Positions 1 through 64,000 of a DNA stretch of 64,000 bases are shown here, piece by piece. A model generated the notes under the pieces. The model made no database searches. It saw nothing but the letters and a program-made list of their open reading frames with translations, and was not told where the DNA came from. The position numbers were made by a program, and so were the translations under genes. Where the stretch lies: NCBI GenBank assembly GCA_015066095.1, contig SVPC01000005.1:1-64000 (forward strand), read 5' to 3'. Each line of letters opens with the position of its first letter. Positions within the stretch are counted from its first letter, which is position 1. The stretch comes from Oscillospiraceae bacterium. Lineage in GTDB: Bacteria; Bacillota; Clostridia; Oscillospirales; Acutalibacteraceae.

Positions 1-144
1 TAATACCTTTTAAATACTAAAAAATCAAACAATCCCCCACCGCTTCGCGGAGCCCCCTTTACACAAAGGGGCCATTGGTCTGTGCTTTTCATTAGTCCGA
101 TAAACTATAATTTGCAAATAAGGTTAATGTGATATTTAAAAAGA
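1..144. repeat. Intergenic repeat, end of a hairpin-rich MITE-like element
   Basis: No gene is visible here. The stretch holds two small hairpins, CCGC-ttc-GCGG and CCCCTTT-acac-AAAGGGG. It also holds the 15-mer CGATAAACTATAATT at about 98-112. The same 15-mer recurs at 55857 and, inverted, at 55519, where the pair bounds a hairpin-rich intergenic element. This is therefore probably one end of a second copy that is cut by the window edge. Confidence 0.5.
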
Positions 145-175
145 AAAGACACTTTCACTATTTGAAAGTGTCTTT
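145..175 (-). terminator. Intrinsic terminator of the surface-protein operon
   Basis: A 13-bp stem AAAGACACTTTCA/TGAAAGTGTCTTT with a 5-nt loop lies just past the stop of the last gene of the minus-strand operon. A- and T-rich flanks on both sides make it usable in either direction. Confidence 0.75.
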
Positions 176-182
176 ATACTTT

Positions 183-998
183 TTAATACCAAGGCGTCCA
201 ACCGTCCATAGTTTCTTTATTTGGGTCTTCTGACTCAGTGTCACTCGAATCGGGAGTGCTGCTGTCGGAAGAATTGTCGGACGAGGTGTTTGAAGAATTG
301 GAAGAAGTATCAGATGGTGTGCTACTATCGGTAGAGTTTGTATCTGATGATGTGTTATCCGAATCTTTTATAGTAGTATCTTTATCTATTAAGATGAAAA
401 CGCCGGGTTGTGTAAGTGTTACAGTTACGGTTTTAGTGGTTTTATCAACTGTATAATTAAGTTTTTGAACACCGTTTGAGAGGAGGAAATAAACCTCTAA
501 TTCGTCGGCATCAAAATCGTCGGGTATCGTAAAGATGACTTTTACTATACCCTGCGGGATAACCGATTCGCCGTCTTTTTCTGCTGTGACGTTATACATT
601 ACATAATCGTCAGCAAAATCTCTTACATAATGACGTGCACGATAATACTTTTTATCAAAGATGCCAAGCTCGTCAATTTCGACCTCGGTTTCTTTTGGAA
701 AAGCACCGCTTTCGCCTTTGACCGTAGCGCCGTCGGTGGTTGCATAATCAATGTATCCCTTGGTAGAAGTATTGTTGTTGTCTTCTACTTCGGGGAGTAC
801 GCCTTCCGCGCCATTGCCGCCGAGCTCACCTACGTCATCACCTTGAACGCTTTCGGTTATGTTTCCGCTTTGGATGGAACTTGTGCCATCTGTACCGTTA
901 TCTTCAAAAAGATAGGTCGGGAAAGTGGCAATAACCGAAATTGCCAAAAGCGCCAAAACCAAACTGATTGAAACAATTGCGATTGTCTTTTTTTTCAT
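183..998 (-). CDS. Membrane-anchored extracellular protein with Ser/Thr/Asp-rich tail
   Basis: No family is recognised with confidence. Residues 1-30 are a lysine start followed by a hydrophobic stretch, either an uncleaved anchor or a signal peptide without a lipobox. Residues about 90-205 look like a beta-sandwich or Ig-like extracellular domain ending in PGVFILID. Residues about 206-262 are a low-complexity Ser/Thr/Asn/Asp linker, and the protein ends in the aromatic WTPWY. There is no LPXTG sorting signal. It is the last gene of a three-gene minus-strand operon with the 44-aa peptide and the cohesin-like protein. A surface role is inferred from composition and context only. Confidence 0.6.
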   Translation of the reverse strand: MKKKTIAIVSISLVLALLAISVIATFPTYLFEDNGTDGTSSIQSGNITESVQGDDVGELGGNGAEGVLPEVEDNNNTSTKGYIDYATTDGATVKGESGAFPKETEVEIDELGIFDKKYYRARHYVRDFADDYVMYNVTAEKDGESVIPQGIVKVIFTIPDDFDADELEVYFLLSNGVQKLNYTVDKTTKTVTVTLTQPGVFILIDKDTTIKDSDNTSSDTNSTDSSTPSDTSSNSSNTSSDNSSDSSTPDSSDTESEDPNKETMDGWTPWY

Positions 999-1020
999 AA
1001 ATTTACCTACATATTAAAAC

Positions 1021-1155
1021 TTACGGTGTGGAGAAGATATCGTCGGGGTCGCCGGGGATGCCATCGCCACCGGTGGTAACGCTATCTACGCCCAAAGGCT
1101 CGTCACAAAGGAAAGAGAGAATTTCAATATCAGGTTCTGTAAATAATTTTTTCAT
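1021..1155 (-). CDS. 44-aa acidic peptide, RiPP-precursor-like
   Basis: This ORF is not in the supplied track. It starts at an ATG preceded by GAGGTAAT and ends in TAA, giving MKKLFTEPDIEILSF followed by CDEPLGVD, a Gly/Asp/Pro-rich stretch and FSTP. It has no signal peptide. The N-terminal pattern K-x-x-x-x-P-x-I-x-I-x-x-F resembles short leader-like peptides that I recall beside surface proteins in Clostridia. It sits between two secreted-protein genes with gaps of 16 and 22 nt, so it is co-transcribed with them. The function is unknown, and a RiPP precursor or regulatory peptide is only a guess, since no maturase is nearby. The reading frame and ribosome site are well supported. Confidence 0.6.
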   Translation of the reverse strand: MKKLFTEPDIEILSFLCDEPLGVDSVTTGGDGIPGDPDDIFSTP

Positions 1156-1171
1156 TTAAATTACCTCAAAC

Positions 1172-2311
1172 TTATTTTTGAACGCTTTTAACGTCTTGGG
1201 AAATTGTTACAGTTTTATCATTTGCTATAGAGTAAGCGACAGCAGCGTATGTTTTGTCTGGCTGTATACCTTGTAAACGGATGGTATATTCAAGAACGGA
1301 GTTGTCTTTGCTTTTCCACATATAGTTTTTCTGTACGAATCTGTAAACTTCAGTTCTTTTATCACCTATGTCATAAAATACATGGGTAGCGTTTTTGTTC
1401 GCAGCAAGCTTTGCAGTAACATCTTTATAAATAGCATTTACAAATTGCTCAACGGTGTAACCTTTCTTTATGTAATAGTTCTTTAATGTGAGCCATTCGC
1501 CTACGAATACCAAGGTTCCGTTTTCTATAGAATTTGAATTGATTTTGGTGTAGTTACCAAATCTTAATCTGTCGGGGTATGTAGTATCGTCAGAAGCGCC
1601 GAAAGTGGTGATGCCGTTTGTAGGGATGGTATAAGATTGATATGTATATGCGCCTTCAGTAGGAGCAGTAAAAGTACCATCGGATTCCTTTTTAGCAAAG
1701 GTGTAAGTATTGCCATCCTTAACATAAACAGCACCTTGAGGGATGAATGTACCTGCAGAAGGTGTGATGGCTATGGGTGCGTCAGCTGTAACATTGTCTG
1801 CTTTCGGCTTATCTTCTTCTGCAACTTCTCTTTTAATTTCGAAAGTGCCCGAAGCAGGAAGCTTCTCTTTGAAGAAGGTTTTACCATCCAAAGCATATTC
1901 ACCGGTAATTTCAATTACAGGGTCGGTTTCAGTGGTTGCGCCTTTAGCGATTTTTGCGGCGAAGGTAATTCTTGCATTTTTTTGTGTGAGCAAATCCACA
2001 AAACGAATTTTGTTATTGGTCTCTGTGTAGTTTACGCCATTTGCGGTTGTTTCATCCCCCTTGAAGCCAGATGAGGCAACTTCGCCTAAAATGATTGGTG
2101 CACCGGCGGTGATTTCTACATCGATACCTTTGATTTCTGAAAAATTGTCAAACCTAACTGTGAAGTAGGTTTCAGTACCTTCTGCAACAGCACTACCTTT
2201 GTTTGTTACGATTGTAACGGTTGGTTTAGCTGTTTCTTCTGCTGAAGTGTTGAAAGCAACAATGCCGAAAATCATAACTAAGGTTAAAACAATGGCTAAT
2301 GTTTTTTTCAT
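1172..2311 (-). CDS. Secreted protein with cohesin-like beta domain
   Basis: A classic signal peptide (MKKTLAIVLTLVMIFGIVAF, probable cleavage near SAEE) leads into a domain at about 30-150. That domain reads like the cohesin/carbohydrate-binding fold: TVTIVTNKG, FTVRFDNFSEIKGIDVEI, then ITFAAKI and VIEITGEYALDG. The C-terminal half (about 180-379) is beta-rich and of unknown type. There is no sortase signal or dockerin. It is the first gene of the operon, behind a near-consensus promoter and an AGGAGG site. Cohesin-like assignment is by pattern only, and a true cellulosome role is doubtful because no dockerin protein lies nearby. Confidence 0.6.
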   Translation of the reverse strand: MKKTLAIVLTLVMIFGIVAFNTSAEETAKPTVTIVTNKGSAVAEGTETYFTVRFDNFSEIKGIDVEITAGAPIILGEVASSGFKGDETTANGVNYTETNNKIRFVDLLTQKNARITFAAKIAKGATTETDPVIEITGEYALDGKTFFKEKLPASGTFEIKREVAEEDKPKADNVTADAPIAITPSAGTFIPQGAVYVKDGNTYTFAKKESDGTFTAPTEGAYTYQSYTIPTNGITTFGASDDTTYPDRLRFGNYTKINSNSIENGTLVFVGEWLTLKNYYIKKGYTVEQFVNAIYKDVTAKLAANKNATHVFYDIGDKRTEVYRFVQKNYMWKSKDNSVLEYTIRLQGIQPDKTYAAVAYSIANDKTVTISQDVKSVQK

Positions 2312-2382
2312 CTTAAAATCCTCCTAAAACGCGTTTTTACTAAATGAATAGACTATTCGCGTATTTTATCATTCATAGTAAT

Positions 2383-2411
2383 ATTATAAATGAAAGCAAG
2401 GATAATGTCAA
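2383..2411 (-). promoter_or_regulatory. Promoter of the surface-protein operon
   Basis: Read on the minus strand, TTGACA is followed after exactly 17 bp by TATAAT. This lies about 70 bp upstream of the cohesin-like gene start. The leader carries a short hairpin GAATAG-tCTATTC. Confidence 0.8.
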
Positions 2412-2498
2412 TCGAAATTTTTATGTTTTTTATTGTTAAAATAAACTAACTTTTTTCAATTTTTTGTGTAATGTTGAAAAAAATTGATTTAGGTGGTA

Positions 2499-3209
2499 TT
2501 AAAGTTGAAATTTACCCAGTGCAGTTATGTGTAAACGCTCAGTATGGCGCTTACTGAAATTGAGTATTAGCGCTATTTGTTCAAGTGTTTTTCCGCATAA
2601 ATATTTTTGGGTTAATATTTCTCGCAAAGTTTCATTTTCGATTTTTTCAAGTTTTTCTTCGATTTCCAACCGTTTTTGTCTACACGCCGAAACACGCGCA
2701 TCAAATTCTTCTCGGCTTATCGTTCCGTCGTCAAGCATTGTTTGCAGACGATTGATTTTGGTTTGTTGTAATAAAAAGGAAGATAGGTATTCCTTTTTTT
2801 GCTTTAGCCGTTGGTTTTTCAGTTTTTCTTTTTCCTTTTGAAGATTGCATTTTACAAGAGTTACATATTGGCCATAACTCAAGTTTATGTTATGAGTGGT
2901 ATTATATGCTTCGGTTTCGCGCGTTAACTGATAGACAGGACTTTCATATATCAGTTTTTGCCGGTTTTGTTCTTTAATTAAAAGTTTTCGGTTTTTTTCT
3001 TTGCAAATTTCATCACAGTAGTCGGTTTTTGATTTAGTGAGTCTTGCACCGCAATATTTACAGTAGTATACAGGTCGCTTTGAGAATGACGTTGATTCAC
3101 AAAGCGGACAGGCCGCCACCTTTTCATAAGGTGGCGAACTTAATCCGTGGGTTTCAGTTAAAAATGATGGTTTATCGAATTCGAAATGGCATTTGTTACA
3201 AATATACAT
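2499..3209 (-). CDS. Zinc-ribbon protein with coiled coil and sigma-like HTH
   Basis: The start is set at the ATG preceded by AAGGAGG with 7-nt spacing, 12 codons inside the ORF-track start, giving 236 aa. Residues 1-45 hold CNKC and CPLC pairs, and a second ribbon follows (CKYC, then CDEIC), so probably two structural zincs. Residues about 95-190 are Lys/Glu-rich and likely coiled coil. The last ~45 residues (LREILTQKYLCGKTLEQIA) look like a sigma-70 region-4 type helix-turn-helix, as in phage ArpU/RinA-like activators. It stands alone between a terminator and the surface operon. DNA binding is inferred, and its targets are unknown. Confidence 0.6.
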   Translation of the reverse strand: MYICNKCHFEFDKPSFLTETHGLSSPPYEKVAACPLCESTSFSKRPVYYCKYCGARLTKSKTDYCDEICKEKNRKLLIKEQNRQKLIYESPVYQLTRETEAYNTTHNINLSYGQYVTLVKCNLQKEKEKLKNQRLKQKKEYLSSFLLQQTKINRLQTMLDDGTISREEFDARVSACRQKRLEIEEKLEKIENETLREILTQKYLCGKTLEQIALILNFSKRHTERLHITALGKFQL

Positions 3210-3308
3210 AATTTTTCCTCCTTGTGGTTGTGGTGTAATCGCCACTCATATATCACAAATAAAAAAATTATGAATTTGTAAAAAATTTTTCAAAAATTTT
3301 AAAAAATA

Positions 3309-3335
3309 TTCCACCTGCCAAAAAAACAGGTGGAA
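3309..3335 (-). terminator. Terminator after the Na/Pi transporter
   Basis: A 9-bp stem TTCCACCTG/CAGGTGGAA is followed, on the minus strand, by TATTTTTT. It lies directly after the transporter stop. Confidence 0.85.
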
Positions 3336-3344
3336 TGAAAAACA

Positions 3345-5096
3345 TTATTTATGCAAAGCGTATCTGGATTTATACATCTCATAATCTTCTACAAAGTTGC
3401 TGTTTGAAGAAGATTTGATGGAGTTGAGGTATTTGTGTGCATCAAGCATATCGCTCGGCAACTGCATGGTGTAAACCGCAATATTAGAGCAGTGGTCAGA
3501 AACACGCTCGAAGTTGGTGAGCAGGTCGGTAAAGATAAAGCCAAGCTCTATGGTACATTCATTGTTCTGAAGTCTTGAAATATGTAGCGCTTTGAGCTGT
3601 TTTTTAAGCTTGTCTACAACCTGTTCCAAAGGCTCAACGTGGGAAGCGGCTTCGGGGTCATCATTTGTAAACGACTGAATTGAAAGGTTTATGATTTCTT
3701 TTACCGCATCGCTTATAATACCAATTTCTTTTTTGCCGTCTTCCGAGAAAGAAATATGTTTTTCGTGTATTTCTTCTGCCAATTTACAGATGTTGAGTGC
3801 GTGGTCGCCTATGCGCTCAAAGTCGCCTATGCTGTGAAGCATACGGGCAACTTGATGCGATTCGGCTTCTGAAAGATTGTTGTTGCTCAAGCGTACAAGA
3901 TAGGTGCCAAGCTTGTCCTCATATTTATCGCTTAAGTTTTCTTCTTGTCGAATCTGGTCGACGGTATACTGTTGATAGTTAAATATAAGGTCAATGGATT
4001 TCCTCAAAGAAACGCGAGTAAGCTCTGCCATTTCGTTGGTGAGTCGGCGACATTCCGAAATAGCAAGGGGAGTATTGTTGAAGATACGCTCGTCCAAAAA
4101 TACGGTATGCTGTTTTTCCTCCTTGTCGGGGACAACCCATGTACAGAACTTGATAAGCAATTTTTTGATAGGAAGCAAAAGCAAGGTATTTATAAAGTTG
4201 AATAAAGTATGTATTATAGCTACACCCACCATAGCAATTTCGGTGGTGAGTACGCTCACGCCAAAGAATCTAAGAGCATATAGAAGTATCATACAGAAGA
4301 TTGAGCCAAACACATTTACCGAAAAGTGCATTACAACAACACGCTTTGCGTTTTTGTTTGTGCCTACAGCGCCTAAAAGCGCAGTAACACAAGTGCCGAT
4401 GTTTGCACCAAGTACCAAGGGGATAGCCATTTCCCAAGTAATACCGCCTGCAAGGGCTAAAGCCTGTACAATACCAATAGTAGCAGCAGAAGATTGGATA
4501 ATACCTGTAAATACAGTAGAAACCAATAAACCTACAAGGGGATTTTTAAGGGAAGCCAAAAAATCTGTAAACCAAGGAAGATGTCTTACAGACTCCATCG
4601 ATTGGCTCATAAGGTCCATACCGCAGATAAGTATAGCAAAGCCTATGAGAATATTACCTAAGTCTTTGCGCTTCTTCTTTTTGGATACCATTTGCAAAGC
4701 AATACCAAAGAATGCGAGTATTGGGGCGAAGAAGCTGGGGTTCATAACCTCAACATACCAAGCACCTTCGATACCTGCAAGGCTTAAAAGCCAAGCGGTA
4801 AGGGTAGTGCCCACATTAGAGCCCATTATCATACCAAAGGTACTGCTAAAATCAAGAAGTCCCGAGTTTACAAGACCTACAAGCATTACGGTAAATGCCG
4901 ATGATGATTGAATAGCAACGGTAACACCTGCGCCTAAGAAAAAGCCCATAAAATCGTTGGCTGTTACTTTTTTCATAGTGCGTTCAAGACCGCCGCCTGC
5001 CATGGTTTCAAGACCGCCTGACATAACATTCATACCAAACAAGAAGAATGTAAGACCTAAAATAAGTGGTATTATCATACTGGTTGCAATTTGCAT
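3345..5096 (-). CDS. Na+/phosphate cotransporter family protein with PhoU domain
   Basis: This integral membrane protein of 583 aa belongs to the NptA/PNaS family and imports phosphate with sodium. Two inverted membrane repeats each carry the family QSS signature: VAIQSSSAFT at about 60 and GIIQSSAAT at about 200. A helical PhoU-like domain covers about 350-560 (MLHSIGDFERIGDHALNI). The PhoU fusion is normal for Firmicutes. It lies 27 nt downstream of glyS on the same strand with no terminator between, so it is probably co-transcribed with glyS. Phosphate specificity is inherited from the family, not proven. Confidence 0.9.
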   Translation of the reverse strand: MQIATSMIIPLILGLTFFLFGMNVMSGGLETMAGGGLERTMKKVTANDFMGFFLGAGVTVAIQSSSAFTVMLVGLVNSGLLDFSSTFGMIMGSNVGTTLTAWLLSLAGIEGAWYVEVMNPSFFAPILAFFGIALQMVSKKKKRKDLGNILIGFAILICGMDLMSQSMESVRHLPWFTDFLASLKNPLVGLLVSTVFTGIIQSSAATIGIVQALALAGGITWEMAIPLVLGANIGTCVTALLGAVGTNKNAKRVVVMHFSVNVFGSIFCMILLYALRFFGVSVLTTEIAMVGVAIIHTLFNFINTLLLLPIKKLLIKFCTWVVPDKEEKQHTVFLDERIFNNTPLAISECRRLTNEMAELTRVSLRKSIDLIFNYQQYTVDQIRQEENLSDKYEDKLGTYLVRLSNNNLSEAESHQVARMLHSIGDFERIGDHALNICKLAEEIHEKHISFSEDGKKEIGIISDAVKEIINLSIQSFTNDDPEAASHVEPLEQVVDKLKKQLKALHISRLQNNECTIELGFIFTDLLTNFERVSDHCSNIAVYTMQLPSDMLDAHKYLNSIKSSSNSNFVEDYEMYKSRYALHK

Positions 5097-5123
5097 AAAT
5101 TTTCCTCCTTATAGTGGGGGCAG

Positions 5124-6515
5124 TTAAAATTCCAAAGCTTTTTCGATATATTCCTTTACTTCGCCTATTGGCATACGAACAGATTCCATAGTATCGCGGT
5201 TGCGAACGGTTACACATCCGTCTTCTTCCGATTCGAAATCGTAACAAATTGCGAAAGGAGTGCCGATTTCGTCCTGACGGCGGTAGCGTTTACCTATTGA
5301 ACCTGCATCGTCAAAGTCTACATTAAAGTATTTTGAAAGTGAAGCATAAACCTCACCTGCTTTTTCGCTAAGTTTCTTTGAGAGCGGTAAAACGGCGGCC
5401 TTGAAGGGCGCTAAAGCAGGGTGCAAACGCAAAACAACACGGACATTGCCATTTTCGTCGTTTTCTTCATCATAAGCGTTGCAAAGAAATGCCAAAAGCA
5501 CACGGTCAGCACCGAGCGAGGGTTCGATTACATAAGGTACATATTTTTCATTGGTTTCGGGGTCAAAATATTCCATACTCTCGCCCGAATGATTAGCGTG
5601 TTGTGTCAAGTCGTAATCAGTACGGTCGGCAACGCCCCAAAGTTCACCCCAACCGAAGGGGAATAAAAATTCAAAGTCGGTAGTGGCTTTAGAATAGAAG
5701 CAAAGTTCATCTTTGTCGTGGTCGCGTAGCCTTAGACTGTCTTTATCCATACCAAGATTCAAAAGCCAATCACGGCAGTAACCGCGCCAGAAATCAAACC
5801 ACTCAAGGTCGGTACCGGGTTTGCAGAAGAACTCAAGCTCCATCTGTTCAAATTCGCGGGTACGGAAGATAAAGTTACCGGGTGTGATTTCGTTGCGGAA
5901 AGATTTACCGATTTGTGCCACACCAAAAGGAACCTTTTTGCGTGAGGTACGAGCAATATTTTTAAAATTTACAAAAATACCTTGTGCAGTTTCGGGGCGA
6001 AGGTATAAAGTAGAGGTGCTATCTTCGGTAACGCCTTGGAAAGTTTTGAACATAAGGTTGAATTTGCGGATGTCGGTAAAATCGTGTGAGCCGCAATCAG
6101 GACAAGCGATACTATGTTCCTTGATATATTCTGCCATTTCGCTATCACTCATAGCGGCAGGATTGTCTGAAAGGCCGTTAATTGCCACATAATCTTCAAT
6201 GAGTTTATCGGCTCTGTGACGGGTTTTGCAGTTTTTGCAGTCCATAAGTGGGTCTGAAAAGCCACCCAAGTGGCCCGATGCTACCCATGTCTCAGGATTC
6301 ATAATAATAGCACTGTCAAGACCTACGTTATAAGGACATTCCTGAACGAATTTTTTCCACCAAGCTTTTTTGATGTTGTTTTTAAGTTCTACACCCAACG
6401 GGCCGTAGTCCCAACTATTAGCAAGACCGCCGTAAATTTCGCTTCCTGCATATACAAAGCCGCGACCTTTGGCTAATGTTACAATTGTTTCCATACTTTT
6501 GTTTGCGTTTTCCAA
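5124..6515 (-). CDS. glyS: Glycyl-tRNA synthetase (homodimeric type)
   Basis: This class II synthetase of 463 aa, the alpha-2 type rather than alpha2-beta2, charges tRNA-Gly in the cytoplasm. Visible features are CKNCKTRH and CPDCGSHDF zinc-ligand pairs, [11 protein letters not shown], motif 2 ([19 protein letters not shown]) and motif 3 ([10 protein letters not shown]). The start is TTG at 6515, 9 nt after AAGGAG; the nearby ATG is out of frame. No T-box leader is present, because the promoter lies only about 50 bp upstream. The gene heads a two-gene unit with the phosphate transporter. A tRNA-Gly(TCC) gene is also in this window. Confidence 0.97.
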
Positions 6516-6565
6516 AATGACATTCTCCTTACACTTTGTTTAAAAGTCAAATTTCTACAAATAAT

Positions 6566-6594
6566 ATAATATAAAAAATTTCTTTAAAAGTCAA
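6566..6594 (-). promoter_or_regulatory. Promoter of glyS
   Basis: On the minus strand TTGACT is followed by 17 bp and TATTAT. It is back-to-back with the plus-strand promoter at 6598, with only 3 bp between the two -35 boxes. Confidence 0.65.
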
Positions 6595-6597
6595 TAC

Positions 6598-6626
6598 TTG
6601 ACATATTTTAATATATAGTTTATACT
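6598..6626 (+). promoter_or_regulatory. Promoter of the two small conserved genes
   Basis: TTGACA, 17 bp, TATACT, ending about 30 bp before the GGAGG site of the 87-aa gene. Confidence 0.75.
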
Positions 6627-6657
6627 TTAAAAATAGAATAGATGGAGGTAATGTGTA

Positions 6658-6921
6658 ATGGATAGGAGAGTTATTAAGCTTCATCATGTTGATTTTGAGG
6701 ATTTAATCAAAACCATTGATGAATGTAAAGGTGATGTTTATCTTGAAACTATCGATGGTGATGTTTTGAACTTAAAGTCTAAACTTTGCCAGATGATTGG
6801 TCTTAGCACTATTTTAAGCAATACAGAGGTTGCAGAGGCCACTTTGCGTTGCGCTAATCCTGATGATGAAACATTACTTTTTAGATTTAATCTTTATGGC
6901 GAAGTGCCTGAAAAGGAGTAA
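6658..6921 (+). CDS. Conserved small protein of unknown function
   Basis: An 87-aa soluble, acidic protein preceded by GGAGG. It has no signal peptide, membrane segment or recognisable motif; KLHHVDFEDLIKTIDECKGD and LLFRFNLYGEVPE are its most distinctive stretches. I recall similar short proteins in Clostridia, but no function. It sits 3 nt before a second small gene and shares its promoter and terminator, so the two probably act together. The arrangement lies divergent from glyS. Confidence 0.7.
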   Translation: MDRRVIKLHHVDFEDLIKTIDECKGDVYLETIDGDVLNLKSKLCQMIGLSTILSNTEVAEATLRCANPDDETLLFRFNLYGEVPEKE

Positions 6922-6924
6922 ACA

Positions 6925-7197
6925 ATGGCAGAAAAATTTTTAGAATATAAGGGCAAACCGCTCGTGAGATGTGGCGATGAAATTTACTATGGTGATATGA
7001 GCGAAAGCCATATTGTCAAATTTGCCATTCTTTCAAAAGATGCTGATGGTGAGCCTAATAAAATTACTATTCAACTTTTAAAAAGCGATACGGAACTTAA
7101 AGAAAAAGACCGCGTTGTTAAAGAAAGTACAAAAACCACTATGTTCGAGGCTTTGGATGTCGGCGTAGTATGGCTTGAAAGAAGTTTGAAAGCGTAA
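6925..7197 (+). CDS. Conserved small protein of unknown function
   Basis: A 90-aa soluble protein, MAEKFLEYKGKPLVRCGDEI, with a central KITIQLLKSDTELKEKDRVV and the C-terminal ALDVGVVWLERSL. The repeated beta-strand pattern suggests a small barrel or sandwich. It is the second gene of a two-gene transcript ended by a strong terminator. The start is the ATG after AAAAGGAGTAAACA. No function can be assigned. Confidence 0.7.
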   Translation: MAEKFLEYKGKPLVRCGDEIYYGDMSESHIVKFAILSKDADGEPNKITIQLLKSDTELKEKDRVVKESTKTTMFEALDVGVVWLERSLKA

Positions 7198-7201
7198 AAT
7201 C

Positions 7202-7236
7202 AAAGGACTTGAAGAAAAAATCTTCAAGTCCTTTTT
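7202..7236. terminator. Bidirectional terminator between convergent genes
   Basis: A 14-bp stem AAAGGACTTGAAGA/TCTTCAAGTCCTTT with T-runs on both strands separates the plus-strand small-protein pair from the minus-strand iscS operon. Confidence 0.9.
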
Positions 7237-7237
7237 A

Positions 7238-8185
7238 TTATCCAAACATTGTGTTAAATATATCTTTAACATAAGATGCAGGTGAAACCCCTTCGTTTGA
7301 AGGTACATAAAAAATACAGAAACATAAAACCGCAATCGCCAATAAAACGATAATGGAAATTATAAGCAACCAGCGACTTAATATGGGTGATTTTATTTTA
7401 GGTGTTTCTTCGGTGTAGTAGTCGCCATCGTAATAGTAAGAATTATCATCTTCTTCATACGCGGTGTCTTTCTTGCGTTTTTTAGGCTCGGTTTCGGTAT
7501 ATAAGTCTTCAAGTTCTTCTGCGTAATAATGGGGAAAATCGTTAATCTCGCTTTCTAAAATAAATTCCGGTTCTTCAGGTTCACGTTCGGTACCGTCTAT
7601 ATCAGAATCGAGGAGGGTTTCTTGCTCGGCAATCTCATCAGTTTCGGTTATTATTTCGTTGTGGTCAATTTCTTCCAAAGGTTGTTCTAGGGGCTCTTCT
7701 TTTGATTTTTTGGAAGTTACCTCTAATGCATAAATTTCTTCAATATAGGGGTGGATAAGGGTTTTCATTAAGGTTTTTCTTACAGGCTTGCTGTCGGTTA
7801 AAATGATAAGACTTTGTGGACCGCTTTCAATTATGCAACCGCCGAAAATTCCGTCGGTAGTAACCAGCGGTACTGAGTCTTTTATTATAGAAATTTCAGC
7901 GTCGCTCGCAATATTAAAATCCTTATTGTTTATGGTTTCGGTCTCTTTGCCTATAGCACTGGCGATGGTATTTATTATGTTTTCACCGTTAAATATCGGG
8001 GCAGTTACAATTACTACGCGACTGCGTGAAACAGCTCTCGAAAGAGAAAGAAGCAAAGTTTTCTTATCACTGCATTTGTCGTTTAACAATCTCATTCGGC
8101 TACAACAACCGCACAAATTAAATTCCAGTTCAAAATCTGTTAGGGTGTTGTAGTAAATAATGTCGGTTTTAAAGTTTTGAAACAT
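7238..8185 (-). CDS. Membrane protein with N-terminal MoCF/CinA-like domain
   Basis: 315 aa. Residues about 1-160 show an alpha/beta pattern (VVIVTAPIFNGENIINTIAS, then GPQSLIILTD). This is reminiscent of a degenerate molybdopterin-binding-like domain, as found at the N-terminus of CinA. Residues 165-265 are a very acidic Glu/Asp-rich linker. One membrane helix (WLLIISIIVLLAIAVLCFCI) sits near 275-295 and a short tail follows. It is the last gene of the iscS-thiI-pncC operon, immediately after the free-standing CinA C-terminal domain. It may be a diverged partner of that domain. Family assignment is weak. Confidence 0.5.
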   Translation of the reverse strand: MFQNFKTDIIYYNTLTDFELEFNLCGCCSRMRLLNDKCSDKKTLLLSLSRAVSRSRVVIVTAPIFNGENIINTIASAIGKETETINNKDFNIASDAEISIIKDSVPLVTTDGIFGGCIIESGPQSLIILTDSKPVRKTLMKTLIHPYIEEIYALEVTSKKSKEEPLEQPLEEIDHNEIITETDEIAEQETLLDSDIDGTEREPEEPEFILESEINDFPHYYAEELEDLYTETEPKKRKKDTAYEEDDNSYYYDGDYYTEETPKIKSPILSRWLLIISIIVLLAIAVLCFCIFYVPSNEGVSPASYVKDIFNTMFG

Positions 8186-8198
8186 ATCGTTTCTCCTT

Positions 8199-8684
8199 TT
8201 AGGTTTTTAAAGTTGCAATAATTTTATTAAAGAGCAGTAAAACTGCTTGCTCGCGTACATAATTGCGGTTGCGCGGTTCGATTTCTAATTTGTAAAAATT
8301 GGTATTGTCTTTATAACTTATACCTATAAAAACCACACCTGCTGAGAAACCGTCTTGGCGCGAGGGACCTGCAACACCTGTTACCGAAACGCCGATATCA
8401 GCGCCCGAAATACTGCGGATATTACTTGCCATTTGTAAAGCGGTATCGCCGCTTACTGCCCCTTTGGTTTCGAGTGTGTTGCCATCTACTTTAAGTATTT
8501 GGTTTTTTATCCGATTTGAATAAGATGTAATTCCCATTTCAAATACCGCTGAAGCACCCGAAACCGCGGTTATATAAGCAGATACCATACCGCCCGTGCA
8601 AGATTCTGCGGTGGCAATTTTTAAGTTATGCTTTTTTAAATGCTCTACAAGTTCTTTTGCAGAGTTCAAAATCTCATTATTCAA
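8199..8684 (-). CDS. pncC: CinA C-terminal family nicotinamide-nucleotide amidase
   Basis: 161 aa, equal to the stand-alone CinA C-terminal (PncC) domain, which deamidates nicotinamide mononucleotide to nicotinate mononucleotide for NAD recycling. Diagnostic segments are TAESCTGGMVSAYIT, GAVSGDTALQMA and SVTGVAGPSRQDG. The start is TTG at 8684, about 8 nt after GAGGT. It follows thiI by 12 nt in a four-gene operon. The usual N-terminal MoCF domain is absent from this polypeptide; a possible relic is encoded just downstream. Confidence 0.9.
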   Translation of the reverse strand: MNNEILNSAKELVEHLKKHNLKIATAESCTGGMVSAYITAVSGASAVFEMGITSYSNRIKNQILKVDGNTLETKGAVSGDTALQMASNIRSISGADIGVSVTGVAGPSRQDGFSAGVVFIGISYKDNTNFYKLEIEPRNRNYVREQAVLLLFNKIIATLKT

Positions 8685-8696
8685 AATAATACCTCT

Positions 8697-9866
8697 TTAA
8701 TCTATATAGGTATATTCGGTTTCGTTGATTGCCTTTTGGATAAGTGCTTCAATATCGAGTTTACTCTCGGCTTCGGCGCAAGACTCTAATGTGGGCCTTG
8801 TTTTGGGATGCTTGGGAGTAAATACCGTACAACAGTCTTCATAAGGTAATATTGATGTTTCAAATGTATCAATATTGCGTGAAATTGAAACAATTTCTTC
8901 CTTATCCATACCGATAAGCGGACGAAGAACGGGCATAGTGGTAACATAATCGGTTGTTACAAGGGCTGGTAGTGTCTGACTTGCGACCTGACCTAAACTT
9001 TCACCTGTAATAAGTGCTAAACTGCCCGAATCTTTTGCGATTCTTTCGGCAATACGCATCATTATACGGCGCATAATAAGTGTGAAATAATCTTCGGGGC
9101 AATGCTCGGCTATCTGGTCCTGAATTTCGGTAAAGGGGACAATCGCCAAATTTATACAACCGCTGTAACGCGCTACTTTTGATAAAAGTGTTCTCACCTT
9201 TTGCTCGGCGCGGGGGCTTGTATATGGCGGACTTGCAAAATGAATAGCATTAAGACGAAGACCGCGCTTTGCCATGGTCCAAGCGGCAACAGGACTGTCT
9301 ATACCGCCAGAAATCAAAATAGATGCGGTACCCGCAGTACCCACGGGTAAACCGCCGGCGCCTTGTATCTGCTCTGCGCGTACATAGGCGTTAGTATCGC
9401 GTATTTCTACAAACACCGTAATATCGGGGTTGTGAACGTCAACCTTTAGATGGTGATATTTTGACAAAAGCATACCACCCACTTCACGGCAGATTTCGGG
9501 CGAGGTTAGGGGGAAACGCTTGTCCGCGCGTTTGGCTTCTACTTTAAATGTTTTTATTTTTTCCAAAGGCTCTTTCAAATATTCTACCGATTTTTCCAGA
9601 ATATCGTCCATATCTTTAAGGCAAACACAAGCACGGCTAAATCCTGCAATACCGAAAATTAATTTCACACGGGCTAAAGCTTCGGCAAAATGAAAATCGT
9701 CGTTTTGCGGCTCAATATAAATAGCTGATTGTGCCTTTCTGATGGTTACGTCGCCTAAACTTTTAAGACGGCGACGGATATTTTTAATAAGTATGTCTTC
9801 AAAATTGCAACGGTTAAGGCCTTTAAGCGCCAATTCGCCGTTTTTGATAAGTATAATTTCTTTCAT
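8697..9866 (-). CDS. thiI: tRNA 4-thiouridine synthase ThiI
   Basis: ThiI adenylates and thiolates uridine 8 of tRNA and can deliver sulfur for thiamine thiazole synthesis. The 389-aa protein has the ferredoxin-like and THUMP region at about 1-165 and the PP-loop ILISGGIDSPVAAW at about 183. The conserved YEDCCTVFTPKHPKTRP lies near the end. The C-terminal rhodanese domain of the E. coli enzyme is missing, as is normal in Bacillus-type ThiI. The gene starts 1 nt after iscS, so the sulfur donor desulfurase and the acceptor enzyme are translationally linked. Confidence 0.96.
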   Translation of the reverse strand: MKEIILIKNGELALKGLNRCNFEDILIKNIRRRLKSLGDVTIRKAQSAIYIEPQNDDFHFAEALARVKLIFGIAGFSRACVCLKDMDDILEKSVEYLKEPLEKIKTFKVEAKRADKRFPLTSPEICREVGGMLLSKYHHLKVDVHNPDITVFVEIRDTNAYVRAEQIQGAGGLPVGTAGTASILISGGIDSPVAAWTMAKRGLRLNAIHFASPPYTSPRAEQKVRTLLSKVARYSGCINLAIVPFTEIQDQIAEHCPEDYFTLIMRRIMMRIAERIAKDSGSLALITGESLGQVASQTLPALVTTDYVTTMPVLRPLIGMDKEEIVSISRNIDTFETSILPYEDCCTVFTPKHPKTRPTLESCAEAESKLDIEALIQKAINETEYTYID

Positions 9867-9867
9867 T

Positions 9868-11007
9868 TTATGCCTTTCTCAGTGTTTTGGTAGCAGAGAT
9901 TAACTGTTCTATCAAAACATCAATATCTTCTTTGGTATTAAAGCGTGAAAAACTAAGCCGTAATGCCGAGTCGATTTCCTTATCGCTTTTACCCATTTCT
10001 TTTAAAACATAACTAACATTGCCCTTTGAACAGGCACTACCGCTTGAAACGAAAATGTTTTTGCGTTCAAGGAAGTGCAAAAGTGTTTCGGAACGGTAGC
10101 CGTTTACCGATACATTAAGCACATAAGGCAAAGCGTCTTCGGGGGAGTTTATAGTAGCAATTTTGTTATTTACTAATTTTTCTTTTGCATAATCGCAAAG
10201 TTCTTGTGCTGTTTTATATTGTTTTGCAAGGTCGGGCAGGTCTTCTATTGCGCCTTGCAAAGCACAGATTAGCGGTACACATTCTGTGCCTGAGCGCATA
10301 CCACTTTCCTGACCGCCGCCCAAAAGCAAGGGCGCAATATGTGTTTTTTGCGAACAGTAAAGAAAACCGATACCTTTCGGCGCGTGTATTTTATGGCCGC
10401 TGGCTGTTAAAAGGTCTACCCCTAAATTTTTAACATTTATGGGGCTCTTGCCAAAGGCTTGTACCGCGTCACAATGGAAAAACGCGTTTTTTGCAAGGCG
10501 GTGTGTAAGTTCACACGCTTGTTTTATGGGCTCAATCGCGCCTGTTTCGTTATTGACAAGCATAATGCTTACAAGCACGGTTTTATCATTTAGCGCGTTT
10601 TCGAGGTCGCAAAGAGAAATAATGCCGTTACCGTCGGGTTTTAGGCGTATTATTTCAAACCCAAATTTTTCGAGCGAATTTACCGCCTGTAAAACCGAAG
10701 GGTGTTCAATTGTAGTGGTAATAATGCGATTGCCACGGTTTTTGCGGTGCAAAGCCGACATTATTGCCGTATTGTTAGCCTCGGTGCCGCATGAAGTAAA
10801 AATAATTTCTTTGTTTGCAGCGCCTATGAATTTTGCAATACTATTGCGCACTGAATCAACAGCCATTTCGGCATTCATACCCAAAATGTGAAGCGAAGAT
10901 GGATTACCCCAATTGTCACACAAGGCTTTATTCATATATTCTATTGCTTTACCACAAGGTTTGGTGGTTGCACTGTTATCAAGATAAATTATATGGAAAC
11001 ACCCCAT
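9868..11007 (-). CDS. iscS: Cysteine desulfurase (NifS/IscS family)
   Basis: A PLP enzyme of 379 aa that takes sulfur from cysteine as a protein persulfide. The PLP lysine is in LTASGHKIHAPKGIGF and the active cysteine in SSGSACSKGN. Coupling to thiI indicates a role in tRNA thiolation. The annotated ATG at 11007 has no ribosome site and lies about 11 nt from the predicted transcription start. A GGGGTG sequence sits 7 nt before an in-frame ATA at 10992, and starting there would give the family-typical IIYLDNSATTKP. The real start may therefore be non-canonical, or the mRNA near-leaderless. Confidence 0.95.
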   Translation of the reverse strand: MGCFHIIYLDNSATTKPCGKAIEYMNKALCDNWGNPSSLHILGMNAEMAVDSVRNSIAKFIGAANKEIIFTSCGTEANNTAIMSALHRKNRGNRIITTTIEHPSVLQAVNSLEKFGFEIIRLKPDGNGIISLCDLENALNDKTVLVSIMLVNNETGAIEPIKQACELTHRLAKNAFFHCDAVQAFGKSPINVKNLGVDLLTASGHKIHAPKGIGFLYCSQKTHIAPLLLGGGQESGMRSGTECVPLICALQGAIEDLPDLAKQYKTAQELCDYAKEKLVNNKIATINSPEDALPYVLNVSVNGYRSETLLHFLERKNIFVSSGSACSKGNVSYVLKEMGKSDKEIDSALRLSFSRFNTKEDIDVLIEQLISATKTLRKA

Positions 11008-11024
11008 TCTGAATATACATAAAA

Positions 11025-11053
11025 ATTATACTATATAGATGTAAAAATTTCAA
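11025..11053 (-). promoter_or_regulatory. Promoter of the iscS-thiI-pncC operon
   Basis: On the minus strand TTGAAA, 17 bp, TATAAT. The predicted transcription start near 11018 leaves a leader of only about 11 nt before the annotated ATG. Confidence 0.85.
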
Positions 11054-11116
11054 TAAGTATCATAAATATTTTTTTAGATAAGTATCAATAAACTGAAAGG
11101 AAAAAGGTTTTATGGT

Positions 11117-12487
11117 ATGAAAGATATTTTTGATTATGTTTTGCAATTAGTTTCTGGTATGTTTCCGTTTGTTTTGCTTTGTTTGGCAGGGGTTTATTTT
11201 ACTGTGAAAACAAAGGCGGTACAAGTGAGAAAATTTTTTTGTGCTATAAAAACGGCACTTTGTGTTGATAAGTCGCTTGGTTCGTCTTTTGGGGCTGTGT
11301 GCAATTCGCTTTCGGCTACTATCGGCACAGGTAATATCGCGGGGGTGGCATTTGCTATATCGGTAGGCGGTGCAGGTGCGGTTTTTTGGATGTGGATAAG
11401 CGCCTTTTTCAGTATGGCTATAAAAGCGGTGGAAATAGGTGTGGCGTTACTTTATCGTAAGCAAAGAAATGGTGAATATTACGGCGGACCTATGCATTAT
11501 ATAAAAATGCGTGGCAGTAAAATTTTAAGCGGTATTTCTGTAGTTTTTGCTTTATCGGGCTTGGGTGCCACCTTTTTTACGGGCAATTTAACACAGGTTA
11601 ATGCTTGTGTTTCGGTTATGGGTGACAATTTTTATTTAAGACTTTTTATGGGTGTATTGATTTTTATCTTAGTGGCAACAGTAATTATGGGCGGTGCTAA
11701 AAAGATTACTCGTTTTACCACCATTGTTCTGCCGTTTATGGCGGTGCTTTATATAGTGCTTTGTTTGGCGGTTATTTTTAAAAATTATGATTTAATAGAT
11801 GATGCATTTTTAAGCATTTTTAAGGGTGCTTTTTCTCCGCACGCAGTTACAGGCGGTGCAGTAGGGTCTTTGAGTACGGCAATTATTGCAGGTGCGCAAA
11901 AGGGTGTATTTTCTAACGAGGCTGGGATGGGTACATCGGGTATGGCATACGCTTCGGTACAAGATGCCGATGCATATAAACAAGGACTGTTCGGTATATT
12001 TGAAGTGTTTGTTGACACTTTGCTTATTTGCACTCTGACGGCATTGACAATCCTTTGCAGTTCGGTTATTATAAATTACGGAACGGCGGCTTCAAGTGAA
12101 CTGGTAGAAAGGGCTTTTAGTACGGTTTACGGCGGTTTTTCGTCGGTGAGTCTAGCTATAATGTTATGTTTGTTTGCGGTTTCCAGTATTATAGGGTGGG
12201 CTTTTTACGGCATAAATTTTGCCGAGTTTTTATTTGGCAAAAAGGGTAAAAGGTTATTTTGTCTAATTTATCCGCCCATTTGTCTTTTGGGTGCTTTTGC
12301 AAGTACTGATTTCACTTGGCACACGGCAGAATTTTTTAACGGAATAATGCTTATTATAAATGTAACGGCGGTGTGGTTGCTATCGGGCAAGGCGATAGCC
12401 GTTTTAAAAGGAGATAAAAATGGAAACAAGGATTCTGGAAATACAAAGTGTATTAGAAAACAATCAAGCGGCGCTAATATTAGGTGA
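11117..12487 (+). CDS. Alanine/glycine:cation symporter (AGCS family)
   Basis: A multi-helix membrane transporter of 456 aa that imports small neutral amino acids with sodium. Family signatures are TIGTGNIAGVAFAISVGGAG near 70 and GVFSNEAGMGTSGMAYA near 265. About eleven membrane helices can be traced. The start follows GGAAAAAGG; an upstream ATG at 11112 stops after two codons. The last ~22 residues (from about KGDKNGNKD) are unlike transporter sequence and are encoded out of frame over the first 68 nt of the next gene, suggesting loss of the original stop. Co-transcribed with the peptidase. Confidence 0.92.
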   Translation: MKDIFDYVLQLVSGMFPFVLLCLAGVYFTVKTKAVQVRKFFCAIKTALCVDKSLGSSFGAVCNSLSATIGTGNIAGVAFAISVGGAGAVFWMWISAFFSMAIKAVEIGVALLYRKQRNGEYYGGPMHYIKMRGSKILSGISVVFALSGLGATFFTGNLTQVNACVSVMGDNFYLRLFMGVLIFILVATVIMGGAKKITRFTTIVLPFMAVLYIVLCLAVIFKNYDLIDDAFLSIFKGAFSPHAVTGGAVGSLSTAIIAGAQKGVFSNEAGMGTSGMAYASVQDADAYKQGLFGIFEVFVDTLLICTLTALTILCSSVIINYGTAASSELVERAFSTVYGGFSSVSLAIMLCLFAVSSIIGWAFYGINFAEFLFGKKGKRLFCLIYPPICLLGAFASTDFTWHTAEFFNGIMLIINVTAVWLLSGKAIAVLKGDKNGNKDSGNTKCIRKQSSGANIR

Positions 12488-13487
12488 CAGCAACCGCTTC
12501 TATTTTACGGGGTTTAAATCTTCCGCAGGAGCGTTATTGATTACAAAAGAAAAAGCTGTTTTTCTTGTAGATTTCCGCTATTTTGAAAAGGCAAATCGTA
12601 CAGTAACCACAGCACAGGTGGTACTTTGTGAAAATATGTACAACCAAATAGGTGAAATTTTACAAAGTTGCGGTGTGATAAAATTATTCGTAGAAACGGC
12701 AGAAATAACCCTTAATACTTTTTTGGGGTTAAGTGACAAACTTTGCGGTATAGAGATTTCCAAAGAAAACACTCTACAAAGCGTCATAAATCAGTTACGA
12801 CAGGTTAAGACCACACAAGAAATAGAGTTTATAAAGAGTGCGCAAGAGATAACCGATAAAGCCTTTGAGTATATTTTAGACCGAATAAGCATTGGTAAAA
12901 CTGAAAAGGAAATCGCGCTTGATTTAGAGTTTTTTGCCCGTAAAAACGGGAGTGTGGGCGTAGCCTTTGATTTTATTGTGGTGTCGGGTAAAAATTCTTC
13001 TTTGCCACACGGCGTACCCACAGACAAGCAAATTAAAAACGGCGATTTTATAACTATGGACTTCGGTGCAAAATGGAATGGTTACTGTTCAGATATGACC
13101 CGTACCGTAGCGTTGGGAAATGTAAGCGACGAACAAAGAAAGGTCTATGATACAGTTCTTACAGCGCAAAAAATGGCGCTTAAAAAAATCAAAGCGGGTG
13201 CTAAGTGCAAAGAGATTGATTCCATAGCGCGCGAATATATAAATGCTCAAGGGTACGAAGGCTGTTTCGGTCATGGATTGGGTCACAGCGTGGGTATAGA
13301 TATCCACGAAAGTCCGGCCTTTAACACCCGCGATAATACTGTTTTAAAAAGTGGTATGGTTATGACAGTAGAACCGGGAATTTATATTGAAAATAAATTT
13401 GGCGTCAGGATTGAAGATATGGTGGTTGTGACCGAAGACGGATATAATAACTTTACCCAAAGTCCAAAAGAATTAATTGTGTTATAA
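12420..13487 (+). CDS. Xaa-Pro dipeptidase/aminopeptidase, M24 family
   Basis: A cytoplasmic two-metal peptidase of 355 aa that cleaves peptides before proline. The creatinase N-terminal domain covers about 1-125 and the pita-bread catalytic domain 130-350. Metal ligands are visible: Asp in MDFGAKWNGYCSDMTRT, His in GHGLGHSVGIDIHESP, Glu in MTVEPGIYIE and Glu in VRIEDMVVV. The ATG follows AGGAGATAAAA, placing the ribosome site inside the symporter frame. Pairing with an amino-acid symporter suggests a peptide and amino-acid utilisation unit. Confidence 0.93.
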   Translation: METRILEIQSVLENNQAALILGDSNRFYFTGFKSSAGALLITKEKAVFLVDFRYFEKANRTVTTAQVVLCENMYNQIGEILQSCGVIKLFVETAEITLNTFLGLSDKLCGIEISKENTLQSVINQLRQVKTTQEIEFIKSAQEITDKAFEYILDRISIGKTEKEIALDLEFFARKNGSVGVAFDFIVVSGKNSSLPHGVPTDKQIKNGDFITMDFGAKWNGYCSDMTRTVALGNVSDEQRKVYDTVLTAQKMALKKIKAGAKCKEIDSIAREYINAQGYEGCFGHGLGHSVGIDIHESPAFNTRDNTVLKSGMVMTVEPGIYIENKFGVRIEDMVVVTEDGYNNFTQSPKELIVL

Positions 13488-13514
13488 AAAAGTATAATTT
13501 AAAACACAAATAAT

Positions 13515-13550
13515 AAATGCGGTAAAAGTGTAATCACTTTTACCGCATTT
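13515..13550. terminator. Bidirectional terminator
   Basis: A 16-bp stem AAATGCGGTAAAAGTG/CACTTTTACCGCATTT with a 4-nt loop lies between convergent genes. Confidence 0.9.
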
Positions 13551-13553
13551 ATT

Positions 13554-14699
13554 TTATTCTTTTTCAGTTTTTAGTTTGTGTTTATTTATACCTTCTTTTA
13601 AGAGTACAAATATTACGGCGGCTGTGGGAACGCTTATAAGTGCACCCAAAATACCTCCGATATTGCCGCCAACAAGCACGACGCTTATAACTATCACACC
13701 GGGAAGACCTACAACCTTGCCTACCACACGCGGATAAATAAGGTTGCCTTCAAGTTGTTGAAGAATAAGCATAAATGCTACAAAGAGAACTGCTTTTAGC
13801 GGGTCGGTTATAACTAGTAAAAGGAAGCCTATACTTATACCTGCAACAGCGCCGACTATGGGAACCAATGCAGTGACACCCACCAAAACCGAGATGGTAG
13901 CAGCATTAGGAATGCCCAAGATAAGCATACCTACATAGCAAAGAGCACCAAGTATACATGCTTCAACTAACTGACCGCCTATAAAACGCGAAAAAGCATC
14001 GGCTGCGAGTGAAGAAATATGATAAACGCGTTTTGCAATTTTTTTAGGTGTATAAGCGTTAATAAGTTTTTTTACGAATCTACCGATACGCTCTTTTTGT
14101 GCTAAAACATAAACTGAGATAAAGAGACTAAATACCGTGTCATAAATACCGCCTATAACAGATGATGTTACATCTACTGCGCCATCTACAATGTTATTGG
14201 AGTAACTTGTAAGAATATTTTGAAGACCCTTTGTCAAAGATTCAGTATCAAGTGTTAAAACAGGGATGCTTTCGGCTTCAATACCAAAGTTTTGTGCTAC
14301 GCTTATTGCCCATTCGCGTATATCGGCAAGGAAAGTGGGCAGATTTTTCACTACCTGTAAAATGGTTTCCACTATATCGGGGATAAGGACCAAAACCAAA
14401 AGTGATATAATCCCAAAGGCGATAACATAAGTCAGTAATAAACAAATTATGCGTTTTAATGTGGACATAAATCTCCACTTGGATTTGTCCATAAAAAAGA
14501 ACACCTTTTTTTCCAAAGCGTTTAGCAACACGTTGAAAATAAAAGCAATACAAAGAGCCACTATAATGGGGGAAATAAAGGAAAAAGCGGTAGAAATGAA
14601 GGAAAAAACATTTGTGATATTAAAAATGCAACAAATGATTATCGCCGAAAAAAATACCAAAGCAAGGATTCTTTTAAAGTTTTTAGAATCGAGTTTCAT
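13554..14699 (-). CDS. AI-2E family transporter (PerM/YtvI type)
   Basis: A 381-aa integral membrane protein with the UPF0118 layout. Two helices at the N-terminus (about 10-60) are followed by a further helix and a long extracytoplasmic-type region at 100-190. A C-terminal block with GIPNAATISVLVGVTALVPIVG and the Gly-rich VVGKVVGLPGVIVISVVLVG is typical of the family. Substrates vary in this family and the name does not prove autoinducer export. It is the last gene of the queT-sugar transferase operon, 3 nt after its neighbour, so a cell-envelope export role is possible. Confidence 0.88.
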   Translation of the reverse strand: MKLDSKNFKRILALVFFSAIIICCIFNITNVFSFISTAFSFISPIIVALCIAFIFNVLLNALEKKVFFFMDKSKWRFMSTLKRIICLLLTYVIAFGIISLLVLVLIPDIVETILQVVKNLPTFLADIREWAISVAQNFGIEAESIPVLTLDTESLTKGLQNILTSYSNNIVDGAVDVTSSVIGGIYDTVFSLFISVYVLAQKERIGRFVKKLINAYTPKKIAKRVYHISSLAADAFSRFIGGQLVEACILGALCYVGMLILGIPNAATISVLVGVTALVPIVGAVAGISIGFLLLVITDPLKAVLFVAFMLILQQLEGNLIYPRVVGKVVGLPGVIVISVVLVGGNIGGILGALISVPTAAVIFVLLKEGINKHKLKTEKE

Positions 14700-14702
14700 A
14701 AA

Positions 14703-16082
14703 TTATTCTCCGTCTTTATTTTTTGTGTTTTTAGGGCGTACATTAGCATTGGCAGAAGCATCGAAACCTTCGGTGCTTTCTTTCATAAATAATACCTTGA
14801 TGGTAAGAATCAAAAGTTTAATATCCTGAACGATAGAATATGTTTCTATATATATGAGGTCCATATTCAGTTTATCTTTTGGACTTGTGTTGTATTTGCC
14901 GTAAAGTTGGGCATAGCCTGTAATACCGCCTTTAACCCTGTGCCGCAGTTCAAATTCGGGATATTCGTTAGAATATTCATACACATTTTCAATACGCTCG
15001 GGTCTGGGGCCTACGAGTGACATATCACCCTTTAAAACATTTATAAGTTGGGGCAGTTCGTCCAAACGACAAGCGCGGATGAATTTGCCCACTTTGGTTA
15101 TTCGGTTGTCACCAACTTCTGCTTTTTTGGCGCCGTCTTTATCGGCATCCACTATCATAGAACGGAATTTCAAAACATTAAAGATTTTACCGTCTTTTGT
15201 AATTCGGTTTTGCTTGAAGAATATAGGACCGCCGTCGTCTAATTTTATGGCGATTGCAGCAATTAACATAAACGGACTGCAAATTATAAGCGCAATAGCG
15301 GATACCACGATATCCATAACACGCTTTAAAATCAACTGCTCGGTGGTAAGACCGCGGTTGCGGCTCATAATAACGGGTGTATCGCCAATCTGAATTTCAT
15401 AACTGTGATTTATTATTATATCGGTTATGGCGGGTAGCATATAAATGCGTTTGCACTGAGAATAACAATAGGAATAAATTTCTTTTTCAAGGTTTTTATC
15501 TATATCGCAAATCAACACACCGTCAAAGGGTAAAATCGCCTTTTTAATGTCCTCCATAGAGGTTGAGTTGACATTAACCCCGCGTTCTATTTTAAAACGT
15601 TCAGGTATGTGGCTCATGCGGTTTATAAGTTTAAAACCGGTGGCATCGTCACCGAATATGGCAACCAAACGCCTTGCGGGATAAAGTTTAAAATAAACGG
15701 TATTAGCGCATACACAACCTACAAAAGCAATGCAAAACTGGAACACCACACTTATCAAAATCGGTGTGATAACAAGCATTTCACGCGCAATAAGACTAAG
15801 CATTAAGTACATTAAAAAGTTGGTTATCAGTATCGATAAAGAAAAACTGTATATCAGTTCGTGTATGCGGTTTATCCCCACCTTGAATGCGCCGTAAAGT
15901 GAGCAAAAAATGGTGAGAAGAAAAACAAACGCAAAAATAACAACATAGTTACCGTCACGGCTGAAAAGCGAAACGGTATAATTTGTTACCCAAGTTTGCA
16001 CAAATGCAAAGGTAATTGATGCTACTATAAACATTTTTATAAGCCGCATTACCGATTTGCGAAAATTTATTAAATTGTTCAT
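14703..16082 (-). CDS. Polyprenyl-phosphate sugar-1-phosphate transferase
   Basis: This initiating glycosyltransferase moves a sugar 1-phosphate from a nucleotide sugar to undecaprenyl phosphate. The N-terminus has four to five membrane helices (about 10-125), then a Rossmann-like sensor region, one more helix and the cytoplasmic catalytic domain. Motifs are KRVMDIVVSAIAL, FFKQNRI, VLKFRSM, RLDELPQLINVLKGDMSLVG and GPRPE. The start is set at ATG 16082, 8 nt after GAGGAG; the track's GTG at 16091 is too close to that site. No other polysaccharide genes are nearby, so the glycan is unknown. Confidence 0.93.
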   Translation of the reverse strand: MNNLINFRKSVMRLIKMFIVASITFAFVQTWVTNYTVSLFSRDGNYVVIFAFVFLLTIFCSLYGAFKVGINRIHELIYSFSLSILITNFLMYLMLSLIAREMLVITPILISVVFQFCIAFVGCVCANTVYFKLYPARRLVAIFGDDATGFKLINRMSHIPERFKIERGVNVNSTSMEDIKKAILPFDGVLICDIDKNLEKEIYSYCYSQCKRIYMLPAITDIIINHSYEIQIGDTPVIMSRNRGLTTEQLILKRVMDIVVSAIALIICSPFMLIAAIAIKLDDGGPIFFKQNRITKDGKIFNVLKFRSMIVDADKDGAKKAEVGDNRITKVGKFIRACRLDELPQLINVLKGDMSLVGPRPERIENVYEYSNEYPEFELRHRVKGGITGYAQLYGKYNTSPKDKLNMDLIYIETYSIVQDIKLLILTIKVLFMKESTEGFDASANANVRPKNTKNKDGE

Positions 16083-16087
16083 TTTAT

Positions 16088-16618
16088 TCACTCCTCGGCT
16101 TTGAAAATGTTTAATTTAGAAAATTTTTTACCTTTTAGTGTGAAATAAAGCGGAAGCCCTAAACCGTAACAGGCAATGAGTTGACCTGTGCCTACTTCAA
16201 AAGCCGCAATTGCAAACCCTAAAAATGTAAAACCGTTAAGGTAGAAAATAGCAAGTTCCAAACCAATAATAAATGCATTTATAATTACGGGGAACAAAAG
16301 CGGAAAAAGAGGTAATTTTTTGAAAATGATTTTGCGTGTTAAGTAGGTTAGCACAGCTGCCAAAAAGGTTGCAAAAGTGCCAAAAATCATATCTATAGGG
16401 TTGAAAGAGCCAATGTTTGCGATAAAGCAACCTATTGTAAGTCCCGGTATGGCTGCAGGTGTGAATAGCGGTAATATTGTCAGCGCTTCGGAAAAACGCA
16501 CCTGAATGGGACCGTATGAAAGCCCGAAAAAATTACCCAAATAAGTAAGCCCTGCATAAATTGCGGCGATAACTGCCGCAGTTGTTATATAATTTAAGCG
16601 TTGCTTAGGAGTAGACAT
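16088..16618 (-). CDS. queT: QueT-family queuosine-precursor transporter
   Basis: A 176-aa membrane protein of the QueT family, an ECF-type S component thought to import preQ1 or a related queuosine precursor. The N-terminus AAVIAAIYAGLTYLGNFFGL, then YGPIQVRFSEALTILPLF, is highly characteristic. Five to six helices are visible. The energising ECF module is not in the window. The leader between promoter and start is under 35 nt, with only a 6-bp hairpin, and I see no preQ1 aptamer. It is first in an operon with a sugar transferase and an AI-2E-type permease, whose link to queuosine is unclear. Confidence 0.9.
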   Translation of the reverse strand: MSTPKQRLNYITTAAVIAAIYAGLTYLGNFFGLSYGPIQVRFSEALTILPLFTPAAIPGLTIGCFIANIGSFNPIDMIFGTFATFLAAVLTYLTRKIIFKKLPLFPLLFPVIINAFIIGLELAIFYLNGFTFLGFAIAAFEVGTGQLIACYGLGLPLYFTLKGKKFSKLNIFKAEE

Positions 16619-16647
16619 ATTTGCACATCCTGTATATTAGTATATAC

Positions 16648-16676
16648 ATTATATACCCATTTTCAAAATATTGCAA
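16648..16676 (-). promoter_or_regulatory. Promoter of the queT operon
   Basis: On the minus strand TTGCAA, 17 bp, TATAAT, about 30 bp upstream of the queT ATG. Confidence 0.8.
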
Positions 16677-16734
16677 TTGTTTTGTAAAATTATACATATA
16701 ATTCATAAATACGGTTTAGTAAAAGTATAAAAAT

Positions 16735-16762
16735 AAAAGCACCGACAAAAAAGTCAGTGCTT
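16735..16762 (-). terminator. Second terminator downstream of tRNA-Gly
   Basis: Stem AAGCACTGAC/GTCGGTGCTT, read on the minus strand, is followed by T-rich sequence. It follows a 16-nt copy of the tRNA-Gly 3' end and so repeats the tRNA-tail-plus-terminator arrangement. Confidence 0.6.
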
Positions 16763-16767
16763 GTTAG

Positions 16768-16894
16768 TTGGAGCGGGTGATGGTTTGTGGCGCTATGGCG
16801 CCACTCGCCTCGCTTACGCTCGTTGCCCCGGCTAAAAACAGTCCACCGGACTGTTTTCTTAACGCCTTGTTCGATTCCCATCCATATAAAGAAT
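16768..16894. repeat. tRNA-Gly fragment repeat with tandem hairpins
   Basis: No gene is visible. The 16-mer TTGGAGCGGGTGATGG at 16768-16783 is identical to the 3' end of the real tRNA-Gly (16926-16941). An inverted 14-mer GTTCGATTCCCATC at 16869-16882 matches its T arm. Between them lie hairpins GTGGCGC-tatg-GCGCCAC and AACAGTCC-acc-GGACTGTT. The ORF-track proteins here are artefacts of this structure. Confidence 0.6.
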
Positions 16895-16922
16895 AAAAGC
16901 CATACCAAAAGGTATGACTTTT
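16895..16922 (-). terminator. Terminator of tRNA-Gly
   Basis: Minus-strand stem AAAAGTCATACC/GGTATGGCTTTT with a 4-nt loop begins 5 nt past the encoded CCA end; one mismatch is present. Confidence 0.75.
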
Positions 16923-16926
16923 ATAT

Positions 16927-17001
16927 TGGAGCGGGTGATGGGAATCGAACCCACACAACCAGCTTGGAAGGCTGGGATTCTAGCCGTTGAACTACACCCG
17001 C
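16927..17001 (-). tRNA. tRNA-Gly (anticodon TCC)
   Basis: On the minus strand this folds as a full cloverleaf: acceptor GCGGGTG/CACCCGC, anticodon stem CCAGC/GCTGG around the loop CTTCCAA, T loop TTCGATTC, discriminator T and an encoded CCA. It has its own promoter upstream and terminator downstream. It pairs functionally with glyS in this window. Confidence 0.96.
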
Positions 17002-17017
17002 ATTTAGAACGAAAAAT

Positions 17018-17046
17018 ATGATAACATAAAAACTGTAATTAGTCAA
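17018..17046 (-). promoter_or_regulatory. Promoter of tRNA-Gly
   Basis: On the minus strand TTGACT, 17 bp, TATCAT, ending 16 bp before the mature 5' end. Confidence 0.85.
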
Positions 17047-17077
17047 GGTTTTTTTGAAATAATAATTAAAAAAGTCC

Positions 17078-17106
17078 TTGACAAAAATAAACAAATAATA
17101 TATCAT
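17078..17106 (+). promoter_or_regulatory. Promoter of tRNA-Leu
   Basis: TTGACA, 17 bp, TATCAT, ending 9 bp before the tRNA 5' end, so the precursor has almost no leader. The same TATCAT -10 is used by the divergent tRNA-Gly. Confidence 0.88.
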
Positions 17107-17115
17107 ATATGATAT

Positions 17116-17202
17116 GCCGCTGTGGTGGAATAGGCAGACACAAGGGACTTAAAATCCCTCGGTAGCGATATCGTACCGGTTCAAGTCCGGTCAGCGGCAC
17201 CA
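17116..17202 (+). tRNA. tRNA-Leu (anticodon TAA)
   Basis: An 87-nt class II tRNA. Acceptor GCCGCTG pairs with CAGCGGC, the anticodon stem GGGA/TCCC carries TAA, and a long variable arm (CTCGGTAGCGATATCGTAC) marks leucine. The T arm is CCGGTTCAAGTCCGG and CCA is encoded. Confidence 0.96.
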
Positions 17203-17238
17203 AAAATCCCGAATGCTAAAGCGTTCGGGATTTTGCTT
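17203..17238 (+). terminator. Terminator of tRNA-Leu
   Basis: Stem AAAATCCCGAA/TTCGGGATTTT starts right after the CCA and is followed by GCTTTTTT. Confidence 0.9.
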
Positions 17239-17277
17239 TTTTACCATCTATCTCTAAGGAAACAAAAAGTTTCCCAC

Positions 17278-17306
17278 TTGATACCGATTTTTTATTATGG
17301 TATAAT
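17278..17306 (+). promoter_or_regulatory. Promoter of comEC
   Basis: TTGATA, 17 bp, TATAAT, 45 bp upstream of the chosen comEC ATG. Confidence 0.8.
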
Positions 17307-17351
17307 ACTTTTGTTATTTGATGTTCTATATGTATAAAGGATTTGAGTGGG

Positions 17352-18848
17352 ATGGTAGACTATTTGATTAAAAGGCCGATGCTTTTATGCGCGGTTTTTG
17401 CCAGTGTCATTTCGGTTATAAGTTTATATTCCGAAACGGCACTTTTTGTTATTAGTCTGCTTTTGGTCGCCGTCATATTCTTTATGATTTATAAGCGTGT
17501 GCGCGGAGAGTTGATTTTCGCGTTCATTTTAATTCTGGCTGTGAGTGTAAGTGCGGTTATCTCCTTTGCACAGGCGGATAAAAAACAAGAGTCTGTTGGC
17601 AGATTTTGCGAAGGTGAATTTATTGTAGTAGAACAACCCACATACCACGGAACATTTTATTCTGTAACTCTTGAAACATTGGAAAGCGATGTTTTGGAAA
17701 AAGGGGATAAAGTAAGCGTGACCTATGATAACGGCAGTATGGAGTATGCGCAAAGGATAAAAGCCGGTATCAGTTTGTCAGAGATTAACGAGAAATATAA
17801 AAAATCATATTATGCAGAGTCGGTTTATGTTGGCGGTTATGTTAAATATTTCGAATATACAGGCAAACAAGACGGTGTATTAGCGGTAGTATCCGATGTG
17901 CGTAATTATATTAAAGATAAAATTTTCGGGGATTATAAATCATCAGAAGCGGCTACAATGTTGGCGCTTGTAACGGGTGACAGAACATATTTTAGTGACG
18001 AATTTTACAGCAATGTAAAAAGCGCAGGAGTGGCGCATGTTATGGTGGTTTCGGGTATGCACCTGTCTATTATTGTGTCGCTATTTTTATTTTTGTGTAA
18101 TAAGTTTATTTATAACCGATACTTAAAAGCGGTGGTTATATTCGCTGTGACTATAGGTGTTATGGCAGTTTGCGGTTTTACAATGTCTATACTACGCGCA
18201 GGACTCACATATATTTTTATGGCCTTAGGCTTAATACTTAACCGTGAAAATACATCTGAAAACACATTAGGCTTTGCGGTTACTGTTATTTTACTTTTGA
18301 ACCCGTTTGCGATATTTAGTGTAGCATTTCAGTTATCGGTATTATCAACATTTGCCATTTTGGCGGTGGCAACACCAATCATCGAAACTGTTTGCAAAAG
18401 GCGGTTTTGGGGCAATTTTATAGTCGCACCGTTATTTTCATCAGTTGTAGTAAGCGTTTCCGCCCTTTTGTTTACAGCACCCATAGCCGTTTACACTTTT
18501 GGATATATTTCAAATGTTTCGATTGTGACAAATCTGCTTATCGGTACTGCTACAAGTGTGGCTTTGGTGCTTTGTATATTGGGCTTGTGTTTGCCGTTCC
18601 TCCAAAACATACTGTTTATATTAAGCGAAGCGGTGGTGCGGTATATAAATGCCGTAATAAATTACTTTGGTGCACTTTCTTTTTCAACTACTTCATTACC
18701 CGAATGGACAACATTTTTGCTGTTCGCAATTATAATTGGTGTATTATGCGTTTTACTTGCTTGTAAAAAGCGTAATGATATGTTAAAATTAAAAGAAATA
18801 AGAGCAAAAAAGATAAAAGAAGGGGGTAAAAAGGCAATATGTCTGTGA
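17352..18848 (+). CDS. comEC: ComEC/Rec2-family DNA uptake channel
   Basis: This membrane protein is predicted to carry single-stranded DNA across the membrane during transformation. A DUF4131-type N-terminal region (two to three helices and a beta domain, about 10-190) precedes the competence domain. That domain begins at LVTGDRTYFSDEFYSNVKSA and holds the signature HVMVVSGMHLSI, with about eight helices. The C-terminal metallo-beta-lactamase domain of longer ComEC proteins is absent. The start is ATG 17352; the track's TTG nine bases earlier is too close to AAAGGA. It overlaps holA by 10 nt, a common gene pair in Firmicutes. Confidence 0.92.
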   Translation: MVDYLIKRPMLLCAVFASVISVISLYSETALFVISLLLVAVIFFMIYKRVRGELIFAFILILAVSVSAVISFAQADKKQESVGRFCEGEFIVVEQPTYHGTFYSVTLETLESDVLEKGDKVSVTYDNGSMEYAQRIKAGISLSEINEKYKKSYYAESVYVGGYVKYFEYTGKQDGVLAVVSDVRNYIKDKIFGDYKSSEAATMLALVTGDRTYFSDEFYSNVKSAGVAHVMVVSGMHLSIIVSLFLFLCNKFIYNRYLKAVVIFAVTIGVMAVCGFTMSILRAGLTYIFMALGLILNRENTSENTLGFAVTVILLLNPFAIFSVAFQLSVLSTFAILAVATPIIETVCKRRFWGNFIVAPLFSSVVVSVSALLFTAPIAVYTFGYISNVSIVTNLLIGTATSVALVLCILGLCLPFLQNILFILSEAVVRYINAVINYFGALSFSTTSLPEWTTFLLFAIIIGVLCVLLACKKRNDMLKLKEIRAKKIKEGGKKAICL

Positions 18849-19887
18849 TTTTTGAAACGGCACTTAAAAACGAAATAAAAAACACCCAACGTAATGTGTA
18901 TATATTCGCAGGTAATGATGGCTATTTGAAGAAAACCTATGTTAAAAAGATAAGCAACACATATTCCAACGAGGATGATATATTTAATTTTCAAAAATTT
19001 TCGGGTGACTGTGATTTACAGGATGTTTATGACGCGGTTTTGCAATTCCCCGTTATGAGCGATAAAAAGGTTGTAATTCTTACTGATTACGATTTTGAAA
19101 AATGTTCTAAATCGGACTATGATAAACTTTGCACTGTTATTTCCGAAACCCCCGACAGTTGCGTTTTTATTCTTTTGTTTGATGTTTTAGAGATTGCGAC
19201 AAAGAAAAATAATAAGTTTTCAAAACTTGTCACATTGGCAGAGAAAAATAACGGTATCGCGGCAGAACTTAATCACAGAACTGTGCCCGAACTTGTTAAA
19301 ATGCTGACTTTAGGCGCGCAAAAACGCGGTTGTACTTTTGACAGCGCGGCGGCACGGTATTTAGTTGAAACCGCAGGCGACGATATAAATACTCTTAAAT
19401 CAGAACTTGAAAAATTGTGTTTTTATGTTAAAAAGGGTGAAATCACAAAAAATACCGTAGATACCGTGTGTGTAAAAACTGTGGAAGCGAGTGTGTATAA
19501 TCTTTCAAAGCATATTATTGAATGCGACACGACAGCCGCATTAAAACTTTTGGACGAGCTGTTTTATTTAAAACTTGAGCCGATAATGATTATAGGAACA
19601 ATATCAAATTTTTATGTTGATATGTCCGTGCGTTTGTAGGCAAGGAACGCGGAATGTCGGCTTCGGAAATAACAGAACAGTTTGGTTATTTTGGCAGAGA
19701 ATTTGTTGTGAGAAACGCTATAAATGACAGCAAAAAGTTTGATTACAATAAGTTTGATTTAAGTTTTGATGCCTTGCGCGCGGCGGATAAAAGCCTTAAA
19801 TCTTTTTCGGGTGACCAACGCACAGCGCTCGAACAGTTGGTTGTGCGTTTGGGGTTTATAGCTCTTAAAGGTGAACGCCTTGATTAA
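18839..19887 (+). CDS. holA: DNA polymerase III subunit delta, frameshifted
   Basis: The clamp-loader delta subunit is split over two track ORFs, 18839-19639 and 19654-19887. The first ends ISNFYVDMSVRL-stop; the second supplies MSASEITEQFGYFGREFVV. Reading GATATGTCCGTGCG as GATATGTACCGTGCG (one extra A near 19625) joins them into DMYRAFVGKERGMSASEI, as expected for HolA. The frame is otherwise open with AAA-like and C-terminal helical domains. Because holA is essential, a sequencing or assembly error is most likely; a real mutation with slippage is the alternative. It overlaps comEC before it and rnmV after it. Confidence 0.9.
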
Positions 19888-20482
19888 ACTTAAAATGCCA
19901 ATAATTGTGGAGGGCAAGTACGATAAAATAACCCTTGAAAATGTGGTGGATGCGTTGATTATACCTACCAATGGTTTTAGCATTTTTAAGGATAAAGAAA
20001 AGTGTGAACTTATAAGAACCTTTGCCGGGCGTGATGGGATAATAGTGCTTACAGACAGCGATTCGGCAGGTAATATGATACGCTCGTACATTAAAAATAT
20101 TGTGGGCGATGGCAAGATTATAAATGTTTATATTCCGCAACTTATAGGCAAGGAAAAACGCAAAAGCACCCCTTCGAAAGAAGGTTTTTTAGGTGTGGAG
20201 GGTATATCCAAAGCCGAGCTTCAAAACGCGCTTGAAAGAAGCGGAGTGACCAATGTCGCAGAAGTTGAAAATAAAAGCCCCATAACAAAAACAGATATGT
20301 TTTTATATGGGCTTTCGGGCACCCAAAACGCAAGCGAAAACCGTAAAAAAGTTTTGGAAAAACTTGATTTACCGTTAAATTTATCATCTAACGCTATGCT
20401 TGATGTGATAAACGCGTTGTTAACCAAAAAAGAGTTTGAGGAGATGGCAAAAGAATGCCTAAATCTTGGGGACAAAAACTAA
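19880..20482 (+). CDS. rnmV: Ribonuclease M5 (Toprim domain)
   Basis: RNase M5 performs final 5S rRNA maturation in Firmicutes. The Toprim core is visible: IIVEGKYDKITLEN with the catalytic Glu, and IVLTDSDSAGNMIR with the Asp pair, followed by KKSTP and GVEGISK-type segments of the family. The start is taken as TTG 19880, 6 nt after AAAGGTG, giving MIKLKMPIIVEGK; the track GTG at 19871 overlaps that site. It overlaps the end of holA by 8 nt and the next gene by 28 nt, so translation is coupled. Confidence 0.88.
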   Translation: MIKLKMPIIVEGKYDKITLENVVDALIIPTNGFSIFKDKEKCELIRTFAGRDGIIVLTDSDSAGNMIRSYIKNIVGDGKIINVYIPQLIGKEKRKSTPSKEGFLGVEGISKAELQNALERSGVTNVAEVENKSPITKTDMFLYGLSGTQNASENRKKVLEKLDLPLNLSSNAMLDVINALLTKKEFEEMAKECLNLGDKN

Positions 20483-21450
20483 AAATTTTATATGTTCTTG
20501 ATATTTTGAAAAAGCATAGCGATGAGCAAAATCCGCTTACCGCTACAGCAATTTGTGATTTACTCGCACGTCAAGGCATTGAAGCCGAGCGAAAGTCTAT
20601 TTATGCTGATATTGAGAGTCTTTGCGACTATGGTTGTGATATAATATATTCTTCTTCGCCAAAGGGCTATTTTTTGGGTGAGCGCGATTTTGAGGAAGCG
20701 GAGATTTATCTTTTGTCTGATGCGGTGCGTACCGCTAAGTTTATAAGCCCCAAGAAAACACGCGAACTTGTGAAAAAACTCGATTCTATGCTAAGCGTTC
20801 CACAGCGCCAAAAGCGTAACAAGGATATTTATTTCGATTATTCTCAAAAGTGTAATAATGAAGAAATTTTTTATAATATAGATAAAATTTCCTCGGCAAT
20901 AACAGATGGAGTTAAGGTAGAATTCGATTATGTTTCGCGCGAACTTAAAGGCAGAGAATTTGTGGATGTTGTAAAAAGGCGCAAGGTAAGTCCCTATGCT
21001 CTTACTTGGCAGGACGACCATTACTATCTTATCTGTAATTATGAAAAATACGATAACCTTATGCATTTGCGACTTGATAGAATGTCCAAGTCAGAAAAGA
21101 CGACAGAAAAAGCACGTCATTTCCGTGAAGTTAGTGAGTACAAAGAGACGTTTGATGTTGCGGATTATACAAATAAGATTTTTGGTATGTTTTCGGGCGA
21201 TATACAAACAGTAGAACTTTGTTGCAAAAAAGAAATTGCAAAAACTGTCATAGACCGTTTTTCGGAGAATATTTTTATTACAAATGTAACAGAAAACGAA
21301 TTTCATTTTTCCTATAAAGCCGCAATTAGTGAAGCGCTTGTGACCTTTATTATGAACTTTGGTGATAGTATAAAAGTGGTATCACCTGAGTCTTTAAAGC
21401 GGGATATTGTAGAACGAGCAGAAAAAATTTTGAAAGTATATAAAAATTGA
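20455..21450 (+). CDS. WYL-domain transcriptional regulator
   Basis: 331 aa. Residues about 8-70 form a winged helix of the HTH_11/DeoR type (LKILYVLDILKKHSDE, then TATAICDLLARQGIEAERKSIYADI). Residues about 150-230 form the WYL ligand-sensing domain (VKVEFDYVS, VSPYALTWQDDHYYLICNYE, LRLDRM). A WCX-like tail (VELCCKKEIAKTVIDRF) completes the protein. WYL regulators respond to nucleic acids or small ligands in damage and stress responses. It is the last gene of the comEC-holA-rnmV run, overlapping rnmV by 28 nt, so a role in DNA metabolism is plausible but unproven. Confidence 0.9.
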   Translation: MPKSWGQKLKILYVLDILKKHSDEQNPLTATAICDLLARQGIEAERKSIYADIESLCDYGCDIIYSSSPKGYFLGERDFEEAEIYLLSDAVRTAKFISPKKTRELVKKLDSMLSVPQRQKRNKDIYFDYSQKCNNEEIFYNIDKISSAITDGVKVEFDYVSRELKGREFVDVVKRRKVSPYALTWQDDHYYLICNYEKYDNLMHLRLDRMSKSEKTTEKARHFREVSEYKETFDVADYTNKIFGMFSGDIQTVELCCKKEIAKTVIDRFSENIFITNVTENEFHFSYKAAISEALVTFIMNFGDSIKVVSPESLKRDIVERAEKILKVYKN

Positions 21451-21451
21451 C

Positions 21452-21480
21452 TTGTTAAATCGCTCAAAGTTTGGTACAAT
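21452..21480 (+). promoter_or_regulatory. Promoter of the DUF1846 gene
   Basis: TTGTTA, 17 bp, TACAAT. It starts 1 nt after the WYL gene stop and excludes the track's upstream start for the next gene. Confidence 0.6.
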
Positions 21481-21511
21481 AGTTAGGTATTTTGATTTAG
21501 GGGATGTAAAG

Positions 21512-22996
21512 ATGAATGTAAAAGGTTTTGACAATTCAAAATACATAAGTTTGCAGTCGCAGAAAATCAGGGATAGAATCGACCAATTTGGTGATAAGTT
21601 GTATCTCGAATTCGGCGGTAAACTTTTTGACGATTATCATGCCGCAAGGGTTTTGCCCGGTTTCCAGCCTGATGCAAAGGTTAAAATGCTTTTGGAACTT
21701 AAGGACGAAGCCGAGGTTGTAATTGTTATCAATGCTGATGCAATTGAAAAAAATAAGCAACGCGGCGACCTTGGTATAACATACGATTTGGAAACCTTGC
21801 GTCTTATTGATGCTTTTCGCCAAATAGGTCTATATGTGGGCAGTGTGGTTATTACCTGCTATACAGGTCAGCCTTCGGCGCAAAATTTTGAAAAGCGTCT
21901 TACATCTTTGGGAGTTACGGTTTACCGTCATTATCCAATAGAAGATTATCCGTCTAACATTCCGTTTATAGTAAGTGAAGATGGTTTCGGTAAGAACGAT
22001 TATATTAAAACCAGCCGTAAATTGGTTATAGTTACTGCCCCCGGTCCCGGAAGCGGTAAAATGGCAACCTGTTTGTCACAAATGTATCACGAACATAAGC
22101 GCGGTATTAAAGCCGGTTATGCTAAATTTGAAACCTTCCCTATTTGGAGCATTCCGCTTAAACACCCTGTAAATGTGGCTTACGAAGCCGCTACTGCCGA
22201 CCTTAACGATGTTAATATGATAGACCCGTTCCATTTGGAGGCTTATGGCGAAACTACGGTTAATTATAACCGCGATATAGAGATTTTCCCTGTGCTTAAC
22301 TCTATTTTAGAAACCATTTTGGGCGAGTCGCCTTATAAGAGTCCTACCGATATGGGTGTTAATATGGCAGGGTTTGCAATATACGATGATGAAGCCGTGT
22401 CAAAAGCTGCAAAGCAAGAGATTATCCGCCGTTACTACAATGCCCTTGTAAGTGTAAGACAGGGTATGGGCGAACAATCTGATGTACAGAAAATTGAGTT
22501 TTTAATGAAACAGGCAAAGGTAAGTGTAAAAGACCGTCCTGTTGTGACAGCGGCACTAAGACGCGCAGAAGAAACCGATGCTCCTGCCGCAGCATTGCAG
22601 TTGCCAAACGGTAAGATAATAACAGGTAAAACCTCAAGCCTTTTGGGTGCTTCTTCGGCGCTTATACTCAACTGCCTTAAGGAACTTGCAGGTATACCTG
22701 ATGAGATAAATCTTATTTCTCCCACTATTATCGAGCCTATACAAAAACTAAAAACAGGTATTTTGGGCAACCATAACCCCCGTCTTCATATAGATGAGGT
22801 TTTAGAAGCACTTTCAATTTGTGCTGTCACAAGTGATGTTGCCAAAAAAGCACTCGAACAGGCTAATAATTTGAAGGGTTTAGAAGCTCATTCAACTGTT
22901 ATTCTGTCCCGTGTGGATGAAAACATCTTTAAGAAACTTGGCGTTAATATCACTTTTGAACCCAAGTATCAAACAAAAAAACTTTATCATAATTAA
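21512..22996 (+). CDS. DUF1846 family protein
   Basis: A cytoplasmic protein of 494 aa, full length for DUF1846, which is common in Firmicutes and whose function is not established. Recognisable stretches are GKLFDDYHAARVLPGF near the N-terminus, a P-loop-like VTAPGPGSGKMATCLSQMYH near 180, and the NVAYEAATADLNDVNMIDPF block. It may bind a nucleotide. The start is ATG 21512 after GGGGATG. It is transcribed alone, with its own promoter and terminator. Confidence 0.9.
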   Translation: MNVKGFDNSKYISLQSQKIRDRIDQFGDKLYLEFGGKLFDDYHAARVLPGFQPDAKVKMLLELKDEAEVVIVINADAIEKNKQRGDLGITYDLETLRLIDAFRQIGLYVGSVVITCYTGQPSAQNFEKRLTSLGVTVYRHYPIEDYPSNIPFIVSEDGFGKNDYIKTSRKLVIVTAPGPGSGKMATCLSQMYHEHKRGIKAGYAKFETFPIWSIPLKHPVNVAYEAATADLNDVNMIDPFHLEAYGETTVNYNRDIEIFPVLNSILETILGESPYKSPTDMGVNMAGFAIYDDEAVSKAAKQEIIRRYYNALVSVRQGMGEQSDVQKIEFLMKQAKVSVKDRPVVTAALRRAEETDAPAAALQLPNGKIITGKTSSLLGASSALILNCLKELAGIPDEINLISPTIIEPIQKLKTGILGNHNPRLHIDEVLEALSICAVTSDVAKKALEQANNLKGLEAHSTVILSRVDENIFKKLGVNITFEPKYQTKKLYHN

Positions 22997-23001
22997 ATTT
23001 T

Positions 23002-23037
23002 AAGCGGTGTTTCTTTTAAAAAAGAGACATCGCTTTC
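23002..23037 (+). terminator. Terminator after the DUF1846 gene
   Basis: Stem AAGCGGTGTTTCTTTT/AAAAGAGACATCGCTT with wobble pairs is followed by TCTTATT. Confidence 0.7.
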
Positions 23038-23134
23038 TTATTACTGTATTGTAAAATGTGACGTTTTTTGTGAAAAATGCATAAATTTATATAAATAAAA
23101 TATCTGCTGCTCTTGAATTTTTGACAAAAATCAC

Positions 23135-23163
23135 TTGAAAATGGTATTTTTTACTGTTATAAT
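23135..23163 (+). promoter_or_regulatory. Promoter of the glycogen operon
   Basis: TTGAAA, 17 bp, TATAAT. The -35 box is exactly where the ORF track puts the glgC start, so that start cannot be used on this transcript. Confidence 0.88.
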
Positions 23164-23206
23164 AAATATATTAGGTAGAAATACCAAAATAATGGGAGTG
23201 ATATCT

Positions 23207-24421
23207 TTGAAAAGCAAAAAATGCGTAGCAATGCTTCTTGCAGGCGGTCAAGGCAGCCGTTTGGGCGTGCTTACCAGTAAAATTGCAAAACCTGCAGTCC
23301 CTTATGGCGGAAAGTATAGGATAATAGATTTTCCGCTCTCTAACTGTACCAATTCTGGTATAGATACGGTTGGTATCCTTACACAGTACAAGCCACTTGA
23401 ACTTAATGATTATGTGTCTTCGGGCAAACCGTGGGATTTAAACCGTACCGATGGCGGCGTACATATTCTGCCCCCTTATCACGGACAGGCGGGTGGCAAC
23501 TGGTATAAAGGTACCGCTAATGCCATTTATCAGAATTTGGAGTTTTTAGAAAGATATAACCCTGAATATGTGCTTATTCTCTCAGGTGACCACATTTATA
23601 AAATGGATTATTCCGATATGTTGACCCAGCATATTGAAAGCGGTGCCGATTGTACTATTGCTGTTTTGGATGTGTCGCTTGAAGAGGCTTCGCGTTTTGG
23701 TATAATGAACGCCCACGAGGACGGCACGATTTACGAGTTTGAAGAAAAGCCAAAAGCACCTAAAAGTACCTTGGCTTCAATGGGTATTTATATCTTTACT
23801 TGGGAAAAATTGCGTTATTATCTTACCGAAGACGAAAAAGACCCCAATTCTTCTAACGACTTTGGCAAGAATATTATCCCAATGATGTTAGGGGATAATC
23901 AGTTATTAAAGGTTTACCGTTTCGGCGATTATTGGAAGGATGTCGGCACAGTTGACTCTTTGTGGGAAGCAAACCTTGATTTATTAAATCCCAAAATCAA
24001 TCTTAACTTGGCTGATAAAAACTGGAAGATTTATTCTAAAAATACGGGTATGCCGCCGCAGTATATATCCGAAGAAGCCGAAGTTGAAAATTCACTTATA
24101 ACCGATGGTTGTGAAATTTACGGCAAGGTAGATTATTCGGTATTATTTAAAAATGTTACCATTGAAGAGGGCGCAAGTGTTGAATATTCTCTTGTAATGC
24201 CCGGTGCAGTTATAAAAAGCGGCGCAAAGGTTCAATATGCCATTATTGCTGAAAACAGCATTGTGGAAGAGAATGCAGTCGTAGGCGAAGAGCCTAATGC
24301 TACCGGTGACGAAAACTGGGGAATTACGGTTATAGGCGATAACCTGACTGTCGGCAAAAATGCTAAAGTGGGCGCCAGTAAAATGATTACCGAAAATGTT
24401 AAGGAGGGTGCTAAAGTATGA
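23207..24421 (+). CDS. glgC: Glucose-1-phosphate adenylyltransferase, catalytic subunit
   Basis: It makes ADP-glucose for glycogen from ATP and glucose 1-phosphate. Motifs are [15 protein letters not shown] (nucleotide loop), [32 protein letters not shown] and [18 protein letters not shown], with a C-terminal left-handed beta-helix from about 300. The start is TTG 23207, preceded by GGGAGTGAT; the upstream ATG has no ribosome site. Its stop overlaps glgD by ATGA. Firmicute enzymes of this type work as GlgC-GlgD complexes, with GlgC carrying the activity. Confidence 0.95.
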
Positions 24422-25530
24422 GAACATCAGCAGTAGCAGGTCTTATTTTTGCAAATTCAGATGATAAACTCAAAAAACTTACCGCTAATCGTTCTATGGC
24501 ATCTGTTCCTTTTGGTGCAAGATACCGTATAGTCGATTTTGCACTCTCTAATTTGGTTAATACGGGCGTTACCTCGGTGGGTATTATTACAAAAGAAAAT
24601 TACCGTTCACTTATGGACCACGTGGGCAATGGTATTTCGTGGGATTTAGACCGCAAAAACGGCGGTGTGTATTTTATTCCGCCATATTATAAGCGTGGTG
24701 TAAAGCGCTTTGTAGGTACTGTATCGGCTATTGCCGGCTCTACCGAATATATAGAAAAATGCGGTGCAGATTATATTGTGCTTTACGATTCACATGTTAT
24801 TGCAAATATAGATTTATCTGCGGCATTAAGGCAACATAAAGATAAGGGTGCTGATATAACAGTTGTTTATCACAACGGCAAATTGCCCGAAAAATCAAGT
24901 GAAAAAATGATTCTGTCTTTAGATGCAGATAACAGGGTAGAAGGCATTAATTTTAGCGAAGAAGAACAGGAAACCTGTTTTGGCATAGGGGTTAGTATTA
25001 TTGGCAAAGATTTGCTTTTAAAATTAGCACGCGAAGCTGATGAAGACGGCCTTACATCTTTTGCAAGAGAAGTTTTGGCAAATAAGACCGAAGACCTTAA
25101 AATTTATGGTTTTGAGCATAGCGAATATGTGGCGGTTATGGATAATACGGCAACATATTATGAAGCAAGTATGGCATTACTTCAAAAGGATGTAAGAAAA
25201 CAGTTATTTAATAAAAAGCGCCCTATTTTTACCAAGGTGCGCGATGGTATGCCTACGCGATATGGCGTGGATGCATCGGCTAAAAATTGTCTTGTGGGTG
25301 AAGACTGTATTATTGAAGGTAAGGTTAAAAACAGTATACTTTTCCGCGGTGCAAGGGTTTCAAAGGGCGCAGTTGTAGAAAACTGTATTTTAATGCAGGA
25401 AACCAAGGTCGGCGAGAATGCAACTCTTTGTAATGTTATAGCCGATAAAAATGCATCTGTCGATGACGGAGTTGTGCTTAAAGGCACAGAAGAAAGATAC
25501 TGTTTTATAGATAAGAATCAAGTTTTATAG
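24418..25530 (+). CDS. glgD: Glucose-1-phosphate adenylyltransferase regulatory subunit
   Basis: A 370-aa GlgC paralogue that forms the second subunit. It keeps the fold ([19 protein letters not shown] and a C-terminal beta-helix with [20 protein letters not shown]). The N-terminal GGxGxRL loop is replaced by [17 protein letters not shown], as expected for the non-catalytic GlgD. It overlaps glgC by 4 nt and precedes glgA by 10 nt. Such pairs are typical of Firmicutes. Confidence 0.94.
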
Positions 25531-25540
25531 GAGAAAATGA

Positions 25541-26965
25541 ATGAAAGTTTTGTTCGCTACCAGTGAGGCATATCCTTATGCTATGTCGGGCGGTCTTGCT
25601 GATGTTGCGGGCGCACTTCCAAAGGCGCTTCGCAAAAGATTTGTAGGTTGCCGAATTATATTACCGCTTTACGGTACAATTTCCGAGGAAATGCGCAAGA
25701 GTATGACCTTTGTTTGTAATATCATCGTTCCTGTTGCGTGGCGTAGGCAGTATTGCGGTGTGTTTGAAGCACATTTGGATGGTGTGATTTACTATTTTAT
25801 AGATAATCAATACTATTTTAATCGAGATGGTCTTTATGGTTATTATGATGATGCCGAGCGTTATGCATTTTTCTCCCGCGCAGTGCTTGAAGTTATACCG
25901 TATATAGGCTTTATTCCTGATGTCATTCATTGTAACGATTGGCAAACCGCATTGATACCTGCATATTTAGATGCTTTTTATAAGCAAAACGAAGCTTATA
26001 AAAATATTAAGACTGTTTATACAATACATAATATTCAGTATCAGGGTAAATACGGTAATGAACTTTATAGTGATGTTTTAGGTCTGCCCGAAGAAAACAG
26101 AACTATTATGGAATATGACGGCTGTATAAATCTTATGAAAGGCGGTATACAGTGCGCCGATAAGGTTACTACTGTGTCTCCGACCTATGCTAAAGAGATT
26201 TTAGACCCGTTTTATTCACACGGGCTTCATAGTATTTTGGAGAACTTTACATTTAAACTTACAGGTATAGTAAACGGCATAGATGTGGATGTTTACAACC
26301 CCGAAACTGACCCGCTTATTTATAAAAATTACAATGTTGAAAGTTTGGATAAAAAGGCGGTTAATAAAGAACAGTTGCAAAAGGAAATGGGACTGCCCCA
26401 AAAAGCAGATACTCCCCTTATCGGCATAGTTACCCGCCTTGTTAAGCATAAGGGACTTGACCTTGTTAAGTGTGTCTTTGAAGATATGTTAAAGTGGGAT
26501 GTTCAGTTTGCGATTTTAGGCTCGGGTGAATATGAGTTTGAAAGTTTCTTTTCCCAAATGGCAGAAAAATATCCCGAAAAAGTCGGATTGGTATTGGGCT
26601 TTAAGCCACAACTCGCTCACAGAATTTATGCGGGAGCGGATATTTTCTTAATGCCTTCTTTGAGTGAGCCATGCGGTTTGGCACAAATGGTTGCTCTTCG
26701 TTATGGTACAATACCGATTGTTCGCAAAACGGGCGGTCTTAACGATACTATTTCGGATAGTGGCGACGGAAAGGGTAACGGCTTTACCTTTGCCGATTAT
26801 AACGCTCACGATATGGAAACATCGGTTTGGCGTTCCATAGAAGGATATAAGGATAAAGATGGTTGGGATATCTTACGTCGACGCGCTATGATGTGCGATA
26901 ATAGTTGGAAAACCTCTGCCAATGAGTATATAAAACTTTATAAAGAAATAATTGGCAAGAAATAG
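25541..26965 (+). CDS. glgA: Glycogen synthase (ADP-glucose, GT5)
   Basis: A 474-aa GT-B glycosyltransferase that extends alpha-1,4-glucan from ADP-glucose. The N-terminal ADP-glucose signature is KSGGL-like (SGGLADVAGALPKALRK). Further blocks are HCNDWQTALIPAYL, VYTIHNIQYQGKYG, PLIGIVTRLVKHKGLDL and FLMPSLSEPCGLAQMVALRYG. The start follows GGAGAAAATGA. It is third in the glgCDA operon. No branching enzyme or phosphorylase is in the window. Confidence 0.96.
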   Translation: MKVLFATSEAYPYAMSGGLADVAGALPKALRKRFVGCRIILPLYGTISEEMRKSMTFVCNIIVPVAWRRQYCGVFEAHLDGVIYYFIDNQYYFNRDGLYGYYDDAERYAFFSRAVLEVIPYIGFIPDVIHCNDWQTALIPAYLDAFYKQNEAYKNIKTVYTIHNIQYQGKYGNELYSDVLGLPEENRTIMEYDGCINLMKGGIQCADKVTTVSPTYAKEILDPFYSHGLHSILENFTFKLTGIVNGIDVDVYNPETDPLIYKNYNVESLDKKAVNKEQLQKEMGLPQKADTPLIGIVTRLVKHKGLDLVKCVFEDMLKWDVQFAILGSGEYEFESFFSQMAEKYPEKVGLVLGFKPQLAHRIYAGADIFLMPSLSEPCGLAQMVALRYGTIPIVRKTGGLNDTISDSGDGKGNGFTFADYNAHDMETSVWRSIEGYKDKDGWDILRRRAMMCDNSWKTSANEYIKLYKEIIGKK

Positions 26966-26974
26966 GTGACATTT

Positions 26975-27853
26975 ATGGTAGAGTTTATTAAATCTATACT
27001 TTACGGTATAGTTGAAGGTATAACCGAATGGTTGCCTGTTAGCAGTACAGGACACCTTATTTTAACACAGGGTGTATGGCCTTTTAGTGGAGACGTTTCG
27101 AGCAACTTTTCGGATATGTTTAACTATGTCATTCAGTTAGGTGCGATTTTTGCGGTTATAGTCCTTTTTTGGAACAAACTTTGGCCTTTTAAAATGCCTG
27201 ACAAGGGCGCAAAAATTTTATCGGTAGATACCGGTGTTTTCAAAAAAGACCAATGGGTGCTTTGGTTTAAGGTGCTTGTTGCAACATTACCGTCTGCGGC
27301 GGCAATAGTGCTCGATTCCAAGATAGAATCGGTTATGTATTTAGAAAACGGTCAACCGCGTGACATAGGTCTTATTGTAATAAGTATTGCGTTGGTGGTT
27401 TACGGCATTGCCTTTATAGTGGTGGAAAAACTAAATAAAAACCGCCAATTTAAGGTATCTGCCACTGCCGATATAACCTATAAAACAGCCCTGCTTATCG
27501 GTCTGTTTCAGGTGTTGGCAGTAGTCCCCGGTACATCGCGTTCGGGCGCTACAATAATTGGCGCATTGATAATCGGCGTTTCCCGTCCTGTCGCTTCGGA
27601 GTTCAGTTTCTTTATGGCAATTCCCACAATGTTTGGTGTAAGTGCTCTTAAAATTGTTCAGTTCTTGTCTGAAAGCAGTTTTTCACCTAAAGAAATCGGC
27701 ATTTTGGCAGTTGGAATGGTGGTATCGTTCCTTGTTTCAATGCTTTGTATCAAGAAGCTTATGCAATATGTTAAAAAACACGATTTTGCCGTTTTCGGGT
27801 ATTATCGTATAGTGGTAGGTTTAGCGGTGTTGGCTTACTTTACTTTAAGATAG
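26975..27853 (+). CDS. uppP: Undecaprenyl-diphosphatase (BacA type)
   Basis: An integral membrane phosphatase that recycles undecaprenyl pyrophosphate to the monophosphate carrier for peptidoglycan and other glycans. Diagnostic stretches are GIVEGITEWLPVSSTGHLIL at the N-terminus and VPGTSRSGATIIGALIIGVS near 185. About eight helices are visible. The start is ATG 26975 after AGGTGACATTT; the track GTG three codons earlier overlaps that site. It lies 9 nt after glgA, apparently on the same transcript. Confidence 0.96.
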   Translation: MVEFIKSILYGIVEGITEWLPVSSTGHLILTQGVWPFSGDVSSNFSDMFNYVIQLGAIFAVIVLFWNKLWPFKMPDKGAKILSVDTGVFKKDQWVLWFKVLVATLPSAAAIVLDSKIESVMYLENGQPRDIGLIVISIALVVYGIAFIVVEKLNKNRQFKVSATADITYKTALLIGLFQVLAVVPGTSRSGATIIGALIIGVSRPVASEFSFFMAIPTMFGVSALKIVQFLSESSFSPKEIGILAVGMVVSFLVSMLCIKKLMQYVKKHDFAVFGYYRIVVGLAVLAYFTLR

Positions 27854-27862
27854 GAGAACAAA

Positions 27863-28696
27863 ATGATAATTAAGACTTTTAATTTGAAGGATTTATTCCC
27901 CCAACTAGGTGAAAACAGCGTTACTCCGCGTTTAGATGCTTATTTACCCGACGAGGTTATGAATCGTCCCGATTTCAAGCGTCCGTCTATGCTTATCTGT
28001 CCGGGCGGAGGATATTGCAGTTGTTCTGACCGTGAAGCTGAACCGATAGCACTTCATTTTTTGCCTGAGGGTTTTAATGTTTTTGTTTTGCGTTACACTT
28101 GTGCACCATCAAGATTTCCTACCCAAATCCGTGAGGTTGCGGCGGCTATGGAATTTATTTACCAAAACGCCCAAGAATGGAAATGTGATACGACCAAAAT
28201 TTCTATAATGGGCTTTTCGGCAGGTGGACATTTAGCAGGTCATTACAGCACAAGTTTTGATTGTCCCGAAGTGCGCGAAATCTTCCCCGAAAGTAAAGCG
28301 CCTAATGCTACGGTTTTGTGTTATCCTGTTTTGTCTGCTAAAGAGGGTAAGTGCCACTCCGGAAGTTTTAGTGCGCTACTCGGACATTATCCCTTGACTG
28401 AAGACGAAATGAAGCGTTTCAGTCTTGAAAATTGTGTAAACGAAAACACTCCGCCGGCATTTTTATGGCATACCGCATCAGATGGTGTTGTACCTGTTTA
28501 TTCAAGCCTTGCTTATGCAAATGCGTTGAGTGAACACAAAATTCCATTTGAACTTCGTGTTTTCCCTTATGGTCAGCACGGCGTTGCTACTTGTGACCAG
28601 CAAACTTTGGATGATGATAAACCTTGTTATGCATACGATAAAGTGTGGATAAAAGAGGCGTTAGATTGGCTTAAATATATGAACTTGGCAAAATGA
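27863..28696 (+). CDS. Alpha/beta-hydrolase esterase
   Basis: A 277-aa cytoplasmic esterase of the BD-FAE/acetyl-esterase type; no signal peptide. The oxyanion region is LICPGGGYCSCSDREAEPIA, the nucleophile elbow GFSAGGHLAGHY, the acid probably Asp in HTASDGVVPVYSS and the base His in YGQHGVAT. Related enzymes remove acetyl or other ester groups from plant-polysaccharide fragments, which would suit the xylose cassette elsewhere in the window. It follows uppP by 9 nt and ends at a strong terminator. Confidence 0.88.
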   Translation: MIIKTFNLKDLFPQLGENSVTPRLDAYLPDEVMNRPDFKRPSMLICPGGGYCSCSDREAEPIALHFLPEGFNVFVLRYTCAPSRFPTQIREVAAAMEFIYQNAQEWKCDTTKISIMGFSAGGHLAGHYSTSFDCPEVREIFPESKAPNATVLCYPVLSAKEGKCHSGSFSALLGHYPLTEDEMKRFSLENCVNENTPPAFLWHTASDGVVPVYSSLAYANALSEHKIPFELRVFPYGQHGVATCDQQTLDDDKPCYAYDKVWIKEALDWLKYMNLAK

Positions 28697-28698
28697 CA

Positions 28699-28724
28699 GC
28701 TCCCTCAAAGAGGGAGCCTTTTTT
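28699..28724 (+). terminator. Terminator after the esterase gene
   Basis: Stem GCTCCCTC/GAGGGAGC with a 3-nt loop, followed by CTTTTTT. Confidence 0.9.
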
Positions 28725-28793
28725 GCGCGTACAATATTGATTTATAAAAATTCCGAATTACGAATTCCGCATTCCGAATTAAAATACTTCTCT

Positions 28794-28963
28794 GCCGTAT
28801 CGTGCTTTGATGATAACCTAGCTAATAGCCAGGTGGGTGTCCGCCACACAGCTTCGCGCTCCCTTCTTCCGAACTCGGCACCGCCGCGGGAGGTCTGCAA
28901 ACCCACTGCGTGAGATAAGACCCCAATATAAAAGTTGTAGGGTTATATAAAGCACGACACAGC
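28794..28963 (-). ncRNA. ssrS: Probable 6S RNA
   Basis: There is no credible protein here; the track ORF over it has no ribosome site. A near-consensus minus-strand promoter starts a ~170-nt RNA that closes on itself: TCGTGCTTT at its 5' end pairs with AAAGCACGA at its 3' end. Inside, AACCCTA/TAGGTT, GTGGGT/ACCCAC and CTCCC/GGGAG continue one long irregular rod around a CCGA-gtt-CGG tip. A single long rod with a central bubble is the 6S RNA architecture, which regulates RNA polymerase. Identification rests on fold and on recalled clostridial 6S sequences; a covariance search would settle it. Confidence 0.65.
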
Positions 28964-28969
28964 ATATTT

Positions 28970-28997
28970 ATTATAACATAAATTCTTAAATTTTCAA
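28970..28997 (-). promoter_or_regulatory. Promoter of the probable 6S RNA
   Basis: On the minus strand TTGAAA, 16 bp, TATAAT. It is back-to-back with the riboswitch promoter at 29004. Confidence 0.8.
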
Positions 28998-29003
28998 TAT
29001 TAC

Positions 29004-29032
29004 TTGACATGTAATTTTTGGAATGGTATAAT
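29004..29032 (+). promoter_or_regulatory. Promoter of the cobalamin-riboswitch transcript
   Basis: TTGACA, 17 bp, TATAAT, ending 14 bp before the aptamer region. Confidence 0.88.
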
Positions 29033-29045
29033 AAATTTGCTTTAA

Positions 29046-29236
29046 GCAAAGGCTTACGGTGTCGGTTTTTATAAAATCGGCTTAAATCGGAATAGGGGTG
29101 CAATTCCCCTGCGAACTCGTCGCCGTAATTTGCGTTAAGGTTCTTCATTATGTCACTGCGTTTGTGGGAAGGCGAAGAACCCCGAGAAACCCGAAACTCT
29201 CGCGCAATAAGTCGGAATACGAGCCGTTTGCTGTCG
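29046..29236 (+). promoter_or_regulatory. Cobalamin riboswitch
   Basis: The leader holds the B12-box features of an adenosylcobalamin-type aptamer in order. These are AAATCGG then a GGAATAGGGGTGCAATTCCCC arm, the GTCACTG core segment, TGGGAAGGCG, and AAGTCGGAATACGAGCC matching the conserved 3' AGTCxGGATACCTGCC. It precedes the DUF4430 lipoprotein and S component. A Shine-Dalgarno-sequestering hairpin downstream suggests translational control. Confidence 0.9.
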
Positions 29237-29280
29237 GTACAATGTGTCACGAGTAATTGACGATGTATTTGGGTTTAGAG

Positions 29281-29354
29281 TCCTTTTGTATTGGGGTTTC
29301 TGTATCTATTTTCATTTTCCTTTGTATTGGCGCTTAAAAGTACAATACAAAGGA
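29281..29354 (+). promoter_or_regulatory. SD-sequestering hairpin with competing arms
   Basis: TCCTTTGTATTG (29318) pairs perfectly over 12 bp with CAATACAAAGGA (29343), which contains the AAAGGAG ribosome site of the lipoprotein gene. A second near-identical arm, TCCTTTTGTATTG, lies at 29281-29293 and could compete for the same strand. This is the probable expression platform of the riboswitch. Confidence 0.7.
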
Positions 29355-29364
29355 GTTTTTATTT

Positions 29365-29751
29365 ATGAAAAAAACAATCATTATGCGCGGCATGGCAATT
29401 TTAGCTGTAATTTCAATGCTTTTTTGTCTTGCGGCGTGTGGACAAAACCAAACACAACAAGGTGAAAAAACCATAATGGTTACAGTTGTGTATGAGGACA
29501 AGAGTGACAAGGCTTTTGAGATTTCTACTGATGCTGAAAAATTGGGTGAAGCATTATATCAAGAAGGTCTTGTAACCGAAGCAGAATATAAAACCGGATT
29601 TTACACCACAATAGATGGCGTTCGTGCCGATTACACCCTTGACGGCGCTTGGTGGTGTTTCACCAAAGGTGGCGAAATGACTACGGCAGGTGCTAACGAT
29701 TTGAGCATAGCGGATGGAGATAGTTTTGAAATCACACATACACCAGCATAA
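29365..29751 (+). CDS. DUF4430 lipoprotein, probable corrinoid binding
   Basis: 128 aa. A lipoprotein signal ends in the lipobox LAAC (Cys near 27), so it is anchored outside the membrane. The rest is one DUF4430 domain (KTIMVTVVYEDKSD to GDSFEITHTP). This domain is related to the beta-rich C-terminal part of transcobalamin and intrinsic factor; the DGAWWCF segment is typical. It lies directly behind a cobalamin riboswitch and overlaps an S-component gene by 38 nt. A corrinoid-capturing lipoprotein is therefore a reasonable inference, though binding is not shown. Confidence 0.85.
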   Translation: MKKTIIMRGMAILAVISMLFCLAACGQNQTQQGEKTIMVTVVYEDKSDKAFEISTDAEKLGEALYQEGLVTEAEYKTGFYTTIDGVRADYTLDGAWWCFTKGGEMTTAGANDLSIADGDSFEITHTPA

Positions 29752-30226
29752 ACTTATCGAGATACTTGTACTAACCCTTTTCGGGGTAGTCATGTATGTA
29801 TCCCAAGTAATAATGGCTTCACTCCCCAATATTGAACTTGTATCATTTTTGATAGTTATAGTTGCTCGTAAATTTAGGTTTAAGTCATTGGTTTCGGTTT
29901 ATGTATTTGTTTTTCTTGAAATTTTGACCTATGGATTTGCACAATGGGTTATAAGTTACCTTTATGTTTGGGCAATTTTAGCGATTGCGGTTTGCCTGTG
30001 CAGTAAGATTGACAATCATATTTTTTACACCATAATTTGTGGTGCATTTGGTCTTTTGTTCGGCGTACTTTGTTCACCTGTGAGTTTTGTTGTGGGTGGT
30101 TTCGGGTACGGTATCAGCTGGATAATAAGCGGTTTATGGTTTGATTTTTTACATTGTTTCGGCAATGCGTTGCTGACATTTTTGTTGTACAAACCATTAA
30201 CAAAAGTGCTTGAAAAGGCTTTATAA
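29714..30226 (+). CDS. ECF-type transporter S component, probable cobalamin
   Basis: A 170-aa hydrophobic protein with about six helices and the size and layout of an energy-coupling-factor substrate-binding (S) component: LVLTLFGVVMYVSQVIMASLP at the start, SLVSVYVFVFLEILTYGF mid-protein and a C-terminal FGNALLTFLLYKPLTKVLEK. The shared ATPase/T module is not in the window. Riboswitch control and the DUF4430 partner point to cobalamin or a precursor, by context only. The ATG overlaps the previous gene by 38 nt. Confidence 0.8.
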   Translation: MEIVLKSHIHQHKLIEILVLTLFGVVMYVSQVIMASLPNIELVSFLIVIVARKFRFKSLVSVYVFVFLEILTYGFAQWVISYLYVWAILAIAVCLCSKIDNHIFYTIICGAFGLLFGVLCSPVSFVVGGFGYGISWIISGLWFDFLHCFGNALLTFLLYKPLTKVLEKAL

Positions 30227-30240
30227 ATAGCAATTCTCTT

Positions 30241-30280
30241 AGTGGTAGAGTGAATTTTTGTTACTCTACCACTATTTTTT
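30241..30280 (+). terminator. Terminator of the cobalamin-uptake transcript
   Basis: Stem AGTGGTAGAGT/ACTCTACCACT followed by ATTTTTTTG. Confidence 0.93.
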
Positions 30281-30311
30281 TGTTTGTAGACAAATAAATT
30301 TGGTGTTTAGA

Positions 30312-30340
30312 TTGAAAATTTTCTACCCAAACTGTATAAT
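30312..30340 (+). promoter_or_regulatory. Promoter of degV
   Basis: TTGAAA, 17 bp, TATAAT, about 30 bp before the degV ATG. Confidence 0.85.
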
Positions 30341-30370
30341 GGTAATAAAGATTTTTGAAAGGTGATAAAA

Positions 30371-31240
30371 ATGGCTTGGAAAATTATTACTGACTCATCC
30401 GCAAATCTTACCGATGCACAGATTGCAGAGTACGGCGTAGAAATTCTTTCTTTGAAATATTACATTGGCGACGAGGGCTATGAAAGTTATATCAAAGGCG
30501 AAAAAATAGATTATAGTAATGTATATAAAATCTTGCGTGAAAAGGGTAAAATTACGACATCCCTTGCAAATCGTGAAGATTGCGACAAGGTGATTCTTCC
30601 CGTTTTGGAAGAAGGATATGATGCTTTGATTCTGTCTTTTTCGTCAGGTCTTTCGGGCACATGTCAAACAATTATAAATTCGGTAGAAGATTATAAAGAA
30701 ATGTTCCCCGAAAGAGAAATTGTTGTTGTAGATACCCTTTGTGCTTCTATGGGTCAGGGTTTATTAGTACATTATGCAGTTAAACTTAAAAACGAGGGTA
30801 AGACACTCCAAGAGGTTGCCGAATGGGCAGAAAATAACAAACTTAATATTTGCCACACCTTTACATTGGACGATTTGTTCTTCTTAAAACGCGGTGGAAG
30901 ACTTTCGGGCACAAGCGCGGTTGTTGGATCACTTATGAACATAAAACCGCTTATGCATGTGGCTGATGACGGCAAACTTTATGTAACGGGTAAGGCGCGC
31001 GGTAGAAAGGCGGCAATAAACCACCTTATTGACTCTGTGGGTGAAAAAGGTATTGATGTGGAAAATCAAGACATCTATATCGTGCACGGCGATTGCGAAG
31101 ACGAGGCCAAGATTATCGGTGAGGCTGTAAAAGAAAAATATAATGTAAAAAATGTTATATACAACTGCTTAGACCCCGTTATTGCTTCGCACGCAGGCCC
31201 CGGCACATTGGCTATATTCTTTGTTGGCAAAGAAAGATAA
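30371..31240 (+). CDS. DegV family fatty-acid-binding protein
   Basis: A 289-aa cytoplasmic protein of the DegV/FakB family. FakB proteins present bound fatty acids to the kinase FakA for phospholipid synthesis. Conserved segments are [30 protein letters not shown] (fatty-acid site) and [18 protein letters not shown]. The start is ATG 30371 after AAAGGTGATAAAA; the track GTG overlaps the ribosome site. FakA is not in the window. It has its own promoter. Confidence 0.93.
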
Positions 31241-31343
31241 AATAAAAGGCTGCTTCGGCAGTCTTTTTGTTTTTCTGTATGCTTGTATTTATGTATTGAT
31301 TTTGAAAAATGGGTGTGCTACAATAATCTTGAGGTGTTGCAAA

Positions 31344-32255
31344 ATGTTAGAATTTGTAAAAAGCACTAAGTTTAAAAACTTTTCTGCATACATAGCGGTA
31401 ATTGCTATAGCGGTTGGTTTGACATTTAATTATCAACTTTTTATAGTGGAAAATGGTTTTGCTCCGGCGGGTATAAACGGCATTGCCACAATGATACAGT
31501 ATAAAACAGGGTTTAGTATAGGTTATATGTCATTACTTATAAATACACCTCTTTGTGTGTTGGCATACTTTCTTGTTGATAAAACTTTTGCCAAACGCTC
31601 ATTGGTTTTTTGTGTTACATATTCGCTTGTATTTTTGTATTTGCAAAAATTGGGTTTTGAAGATTTTCAGTATATAACAAATGGACACGACACAATTTTC
31701 CCGGTAATTTTAAGCGGTGTTATAAGCGGATTTGTTTATGGTGTATGCTTTAGAACAAATTCGTCCACAGGCGGAACAGATATTGTTTCAAAATATATAA
31801 GCCTAAAGCGCCCGCAACTTAATTTTTTCTGGGTGACATTTATCTTAAATGCGGTTGTCGCTGCGGTATCGTTCTTTGTTTACGCAACACCCTTGGAAGA
31901 TGGCGGTATGGTTTACGATTATAAGCCTATTTGTCTTTGTGTTATGTATTGTTTTATTTCAAGTTTTGTGGGCAGTTATATTATAAAGGGTACAAAAAGC
32001 GCTTGTAAATTTACTATTATTACTACCCATCCAAATGAAATTACCGAAGAAATAACCAATAGTTTGCATCATTCTTCTACCGAAATTTCGGCACTCGGCT
32101 CTTTTAGCCATGATAAGAAAACAGTTCTTATTTGTGTTATAAACCGTCATCAAATAATAGATTTTAAAAATATTATTTCAAAATATGATAATACGTTTGC
32201 ATTTGCGGAAACTGTAAATGAAACGGTAGGTAATTTTAAACAGATTAAGAGGTAG
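31344..32255 (+). CDS. YitT family membrane protein
   Basis: 304 aa, about five to six membrane helices (AYIAVIAIAVGLTFNYQLF onward) followed by a cytoplasmic DUF2179 domain at about 220-300 (CKFTIITTHPNEITEEI, then VLICVINRHQIIDFKNII). YitT proteins are widespread in Firmicutes and their transported substrate is unknown. The start is ATG 31344 after GAGGTGTTGC; the track's start 54 codons upstream lies inside degV. It precedes the ZIP transporter by 2 nt, so the pair is co-transcribed. Confidence 0.9.
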   Translation: MLEFVKSTKFKNFSAYIAVIAIAVGLTFNYQLFIVENGFAPAGINGIATMIQYKTGFSIGYMSLLINTPLCVLAYFLVDKTFAKRSLVFCVTYSLVFLYLQKLGFEDFQYITNGHDTIFPVILSGVISGFVYGVCFRTNSSTGGTDIVSKYISLKRPQLNFFWVTFILNAVVAAVSFFVYATPLEDGGMVYDYKPICLCVMYCFISSFVGSYIIKGTKSACKFTIITTHPNEITEEITNSLHHSSTEISALGSFSHDKKTVLICVINRHQIIDFKNIISKYDNTFAFAETVNETVGNFKQIKR

Positions 32256-32257
32256 AT

Positions 32258-33010
32258 ATGCAACTTGTGTTATTAACGGCCTTGGGTGTTGGCGGTGCTA
32301 CTGTGCTCGGCTCGCTTTTAGGCTTTGCTTTTAAAAGAATATCCCACAAATTTTCTGATATCGTGCTTTCTTTTGCCGCAGGTATAATGCTTGCGGCGGC
32401 GGTTATCGGTCTTGTTATTCCGTCGCTTGAATATGGTGGAAAGTTTAGTGTTTTAATAACGGTAGTAGGTATCTTTACGGGTGCGCTGTGTTTAAATCTC
32501 ATTGATAAACTTGTTCCGCACTTGCATAAACTAGTGGGTAATGATATTGAAAATCATCACAATGCCGACCTATCAAAGGTTTTACTTTTTGTTTTGGCAA
32601 TAGCTATTCATAATCTGCCCGAGGGTATTGCTGCAGGTGTGGGCTTTGGCTCGGGGGATACGAGCGGTGCGCTTATTATTGCGGGCGGTATAGCTCTTCA
32701 AAACATTCCTGAGGGAATGGTGATTATAGCACCTATGTTAGCGGCAGGCGTTAGCCCGAGAAAGACCTTTGTTTGTGCTATGATAACAGGTCTTGTAGAG
32801 GTTGTAGGCACATTTGTGGGGTATTTTGCAGTTAATATTGCTGCGGCTGTGTTGCCGTTTGCTTTGGCTTTTGCAGGCGGCACGATGCTTTATGTAATAA
32901 GTGATGAAATGATACCCGAAACTCACGCACACGGTAGTCAAAGGGGCGCTACCTATTCACTGCTGGTAGGTTTTTGTGTTATGCTTATTATGGATAAATT
33001 ATTAGGATAA
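32258..33010 (+). CDS. ZIP family divalent metal transporter
   Basis: A 250-aa ZIP-family membrane protein that takes up zinc or other divalent metals, close to ZupT. The two metal-site helices are clear: AIHNLPEGIAAGVGFG (TM4) and LQNIPEGMVIIAPM (TM5). A short His-containing loop (ENHHNADLSK) lies between TM3 and TM4. The start follows AGGTAGAT. It is the second gene of a pair with yitT and ends at a strong terminator. No metal-responsive site was seen. Confidence 0.93.
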   Translation: MQLVLLTALGVGGATVLGSLLGFAFKRISHKFSDIVLSFAAGIMLAAAVIGLVIPSLEYGGKFSVLITVVGIFTGALCLNLIDKLVPHLHKLVGNDIENHHNADLSKVLLFVLAIAIHNLPEGIAAGVGFGSGDTSGALIIAGGIALQNIPEGMVIIAPMLAAGVSPRKTFVCAMITGLVEVVGTFVGYFAVNIAAAVLPFALAFAGGTMLYVISDEMIPETHAHGSQRGATYSLLVGFCVMLIMDKLLG

Positions 33011-33017
33011 AATAAAT

Positions 33018-33054
33018 TGCGGTAAGAGTGAAATTTCACTTTGCCGCATTTTTT
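33018..33054 (+). terminator. Terminator after the ZIP transporter gene
   Basis: Stem TTGCGGTAAGAGTGAAA/TTTCACTTTGCCGCA followed by TTTTTTA. Confidence 0.9.
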
Positions 33055-33149
33055 ATGCTATTTACTTTAGTTTTTAAAATTTAGAAAAATTATGTTTTGT
33101 CGTTAAATAAAGAGATACAAAAAAGGGAAAACCAAATTATAGCAGGTGG

Positions 33150-33178
33150 TTGACTTTTTTAGGGCTTTTTGGTACAAT
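33150..33178 (+). promoter_or_regulatory. Promoter of the PLP enzyme-dapF-murE transcript
   Basis: TTGACT, 17 bp, TACAAT. It overlaps the track start of the next ORF, so the real start is downstream. Confidence 0.75.
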
Positions 33179-33229
33179 TATTTTGTAAAATTGTGTAGTT
33201 TTTTAAATTTTGAAAGGCGGAATAAAAAT

Positions 33230-34417
33230 ATGAAAAATTTTAGCAATTATAAAGATTATGATTTAAAGGAAAATTTGCATATTCAGTCTAAGGTGGTACA
33301 CGGCGCACTTGGTTGTGAACCGCTTACAGGTGCTGTTAGTATGCCTATATTCCAGTCGGCAACTTTCCGCCATCCCGAACTTGGAAATTCCACCGGTTTT
33401 GATTATAGCCGTCTTGAGAATCCCACCCGTCAAGAACTTGAGCGCACAATGGCAATTCTTGAAGGTGGTGTAAAAGGTTTTGCTTTTTCTAGCGGACAAG
33501 CTGCAAATATGGCAGTTTTCTCCCTTTTAGATGTGGGTGACCACGTTATTATGTCGGACGATATTTACGGTGGCACTTCACGTATCATGAATGATATATT
33601 CGGTAAGTACGGTATTACCCACACTTGCGTTGATATGTCTGATTTAGATGCTGTAAAGAATGCTATTACTCCTAAAACTCGTATGTTATTTGTAGAAACT
33701 CCCACCAATCCTTGTATGAAGGTGGCAGATATTGCGGCAGTTTCGGGGATCGCAAAATCTATCGGTGCTTTGACCGTTGTTGATAATACATTTTTAACCC
33801 CGTATTTCCAACAACCGCTTAAACTCGGTGCTGATATTGTTACCCACAGTTCTACCAAGTATTTGGGTGGTCATAACGATACAATTTCGGGTATTGTGGT
33901 AATCAAAGACGATGAAGAATTGGTATCAAAAGTGCGTGTTCATATCAAATCTCACGGCAGTCAGTTGTCGCCTATGGACTCTTGGCTTGTGCTTCGCGGT
34001 ATAAAGACACTTGCTGTGCGTATGGACAAGCATAATGAAAATGCTTTTAAGGTGGCAAATTGGCTTCGCACCCAACCAAAGGTTAAAAAGGTTTATTATG
34101 TAGGTTTCGAAGACCACAGAGATTATGAAATTACTAAGAAACAAACCACAGGCTTTGGCGGTATGATTTCTTTTGCGGTGGATGAGTTTGAAACTGTTAA
34201 GAAAATACTAAAAAATGTCGATATGGTAATGTTTGCCGAAAGTCTTGGCGGTACCGAAACACTTATAACCTATCCCACAACCCAAACCCATGAAGACACA
34301 CCCAAAGAAATGAAAGAAATGCTTGGTATTGATGAATGTTTCTTGCGTTTGTCGGTTGGTATTGAAAATGCGGATGATATTATTGCAGATTTAGACCGCG
34401 CTATGAATGGACAATAA
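33230..34417 (+). CDS. Transsulfuration-family PLP enzyme
   Basis: A 395-aa Cys/Met-metabolism PLP enzyme. It could be cystathionine gamma-synthase, gamma-lyase, O-acetylhomoserine sulfhydrylase or methionine gamma-lyase; sequence reading alone does not decide. Visible are the tetramer-site YSRLENPTRQELE, FSSGQAANMAVF, ETPTNPCMKVADI, DNTFLTPYFQQPL and the PLP lysine in THSSTKYLGGHND. The start is ATG 33230 after GAAAGGCGG. It is followed by dapF (3-nt gap) and murE, so its product may feed homoserine-family metabolism, but this is only context. Confidence 0.9.
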   Translation: MKNFSNYKDYDLKENLHIQSKVVHGALGCEPLTGAVSMPIFQSATFRHPELGNSTGFDYSRLENPTRQELERTMAILEGGVKGFAFSSGQAANMAVFSLLDVGDHVIMSDDIYGGTSRIMNDIFGKYGITHTCVDMSDLDAVKNAITPKTRMLFVETPTNPCMKVADIAAVSGIAKSIGALTVVDNTFLTPYFQQPLKLGADIVTHSSTKYLGGHNDTISGIVVIKDDEELVSKVRVHIKSHGSQLSPMDSWLVLRGIKTLAVRMDKHNENAFKVANWLRTQPKVKKVYYVGFEDHRDYEITKKQTTGFGGMISFAVDEFETVKKILKNVDMVMFAESLGGTETLITYPTTQTHEDTPKEMKEMLGIDECFLRLSVGIENADDIIADLDRAMNGQ

Positions 34418-34420
34418 AAA

Positions 34421-35314
34421 ATGAGATTTACTAAAATGCAGGCGTTTGGTAACGACTATGTTTATATCGACGCCATAAACCAAAAATTACCCGATTTACC
34501 GAAGCTTGCCCGTTTTGTCAGTGATAGGCATTTCGGTATCGGTTCTGACGGGATGGTGCTTATTTGCCCATCCGACAAGGCGGATTTCCGTATGCGTATG
34601 TTTAACCCTGACGGTACAGAGGGTGAAATGTGCGGTAACGCACTTCGCAGTGTGGGTAAGTATGTTTACGACCACGCGCTTACAGATAAGACTGAACTTA
34701 CTGTAGAAACATTAGGTGGCATACAGCATTTGTGGTTAACGGTTGAAAAACGTGAACCCAAAGACGGCGAAAAGCAAATGCCGTATCAAAACCGCGGTTT
34801 TGTAAGTAATATTCGTGCTAATATCGGCAAACCGCGTCTTGACACAAAGGTTATCCCTGTTTTAAGTGATAAGCCAGAGTTTATAGAACAACCTGTTGAG
34901 ATTTTGGACAAAACCTTTAATATAACTGCCGTGTCTTGGGGTAACCCACATACCGCAATGTTTGTAGACGACCTTTATTTTGATGTGCATAAATATGGCA
35001 GAGAAATCGAGTATAAAACCGACCTTTTCCCCAACAAAACCAATGTTACTTTCGCGCAACTTGTAAGCCGTGATTATATAAAAATGCGCGAGTGGGAACG
35101 CGGTACTGGTGAGACAATTGGTTGCGGTACAGGTTGTGCTACTGCGGTTGTTGCAGGTGTTCTTACAGGCAGATGCGACCGCAAGGTTACGGTTGAACAA
35201 ATCGGCGGTCCGCTTTATATTGAGTGGGACGAAGAAACTGGCGATATGTTTATGACAGGCCCCAGCCATAATGTATTTGAGGGTGAAATCGATATCACTC
35301 ATTTAGGAGAATAG
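34421..35314 (+). CDS. dapF: Diaminopimelate epimerase
   Basis: It converts LL- to meso-diaminopimelate for lysine and peptidoglycan. The two catalytic cysteines are in GEMCGNALRSVGKY and GCGTGCATAVVAG. The N-terminus MRFTKMQAFGNDYVYID is typical. The protein is 297 aa, slightly longer than the usual 275 because of an insert near DGEKQMPYQNRGF. The ribosome site is weak, so translation may depend on coupling to the gene before. It sits 1 nt before murE, which uses its product. Confidence 0.96.
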   Translation: MRFTKMQAFGNDYVYIDAINQKLPDLPKLARFVSDRHFGIGSDGMVLICPSDKADFRMRMFNPDGTEGEMCGNALRSVGKYVYDHALTDKTELTVETLGGIQHLWLTVEKREPKDGEKQMPYQNRGFVSNIRANIGKPRLDTKVIPVLSDKPEFIEQPVEILDKTFNITAVSWGNPHTAMFVDDLYFDVHKYGREIEYKTDLFPNKTNVTFAQLVSRDYIKMREWERGTGETIGCGTGCATAVVAGVLTGRCDRKVTVEQIGGPLYIEWDEETGDMFMTGPSHNVFEGEIDITHLGE

Positions 35315-35315
35315 T

Positions 35316-36782
35316 ATGAAACTTTCGCAAATTCTTGAAAATGCCGAATATACCATAGTTCAAGGCGGTATTGACGCAGAAATTTCTGATATTATATACG
35401 ACTCACGCAAACTGGTGACAGGTTGCGTGTTCGTTTGTATGGTGGGCGCGGTTGTAGACGGTCATTCGTTTATTCCCGAAGCCATAGAAAAAGGTGCTAT
35501 TGCTGTTGTGGTAGAAAAGGATGTAGAAAATATCCCTGCAAATATTACTGTTATAAAAGTAACATCCACGCGCCGTGCGTTGGCGCTTATGTCGGCGGCA
35601 TTTTTTGGCGAGCCTGCAAAAGAACTTATAACAGTTGGCCTTACAGGTACAAAAGGCAAGACCACTACTACTTATATGATAAAAAGCGTACTTGAAAGTG
35701 CTGGTTTTAAAACGGGTCTAATTGGTACTACCGGTGTTTTAATAGGTCACGAAAAATTGCCCACTAAAAACACTACTCCCGAATCTTATGAATTGCATAA
35801 ACTTTTCCGCCAAATGGTGGACAAGGGTTGCAAGTATGCCGTTATGGAGGTTTCGTCACAAGGTTTAAAACTCGACCGCACCGCGGGGATAGAGTTCGAT
35901 TTTGGTGTCTTTACCAACCTTTCGCCCGACCATATAGGTCCGCACGAGCACGACAGTTTCGAGGAATATATTGACTGTAAGAGTATGCTTTTCCGTCAAT
36001 GTAAAACTGCTATTGTTAATGCAGATGATGAGCATACAAATGCAGTTTTAAAGGGCCACACCTGTAAAGTGCTGACTTTTTCGGCAAAAGGTCAAGCCGA
36101 TTTAAAAGCGAGTGATATTGAGTTTATAAAAGATGGCGGAAACTTAGGTATGCGCTTTAATGTGAGTGGTAAGGTCAATACCCCTGTTGTGATTTATACC
36201 CCTGGTCTTTTCTCGGTTTACAACAGTCTTGTTACTATACTTTGCTGTGCGCTTTTGGGTGCTGAAACAAATGCTATATTAGAAGGGCTTTTAAAGGTAA
36301 AGGTAAAGGGCAGGGTAGAAATAGTACCTTGCAGTGATGACTTTTCGGTTATTATCGACTATGCTCACAATGAGGTTAGTACAAAGAGTGTGCTTACTAC
36401 ACTTATGGAATATAAGCCTAATCGTATGATATGCGTTTTCGGTGGCGGGGGTAATCGTTCCCGTATGCGCCGTTACGATATGGGTGAGGTTGCCGGTGCG
36501 ATGGCAGACCTTTGTGTTTTGACAGAAGACAACCCACGTGATGAAGATTTGCGCCAGATAAATGACGATATTAAAATCGGTCTTGCAAAGAGTAATGGCA
36601 AGTATATCGAAATTGATGACCGCAAGGAAGCTATAAAGTACTGTATCCAAAATGCCCAAAAAGGCGATATGATTGTGCTTCTTGGAAAAGGACATCAAAC
36701 ATATCAAGAGCGTAAAGGTGTGAAATACCATTTCGATGAACGCGAAGCGGTGGCTCAAATTAAAGAAGAATTAGGAATATAA
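35316..36782 (+). CDS. murE: UDP-MurNAc-tripeptide synthetase (meso-Dap adding)
   Basis: The enzyme adds meso-diaminopimelate to UDP-MurNAc-L-Ala-D-Glu. The ATP loop is GLTGTKGKTTTTYMIKSV. The Mur-ligase centre has NTTPESYELHK and MEVSSQGLKLDR. The C-terminal DNPRDEDLRQI holds the DNPR motif that selects meso-Dap over lysine, so the wall is Dap-type. At 488 aa it is full length. Placement directly after dapF couples supply and use of the amino acid. Confidence 0.97.
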   Translation: MKLSQILENAEYTIVQGGIDAEISDIIYDSRKLVTGCVFVCMVGAVVDGHSFIPEAIEKGAIAVVVEKDVENIPANITVIKVTSTRRALALMSAAFFGEPAKELITVGLTGTKGKTTTTYMIKSVLESAGFKTGLIGTTGVLIGHEKLPTKNTTPESYELHKLFRQMVDKGCKYAVMEVSSQGLKLDRTAGIEFDFGVFTNLSPDHIGPHEHDSFEEYIDCKSMLFRQCKTAIVNADDEHTNAVLKGHTCKVLTFSAKGQADLKASDIEFIKDGGNLGMRFNVSGKVNTPVVIYTPGLFSVYNSLVTILCCALLGAETNAILEGLLKVKVKGRVEIVPCSDDFSVIIDYAHNEVSTKSVLTTLMEYKPNRMICVFGGGGNRSRMRRYDMGEVAGAMADLCVLTEDNPRDEDLRQINDDIKIGLAKSNGKYIEIDDRKEAIKYCIQNAQKGDMIVLLGKGHQTYQERKGVKYHFDEREAVAQIKEELGI

Positions 36783-36784
36783 TA

Positions 36785-36812
36785 AAAATCATCCCAAGCG
36801 GATGATTTTTAT
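36785..36812 (+). terminator. Terminator after murE
   Basis: Stem AAAATCATCC/GGATGATTTT with a short loop, followed by TATTTTT. The remaining 120 bp up to the hppA promoter hold nothing recognisable. Confidence 0.85.
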
Positions 36813-36932
36813 TTTTGCTGTTATAATGAATTTTCGAAAAAGAAAAAATATAAAAAATGGCTCAAAAAACACGTAAAATCGAAAATTTTTTCAGTTATTA
36901 TTACAAAAATCAAAAATGTAAACAAAAATTGA

Positions 36933-36961
36933 TTGTTAAATTAATGACGATGTGATATAAT
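36933..36961 (+). promoter_or_regulatory. Promoter of hppA
   Basis: TTGTTA, 17 bp, TATAAT, with a long ~75-nt leader before the AGGAGTGAGAGA ribosome site. Confidence 0.75.
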
Positions 36962-37044
36962 ATTCGTTACCTATTTTCAAAAAGGGAATAAACTTAATAT
37001 ATTTGTTTTCCCTTATTCAATTTTAAATTTTTAGGAGTGAGAGA

Positions 37045-39132
37045 ATGAAATTGGAATTAGTCTTGGTAATATGTACTTTTTTGGGTTCATTATTTGCATT
37101 GTTTTATGCAATTATTACCGCAAATCGCGTTTTAAAATTCTCGGAAGGCACTGAAAAAATGAAGAAGATAGCTTCGGCTATTCGTTCTGGTGCAAATGCA
37201 TATTTAAAAAGACAGTATAAGGTAGTTGCAATTTTCTTTGCGGCTATGTTTGTTGTTTTAGCAACTATGGCAGCATTTGAAATGCTTACCTGGTATGTGG
37301 CATTTGCATTTGTTACGGGCGGATTCTTTTCGGCATTGTCCGGCTACGTTGGTATGAAAATAGCTACAGCTGCTAATAGCAGAACGGCAAATGCTTGTAG
37401 GACGGGACTTAATAAAGGTCTTAGAATTGCTTTTTCAGCCGGTTCAGTTATGGGCTTTACAGTGGTAGGCTTGGGTCTTTTGGATATTTCAATTTGGTTC
37501 GCACTTTTGAAATTTGTTTTCGGATGTACTGAATCACAAATCACAAGTTCAATGCTTACCTTTGGCATGGGTGCTTCATCAATGGCTTTATTTGCCCGTG
37601 TTGGCGGCGGTGTTTTCACCAAAGCAGCAGATGTAGGTGCCGACTTGGTTGGTAAGGTAGAAGCAGGCATCCCTGAGGATGACCCTCGTAACCCTGCGGT
37701 TATTGCAGATAATGTAGGCGATAATGTAGGTGACGTTGCAGGTATGGGAGCGGACCTTTATGAGTCTTATGTTGGCTCGATTATCTCCGCTTCAGCTTTG
37801 GGTGTTGCGGCATTTGGCAATTTTAACGCAATGGCAGTCCCGATGATTATGGCGGCAATTGGTATAGTATGTTCTATTATTGGTACCTTCTTTGTTCGAA
37901 CCAAAGAGGGGGCAAGTCAAAAAGATTTGTTGAAATCTTTAAGCAGAGGTACTAATTTTAGTGCAATAGTTATTGCTATAGCAACTCTTCCTTTGATATA
38001 TTTTGTGTTAGGAAAAGAAAATATTGGTTTTTATTTTTCAACCTTGGCAGGTCTTGTTGCTGGTGTGCTTATTGGTCATTCAACAGAATTGTTCACAAGC
38101 GAATCATATAAACCTACGCGCAAACTTGCAGAAAAGAGCGAAACTGGCTCTGCTACAATTATTATAGGCGGTTTGTCATTGGGTATGCTTTCAACTGCAA
38201 TTCCGATAATAATAATTGCGGTTTGCGTATTGGCAGCTTATGCAACAGCAGGTGGTTTTTCCGGCAATGGTGCCGACTTTGGTCTTTATGGTATAGCTTT
38301 GGCTGCTGTTGGTATGCTTTCTACTTTGGGTATTACACTTGCTACAGATGCATATGGTCCTGTTGCAGATAACGCAGGTGGTATTGCTCAGATGGCAGGT
38401 CTTGAACCGGAAGTTCGTGAGCGTACTGATTCACTTGATGCGTTGGGAAATACAACTGCGGCTACAGGCAAGGGTTTTGCAATAGGTTCGGCAGCACTTA
38501 CCGCCTTAGCATTGATGGCCTCATACATAGATAAAGTTAAAGAGGTTGGCGGTAAGGTAGAGGCATTTGACCTTATGAATCCCACGGTTCTTATAGGTTT
38601 ATTTATAGGTGCTTGTTTGCCATTCGTTTTTGCGGCTCTCACAATGGAATCTGTAGGTAAAGCGGCACAATCAGTTGTGGTAGAGGTTCGTCGTCAGTTC
38701 AGAGAGATAAAAGGTATTATGACTGGTAAAGCTGACCCCGATTATGCGAAATGTGTTGATTTGTGTACAAAGGCAAGTCTTAAGGAAATGATACTTCCCA
38801 CTCTAGTGGCAATAGTGATACCTGTCCTGGTAGGTATGATTTTGGGGGTTACCGGTGTTGTCGGAATGCTTGCAGGTGCCACTGTCAGCGGATTTTTGTT
38901 AGCAATATTTATGTCAAATTCCGGCGGTGCTTGGGATAATGCTAAGAAGTATATTGAGTCAGGTGTTCACGGTGGTAAAGGAAGTGAACAACATAAAGCG
39001 GCAGTTGTTGGTGATACTGTTGGGGATCCTTTTAAAGATACATCAGGACCCGCAATTAACATTTTAATTAAATTGTTATCAATGGTCTCCATTGTTTTTG
39101 CGGCTTTGGTGGTAAACTATAGCATATTTTAA
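37045..39132 (+). CDS. hppA: K+-stimulated membrane-bound pyrophosphatase
   Basis: This integral membrane pump couples pyrophosphate hydrolysis to Na+ or H+ export. It has about 16 helices over 695 aa. Catalytic Asp-rich motifs are [40 protein letters not shown] and [35 protein letters not shown] has Ala at the position that is Lys in K+-independent enzymes, so it should be K+-dependent. In bacteria that class often pumps Na+. It is a single-gene unit with promoter and terminator and fits an energy-limited anaerobe that reuses pyrophosphate. Confidence 0.96.
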
Positions 39133-39140
39133 GGTAATAA

Positions 39141-39180
39141 AAAATCTCTTACGTAAAATAAACGTAAGAGATTTTATTTT
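39141..39180. terminator. Bidirectional terminator after hppA
   Basis: Stem AAAATCTCTTACGT/ACGTAAGAGATTTT with T-runs on both sides lies between the convergent hppA and esterase genes. Confidence 0.92.
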
Positions 39181-39197
39181 TTATCGTAATTTTGTTG

Positions 39198-40202
39198 TTA
39201 TTTACCTAACATTTTGTGTACAATCGGCCAAGCATCATCAGCATAGAAGCGGTGACCTGCATTACCCACAACAAGTTGACAGCGATCTGCAATGCTGTGT
39301 TCTTCCCAAACGCGCTTACCGGCTGCAAATACTTCTTTTGCACCGTCAATGGGGAAAAGATTATCATCTTTTCCGCTTACTTGAACATAATATTTTGGAT
39401 AAGACATAGCAATAAGGTCGCCCATTTCGAAAACATTGCCTATGTTGGGAATATAGTTACAGGTGCAGTGGTCGATTCTGCCTATAGAATCTTTATATGT
39501 ACTGTTAGAACAAGAAGGCATTACGAGTTTAATGCGGTCTTCAAGTGCTGCAACATAGGTTGTGGTGGTACCACCGCCCGAGTTGCCCATACAACAAAGA
39601 TTAGAAAGGTCAACTTTATCAGCAAAGTGTTTTTCCAAAACATCTATAAGTCGGGATACATCCCATACGCGTTCGCCAATGGTGGTTCTACCCATTAAAA
39701 GTGCGTTCATAGAGCCTTCTTTGCAAGAAATTCTACCGGGGCCCATAGCGGACTCACCAAGGTTGCGTTGTTCCATAGCAACTGCGGCAAAGCCTTCTTT
39801 TATAGCTCTTACCGAGAAGTCGCGGTCACCGTTTTTAATAATATCCTCTTCACCGTCAAATTTAGGTCTGCCAAGAGAAACATGCATACCTTTTGAATGG
39901 CCTTGAAGACAAATAATAATGGGCGGATTTTCAATGCCGTCGGGCAGCCACATATGGCAAGGTACACGGTAGCCGTCTTCACTCTGGAAGGTGAAGCGGA
40001 TTTCGGTAAAGCCTTCGTGTTTTTCTTCAAACTCTACTTGCATATCGCTGTCGCAAAGTTCAAACTTATCCATACCTAAAAGGTCACGAAGCTTTTGACG
40101 AGCTTCTGCTTTCCACTGGTCGTAGTTTTCACCTGTGTAGGAAAAAGTAGGTTTTAAAACTTTTTGCACGAGTTTTTTGCTGAATTCGAAATTACTGGGC
40201 AT
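39198..40202 (-). CDS. Alpha/beta-hydrolase, acetyl-esterase-like
   Basis: 334 aa, cytoplasmic, of the large esterase type related to acetyl-xylan esterases and dienelactone hydrolases. The oxyanion segment is PIIICLQGHSKGMH, the nucleophile CCMGNSGGGTTTTYVAALED, the acid probably Asp in QVSGKDDNLFPI and the base His in VVGNAGHRFYADD. A ~90-residue N-terminal part covers LRDLLGMDKFEL. The unusual HCTCNYIPNI stretch is within the core. Likely substrates are acetylated sugars, but this is inference. Monocistronic. Confidence 0.85.
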   Translation of the reverse strand: MPSNFEFSKKLVQKVLKPTFSYTGENYDQWKAEARQKLRDLLGMDKFELCDSDMQVEFEEKHEGFTEIRFTFQSEDGYRVPCHMWLPDGIENPPIIICLQGHSKGMHVSLGRPKFDGEEDIIKNGDRDFSVRAIKEGFAAVAMEQRNLGESAMGPGRISCKEGSMNALLMGRTTIGERVWDVSRLIDVLEKHFADKVDLSNLCCMGNSGGGTTTTYVAALEDRIKLVMPSCSNSTYKDSIGRIDHCTCNYIPNIGNVFEMGDLIAMSYPKYYVQVSGKDDNLFPIDGAKEVFAAGKRVWEEHSIADRCQLVVGNAGHRFYADDAWPIVHKMLGK

Positions 40203-40267
40203 GATGAACGCTCCTTTGTTTTATTTGTGTTTATTATGTAATAAACACATAAATGGTTTACAAGCAA

Positions 40268-40296
40268 AGTATAACATAAACAAAGTGTGGTGTAAA
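40268..40296 (-). promoter_or_regulatory. Promoter of the esterase gene
   Basis: On the minus strand TTTACA, 17 bp, TATACT, about 65 bp before the start. Confidence 0.7.
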
Positions 40297-40387
40297 TGCA
40301 AATTTAGCCGTTAGAGTTTATTTATTAGCCGTATTTTTATAAATTGACAATTATTATATTTATAACATTCAAATATAGTTTAAGCAT

Positions 40388-40418
40388 AAAAAATGAGGTG
40401 AAATTTCACCTCATTTTT
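40388..40418 (-). terminator. Terminator of the fumarase genes
   Basis: Stem AAAAATGAGGTGAAA/TTTCACCTCATTTTT. The fumB stop codon TGA is inside its 5' arm, so translation and termination overlap. Confidence 0.85.
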
Positions 40419-40965
40419 GTTTTAGATAATTTTCTTTGCCCGTTTCATAAAGATTATTGCCGTCGTTGTCAATTATTACAACAACAGGAAAATCTTCTAC
40501 ATAAAGTTTGCGTATAGCTTCTGCTCCAAGGTCGTCATAGGCTATAATTTCACATTTTTTAATGCATTTTGAAAGTAATGCACCGCAACCGCCTATTGCG
40601 CCAAAGTAAACGGCACCGTGGGTTTTCATAGCATCAATTACTTCGTCGTTTCGTTTGCCTTTGCCAATCATACCCGTAAGCCCCAGTTTTATAAGGTCGG
40701 GACTGTAAGCATCCATTCGGTAAGAGGTGGTGGGTCCTGCCGAGCCTATGATTTCACCCGGCTTTGCAGGGGTAGGGCCTACAAAGTAAATAATACTGTC
40801 TTTAATGTCTAACGGTAAAGGCTCACCTTTGTTTATAAGTTCGCACAATCGTTTATGCGCGGCATCGCGAGCGGTGTAAATTGCGCCGGTAATAAGACAA
40901 CTGTCGCCCGATTTTAGTGTTTTTACTGTATCACGGGTTAAGGGAGTGGTGATTTTGGTAGCCAT
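40411..40965 (-). CDS. Fumarate hydratase/L-tartrate dehydratase, beta subunit
   Basis: A 184-aa Fe-S hydro-lyase C-terminal-type subunit that completes the class I enzyme interconverting fumarate and malate (or dehydrating tartrate). Conserved are LKSGDSCLITGAIYTARDAAHKR, IIGSAGPTTSYRMDAYSPD, GMIGKGKRN and YFGAIGGCGALLSKCIKKCE. It abuts the alpha gene with no gap. Fumarase is more likely than tartrate dehydratase in a fermenter, but the sequence does not decide. It would support a reductive branch to fumarate. Confidence 0.92.
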   Translation of the reverse strand: MATKITTPLTRDTVKTLKSGDSCLITGAIYTARDAAHKRLCELINKGEPLPLDIKDSIIYFVGPTPAKPGEIIGSAGPTTSYRMDAYSPDLIKLGLTGMIGKGKRNDEVIDAMKTHGAVYFGAIGGCGALLSKCIKKCEIIAYDDLGAEAIRKLYVEDFPVVVIIDNDGNNLYETGKENYLKQK

Positions 40966-41805
40966 TTATATTACCTCCGTTTTATGCCGCGTTACATGGC
41001 AGTTTATGTTTACCGCCACGGGAAGCCCTGCAATATGTGTTGGAAAATATTCAACATTCACAGCCAATGCGGTGGTTTTACCGCCAAAGCCTTGCGGACC
41101 TATTCCCAACATATTTATTTCCTGTAAAAGTTCTTTTTCAAGATTTGCATAAAAGGGATTATCGTTTGGTTTGTTTACTTCTCGAAGTAATGCTTTTTTT
41201 GCGAGTAAAGCCGCTTTGTCGAATGTACCGCCAATACCTACGCCTACAACTACCGGTGGGCAGGGGTTAGGTCCTGCTTCTTTTACTACCCGTTTTACAA
41301 ATTCTTTCACACCGTCAATTCCGTCAGAGGGTGAAAGCATAGCAATTTGGCTCATATTTTCGCTGCCGAAGCCTTTTGGTGCAACGGTGATTTCGATTTT
41401 ATCGCCTTTAACCAATTCAAAATAAATCATAGCAGGGGTGTTGTCGTTTGTGTTCACTCGGTTGAGCGGGTCGCTTACAACACTTTTACGCAAAAAACCT
41501 TCGGTGTATCCTTGGCGCACACCTTCGTTTACAGCGGCGGTAATATCACCTGTGATATGCACATCCTGACCGATTTTTAAAAAAACACACGCAACACCGG
41601 TGTCTTGACATACGGGCACACTTTTTTGGTCTGCGATTTTGTAATTTTCAATTATGTGAGCGAGTATTTCCTTTGCTTGTTGCCAAGTTTCATCTTTGTA
41701 GGCATTTTGTATACATTCCTTTATATCACCGCTCAGGTGACAGTTGGCATCTATACAAAGCTTTTTTACGGTATCGGTAATTATTTTAGCATTTATTTCG
41801 CGCAT
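40966..41805 (-). CDS. Fumarate hydratase/L-tartrate dehydratase, alpha subunit
   Basis: The Fe-S cluster subunit of the class I two-subunit fumarase, 279 aa. Cluster cysteines are in VPVCQDTGVACVFL and GPNPCPPVVVGVGIGGTFDK, and a third is in NINCHVTRHK near the end. The start is ATG 41805, following CGGAGAAAACC; the track TTG at 41823 lies before the ribosome site. It is oxygen-sensitive by family, consistent with an anaerobe. The promoter lies 50 bp upstream. Confidence 0.93.
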   Translation of the reverse strand: MREINAKIITDTVKKLCIDANCHLSGDIKECIQNAYKDETWQQAKEILAHIIENYKIADQKSVPVCQDTGVACVFLKIGQDVHITGDITAAVNEGVRQGYTEGFLRKSVVSDPLNRVNTNDNTPAMIYFELVKGDKIEITVAPKGFGSENMSQIAMLSPSDGIDGVKEFVKRVVKEAGPNPCPPVVVGVGIGGTFDKAALLAKKALLREVNKPNDNPFYANLEKELLQEINMLGIGPQGFGGKTTALAVNVEYFPTHIAGLPVAVNINCHVTRHKTEVI

Positions 41806-41854
41806 GGTTTTCTCCGTTTTCAAAGTTTTTTAAAAATAGGTTTCCTTTGCATAC

Positions 41855-41883
41855 ATTGTACCACAATAAAACAAAGATGTAAA
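41855..41883 (-). promoter_or_regulatory. Promoter of the fumarase genes
   Basis: On the minus strand TTTACA, 17 bp, TACAAT. Confidence 0.75.
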
Positions 41884-41928
41884 TTGGTGTAGAAAAATTT
41901 TTGAAAATAGGATATTTTTACATATAGC

Positions 41929-41990
41929 AAAAGCGAGGTGAATTTCACCTCGCTTTTTAATTAAACACATAGAATCGTCCCCTGTGTTAC
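41929..41990. repeat. Copy A of the AAAGCGAGG hairpin plus REP-like motif
   Basis: Hairpin AAAAGCGAGGTGAA/TTCACCTCGCTTTT, preceded by ATAGC, matches hairpins at 45912 and 51979. It is followed by AACACATAGAATCGTCCCCTGTGTTAC. That sequence is close to the one at 45720; reverse-complemented, both carry GGGGACGRTTCTATG. It may also act as a bidirectional terminator. Confidence 0.6.
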
Positions 41991-42060
41991 TTTTGCAGGA
42001 AATTAAACACTTTGCATAAAATTTATCGTATGCAAATGGCGATATTCTACATCTGGGCCC

Positions 42061-42089
42061 TTGATTTGTTAACGGCTTTTTGCTATAAT
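42061..42089 (+). promoter_or_regulatory. Promoter of adhE
   Basis: TTGATT, 17 bp, TATAAT. An overlapping TTGTTAAC at 42066 resembles half of a Rex operator. Confidence 0.75.
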
Positions 42090-42105
42090 ATTAAGCAGAG
42101 AAAGA

Positions 42106-42132
42106 AGAGTCCCATAACCAAGGGACTTTTTT
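42106..42132 (+). terminator. Leader terminator/attenuator before adhE
   Basis: AGTCCC-ataaccaa-GGGACT, extended by A-T pairs, runs into TTTTTT only about 12-36 nt after the predicted transcription start. Most transcripts would end here unless something prevents it. Confidence 0.6.
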
Positions 42133-42143
42133 CAAAAGTTTGA

Positions 42144-42161
42144 TTGTTAAATTTTTAACAA
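42144..42161. promoter_or_regulatory. Rex-type operator upstream of adhE
   Basis: TTGTTAAATTTTTAACAA is a perfect match to the Rex consensus TTGTTAA-N4-TTAACAA. Rex releases DNA at a high NADH/NAD ratio, so adhE should be induced when reducing power accumulates. The site is 42 bp upstream of the ATG. Confidence 0.85.
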
Positions 42162-42202
42162 TCTTTAAACCAAAACATAACCATAACACAGGAGGAACTC
42201 TT

Positions 42203-44836
42203 ATGGAAAAAAACTATCCAATTGTTGATAGTGTAGAGGCACTGCAAACCGCTATTGTCCGTACACGTCAAGCTCAGAAAGCTTTTGCTAACTATACGCA
42301 GGAGCAGGTAGACAAAATATTTTTGGCTGCAGCATCGGCTGCTAATAAAGCAAGAATCTCTCTGGCTCGAATGGCTGTAGAAGAAACCGGAATGGGTATT
42401 ATAGAAGATAAGGTTATCAAGAATAACTATGCTTCTGAATATATTTACAATGCCTATAAGGAAACAAAGACCTGCGGTGTTATCGAAGAAGACAAGGCGT
42501 ATGGCATCAAGAAGATTGCTGAGCCTATCGGTGTAGTTGCGGCTGTTATTCCTACAACCAACCCCACCTCTACCGCAATCTTCAAATGCTTACTTGCTCT
42601 TAAGACTCGTAACGCTATCATCATCAGTCCTCACCCAAGAGCCAAAAACAGTACTATTGCTGCTGCAAAATTGGTACTTGAGGCTGCTGTTAAAGCCGGT
42701 GCTCCCGAAGGTATTATCGATTGGATTGACGTTCCTTCTCTCGATATGACAAATACAGTTATGAAGGAAGCAGATATTATCCTTGCAACCGGTGGTCCCG
42801 GAATGGTTAAAGCTGCTTACTCTAGTGGTAAACCTGCTCTTGGTGTTGGTGCCGGTAATACTCCTGCTATCATTGATGAGTCTGCTGATATCCTTCTTGC
42901 CGTAAACTCCATCATTCACTCCAAGACCTTTGATAATGGTATGATTTGCGCTTCCGAGCAGTCGGTTATAGTGCTTGAAAGCATTTATAATGCAGTTAAG
43001 GAAGAGTTTGCTACCCGTGGTTGCTACTTCTTAAATCCTGCTGAAACTGAGAAGGTTCGCAAGACTATTATCATCAACGGTGCTCTTAACGCAAAAATTG
43101 TTGGTCAGTCTGCCGCTAAAATTGCTGAACTTGCCGGTGTGACCGTTCCCGAAGGCACTAAAATTCTTATCGGTGAAGTTGAAAGCGTTGAGCTCAGCGA
43201 AGAATTTGCTCACGAAAAGCTCAGCCCCGTACTTGCTATGTATAAAGTTAAGACCTTTGAAGAAGCTCTTGATAAAGCCGAAAAATTAGTTGAAGACGGC
43301 GGTTTTGGTCATACATCTTCTGTATATCTCAATCAAATAACCGAAACTGAAAAACTTAATGCTTTTGCGGCTCGTATGAAGACTTGTCGTATACTTGTAA
43401 ACACCCCCTCTTCTCACGGTGGTATTGGTGACCTTTACAACTTTAAACTCGCTCCCTCGCTCACCTTGGGTTGCGGTTCTTGGGGCGGTAACTCGGTTTC
43501 CGACAACGTTGGTGTTAAGCACCTCTTAAATATTAAAACAGTAGCAGAAAGAAGGGAAAATATGCTTTGGTTCCGTGCCCCTGAAAAGGTATATATTAAG
43601 AAAGGATGTTTGCCGGTAGCTCTCGACGAGCTCAGAACTGTACGCGGTGCTAAGAAAGCATTTATCGTAACCGATACATTCCTTTATGAAAATGGCTATA
43701 CCAAGCCCATCACTGATAAGCTTGACGAAATGGGCATTGCTCATACAACATTCTTTGACGTTCAGCCTGACCCTACCCTCAAGAATGCTCAGGACGGCGC
43801 TAAACAGATGGCAGCATTTAAGCCTGACACCATCATCGCTCTCGGCGGTGGTTCTGCAATGGACGCTGCTAAGATTATGTGGGTTCTTTATGAACACCCT
43901 GAAGCAGACTTTATGGATATGGCAATGCGCTTCATTGATATCCGTAAGCGTGTTTACACCTTCCCCAAGATGGGCGAAAAGGCATACTTTATCGCAGTTC
44001 CTACCTCTGCAGGTACCGGTTCGGAGGTTACACCTTTCGCAGTTATTACCGATGGCGAAACAGGTGTTAAATATCCTCTTGCTGACTATGAATTGCTTCC
44101 CAATATGGCAATTATCGACACCGACTTCCACATGAGCGCACCCAAGGGACTTACTGCCGCTTCCGGTATCGACGCTGTAACTCATGCTGTTGAGGCTTAT
44201 GCCGCAATGCTCGCAACCGATTATACCGATGGTCTAGCCCTCCAAGCTCTCAAAAACATCTTCAAGTATCTGCCCCGTGCATACGATAACGGTCAGACTG
44301 ACGTAGAAGCTCGTGAAAAAATGGCTAACGCTGCTACTATGGCTGGCATGGCTTTTGCTAACGCATTTCTTGGTGTGTGTCACTCTATGGCTCACAAGCT
44401 CGGTGCTTTCCATCATTTGCCCCATGGCGTTGCCAACGCTCTCATGATTGAAGAGGTTATCCGCTTCAATGCAAGTGAGGCTCCCGCTAAGATGGGTACA
44501 TTCTCTCAGTATGACCACCCTCATACTCTTGCACGCTATGCTGAAATCGCTGATTACTTAGGTCTTGGCGGCAAAACCGATGAAGAGAAGCTTGAAAACC
44601 TTATCAAGGCTATTAACGAGCTCAAAACTAAGGTTGGCATAAAGGAAACCATTAAAGATTATGGTATTGATGAAAAGATATTCCTTGATAATCTTGACGA
44701 AATGGTTGAACAGGCATTCGATGACCAATGCACAGGTGCAAACCCCCGTTATCCGCTTATGAGCGAAATTAAGCAAATGTATTTGAACGCTTACTATGGA
44801 AAACATTTTGTCGAAAAAGAAATGCCAAAGGCTTAA
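42203..44836 (+). CDS. adhE: Bifunctional acetaldehyde/alcohol dehydrogenase AdhE
   Basis: It reduces acetyl-CoA to acetaldehyde and ethanol, using two NADH. The N-terminal aldehyde dehydrogenase domain (about 1-430) has the catalytic Cys in FDNGMICASEQSVIV. The C-terminal iron alcohol dehydrogenase domain (about 450-877) has GGGSAMDAAKIMW and the Fe-ligand region GVCHSMAHKLGAFHHLPHG. The start is ATG 42203 after CAGGAGGAACTCTT, 21 codons inside the track ORF. Codon use (CTC, GCT, ACC) is more biased than in its neighbours, as for a highly expressed gene. A Rex-type operator upstream implies redox control. Confidence 0.97.
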   Translation: MEKNYPIVDSVEALQTAIVRTRQAQKAFANYTQEQVDKIFLAAASAANKARISLARMAVEETGMGIIEDKVIKNNYASEYIYNAYKETKTCGVIEEDKAYGIKKIAEPIGVVAAVIPTTNPTSTAIFKCLLALKTRNAIIISPHPRAKNSTIAAAKLVLEAAVKAGAPEGIIDWIDVPSLDMTNTVMKEADIILATGGPGMVKAAYSSGKPALGVGAGNTPAIIDESADILLAVNSIIHSKTFDNGMICASEQSVIVLESIYNAVKEEFATRGCYFLNPAETEKVRKTIIINGALNAKIVGQSAAKIAELAGVTVPEGTKILIGEVESVELSEEFAHEKLSPVLAMYKVKTFEEALDKAEKLVEDGGFGHTSSVYLNQITETEKLNAFAARMKTCRILVNTPSSHGGIGDLYNFKLAPSLTLGCGSWGGNSVSDNVGVKHLLNIKTVAERRENMLWFRAPEKVYIKKGCLPVALDELRTVRGAKKAFIVTDTFLYENGYTKPITDKLDEMGIAHTTFFDVQPDPTLKNAQDGAKQMAAFKPDTIIALGGGSAMDAAKIMWVLYEHPEADFMDMAMRFIDIRKRVYTFPKMGEKAYFIAVPTSAGTGSEVTPFAVITDGETGVKYPLADYELLPNMAIIDTDFHMSAPKGLTAASGIDAVTHAVEAYAAMLATDYTDGLALQALKNIFKYLPRAYDNGQTDVEAREKMANAATMAGMAFANAFLGVCHSMAHKLGAFHHLPHGVANALMIEEVIRFNASEAPAKMGTFSQYDHPHTLARYAEIADYLGLGGKTDEEKLENLIKAINELKTKVGIKETIKDYGIDEKIFLDNLDEMVEQAFDDQCTGANPRYPLMSEIKQMYLNAYYGKHFVEKEMPKA

Positions 44837-44853
44837 TGTTGGGAGGATTTAAA

Positions 44854-45603
44854 ATGAAACTTGATAAAATTATTTCACAAAGCGCTAAAAAAGTCATTTA
44901 TCGTGACGGAGATAAATGTATTAAGATTTTTGCTGAAGGTTACTCAAAGGCTGACGTTTTAAATGAGGCTTTAAACCAAGCAAGAATTGAAACCACAGGT
45001 CTTAATATCCCTAAAGTTTTAGAAGTTACTATGATTGACGGTAAATGGGCTATCGTTCTTGAATATATTGAGGGTAAGACCTTGGCCGAACTTATACAAG
45101 AAAACCCCGATAAAATCGATGAATATCTTGAATTGCTCGTCGATTTACAACTTGAAATGCACTCTAAAACCTGTGCTAATCTTAACAAGTTAAAGGATAA
45201 GATGAATCGTAAAATCAGCGAAACAACCCTGGATGCTACCACCCGTTACGAGCTTCACACTCGTCTTGAAGGTATGCCTAAGCACAAGAAGGTTTGCCAC
45301 GGCGACTTTAACCCGTCTAATATCATTATCACTGCCGACGGTACACCTTATATCATAGACTGGTCTCACGCAACACAGGGTAATGCTTCGGCCGATTCTG
45401 CTCGAACCTACCTTTTGTTTTGTCTGGCAGGAGAAAAAGAAAACGCCGAAAAGTATTTGGATTTATTCTGCAAAAAGAGCGATACTGCAAAGCAGTACGT
45501 TCAAAAGTGGATGCCTATCGTGGCTGCATCTCAGTCAGTTAAGGGCAACGAACACGAACGTGAATTCTTACTCTCTTGGGCAGATGTTGTAGATTACGAA
45601 TAA
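44854..45603 (+). CDS. Phosphotransferase/kinase-like protein (APH family)
   Basis: A 249-aa protein of the aminoglycoside-phosphotransferase/choline-kinase fold. The catalytic loop is VCHGDFNPSNIIIT and the metal Asp is in YIIDWSHATQG; the N-lobe strand WAIVLEYIEGKTLAELI is clear. The substrate is unknown and drug resistance should not be assumed. Some homologues act on small metabolites. The start is ATG 44854 after GGGAGGATTTAAA, 17 nt after adhE, so it shares adhE's transcript and probably its redox control. Confidence 0.85.
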   Translation: MKLDKIISQSAKKVIYRDGDKCIKIFAEGYSKADVLNEALNQARIETTGLNIPKVLEVTMIDGKWAIVLEYIEGKTLAELIQENPDKIDEYLELLVDLQLEMHSKTCANLNKLKDKMNRKISETTLDATTRYELHTRLEGMPKHKKVCHGDFNPSNIIITADGTPYIIDWSHATQGNASADSARTYLLFCLAGEKENAEKYLDLFCKKSDTAKQYVQKWMPIVAASQSVKGNEHEREFLLSWADVVDYE

Positions 45604-45626
45604 GAACACATATAGCAATTTTTACA

Positions 45627-45661
45627 AAAAGACATCGCACTCTGAAGTGCGATGCCTTTTT
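45627..45661 (+). terminator. Terminator of the adhE transcript
   Basis: Stem GACATCGCACT/AGTGCGATGCC with loop CTGA, followed by TTTTTAA. Confidence 0.9.
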
Positions 45662-45699
45662 AATTTAAAATTAAATTTAAATAGCATAAATATGTGTGT

Positions 45700-45940
45700 T
45701 TTACAAATAATAGTATCATGAACTCATAGAACCGTCCCCTATGTTACCCCTACAAAATGTTTATAGGAATATATATGAAAGCAACTGGAATAGTTAGAAG
45801 AATCGAGGAATGCGTTATATTAGGACAAAAGTTGTCGAAACTCGCATAAATGCTGGGCTTTTCGCAGTTTTTGATTGGACTCAATTTGCACAAAAACATA
45901 AGATACATAGCAAAAGCGAGGGGAATTTCCCCTCGCTTTG
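45700..45940. repeat. Copy B: spoVT-leader repeat left of the xylose cassette
   Basis: The 340-bp gap holds ACAAATAATAGTATCA, also found before intact spoVT at 54811. Next comes a REP-like GAACTCATAGAACCGTCCCCTATGTTAC. At 45775-45849 there is a 24-codon ORF MKATGIVRRIEECVILGQ plus KLSKLA, a shortened copy of the SpoVT N-terminus. It ends in ATACATAGCAAAAGCGAGG and a strong hairpin (45912-45940), which also serves as the AraC-gene terminator. About 170 bp match copy C at 51829. Confidence 0.75.
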
Positions 45941-45943
45941 TTG

Positions 45944-46711
45944 TTATAAACCTATGTTTTTTCTGTATTGTGTAGGTGTGATTTCAAAGTTTTCTTTAAA
46001 GCAACGGTTAAAACTTCGTAACGAAATAAATCCGCTGTCATATGCACATTGGAGGATAGGAAGTGTGGTATTCTCTAAAAGGTAACACGCATGGCTAAGC
46101 CGAAAATGCATTACATAAGAATTGAAGGAAAGACCGGTGGCTTTTTTAAAGTAGCGTGAAAGATAAGAATAGTCATAGCTCGTTTCTTTTGAAAGATTTG
46201 ATAAAGAACAGTCCTTGCTGAAATTTGTCTCAACAAACGAAAATATCTTATATAATAAATTTTCGTTTTCAAATTGTGTTTTATCATAGGAGGCGGTTTT
46301 GTCAAATTGACCGCACAACGAATACAACACGCCTTTTTTATCGGCAGAGGATGAGGTGATTTCTAAACGAGCAAGAGCATTTACCAAGTATTCATCCGGT
46401 TGAAATTTGTTGTTTTGCGGAAGTTTATAAGATACCTTGGTGGCATAGGCTCGTACAAGATGGGGGGAAAAGATGCAAAGAATGTGCTCGCTTTTTGTCG
46501 AGTCTAAAGAGTGTATTTGATTCGGGAATATAAAAACTGCTTGTTTTTCTTTGATAACAAAGCTTTTGCTATCAATAGTTATTCTCATTTCTCCCGAAAG
46601 AAGAATGATAATCTCAAAGCACTGGTGCAGATGGGGTGGAAAACTGAAATCTCTCCCTTCCTCTATTTTTAGGTAATCGGGTGAGCCTAAATGATTGAAT
46701 TCATAAAACAT
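45944..46711 (-). CDS. AraC family transcriptional regulator
   Basis: 255 aa. Residues about 5-100 form an AraC-type cupin (FSFPPHLHQCFEIIILLSGEM, KQAVFIFPNQIHSLD) that would sense a sugar. Residues about 155-255 hold the double HTH (DYSYLSRYFKKATGLSFNSYV, ILQCAYDSGFISLRSFNRCF, ITPTQYRK). The start is ATG 46711 after GGTGATACAA. It is divergent from the GH3-xylB-xylA operon and is the likely xylose- or xyloside-responsive activator. Its stop lies against the repeat hairpin of copy B. Confidence 0.93.
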   Translation of the reverse strand: MFYEFNHLGSPDYLKIEEGRDFSFPPHLHQCFEIIILLSGEMRITIDSKSFVIKEKQAVFIFPNQIHSLDSTKSEHILCIFSPHLVRAYATKVSYKLPQNNKFQPDEYLVNALARLEITSSSADKKGVLYSLCGQFDKTASYDKTQFENENLLYKIFSFVETNFSKDCSLSNLSKETSYDYSYLSRYFKKATGLSFNSYVMHFRLSHACYLLENTTLPILQCAYDSGFISLRSFNRCFKENFEITPTQYRKNIGL

Positions 46712-46744
46712 TTGTATCACCAAGAAGTCAAATTTTGTCTATAA

Positions 46745-46773
46745 ATTATATGATATATTGCGAGAAAAGTCAA
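46745..46773 (-). promoter_or_regulatory. Promoter of the AraC regulator gene
   Basis: On the minus strand TTGACT, 17 bp, TATAAT. The divergent GH3 gene has no comparable consensus promoter, consistent with activator dependence. Confidence 0.8.
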
Positions 46774-46822
46774 GTTGATTGTTGTATGATTAGAAAAAAT
46801 AAACTGTTAAAAGGAGTTATAT

Positions 46823-48925
46823 ATGAATTATATCTATGCTAAAAAGAAAGCAATAGAAATCACATCGCAAATGACCCCGTATGAAAAGTTATCACAATTG
46901 CTTTATAATTCTCCCGCAATAGAAAGATTGGGTATTAAAGAATATAACTGGTGGAACGAGGCGGCACATGGTGTTGCCCGCGCAGGTATTGCTACTGTAT
47001 TTCCACAGGCTATCGGCATGGCGGCAACCTTTAATCCTGATTTAATAAATAGCGTTGCAGATGCTGTTTCCACCGAAGCGCGTGCTAAATATAATAAAAA
47101 CGTTCAGCTTGATGATTACGGTATTTATAAAGGCTTAACCTTTTGGACGCCAAATATAAACATTTTCAGAGATCCTCGTTGGGGACGAGGTCAAGAAACT
47201 TTTGGCGAATGCCCATTTCTTACTTCTCAGATGGGAAATGCTTATATAAATGGGTTGCAAGGCGATGGTGATTTTTTGAAATCGGCTGCGTGTGCTAAAC
47301 ATTTTGCCGTTCACTCAGGTCCTGAGGCGTTACGTCATTCCTTTGATGCAAGGGTAGGTATGAAGGATTTATGGGAAACCTACCTCCCCGCTTTTGAAAA
47401 TGCCGTTGGCGAAGGTGTTATAGGGGTAATGGGTGCTTATAACCGCACAAATGGCGAGCCTTGCTGTGCGCACAGTTATCTTATGGAGGAAGTGTTGAAA
47501 AACAAATGGAGGTTTGAGGGATATTTTGTTTCGGACTGTGGTGCCATCGCCGATATCAATAAGCACCATAATTTTACCGAAACAATGAAAGAAGCTGCTG
47601 CTGTTTCATTGAAAAAAGGTTGTCACCTTAACTGTGGTGAGGCTTATACTCACCTCGTAGAAGCCTACGAAGATGATCTTATAACCGATGAAGATATCGA
47701 TCGTGCAGTTGAAAAACTTTATTTTGTAAGAGCATTACTCGGCGAGTTTGAAGAAAATCGTCCGTTTAAAGAAATTTCTTACGACAAGCTAGATTGTAAA
47801 GAACATAAAATAATGAATCTTGAAACCGCCAAGCAGGCCTTGGTTATGCTTAAAAACCAAAATAGCTTCTTGCCCATTAAAGATGGCGAGTATAAAAAGA
47901 TTGCCGTTATAGGACCTAATGCGAATTCAATAACAGTTTTAGAGGGGAATTATAACGGTCATGCGTCTGAATATGTTACAGTGGCAGATGGAATGCGTAA
48001 AACCTTTAGTAAAACACAAATTACAGTGGCAGAGGGTTCGCATATATGGAAAGAAGAAAAAAATAATCATGGCGGATTTTTAAATAGTATCAGTGAAGGT
48101 CTTGCGGCGGCAAGCGAAGCAGATCTTACAATTCTTTGCCTCGGCCTTGATCGTAATATAGAAGGTGAAGAATTACCGCTTGATGATGATTTTGCATATA
48201 GGGGAGATAGAAGATCTTTAAGTCTGCCTAAAACACAAATCCGTCTTGCTGAAGCTATTTGTGACATTACCGAAAATCTTGTGGTAATCGTTCTGAGCGG
48301 AAACTCTGTGGATTTAGGTAAAAAGGTAAACGCTCATGCAAAAGCAATAATTCACGGATGGTACCCGGGTGCGGTTGGTGGTCTTGCAGTTGCAAAACTT
48401 ATCAAGGGCGAGTTTTCGCCTTCGGGCAGGTTGCCGCTTACCTTTTATAAGCAGGATAGCAACCTTCCTGATTTTACGAATTACAATATGGATGGCAGAA
48501 CCTATCGCTATTTAAAAGAAGAACCTCTTTATCCCTTTGGTTTTGGACTCGGTTTTAGTAAAATAAATTATAATAAAGCCCAAATCACATTCCGTGATGA
48601 CAAAAAAATTAAAATCAAGGTATCCCTTACCAACGAGGGCGAATTTGATACTGTTGAAAAAATACAGGTTTATGCAAAATTTACCGATAGCAGAACCGCA
48701 ACGCCAAATTACCAATTGTGCGGAATTAAAGCGATGATGCTTAATAGGTTCGAAACTGCCGAAGCAGAAATAGAAATAAATAACTATTGGCTAAAAGCTG
48801 TTTTAGAAAACGGTGAAAGAGTAATGCCTGACGGCGAAATCGAGCTTTTCGTAGGCGGACATCAACCTGACCGTTTAAGCGAGGAATTAAGTGGGTCAAA
48901 ATGCTTAAAAATTTCTGTAAAATAA
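46823..48925 (+). CDS. GH3 glycoside hydrolase, probable beta-xylosidase
   Basis: A 700-aa cytoplasmic enzyme (no signal peptide) that probably splits xylose from imported xylo-oligosaccharides. The N-terminal (alpha/beta)8 domain has TFWTPNINIFRDPRWGRGQE, CAKHFAVHSGPEALRH and the nucleophile Asp in GYFVSDCGAIADI. The sandwich domain holds LVMLKNQNSFLPI. A fibronectin-III-like domain closes the protein (YPFGFGLGFSKINYNKAQI). The WGRGQE/SDCGAI pattern is more typical of xylosidases than glucosidases. It is first in an operon with xylB and xylA. Confidence 0.9.
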   Translation: MNYIYAKKKAIEITSQMTPYEKLSQLLYNSPAIERLGIKEYNWWNEAAHGVARAGIATVFPQAIGMAATFNPDLINSVADAVSTEARAKYNKNVQLDDYGIYKGLTFWTPNINIFRDPRWGRGQETFGECPFLTSQMGNAYINGLQGDGDFLKSAACAKHFAVHSGPEALRHSFDARVGMKDLWETYLPAFENAVGEGVIGVMGAYNRTNGEPCCAHSYLMEEVLKNKWRFEGYFVSDCGAIADINKHHNFTETMKEAAAVSLKKGCHLNCGEAYTHLVEAYEDDLITDEDIDRAVEKLYFVRALLGEFEENRPFKEISYDKLDCKEHKIMNLETAKQALVMLKNQNSFLPIKDGEYKKIAVIGPNANSITVLEGNYNGHASEYVTVADGMRKTFSKTQITVAEGSHIWKEEKNNHGGFLNSISEGLAAASEADLTILCLGLDRNIEGEELPLDDDFAYRGDRRSLSLPKTQIRLAEAICDITENLVVIVLSGNSVDLGKKVNAHAKAIIHGWYPGAVGGLAVAKLIKGEFSPSGRLPLTFYKQDSNLPDFTNYNMDGRTYRYLKEEPLYPFGFGLGFSKINYNKAQITFRDDKKIKIKVSLTNEGEFDTVEKIQVYAKFTDSRTATPNYQLCGIKAMMLNRFETAEAEIEINNYWLKAVLENGERVMPDGEIELFVGGHQPDRLSEELSGSKCLKISVK

Positions 48926-48943
48926 TGCTTGAAAGGAAAAAGT

Positions 48944-50422
48944 GTGAAATATTTTATTGGAGCCGATTTGGGAACTTCGGCATTAAAATTACTATTAGTT
49001 AAAAGTAGCGGGGAAATAATAAAAACAGCGGTGCGATTCTATTCGGTATATTATCCAAATGCAGGATGGAGCGAGCAAAACCCTGAGGACTGGTGGAATG
49101 CGTTTTTATCGGGCGTAAAGGAGCTCGTACAGGATATCAATCCCGCTGAAATTGCAGGCATCGGGGTAGCAGGACAGATGCATGGGCTTATTGTTCTTGA
49201 TAAGGATGATGCGGTTATCCGTCCTGCCATTCTTTGGAACGATGGCCGAACAAACAAAGAAACGGCATATCTGAACGAGGTTGTCGGCAAAGAAAAGCTG
49301 TCGAAGCTTACCGCGAATATCGCCTTTGCAGGATTTACTGCTCCGAAAATTTTATGGCTTAAAAATAATGAACCTGAGAATTTTTCGAAAATATGCAAAA
49401 TAATGCTTCCGAAAGACTATATAAATTACAAACTTACTGGTGTCCACTGCACCGATTATTCCGACGCTTCGGGTATGCTTTTGTTGGACGTTAAAAATAA
49501 AGACTGGTCGCAAGAAATGTTTAATATCTGCGACATAAGCGAAAATCAAATGCCCAAACTTTTTGAAAGTTTTGAAACGGTAGGCACGGTTCTTCCACAT
49601 ATTGCATCCGAATTAAAGCTTAATGCCAATACTGTGGTGGTGGCGGGTGCGGGTGATAACGCGGCAGCGGCGATTGGCACAGGCACCGTTACCGACGGTA
49701 AGTGTAATATATCTCTCGGAACGTCAGGAACGGTATTCATCTCATCCAATGAATTCACCGTTGATGGAAACAACGCTTTGCATTCCTTTTGCCACGCAAG
49801 CGGCGAGTATCATCTTATGGCCTGCATACTTTCGGCGGCTTCTTGCAACAAGTGGTTTTGCGAGGGTATCTTAAAAACTGAAGATTATGCAGTCGAGCAA
49901 AACGGCATAACCGATAATGACCTTGGCAAAAACGATGTGTTTTTCCTCCCCTACCTTATGGGCGAGCGTAGCCCGATAAACGATACCGATGCACGAGGTG
50001 TTTTTGTAGGACTATGTATGAACACAACCCGTGCGGATATGGTTCAAGCCGTTTTAGAAGGCGTCGCCTTTGCCATAAGAGACAATATGGAAATTGCAAG
50101 AGCACAAGGTATAAATATAACAAGCAGCAGTCTTTGCGGCGGAGGTGCAAAATCAGAACTGTGGCAAAAAATTCTCTGCAATATCCTTAATGTTGAAGTT
50201 TTGCTATTACAGACAGAGCAGGGCCCCGGTTACGGTGCGGCAATGCTTGCGATGGTTGGTTGTGGGGAATTTGCCAACCCAAAAGAATGCGCTGACAAAT
50301 TTGTAAAGTTAAAAAAGACGATAACCCCAAATACCGATATTTCGTTACGCTATGAAGAACGGTATAAAAAATTCAAAGAAATCTATCCAACCGTGAAAAC
50401 ATTATATAAAAAATTGATATGA
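48944..50422 (+). CDS. xylB: Xylulokinase
   Basis: An FGGY-family sugar kinase that phosphorylates D-xylulose to xylulose 5-phosphate. Motifs are [17 protein letters not shown] (phosphate 1 loop), [15 protein letters not shown] (substrate site), [15 protein letters not shown] and [18 protein letters not shown]. The start is GTG 48944, 7 nt after AAAGGA; the track TTG five codons earlier overlaps the ribosome site. It lies between the GH3 gene (18-nt gap) and xylA. Confidence 0.95.
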
Positions 50423-50432
50423 GGAAATGGAA

Positions 50433-51749
50433 ATGAGCGAAATTTTTAAGAACATTCAAAAAATCAACTATGAAGGTAGCCACAGCAAAAACCCGCTATC
50501 ATTTAAATTTTACGATGCCAACCGCGTTATCCTAGGAAAAACCATGCGCGAGCATTTACCTTTTGCTATGGCTTGGTGGCATAATCTTTGTGCCGCAGGT
50601 ACCGATATGTTTGGTCGTGATACGGGTGATAAATCTTTCGGTGCCGAAAAAGGTACAATGGAACACGCAAAAGCAAAGGTTGATGCAGGCTTTGAGTTTA
50701 TGCAGAAACTTGGCATTGAATACTTCTGCTTCCATGATGTTGACCTGGTACCGGAGGCAGAAGATATCAAAGAAACAAACCGCAGACTAGATGAGATAAC
50801 CGATTATATTCTTGAAAAAATGAATAAAACCGGTATAAAATGTCTTTGGGGCACCGCTAACATGTTCTCAAATCCGCGCTTTATGAACGGTGCAGGCTCT
50901 ACAAATTCGGCCGATGTTTTCTGCTTTGCGGCGGCACAGGTTAAAAAGGCACTCGATCTTACTGTAAAGCTCGGCGGCAAGGGGTACGTGTTTTGGGGTG
51001 GCAGAGAAGGTTATGAAACTCTTCTCAACACCGATATTAAATTTGAACAAGAGAATATTGCAAGACTTATGAAAATGGCGGTTGAATATGGTCGTTCCAT
51101 CGGTTTTAAGGGGGATTTTTACATAGAACCCAAACCCAAGGAGCCTATGAAGCATCAGTATGATTTTGATGCTGCAACGGCAATAGGCTTCCTACGTCAA
51201 TACGGTCTTGATAAAGACTTCAAAATGAATATTGAGGCAAACCACGCAACTCTTGCGGGACATACATTCCAACACGAACTGCGCATTTCTGCTATAAACG
51301 GTATGCTTGGCTCAATAGATGCTAATCAAGGGGATTTATTGCTCGGTTGGGATACCGATGAATTCCCCGCAAACGTATACGATGCAACTATGTGTATGTA
51401 CGAAGTGTTAAAGGCCGGTGGTCTTACGGGCGGATTTAATTTTGACTCAAAAACACGTAGACCCAGTTATACTGCCGAGGATATGTTTCTTGCGTTTATC
51501 TTAGGAATGGATACCTTTGCGTTGGGGCTTATCAAAGCAGCAGAGATCATTGAAGATGGCAGATTAGACAGCTTTGTTAAAGAAAAATATTCAAGCTTTG
51601 AAAGCGGCATCGGCAAGAAAATTGTTGATAGTAACACAACTCTTTCAGAACTTGCAAGAATCGCCGAAGATATTGGAGCACCAAAACTTCCTTCAAGCGG
51701 CAGACAGGAATATTTACAAAGTATTCTTAACGAAATTATGTTTAAATAA
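50433..51749 (+). CDS. xylA: Xylose isomerase
   Basis: A 438-aa class II enzyme that interconverts D-xylose and D-xylulose using two divalent metals. The catalytic His is in [11 protein letters not shown]. Metal-ligand segments are [35 protein letters not shown] and GSIDANQGD followed by WDTDEFP. The start is ATG 50433, 8 nt after GAGG; the ATG at 50427 is too close. It completes the pathway xylo-oligosaccharide, xylose, xylulose, xylulose 5-phosphate encoded by this operon. No xylose transporter is present. Confidence 0.97.
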
Positions 51750-51764
51750 GCAGAACTCATAGTA

Positions 51765-51822
51765 TAAATCTCCTTGTTTTACAGATACTAACAGTACAAA
51801 TTTGTAAAGCAAGGAGATTTTT
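51765..51822 (+). terminator. Terminator of the xylose operon
   Basis: AAATCTCCTTG pairs with CAAGGAGATTT across a loop that itself pairs TTTAC/GTAAA, then a T-run. Its 3' arm AAGGAG also sits at ribosome-site distance from the short SpoVT-like ORF of copy C. Confidence 0.85.
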
Positions 51823-51828
51823 GTATAT

Positions 51829-52008
51829 ATGAAAGCAACTGGAATAGTTCGTAGAATCGAGGAATGCGTTATTTTAGGGCAAACCGCCTGAAAGGCGCAT
51901 AAACACTAGGGTTTTCGCTGGTTTGCCCCATTGAACGCATTGGTGTCAAAAACGGTTTTTGACGGTTTTTATACATAGCAAAAGCGAGGTGAAATCCACC
52001 TCGCTTAA
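51829..52008. repeat. Copy C: spoVT-leader repeat right of the xylose cassette
   Basis: At 51829-51891 there is a 20-codon ORF MKATGIVRRIEECVILGQ plus TA. Over the 18 shared codons it differs from copy B at three codons, all synonymous. The following ~110 bp resemble copy B (GCATAAACACTAGGGTTTTCGC versus GCATAAATGCTGGGCTTTTCGC). It ends in the same ATACATAGCAAAAGCGAGG hairpin. No other gene is visible between xylA and the ATPase gene. Confidence 0.75.
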
Positions 52009-52070
52009 AATTCATTATATAGTAATTAATAAGGGAAATATACCGTTTTTCACACGGGTGCGATTAAATA

Positions 52071-52099
52071 TTGACAAAAACGCACGCGTGCGTTATAAT
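52071..52099 (+). promoter_or_regulatory. Promoter with palindromic operator in the spacer
   Basis: TTGACA, 17 bp, TATAAT. The 16-bp palindrome AACGCACGCGTGCGTT (52079-52094) fills nearly the whole spacer, so a bound repressor would directly block polymerase. A weaker half-match CACACGGGTGCG lies at 52051. Confidence 0.88.
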
Positions 52100-52120
52100 A
52101 ACATTCGTGAGGTGATTAAT

Positions 52121-53764
52121 ATGTCCTATATAGGTTTGGAAGAAAATTTATTGATTGAATTTAAAAGTGATAGAAATTGTTTGGATAATAACGAAATAAT
52201 AGATGCGGTGGTCGCATTTGCAAACACTGATGGCGGAGATTTATATATTGGTGTTGAAGATGACGGAACAATCACAGGGCTTCATGATAAACATAAGGAT
52301 GCAACTCAGTTAGCTGCATTTATTGCAAATAAAACAGTGCCTCCAATTTCGGTGAGGGTAGAAGTAGTTGAAGCTGAATTCCCGTATTTAAAAATATCTG
52401 TACCTAAAAGAACATCTATAGTTTCTTCTTCAACTGGCAAAATGCAACGAAGAAGGTTGAAAGCTGATGGAAGCCCAGAAAATGTACCCATGTACCCATA
52501 TGAAATTGCGACGAGATTATCATCACTTAGCTTATTAGATTATTCTTCACAGCCTGTTCCAGATTCATCTTATTCTGATCTTGACCCTCTAGAACGAGAA
52601 AGACTTCGCAATATTATTCGATCTTATCGAGGCGAGCCTTCTTTGCTCGAGTTAAATGATGAAGAACTGGATAAAGCCTTACAACTGGTAACACTAAACG
52701 AAGGAAAGTTAGTGCCTACCTTTTGCGGATTGCTATTAATTGGAAAAAAAGAAGCACTATTGAAGCATATGCCTACAGCGGAATCTTCTATTCAGGTGTT
52801 AAGTGGTACCGATATTAAAATCAATGAGTCTTTTAAACTTCCAATTTTATCTGCCTTTGAAAAAATAACAGAGTTCTTCTCTGCGTGGAATCGCTCTGAA
52901 GAAATGGAAATGGGGTTATTTAGAATTACCATTCCTGATTATGACATAAAGGCTTTTAGAGAAGCTTTAGTAAATGCTTTTTGTCATAGAGATTATTCTG
53001 TGTTAGGCAGAGTCTTAATACAAATAACAGACATTGGCATGACAATTAGTAATCCTGGCGGTTTTATAGAAGGTATAAACATTGATAATCTATTAGACGC
53101 CGAGCCACACGGAAGAAATCCGGTTCTTGCCGATGCCTTAAAAAGAATTGGGTTAGCAGAACGAACTGGACGAGGAATCGACAGAATATACGAAGGCTCC
53201 TTGTCATACGGTAGACATTTGCCAGACTATACACAGTCAACAGCTAATTCTGTAAAATTGTTTATACCCAAAGGACCTACAGATAAAGCATTCATACAAA
53301 TGATTTCCTTAGAGCAACAACGTATGGGAAGATCATTACCTATACATTCACTATTAGTTATGAACGCTCTTAAAAATTCATCACGTTGTCATGTTCACGA
53401 GTTAGCTGAGGAACTTAAAATATCTGAAAGTCGTATTAGAACAACTGTTGAAACATTAGTTGTGTCAGGTTTAATTGAAGCTGGTGGTAATGGGCGCGGT
53501 CGCTATTATATGCTTAGTTCTAAATATTACAAAAAAACAAAGAATACGGTAGCATATATTCGTCAGAAAGATATAGACCCAATTCGCCATGAGGAATTAG
53601 TATTAGAGTTGCTCAAGAAAAAAGGCGATGTTAAGAGAGCTGATGTTGTTGATTTACTACATGTTACAGAACCACAGGCATTTCGCATATTGAAGAAAAT
53701 GGCGGATGCAAATAAAATACGATTAGTAGGTTCAGGGGCAGGATCTAAGTATGTTTTAAATTGA
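52121..53764 (+). CDS. AlbA_2-domain ATPase with C-terminal winged helices
   Basis: 547 aa, start ATG after GAGGTGATTAAT. Residues about 8-120 form the AlbA_2 (Schlafen-related) domain: LIEFKSD, AFANTDGGDLYIGVEDDGTI. Residues about 310-420 resemble the HATPase_c_4 region (ALVNAFCHRDY, NPGGFIEGI, RIGLAERTGRGIDRIYEG). Two wHTH-like segments follow, CHVHELAEELKISESRIRT and RADVVDLLHVTEPQAFRILK. Such proteins are often called DNA-binding or ATP-dependent regulators, with poorly known roles; some lie in accessory or defence regions. Identical palindromes in its promoter and just after its stop suggest autoregulation. Confidence 0.88.
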   Translation: MSYIGLEENLLIEFKSDRNCLDNNEIIDAVVAFANTDGGDLYIGVEDDGTITGLHDKHKDATQLAAFIANKTVPPISVRVEVVEAEFPYLKISVPKRTSIVSSSTGKMQRRRLKADGSPENVPMYPYEIATRLSSLSLLDYSSQPVPDSSYSDLDPLERERLRNIIRSYRGEPSLLELNDEELDKALQLVTLNEGKLVPTFCGLLLIGKKEALLKHMPTAESSIQVLSGTDIKINESFKLPILSAFEKITEFFSAWNRSEEMEMGLFRITIPDYDIKAFREALVNAFCHRDYSVLGRVLIQITDIGMTISNPGGFIEGINIDNLLDAEPHGRNPVLADALKRIGLAERTGRGIDRIYEGSLSYGRHLPDYTQSTANSVKLFIPKGPTDKAFIQMISLEQQRMGRSLPIHSLLVMNALKNSSRCHVHELAEELKISESRIRTTVETLVVSGLIEAGGNGRGRYYMLSSKYYKKTKNTVAYIRQKDIDPIRHEELVLELLKKKGDVKRADVVDLLHVTEPQAFRILKKMADANKIRLVGSGAGSKYVLN

Positions 53765-53776
53765 TCAAAACGCACA

Positions 53777-53818
53777 AAAACACACAAAAAACGCACGCGT
53801 GCGTTTTTTGTGTGTTTT
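53777..53818. promoter_or_regulatory. Perfect 42-bp palindrome containing the operator
   Basis: Two 21-nt arms meet at CGCACG|CGTGCG with no loop. The centre is the same AACGCACGCGTGCGTT 16-mer found in the promoter of the gene just upstream. It could be a second operator, a terminator-like cruciform, or both. Confidence 0.8.
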
Positions 53819-53833
53819 AATTTGTTTCGTAAC

Positions 53834-53862
53834 AGCGGAGTGGTATTCCACTCCGCTTTCGT
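53834..53862. terminator. Bidirectional terminator
   Basis: Stem AGCGGAGTGG/CCACTCCGCT with a 4-nt loop, followed by TTCGTTT, between convergent genes. Confidence 0.85.
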
Positions 53863-54405
53863 TTATTTAATTGTTGATAGGGAACAAACAATATTGTGCA
53901 GATACTCTTTGTTTTCATCTAGATAGGATGGCATTGCAGAGACTAATACCCATGCAAAGGTTTCGTCGTCTGGCAACTCAATCAAATATGACGCATAATA
54001 GTTCTTAACGCCGTCTTTCTCTGCAGAATATAAGGCGTGGGTAACTACTTGCTGTGAAAATGTTTGTGTTTTTGCCTTTTCGATAACATTAACAGTGGTT
54101 CTTTGACTTAACAATCCCTCATTTTGCATATCGTAAATATCTAATGGTGTTAAATTTTCAGGAATGTCGATATGTCTATACGCCATGATGCTTATGTAAG
54201 CGTTTTCATTGGTTATTTGCAAATCCCAATCACCGTCGGTCTTTTCATTGAAAGTACTATCTGCTGTTATTTGTAAATGATAATTATCAACAGTAAATAT
54301 AGTTTCCGTTGGCTCAAGAAGGGAAGCTGGGTTATTTGGAACAGAGCAACCTACTGTTGAGAATAGGATACAGGTCATTAAAAGCACAATAATTTTTTTA
54401 ATCAT
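53863..54405 (-). CDS. Small lipoprotein, DcrB/PsbP-like
   Basis: 180 aa from ATG 54405, which follows GAGGTGATTTT; the track start 28 codons earlier has no ribosome site. A lipoprotein signal ends at FSTVGC. The mature part (about 35-180) has the pattern of a short PsbP/DcrB-type domain: YHLQITADSTFNEKTDGDWD, AYISIMAYRHIDIP, and a closing YLDENKEYLHNIVCSLS. The function is unknown. It is divergent from a small XRE repressor, with a dyad operator between the genes, and the two may be co-regulated. Confidence 0.75.
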   Translation of the reverse strand: MIKKIIVLLMTCILFSTVGCSVPNNPASLLEPTETIFTVDNYHLQITADSTFNEKTDGDWDLQITNENAYISIMAYRHIDIPENLTPLDIYDMQNEGLLSQRTTVNVIEKAKTQTFSQQVVTHALYSAEKDGVKNYYASYLIELPDDETFAWVLVSAMPSYLDENKEYLHNIVCSLSTIK

Positions 54406-54499
54406 AAAATCACCTCGCTTTAAAAAATACAATTTACACCGCATAAGTTGGCATGTTAAAAGTTGTGAAAAACCCTCAGCAAGTAACAAAACGTTACAT

Positions 54500-54528
54500 A
54501 TTTATTGTAACATAGCCTTACAATAAAT
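54500..54528. promoter_or_regulatory. Inverted-repeat operator between lipoprotein and XRE genes
   Basis: Perfect 11-bp arms ATTTATTGTAA and TTACAATAAAT are separated by CATAGCC, with a further GTTACAT half-site at 54493. It ends 15 bp before the XRE start codon. Confidence 0.7.
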
Positions 54529-54543
54529 GCAAGAGGTGATTTG

Positions 54544-54747
54544 ATGATCGGACTAAAAAATATACGCAAACAACGAAAATTGAATCAACAAAAGGTTGCG
54601 TTAGATTTAAACATTTCAAGAGAAGCATTGTCTTATTATGAAAACGGTAAGCGAGAGCCATCTCTTCAACTTTTAGTTCAAATGTCAAATTACTTTAACG
54701 TTTCAATCAATTATCTAATAACAGGACAAGAATTTCAAAAAAGATGA
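54544..54747 (+). CDS. XRE-family HTH repressor
   Basis: A 67-aa single-domain Cro/C1-type regulator: IGLKNIRKQRKLNQQKVALD, NISREALSYYENGKREPS, LLVQMSNYFNVSINYLITG. The start is ATG 54544 after AGAGGTGATTTG; the track begins one TTG earlier. A perfect dyad lies just upstream, the likely autoregulatory site shared with the divergent lipoprotein gene. It is followed by a terminator. Confidence 0.93.
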   Translation: MIGLKNIRKQRKLNQQKVALDLNISREALSYYENGKREPSLQLLVQMSNYFNVSINYLITGQEFQKR

Positions 54748-54780
54748 ACCTAACTTTGAAAAAAGTAGGTTCGTTTTTTT
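54746..54780 (+). terminator. Terminator of the small XRE gene
   Basis: GAACCTAACTTT pairs with AAAGTAGGTTC (one bulged A), then GTTTTTTT. The stem begins at the stop codon. Confidence 0.85.
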
Positions 54781-54850
54781 ATATTCAGTATAAATTCCCT
54801 TTAATCACAAATAATAGTATCACGAGTTGAAATTAAAGGAGAATTTATAT

Positions 54851-55387
54851 ATGAAAGCAACAGGTATTGTGAGAAGAATAGACGACCTTGGTCGTGTCGT
54901 TATCCCGAAAGAGATAAGAAGGACGATGCGAATCAGAGAGGGAGACCCTTTGGAAATATATACCAATGCGGGTGGGGAAGTTATTTTTAAAAAATATTCA
55001 CCGATGGGTGAACTTTCTAATTTTGCGACAGAGTATGCCGAAGCGCTTGGTACAGGTACCAAACTTGCGGTAATTATTTGTGACCGTGACCATTGTGTGG
55101 CGGCGGCAGGTATTTCTAAAAAAGAGGCGCTTGAACGTAGAATCACACCCGATTTAGAGGATATTATTGAGGGCCGTCGTAATGTGACATATACACCTGA
55201 GCAGACCCACTTTGCATTAGAGGGTGTCGAGCGTAAAATTTGTGCCGCAGTGCCTATAATTACAGCGGGTGATGTTTGCGGTGCGGTTGTTTTATTGGAA
55301 AGTGATGGTATTAAGGGCGTAGACGACGCAGAGGTTAAATTGCTTTCGGTTGCGGCAGCATTTTTAGGAAAACAGATAGAAGAATAA
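54851..55387 (+). CDS. spoVT: Stage V sporulation protein T
   Basis: A 178-aa AbrB-like regulator active in the forespore. The swapped-hairpin DNA-binding domain is intact (MKATGIVRRIDDLGRVVIPK, then EIRRTMRIREGDPLEIY). A GAF-like domain spans about 60-178 (AVIICDRDHCVAAAGISKKE, ICAAVPIITAGDVCGAVVLL). The start follows AAAGGAG. It indicates a spore-former. Two shortened copies of its 5' end lie at 45775 and 51829, and a shared upstream ACAAATAATAGTATCA links it to copy B. Confidence 0.96.
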   Translation: MKATGIVRRIDDLGRVVIPKEIRRTMRIREGDPLEIYTNAGGEVIFKKYSPMGELSNFATEYAEALGTGTKLAVIICDRDHCVAAAGISKKEALERRITPDLEDIIEGRRNVTYTPEQTHFALEGVERKICAAVPIITAGDVCGAVVLLESDGIKGVDDAEVKLLSVAAAFLGKQIEE

Positions 55388-55391
55388 AAGC

Positions 55392-55431
55392 ATACACCCC
55401 TTACCACAACAATGCGGTAAGGGGTGTATTA
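55392..55431 (+). terminator. Terminator of spoVT
   Basis: Stem TACACCCCTTACC/GGTAAGGGGTGTA followed by TTATAG. Confidence 0.88.
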
Positions 55432-55930
55432 TAGTTTGTGCCGCGCCGCCGCAGGCAATTACGCCTTTACACTTAATAAAATCTCAACCCCTTATCCCCG
55501 ACCATATAGACACATATGAATTATAGTTTATCGGGTTAAAAGAATGGTACAAACCAAAGCCTTCTCCTGCGGGAGAAGGTGGCGCGGCGTAAGCCGTGAC
55601 GGATGAGGAGTCAATGAAAATTGATTTAAAACACCTCATCCACCGCTAATACGGTCTGACAGACCCGTCCCCTTTTGTCGGCTTTGCCGACATTTCCCCC
55701 ACACTGTGGGGGAATCTTCCCCTTCCCCTCAAGGGGAAGGCTTCCTGTGCTATCTATATAAAAACATCGTAGGGGAGACCAATGGTCTCCCGAAAAATTA
55801 CATCTCACCTGAACGGGCAAACATTGTTTGCCCCTACGATATACCAATCGTCTCCACGATAAACTATAATTTAAGTGGGTTTTATCAAAATAAAGCATAT
55901 TGACAAAAATTGTCTTATTTGGTAAAATAT
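55432..55930. repeat. Hairpin-rich MITE-like intergenic element
   Basis: No gene is supported in this 500-bp stretch. Inverted 15-mers at 55519-55533 and 55857-55871 (CGATAAACTATAATT) bound about 354 bp. Inside are perfect hairpins such as CCTTCTCC-tgc-GGGAGAAGG, GTCGGC-ttt-GCCGAC, CCCCCACACTGTGGGGG, CCTTCCCCtcaAGGGGAAGG, GGGAGACCaatGGTCTCCC and GGGCAAACattGTTTGCCC. An outer CGTAGGGG/CCCCTACG pair encloses the last two. Confidence 0.7.
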
Positions 55931-55963
55931 AAAAAAGGTTCCCGAAGTGAACGGAAACCTTTT
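55931..55963 (-). terminator. Terminator of tRNA-Thr
   Basis: On the minus strand AAAGGTTTCCG pairs imperfectly with CGGGAACCTTT and runs into TTTATAT, directly after the CCA. Confidence 0.8.
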
Positions 55964-56038
55964 GGAGCTGAAGATGGGACTCGAACCCACGACCTGCTGA
56001 TTACGAATCAGCTGCTCTACCAACTGAGCCACTCCAGC
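55963..56038 (-). tRNA. tRNA-Thr (anticodon CGT)
   Basis: A 76-nt cloverleaf on the minus strand: acceptor GCTGGAG/CTTCAGC with one G-U pair, D arm GCTCAGTTGGTAGAGC, anticodon stem GCTGA/TCAGC around TTCGTAA, T loop TTCGAGTC, and encoded CCA. Anticodon CGT reads ACG threonine codons. Confidence 0.96.
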
Positions 56039-56064
56039 GTACAACACTCATTGCAATGGGAAAG

Positions 56065-56130
56065 GACAAATTTTTAATAAAAATTTGTCGCAAAATCAAA
56101 GATTTTGTGGTGAAACAACTTTGTTTCGCC
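56065..56130 (-). other. Three tandem hairpins in the tRNA-Thr leader
   Basis: Three adjacent inverted repeats lie between the promoter and the tRNA: GACAAATTTTTA.., CAAAATC-aaa-GATTTTG and GGTGAAACAA-ct-TTGTTTCGCC (plus-strand reading). All would be in the ~95-nt precursor leader. Confidence 0.65.
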
Positions 56131-56149
56131 TAACCTGTTCCATTATAAC
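56121..56149 (+). promoter_or_regulatory. Promoter of the 139-aa XRE gene
   Basis: TTGTTT, 17 bp, TATAAC. Its -10 overlaps the minus-strand -10 of tRNA-Thr, so the two cannot be occupied together. Confidence 0.55.
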
Positions 56150-56170
56150 AATATTTGATTATGCCGTCAA
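56142..56170 (-). promoter_or_regulatory. Promoter of tRNA-Thr
   Basis: On the minus strand TTGACG, 17 bp, TATAAT, leaving an unusually long ~95-nt leader before the tRNA. Confidence 0.75.
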
Positions 56171-56187
56171 GGGGAATTTGAGAGATT

Positions 56188-56607
56188 ATGGATATAATAA
56201 AAACTTCGGATTTGACTATAAATGAAAGAATAAGAAAATACAGAAAAGAGAAAAAAATGAGCCAAAAGCAAGTTGCTGCGGCTTTGGATATGAATTATAC
56301 CACCTATTCGCAAATGGAACGCGAGGCAAAAAATATCCCTGCACAGACTGTGCTTAACATCGCTTATGTTTTAGGGGTAAAAGCGGAATTATTACTTTAT
56401 GGTGAAAATCCGATAGAGCCTGATTTTCCCGAGCCTAGACCGTTGGTTGTTAAAGACCCTAACCAAGTGGATTTTACGGCGGTTTTAAAGTATAAAACAC
56501 CCGATTTTGAAATTACACACGAAGAAAAGCAGATTATAAAAATATTTAAAAATGCTACCGAAAAACAAAAACAACAAATAAGGGAATTTATGAAACAGTT
56601 CCAATAA
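56188..56607 (+). CDS. XRE-family HTH regulator with C-terminal extension
   Basis: 139 aa. The Cro/C1 HTH covers about 8-70 (TINERIRKYRKEKKMSQKQV, AAALDMNYTTYSQMEREAKN, VLNIAYVLGVKAELLLYG). A proline-rich linker (PIEPDFPEPRPLVVKDP) leads to a helical C-terminus (EEKQIIKIFKNATEKQKQQI) that may mediate dimerisation. It has no metal-peptidase motif. The promoter overlaps that of the divergent tRNA-Thr. The targets are unknown. Confidence 0.9.
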   Translation: MDIIKTSDLTINERIRKYRKEKKMSQKQVAAALDMNYTTYSQMEREAKNIPAQTVLNIAYVLGVKAELLLYGENPIEPDFPEPRPLVVKDPNQVDFTAVLKYKTPDFEITHEEKQIIKIFKNATEKQKQQIREFMKQFQ

Positions 56608-56609
56608 GC

Positions 56610-56640
56610 AAAAATGCCATCTTTCGATGGCATTTTTTTA
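56610..56640. terminator. Terminator between convergent genes
   Basis: Stem AAAATGCCATC/GATGGCATTTT with loop TTTC and a long T-run. Confidence 0.92.
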
Positions 56641-56883
56641 ATTTCGGTTACGGCATCTGCAACGGTTTAAAAAGAAAACCAAAATTATCGCCAAAGCAAG
56701 GCCTACTGCAAAAACTATCAAAGGAATCAAAGCTTCTACAATGGTAGCGGTGGCGGTAACGCCTATAATCAAGCCTACTACAAGCGCCAATGCTATTGCC
56801 AAAACGGCAAGAACAGCGTTAACGCAGGTACGGTTTGCACAGGTGCATTCATAAGCCGTGTTTTCATATCTGTTGTCTAACAA
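56638..56883 (-). CDS. Small cysteine-containing membrane protein
   Basis: 81 aa, starting at TTG 56883; no in-frame ATG is available, and GGGTG lies 7 nt upstream. Residues 14-26 carry three cysteines (CTCANRTC), two close membrane helices span about 24-72 (VLAVLAIALALVVGLIIG and LIVFAVGLALAIILVFFL), and the end is basic with two Cys (NRCRCRNRN). The cysteines at both ends would lie on the same side of the membrane. No family is recognised. Confidence 0.55.
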   Translation of the reverse strand: MLDNRYENTAYECTCANRTCVNAVLAVLAIALALVVGLIIGVTATATIVEALIPLIVFAVGLALAIILVFFLNRCRCRNRN

Positions 56884-56951
56884 ACTTCCACACCCTTTAT
56901 TTTTTTACCCGGGTCAATAATATTATATGCTACGGGTGTGGGACAGGTTAA

Positions 56952-58340
56952 TTATTTCATAAATTCATACATTGCGCGGTAGCACATATAAACATCGAAT
57001 TTAGCAGTCGTTTCAAAAGGCGCGTGCATTGAAAGAACAGGTACACCAAGGTCAATAACATCTACACCCATATTTGCGATATACTGAGCAACAGTTCCGC
57101 CGCCGCCTGCATCAACTTTGCCAAGTTCGCCTGTTTGCCAAGTGATACCTGCATTATCGAGCATATTGCGAACATATGCCACATATTCGGCACCTGCATC
57201 GGAAGTGCCTGATTTACCGCGAGCGCCTGTATATTTGGTAACAACCACGCCGTAATTCACTTTGGAAGCGTTGCGACGCTCAGAAACATCTTGGAATGTG
57301 GGGTCTAAAGCGGCATTAACATCAGCAGAAAGGCATTTCGAATTGCGAAGCGCCACAGTAGGGTCAACATTTTGGCATTTAGCAATATCGCCAATTACAA
57401 AACGCAAGAAATCAGATTCCAAACCTGTATTACCCATAGAGCCGATTTCTTCCTTATCAGCAAGGATTGCAATAGCGGTTTTTTCGGGGTTTTCAACCTT
57501 TAAAATGGCGGTTAAAGCGGGGTAAGCACAAACGCGGTCGTCCTGACCGTAAGCGCCTATCATTGAGCGGTCAAGACCGATGTCACAAGCCTTGAAAGCA
57601 GGAACAATTTCAAGTTCTGCCGATAAGAAATCGGCTTCATTTATGCCATATTTTTGATTAAGAATATTTAAAATATTAAGTTTTACAAGTTCACTTGCAT
57701 CGTCATCTTTAAATGGGTGGCTGCCGATAAGCACATTAAGTTCTTCACCTTTGATACCTTCGTTTAAAGTGCGTTTGCTTTGTTCGGTTGCAAGGTGGGG
57801 GAGAAGGTCGTTTATAACAAACTTGGGCTCGTCATCCTTTTCACCGATACAAACCTCTATAACACTACCGTCTTTAAGCGCAAAAACACCGTGGAGTGAG
57901 AGCGGAATAGCAGCCCATTGATATTTCTTTATACCACCGTAGTAGTGAGTTTTAAAGAGCGCAAGTTCAATTTCTTCATATAAAGGGTTGGGTTTAAGGT
58001 CAAGGCGGGGTGAATCAATATGTGCGGCGGTTATATTTGCGCCGTTATCAATTGCTTGTTCACCGATAACCGCAAAAGCTACAGTTTTACCGCGGTTATT
58101 AAAGTAAACTTTATCACCGACATTATATTTTTTGCCGTACTCGAACTCGGTAAAGCCTTTTTTCTTTGCCATATCGAGAGCGGTTTTTACCGCTTCACGC
58201 TCGGTTTTGGCGTCATCTAAAAACTTTTTATATTCTTCGCAGTAGGTTGCAATTTCACCCAAAAGTTTATCGTCAGCAGTTTTTAACCCATTTTTAGGGG
58301 TGTAAAATAGTTGCTCTTTTAATGCTTTAATATCGCTCAT
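56952..58340 (-). CDS. M18 family aminopeptidase
   Basis: A 462-aa cytoplasmic, probably dodecameric zinc aminopeptidase. Key segments are ITAAHIDSPRLDLKPNPL with the first metal His/Asp, YGQDDRVCAYPAL, ILADKEEIGSMGNTG with the catalytic Glu pair, and LGVPVLSMHAPFETTAKFD with the last metal His. Its ATG overlaps the coaE stop (ATGA), making it the last gene of the DUF951-prfA-tsaC-coaE operon. It recycles peptides; the link to the neighbours is not obvious. Confidence 0.94.
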   Translation of the reverse strand: MSDIKALKEQLFYTPKNGLKTADDKLLGEIATYCEEYKKFLDDAKTEREAVKTALDMAKKKGFTEFEYGKKYNVGDKVYFNNRGKTVAFAVIGEQAIDNGANITAAHIDSPRLDLKPNPLYEEIELALFKTHYYGGIKKYQWAAIPLSLHGVFALKDGSVIEVCIGEKDDEPKFVINDLLPHLATEQSKRTLNEGIKGEELNVLIGSHPFKDDDASELVKLNILNILNQKYGINEADFLSAELEIVPAFKACDIGLDRSMIGAYGQDDRVCAYPALTAILKVENPEKTAIAILADKEEIGSMGNTGLESDFLRFVIGDIAKCQNVDPTVALRNSKCLSADVNAALDPTFQDVSERRNASKVNYGVVVTKYTGARGKSGTSDAGAEYVAYVRNMLDNAGITWQTGELGKVDAGGGGTVAQYIANMGVDVIDLGVPVLSMHAPFETTAKFDVYMCYRAMYEFMK

Positions 58341-58930
58341 AAGTTTTCTCCTTGTTGAAAAATTTTGGTTAAAACCTCGCTGAAATCTGTAAAAAATTCA
58401 TCTTCGGTTTTATTGTTGTATATTATATAGTCTGCATTTTTTTGATAAAAATCATCACTTTTTCCTGCATTCATACGAAGAAGCGCTTCTTCCTTTGTGA
58501 GATTATCTCGTGAAATAATACGCTTAAGACGAATTTCATTATCGCTTAAAACAGCGATTGTTTTAAAGCAGATTTCATTTATCCCACTTTCAAAAAGTGT
58601 GGGTGCATCTAATAAAATTTTGCCTTTATTTGTTTCTTTTAATACAAGTTCTTTAATAAAAGGGAAAATTGTTTTATTTAAAAGTTCGGTATTTTCTTTG
58701 GAGTAAAATGCAATGGTAGCCAATTTTTTTCGGTCAAGTGTGCCGTCGGTGTTAAGGATATCGTCACCGAAGACTTTAGTCAATGCCAAAAGACCTTCGC
58801 TGTCCTTTTCAACTGCTTTTCGTGCAAGGGTGTCACAGTTGACATGGCGAAAGCCGAATTTGTTACAATATTCACTTAAAACGCTTTTTCCTGAACCCGT
58901 AGGTCCTGTAACACCTATGATTAAGTTCAT
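58337..58930 (-). CDS. coaE: Dephospho-CoA kinase
   Basis: This enzyme makes the last step of coenzyme A synthesis, phosphorylating the 3'-hydroxyl of dephospho-CoA. At 197 aa it is of normal length. The P-loop is GVTGPTGSGKSVLSEY, followed by HVNCDTLARKAVE with the catalytic Asp, and a LID region LKRIISRDNLTKEEALLRMN. It overlaps both neighbours by ATGA, so it is translationally coupled. Confidence 0.95.
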   Translation of the reverse strand: MNLIIGVTGPTGSGKSVLSEYCNKFGFRHVNCDTLARKAVEKDSEGLLALTKVFGDDILNTDGTLDRKKLATIAFYSKENTELLNKTIFPFIKELVLKETNKGKILLDAPTLFESGINEICFKTIAVLSDNEIRLKRIISRDNLTKEEALLRMNAGKSDDFYQKNADYIIYNNKTEDEFFTDFSEVLTKIFQQGENL

Positions 58931-59931
58931 AATTTTATCACCTTAAACGCCGCCGCACGGATAAGTCTGTTATAAACTGCAAGACCAATTCCGTCTTTTT
59001 CGGGGGCGTGAATATATGCGTATTTTGTATTTGAATTATCCACTTCGCGCAGTACAGAAAAGATGTTTTGCGCTAATGTTTCGGGATGTGCCTTTTCGCC
59101 GTAAATTATTTTTGGTATACTTATATCGCTTTCTTCTTCAGCAAAGCAGACTGCAACCGCATTTGATTTTTGATTTACAAAGTCTGCAAAGTTTTCGCCC
59201 TCTACAAGAAAAGTTTCGGTTTTGGGAGCGTAGTGTTTATATTTCATACCGGGACTTGCGGCAGTTTCGCCACTTTCAAGCTCGGATAAAACGGCTTTGT
59301 TTACGGTTATATCGGGTAAAATTTCGCGCAGTTGTTCCAAGGTTATACCGCCCGGTCGTAAAAGTACGGGCTTTTCACCGGCAAGGGAAATAACGGTAGA
59401 TTCCACACCAACATTACAGTTTTCTCCCATAAGTACAGCGTCAATTTTGCCGTCAAGGTCATTAACCACATGCTCTGCCGTGGTGGGACTGGGACTGCCC
59501 GAAATATTAGCCGACGGTGCGGCAAGCGGAAGTCCGCTTTTTGAAATAACCTCACGCGCGGTTTGGTTAGACGGCATTCTTATAGCAACTGTTGAAAGCC
59601 CTGCCGATACACAGTCGGGTATCTTGTTAGTCTTGTTTAAAACAATGGTAAGCGGACCGGGCCAAAATTTTTCGGCACAAATAAGTGCGGTTTTTGGAAT
59701 ATCCTTTGCGATTTCATAAACTGTTTCAATTTCGGCAATGTGAACTATAAGCGGATTATCCTGCGGTCTGCCCTTGGCGCCGAAAATTTTTTCGATTGCT
59801 TTGGGGTTAAACGCGTTTGCGGCAAGACCATACACAGTTTCGGTCGGTATGCCTACAACACCGCCGTTTTTTAAAATTTGACAAGCAGTTTCTATACCAC
59901 TTTTGTCGGTGTTAAGCTTTTGTGTTATCAT
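58927..59931 (-). CDS. Threonylcarbamoyl-AMP synthase (Sua5 type)
   Basis: It makes threonylcarbamoyl-AMP for the t6A37 modification of ANN-reading tRNAs. The YrdC domain covers about 10-200: GGVVGIPTETVYGLAANAFN, AIEKIFGAKGRPQDNPLIVH, and LPLAAPSANISGSPSPTTAE. The C-terminal Sua5 domain is present (about 240-334, from PGMKYKHYAPKTE), so this is the long Sua5 form rather than TsaC. It begins directly after the prfA stop and overlaps coaE. Confidence 0.94.
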   Translation of the reverse strand: MITQKLNTDKSGIETACQILKNGGVVGIPTETVYGLAANAFNPKAIEKIFGAKGRPQDNPLIVHIAEIETVYEIAKDIPKTALICAEKFWPGPLTIVLNKTNKIPDCVSAGLSTVAIRMPSNQTAREVISKSGLPLAAPSANISGSPSPTTAEHVVNDLDGKIDAVLMGENCNVGVESTVISLAGEKPVLLRPGGITLEQLREILPDITVNKAVLSELESGETAASPGMKYKHYAPKTETFLVEGENFADFVNQKSNAVAVCFAEEESDISIPKIIYGEKAHPETLAQNIFSVLREVDNSNTKYAYIHAPEKDGIGLAVYNRLIRAAAFKVIKL

Positions 59932-61008
59932 TTAAGCTTCTTCCTCAGATTTTAATGCTTCGGTACGATAATAGGTAATAAGCGCATCTACAACCTCGGT
60001 CATATCACCATTTAGTATTTGTTCTAACTTATAAAGTGTGAGACCAATTCGGTGGTCGGTAACTCTGCCTTGGGGATAGTTATAGGTGCGTATGCGTTCG
60101 CTTCGGTCACCGGTACCAACCTGATTTTTACGGTCGGAAGCGATTGCTTCGTCGTGTTTTCTTTGTTCTTCGTCTAAAAGGCGTGAACGCAAAATTTTAA
60201 GCGCTTTATCCTTGTTTTTAAACTGACTTCGTTCGTCCTGACATTCTACAACAGTACCTGTGGGAATGTGGGTTACACGAATAGCGGACGAAGTTTTATT
60301 GATGTGCTGACCACCGGCACCTGATGAACGGAAGGTGTCAATTTTAAGGTCGGCAGGGTTGATTTCAAGTTCAACATCGTCGGCTTCGGGCAAAACCGCT
60401 ACCGTTACGGTGGAGGTGTGTATACGGCCCTGTGTTTCGGTATCGGGCACACGCTGAACACGGTGAACACCGCTTTCGTACTTGAATTTGGAGTAAGCGC
60501 CGTTACCCTCAATCATAAAGCATATTTCTTTATAACCGCCAAGTTCGGTTTCGTTAGCGCTCATAACCTCTACTTGCCAACGGTTCGTTTCGGCGTACAT
60601 TGTGTACATTCTATAAAGTGAACCCGCAAAGAGCGCCGCTTCTTCGCCACCCGCACCGCCGCGGATTTCTATAATAACGTTTTTATCGTCGTTGGGGTCT
60701 TTGGGTAAAAGCAGTATTTTAAGTTCACCCGAAAATATTTCAATATTTTCTTTTGCTTCTTTCAGCTCTTCTTCGGCAAGTTCTTTGAAATCTTTGTCAA
60801 GATTCGGTTCTGCCAAAATTTCCAAAGCATCCTTTTCTGCCGCCTTTGCTGCGGTATACTCGCGGTATTTTTCAACAATAGGGGTGAGTTCCGCGTGTTC
60901 TTTCATAAGTTTTGTGAAAACTTCGTTATTAGAAGCTACATCGGGGCGTGTAAGTTCTATACCGATTTGTTCATAGCGGTTTACAACAGATTCTAATTTA
61001 TCAAACAT
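59932..61008 (-). CDS. prfA: Peptide chain release factor 1
   Basis: It terminates translation at UAA and UAG. The 358-aa protein starts at ATG 61008 after GGAGATATATA, 27 codons inside the track ORF. The GGQ peptidyl-hydrolysis motif is in [20 protein letters not shown]. The stop-codon recognition region has [15 protein letters not shown] after a [11 protein letters not shown] segment. Its ATG overlaps the DUF951 stop by one base. No prmC methylase lies next to it in this window. Confidence 0.97.
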
Positions 61009-61199
61009 TATATATCTCCATTTGCTTTGATTATTTTCTTTAGGCCCTTTTCGGCTTTGGAACGCGGTATCATCACTTCGTGGGCACAACCGTCACAACG
61101 AAGACGAAAATCCATACCTATGCGCAGTACGGAAAAGGTGTTGCACCCGCAGGGGTGTTTTTTCTTCATTAAAAGTTTATCACCTATATTTATATCCAT
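61008..61199 (-). CDS. DUF951 zinc-binding small protein
   Basis: 63 aa; the DUF951 family is conserved in Firmicutes and its function is unknown. The pattern [11 protein letters not shown] and RCDGCAH gives four cysteines for one zinc, and [14 protein letters not shown] forms the C-terminus. The ATG follows CGGAGGAAAAA. It is the first gene of the prfA-tsaC-coaE-aminopeptidase operon, its stop overlapping the prfA start by one base. Tight linkage to prfA hints at a translation-related role. Confidence 0.92.
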
Positions 61200-61230
61200 T
61201 TTTTCCTCCGCACATAAAAATTCATTATAT

Positions 61231-61259
61231 ATTATATACTATAAAACTAAAAAAGGCAA
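61231..61259 (-). promoter_or_regulatory. Promoter of the DUF951-prfA operon
   Basis: On the minus strand TTGCCT, 17 bp, TATAAT. Confidence 0.75.
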
Positions 61260-61276
61260 TACTTTACAAAAACTCA

Positions 61277-61305
61277 TTGACAAAAAAGAAAATATGTTGT
61301 AATAT
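61277..61305 (+). promoter_or_regulatory. Promoter of the tandem CNNM genes
   Basis: TTGACA, 17 bp, TAATAT, back-to-back with the prfA-operon promoter. Confidence 0.7.
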
Positions 61306-61337
61306 GTACTTACTTTTAAAAAATAGGAGTTGATATT

Positions 61338-62351
61338 GTGGACGACGGTCCGGCGGGCAGTATAATTTTATTTGTAATTTTAATAGTGTTGAGCGGTTAC
61401 TTTTCAGGTACCGAGATTTCGTTAGCTTCAGTTAACCGAATTCATATGATGAGCAAGGCTTCAAAAGACAGTAAGGGTGCAAAGCGTGTGCTTTGGGTTC
61501 TTGATAATTTTGACGAGGCTTTGTCCGTGTTACTTATTGGTAACAATATTGTGAATATCGGTTGTGCAACGCTTGCTACTACTATTGCTCTTGGGAGCTT
61601 TGGCGCCCAGTGGGTTGCGGTAGCGACGGCGATTGCGACTGTGGTTATTTTTATTTTTGGCGAAATTTTACCCAAGTGCTTTGCCCGCGCTTGTAATGAA
61701 AAGTTTGCTGAGATTGCATCATTACCGCTTGTTACTTTAATGAAAATATTAAAGCCTATTTCTATAACCCTTACAGCGCTTACAACCTTAATTTCAAAAC
61801 CATTTAAAAAGCATAGCGACAATCAGGTTACTATGACCGAAGAAGAGTTGACCGATATCGTCGAAAATATTTCTGAAGAGGAAGATTTTGATGAGGAAAA
61901 AGGCGAACTTATGAAATCGGCGCTTCAATTTTCACAGTCATTTGCAGGTGATGTTATGACACCGTGGGATGAGGTTGAAACTATTTCGATAGCGCTTAAA
62001 ACACCTGAGATTTTAAAGGTTGTAAAAAATTCTGTACATTCGCGAATTCCTGTTACTGACCGCAAGGGTAACATTCGAGGTGTTTTGCAGATAAGAAAAT
62101 TCCTTAAAGCATATATGAAGCATAAGAATAACGTAATAATTGCAAGTATTATTGATTATCCGTATTATGTGGATGAATATATGCCGATTGATGAAGTACT
62201 TACAGAAATGAGTAACCATCGCCGTAATTTGAGTTTTGTCAAAGGTGCGAACGGTGCGGTAATAGGTATTATTTCGGTGGAAGACATTTTGGAAGAACTC
62301 GTGGGCGAAATCTACGACGAAAACGACGTAGGAGGTGCCGAAGATGAGTGA
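61338..62351 (+). CDS. CNNM/HlyC-CorC family membrane protein, short form
   Basis: 337 aa, GTG start after AGGAG. A DUF21 membrane domain (about 1-150, with SGYFSGTEISLASVN and IGNNIVNIGCATLA) is followed by a CBS pair (about 195-325, ending IGIISVEDILEELVGEIYDE). The C-terminal CorC_HlyC domain found in its downstream paralogue is missing. The family exports Mg2+ or related ions or regulates such transport. Its last 8 nt overlap the next gene, so the two are made together. Confidence 0.9.
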   Translation: MDDGPAGSIILFVILIVLSGYFSGTEISLASVNRIHMMSKASKDSKGAKRVLWVLDNFDEALSVLLIGNNIVNIGCATLATTIALGSFGAQWVAVATAIATVVIFIFGEILPKCFARACNEKFAEIASLPLVTLMKILKPISITLTALTTLISKPFKKHSDNQVTMTEEELTDIVENISEEEDFDEEKGELMKSALQFSQSFAGDVMTPWDEVETISIALKTPEILKVVKNSVHSRIPVTDRKGNIRGVLQIRKFLKAYMKHKNNVIIASIIDYPYYVDEYMPIDEVLTEMSNHRRNLSFVKGANGAVIGIISVEDILEELVGEIYDENDVGGAEDE

Positions 62352-63624
62352 TATTATACTTTATTTGTTCGTAGTGGCTTTGATTTTGGTGTCGGCATTT
62401 TTCTCGGCTACCGAGATTGCATACTCTAGCGTTAATGTGTTACGCCTTAAAAATCTTTTAAAGGAAAGAAGCACACTTTCGCGCCAGATGGCGGTGAAGA
62501 TTATTGACGACTATGATAATCTTTTAAGCAGTATACTTATAGGTAATAATATTGCCAATATGGCATCTTCTTCTATCGCAACAGTTTTGGTTGTAGGATG
62601 GTTTGGCGGCGACGAAGACTACGCTTGGGTTTCCACTGTGGGAACGACTGTTTTGGTACTGATTTTTGGCGAGATTGTGCCTAAAGTATTAGCAAAGCAG
62701 TTCCCTGAAATATTTTGTTGTTTCTCGGCAATTCCGATTTATGTGTTATCAATAATATTTACACCTATCAACTTTGTAATAATGGGCTTTGTAAATCTTG
62801 TTTCAAAGATTTGGGAAAAGAATGTGGATGATAGCGAGGCCGTTTCAGAAGAAGATTTTGAAAATATTATTGATATAGTTGAAGATGAGGGTGTATTGGA
62901 CGAAGAACAATGCGACCTTTTGCAAAATGCACTCGATTTCGATGAAGTTTTGGCTTACGAAATCATTACACACCGTGTAGATATGGAAGCACTTGATATT
63001 CGTGACCCGTATGAAATAAACTTGCGCAAGTGTGAAGAAACCACATATTCGCGTTTGCCGGTTTACGAAGACACAACCGATAATATTATAGGTATACTCC
63101 ACCTTAATCATTTTTATAAAACTTATGTGGAAAAGAGCAAGGTAAATATTCGTGAACTTTTATTACCTGTCACCTTCGTACATAAGACTATGCCATTGCC
63201 CGATGTGCTTGAAAAAATGAAGGAAAACAAGTGCCATATGGTAGTTGTGCTTGACGAGTACGGCGGTACTATGGGTATTCTCACGATGGAAGACGTGCTC
63301 GAACAGCTGGTTGGCGAAATATTTGACGAGTCGGACGAAATTGAACGCGAGTTCATTTGCGTTGACGATACACATTTTGAAGCCGACGGCGATATGCGTG
63401 TTTACGATTTCTTTGACGAGTTTGATATTGATATTGATGAGGACGAGGAATTTGAAGCTGATTCTGCCACAGTAGGCGGTTGGACACTCACAATGCTTGA
63501 GGGTGAGGTTGAAGAAGGCAGTACCTTTACTTGGGAAAACCTTAATATAACAGTCCTTAAAACCGACGGTTTCAGAGTAGAACGCATAGCGGTTGAACAA
63601 ATGCAGCAAGAAGAGGAAGAATAA
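62344..63624 (+). CDS. CNNM/HlyC-CorC family membrane protein, full form
   Basis: 426 aa from ATG 62344 after GGAGGTGCCGAAG; the track starts three codons early. It carries DUF21 (about 1-170, SAFFSATEIAYSSVNVLRLK, IGNNIANMASSSIATVLV), two CBS motifs (about 195-330, DNIIGILHLNHFYK and GTMGILTMEDVLEQLVGEIF) and the CorC_HlyC domain (about 345-420, DGDMRVYDFFDEFDID, WTLTMLEGEVEEG). It is a paralogue of the gene it overlaps; the pair may form a hetero-oligomer. The role in Mg2+ or other cation balance is inferred from the family. Confidence 0.92.
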   Translation: MSDIILYLFVVALILVSAFFSATEIAYSSVNVLRLKNLLKERSTLSRQMAVKIIDDYDNLLSSILIGNNIANMASSSIATVLVVGWFGGDEDYAWVSTVGTTVLVLIFGEIVPKVLAKQFPEIFCCFSAIPIYVLSIIFTPINFVIMGFVNLVSKIWEKNVDDSEAVSEEDFENIIDIVEDEGVLDEEQCDLLQNALDFDEVLAYEIITHRVDMEALDIRDPYEINLRKCEETTYSRLPVYEDTTDNIIGILHLNHFYKTYVEKSKVNIRELLLPVTFVHKTMPLPDVLEKMKENKCHMVVVLDEYGGTMGILTMEDVLEQLVGEIFDESDEIEREFICVDDTHFEADGDMRVYDFFDEFDIDIDEDEEFEADSATVGGWTLTMLEGEVEEGSTFTWENLNITVLKTDGFRVERIAVEQMQQEEEE

Positions 63625-63630
63625 ATTTAG

Positions 63631-63662
63631 GGCTCTGCAAAATATTTTGCAGAGCCTATAAT
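63631..63662 (+). terminator. Terminator of the CNNM pair
   Basis: Perfect 12-bp stem GGCTCTGCAAAA/TTTTGCAGAGCC with a minimal loop, then TATAATTTTTT. Confidence 0.85.
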
Positions 63663-63668
63663 TTTTTG

Positions 63669-63697
63669 TTGAAAAATAATACAATATGTAGTATAGT
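63669..63697 (+). promoter_or_regulatory. Promoter of the DUF3048 lipoprotein gene
   Basis: TTGAAA, 17 bp, TATAGT, about 40 bp before the ATG. Confidence 0.75.
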
Positions 63698-63738
63698 ATA
63701 TATTGTAGAAAAATTATGGTTTTTGGGAGGCAACTACA

Positions 63739-64000
63739 ATGTATAGGAAATTTTTAGCAGTAATCTTATGTGTTTTAATGCTGTTTTTGGCAGCCTGTGG
63801 CGGGGCGGAAGAAACGACTGAATCTAAACCAAAGGAAGTATCATCCGAAGTCAAGCCTCCTGAACCGGTATATTATGTGAATAATCTTACAGGTGAGCAA
63901 AATCTTACAGATGAAGCATTGGCGAACCGTCGACCTGTTGCTATAATGATAAATAACGCTTGGGAAGGTACCCGCGGCGATGCGCAAAGTGTACAAACAG
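63739..64000 (+). CDS. DUF3048 (YerB-like) lipoprotein, cut by window end
   Basis: Absent from the ORF track because it has no stop in the window. The ATG follows GGGAGGCAACTACA. The first 87 residues show a lipoprotein signal with lipobox FLAACGG (Cys 20), a charged Ser/Pro/Glu linker and YYVNNLTGEQNLTDEALANR leading to RPVAIMINNAWEGTRGDAQS. That matches the start of the DUF3048 family (Bacillus YerB), whose function is unknown. The rest lies outside the window. Confidence 0.85.
   Translation, partial: MYRKFLAVILCVLMLFLAACGGAEETTESKPKEVSSEVKPPEPVYYVNNLTGEQNLTDEALANRRPVAIMINNAWEGTRGDAQSVQT

Follow-up and report, generated by a model that had tools for sequence, protein, structure and literature searches.

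A Schlafen-type gene with matched palindromic sites in its promoter and after its stop codon: a candidate autoregulatory unit with a proposed operator code

In the 64-kb window, which is the whole stretch of DNA that was analysed, a gene for a Schlafen-like protein of 547 amino acids (P0001) is found between two identical 16-bp palindromes, one of which lies in the spacer of the gene's own promoter. Very probably, the product represses its own gene through this palindrome (O1) and a degenerate site next to it (O2), with the copy after the stop codon (O3) as an accessory, and would be released by a signal. The original prediction had proposed a self-contained autoregulatory unit. Sequence comparison lends strong support to regulation of the gene by its own product: the operator has a fixed position in the promoter, its occurrence is restricted to the gene, and its type co-varies with residue 522 in a winged helix-turn-helix (wHTH) of the product. 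The Schlafen catalytic triad is conserved as well.

Promoter, operators and encoded protein

The elements of the unit, with their positions in the window, are as follows.

52049–52064, no strand: distal operator O2, TTCACACGGGTGCGAT, degenerate, directly upstream of the −35 element; third in the matrix scan with 13.5 bits
52071–52076, plus strand: −35 element TTGACA, consensus promoter match
52079–52094, no strand: operator O1, AACGCACGCGTGCGTT, in the promoter spacer, in a register fixed across the family
52094–52099, plus strand: −10 element TATAAT, its first T common to the −10 element and O1
52121–53764, plus strand: gene for P0001, 547 aa, with the domain order SLFN_AlbA_2, HATPase_c_4, wHTH, wHTH
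52142–52411, plus strand: codons of the Schlafen-like AlbA_2 domain, residues 8–97, with E8, E13 and D47
53012–53257, plus strand: codons of HATPase_c_4, residues 298–379, from Pfam
53570–53761, plus strand: codons of the C-terminal winged helix, residues 484–547, from the AlphaFold2 model and operator co-variation
53777–53818, no strand: perfect 42-bp palindrome, made of O3 and the outer half-sites AACACACA ... TGTGTGTT
53790–53805, no strand: downstream operator O3, AACGCACGCGTGCGTT, the second exact copy of the O1 16-mer
53834–53857, plus strand: ordinary intrinsic terminator, stem AGCGGAGTGG and then a T-rich tail

The promoter, TTGACA-17-TATAAT, agrees with the consensus at 12/12 hexamer positions and has a spacer of 17 bp. 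The 16-mer had been predicted to lie in the spacer of a consensus promoter, and it does so at 52079–52094; the predicted coverage of 16 of 17 bases was off by one: O1 ends on the T with which TATAAT begins, which leaves 15/17 spacer bases covered. Both of the two sites predicted around the gene stand, while the degenerate third one, O2 (52049–52064), had been missed; its centre is 30 bp from that of O1, which is the usual position of the distal operator in the family. In the whole 1.32 Mb genome (G000), O1 and O3 are the only exact copies of AACGCACGCGTGCGTT, no further copy is found with up to one mismatch, and a single site with two mismatches is located on contig C28 within an unrelated coding sequence. 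The chance expectation for matches with up to three mismatches is 0.26 in the 64-kb window. When a matrix trained on the operators of other Arg522 homologues, with the window left out, was run over the 64 kb, O1 and O3 (29.1 bits) and O2 (13.5 bits) took ranks 1–3, and the next match scored 10.1.

The unit is preceded by a 5′-terminal fragment of a spoVT/AbrB-like gene (MKATGIVRRIE...), upstream region included (51761–51863), which is about 70–80% like the intact gene some 3 kb further on (54787–54885); this suggests an insertion or duplication boundary. Outside the operator unit, a 100-bp segment is present twice on the contig with 82% identity (51824–51925 and 45770–45871).

The predicted single AlbA_2/HATPase-like gene with two C-terminal winged helices is borne out by Pfam domains and by an AlphaFold2 model. 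SLFN_AlbA_2 (PF04326) scores 59.9 bits over a gathering cut-off of 25.3, and HATPase_c_4 (PF13749) 53.7 bits over one of 26; the first wHTH, which is MarR-like, covers residues 410–456 and the second about 490–546, and the DIP2311-like C-terminal domain PF22168 gives 21.1 bits with a cut-off of 27. In the model (mean pLDDT 86.5) a helix-turn-helix is formed by residues 506–513 and 517–529, the latter being the recognition helix of the C-terminal winged helix, in which Arg522 resides. The top fold matches by Foldseek are DIP2311 (3lmm) and the N domains of vertebrate Schlafens. GHKL motifs (N285, H289-D291, P312-G313 and R351-G352) are invariant in the homologues, and the Schlafen triad is conserved in E8 (71/71 homologues), E13 (71/71) and D47 (67/71). 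These three residues align with the catalytic E205/E210/D248 of SLFN13, whose mutation abolishes or lowers RNase activity. Because the RNase triad is conserved, we favour P0001 as a self-repressed Schlafen effector for stress or phage defence, potentially a toxic RNase.

In the proposed mechanism, the product, in which an AlbA_2/Schlafen domain bearing the RNase triad at the N terminus is followed by an ATP-binding domain of the GHKL type and two winged helices, would bind O1 in its own promoter spacer as a dimer through the C-terminal winged helix, and would bind a second time at O2, directly upstream of the −35 element. Occupancy of both would block RNA polymerase and keep expression low. 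O3, which has counterparts in about 30% of relatives, would offer a further binding site and may raise the local protein concentration or aid repression. A signal received via the ATPase or Schlafen domain, presumably phage infection or stress, would set the protein free, and expression of the potentially toxic RNase would then rise. Direct binding, repression rather than activation, the inducer, the RNase activity and the role in defence are what we infer from the comparison, and a further binder might be the first wHTH or a different protein.

An operator in the spacer is by itself no proof of repression, because activators of the MerR type also bind promoter spacers, and from the location of O1 the protein might activate its own promoter in a MerR-like manner. 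This is unlikely: spacers of MerR promoters are 19–20 bp long, whereas the optimal 17-bp spacer and the consensus hexamers seen here make an activator unnecessary, and tandem sites across the −35 element and the spacer fit occlusion.

Operator layout in homologues and the downstream palindrome

Homologues at 53–60% identity were obtained from searches of the order and the class, and a scan of genome contigs gave 80 more at 43–74% identity; the non-redundant set comprises 71 homologues with mutual identity below 85%, and homologues occur in distant phyla too. Nearly all of them have inverted repeats in the promoter, of variable sequence type: AACGCACG/CGTGCGTT, AACACACGCGTGTGTT, TTGCACGCGTGCAA, TAACTCG...CGAGTTA, AACGCACAAATGCGTT, TTACATGTAA and others. 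When the best inverted repeat within 120 bp upstream was scored, 28/71 homologues reached 10 or more, versus 2/85 control regions lying ahead of other genes of these loci. Furthermore, when promoters of the 71 homologues were picked from their −35 and −10 elements blind to palindromes, the most palindromic register was the 16-mer whose last base is the first T of the −10 element, with a complementary fraction of 0.51 versus 0.20–0.40 in other registers. In 18 loci the centre of the proximal site is 7 bp ahead of the −10 element; the distal site, often present, lies just upstream of the −35 element, and in loci with two CGCG-centred sites the spacing is 30–32 bp (13/15). Relatives in many gut bacteria share one layout with different operator sequences, or “passwords.” Another arrangement is seen in L005 and L090, where residue 522 is Tyr: the palindrome CAACTC...GAGTTG is located directly upstream of the −35 element, outside the spacer, and a matched copy also follows the stop codon.

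As predicted, the identical 16-mer (53790–53805) is the core of a perfect 42-bp palindrome (53777–53818), which starts at the 13th base after the stop codon (ending at 53764). This palindrome is terminator-like on both strands (RNA fold −26.6 kcal/mol, z −3.9), and it could be a bidirectional transcription terminator and nothing else, sharing its core with O1 by chance. Such a role is improbable, as the 16-bp operator core is present in the palindrome without a change, along with half-sites of the operator type, and an ordinary terminator comes after it at 53834–53857. Moreover, downstream sites of other operator types match the type of their own species: the downstream–upstream match is 16.6 in own pairs and 10.4 in mispaired ones (0/5000 permutations). 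A site after the stop codon resembling the upstream site of the same locus is present in about 20/70 homologues, a few of these matches being other repeats and not operators. From this fraction and from the separate terminator after the palindrome, O3 is taken as a probable accessory operator. DNA looping, also part of the original prediction, may occur but would be at most optional, because a matched downstream site is found in only about 20/70 homologues.

Another family of the order has a decayed copy of the gene (L007, 1455–1812). This copy retains the last 110 codons only, together with the downstream palindrome and the ordinary terminator, and is joined to unrelated sequence.

Occurrence of the site and co-variation with residue 522

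AACRCACGCGTGYGTT, sought in related genomes, was found in 4/391 genomes of the class, all among the 7/391 that carry the gene (homologue at E <= 1e-45), and in 0/384 genomes without it. In 17 genomes with this operator type, 38/42 sites with up to one mismatch are at the gene, and the exceptions are mainly in prophages. A regulon was sought and none was found, the two-mismatch site on C28 being inside a coding sequence. Both counts, 4/391 genomes and 38/42 sites, indicate that, as far as they show, the bacterial regulon of P0001 is probably its own gene alone.

The operator type also changes together with the recognition helix. Arg522 is present in 31/32 loci with a CGCG-centred palindrome upstream versus 13/38 without one (Fisher p 1.6e-8), and an alternative half-site definition gives a similar picture (36/8 versus 4/22, p 5e-8). 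Among the top-ranked alignment columns listed, column 522 has the highest raw mutual information (0.42); a few low-entropy columns exceed it in z-score, a value that small variance inflates. A tree from which the wHTH region was left out gives at least 9 changes of residue 522. In 6 independent pairs the operator changed in the same direction in about 3.5 and in the opposite direction in 0.1; this underpowered test (median p 0.125) falls short of significance because the pairs are too few. For example, Arg522 and a CGCG-centred site were regained in L130 inside a Ser/Thr/Ala clade, and both were lost in L077 and L083 inside an Arg clade. Some Arg522 loci break the simple rule, such as those of Bifidobacterium with their CATG-centred operators. 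The Bifidobacterium loci L131, L132 and L137 have TTACATGTAA/AACATGTT operators and keep Arg522 in a different recognition-helix context, ISAYRLL. Residue 522 is therefore proposed, from these sequences, as a candidate specificity residue for the operator type.

The sites might instead be operators of another host regulator, for which the AlbA_2 gene is merely a target; upstream half-sites vary by species, and binding by the own product is a prediction. However, the sites are essentially confined to the gene and shift with residue 522 of its own winged helix, so that a foreign regulator would need to move and co-diverge together with the gene, which makes this very unlikely.

It has also to be considered that the palindromes might mark the two ends of a small mobile unit. 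The spread is patchy, with the gene in 7/391 class genomes and homologues in distant phyla, the L007 remnant is a 3′ part fused to unrelated DNA, integrase genes adjoin in 3/80 cases, and matched flanking sites exist in about 20/70 loci. Nevertheless, the downstream copy is absent in most homologues, which largely refutes this reading; the upstream site keeps a constant register relative to the promoter, the unit, a single gene, has no transposase domain, and the operator type co-varies with the recognition helix. Mobile ends are thus most improbable. A common genomic repeat unrelated to AlbA_2 genes was set aside, the sites being essentially restricted to the gene and found in 0/384 genomes without it.

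Phage copies and relation to known systems

Two exact copies of the operator outside the gene locus were found in host genomes, both in prophages: one (L151:2417) is near head/scaffold genes and the other (L152:2583) near genes for an ArpU-like regulator and RusA. In IMG/VR, the extended pattern AACGCACG-N(0-8)-AACRCACGCGTGYGTT is present in 11 contigs, whereas two control palindromes with a similar composition gave 0; by a rough estimate, fewer than 0.1 chance occurrences of the pattern are expected if the collection is no larger than 100 Gb. Although gaps of 0–8 bp were allowed, the half-sites are 2–4 bp apart in phages and bacterial genes alike. With both prophages counted, operator-type sites occur in about ten unrelated phage groups without the gene (L151, L152 and the IMG/VR loci L028, L031, L032, L034, L048, L050, L052 and L155–L161), in varied contexts such as HNH/terminase, scaffold, holin and HD/methyltransferase genes. 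In L048 a distance of 31 bp separates two full sites. Neither P0001 nor its C-terminal wHTH alone was found in 15 site-carrying phage records, some of which are fragments; a viral scan with P0001 as the single query protein gave no relatives, and BLAST of a 42-nt operator against INPHARED phages gave no match.

It is conceivable, though doubtful, that the operator code serves as an interface to phages that carry the extended host Schlafen operator without the gene. If so, infection would titrate the self-repressor off its promoter, and the gene would thereby sense incoming phage DNA; or the sites would serve as phage decoys or targets, and the varied operator specificities would reflect an arms race. 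The phage copies, if functional, would suggest a simple coupling of phage DNA entry to the release of a self-repressed RNase.

For the defence module, which had also been suggested, the gene neighbourhoods show no consistent context. The neighbouring genes are of mixed kinds, and type I restriction, AbiEi and integrase genes are seen among them as single cases; no conserved partner gene of the type II toxin-antitoxin kind was found, and no Pfam family occurs in more than 3 of 80 neighbours. No PADLOC model matches P0001 over its full length; the matches are partial, the best one (E 1.6e-16) being to residues 182–358 of an Argonaute-associated model.

In autorepressed toxin-antitoxin operons, a toxic product is held low by binding to the operon's own operator. 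P0001 is alike as a potentially toxic RNase and a predicted binder of its own operator, and differs in joining the toxin-like and DNA-binding parts in one protein, with no partner antitoxin gene found. Vertebrate SLFN13, SLFN11 and SLFN5 (PDB 5yd0, 7zel and 7cux) share the AlbA_2 fold and the E-E-D triad with P0001, but they have neither a GHKL domain nor a wHTH and no transcriptional autoregulation. DIP2311 of Corynebacterium diphtheriae (PDB 3lmm) is the best match in both sequence and fold (109.6 bits by profile, Foldseek E 3.6e-29); its identity to P0001 is about 18%.

TrlG of Photorhabdus is likened to P0001 by domain layout, with Alba_2 at 14–128 and HATPase_c_4 at 298–365, two domains at equal positions; according to PMC7554251, it is required for growth arrest at 36 °C, and expression of its locus is tightly linked with that arrest. 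It differs in belonging to a temperature-induced three-gene operon, for which the same available text reports no palindrome (PMC7554251).

The closest domain order, SLFN_AlbA_2, HATPase_c_4 and winged helix, is that of COG2865-type Schlafens, which combine a Schlafen-family RNase, a minimal histidine kinase and a wHTH and are reported as linked to BREX loci (PMC12839542, which also cites a preprint on bacterial Schlafen defence); in PubMed Central no primary paper on how bacterial Schlafens function was found. In contrast to these, P0001 is encoded by a single gene without a conserved neighbour and with matched operators, and the literature found describes no operator, specificity code or DNA target for the COG2865 family. 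COG2865 proteins were long labelled predicted transcriptional regulators and are now described as phage-defence-linked Schlafen RNases. Proposed here are a target, namely the own promoter, a geometry of a spacer site and a site about 31 bp upstream, and a specificity residue, 522, with each of dozens of natural variants given an operator type; therefore, the regulatory and defence hypotheses are testable with short DNA probes and reporters. P0001 itself belongs to a known family; what is new is the operator code, together with the phage copies.
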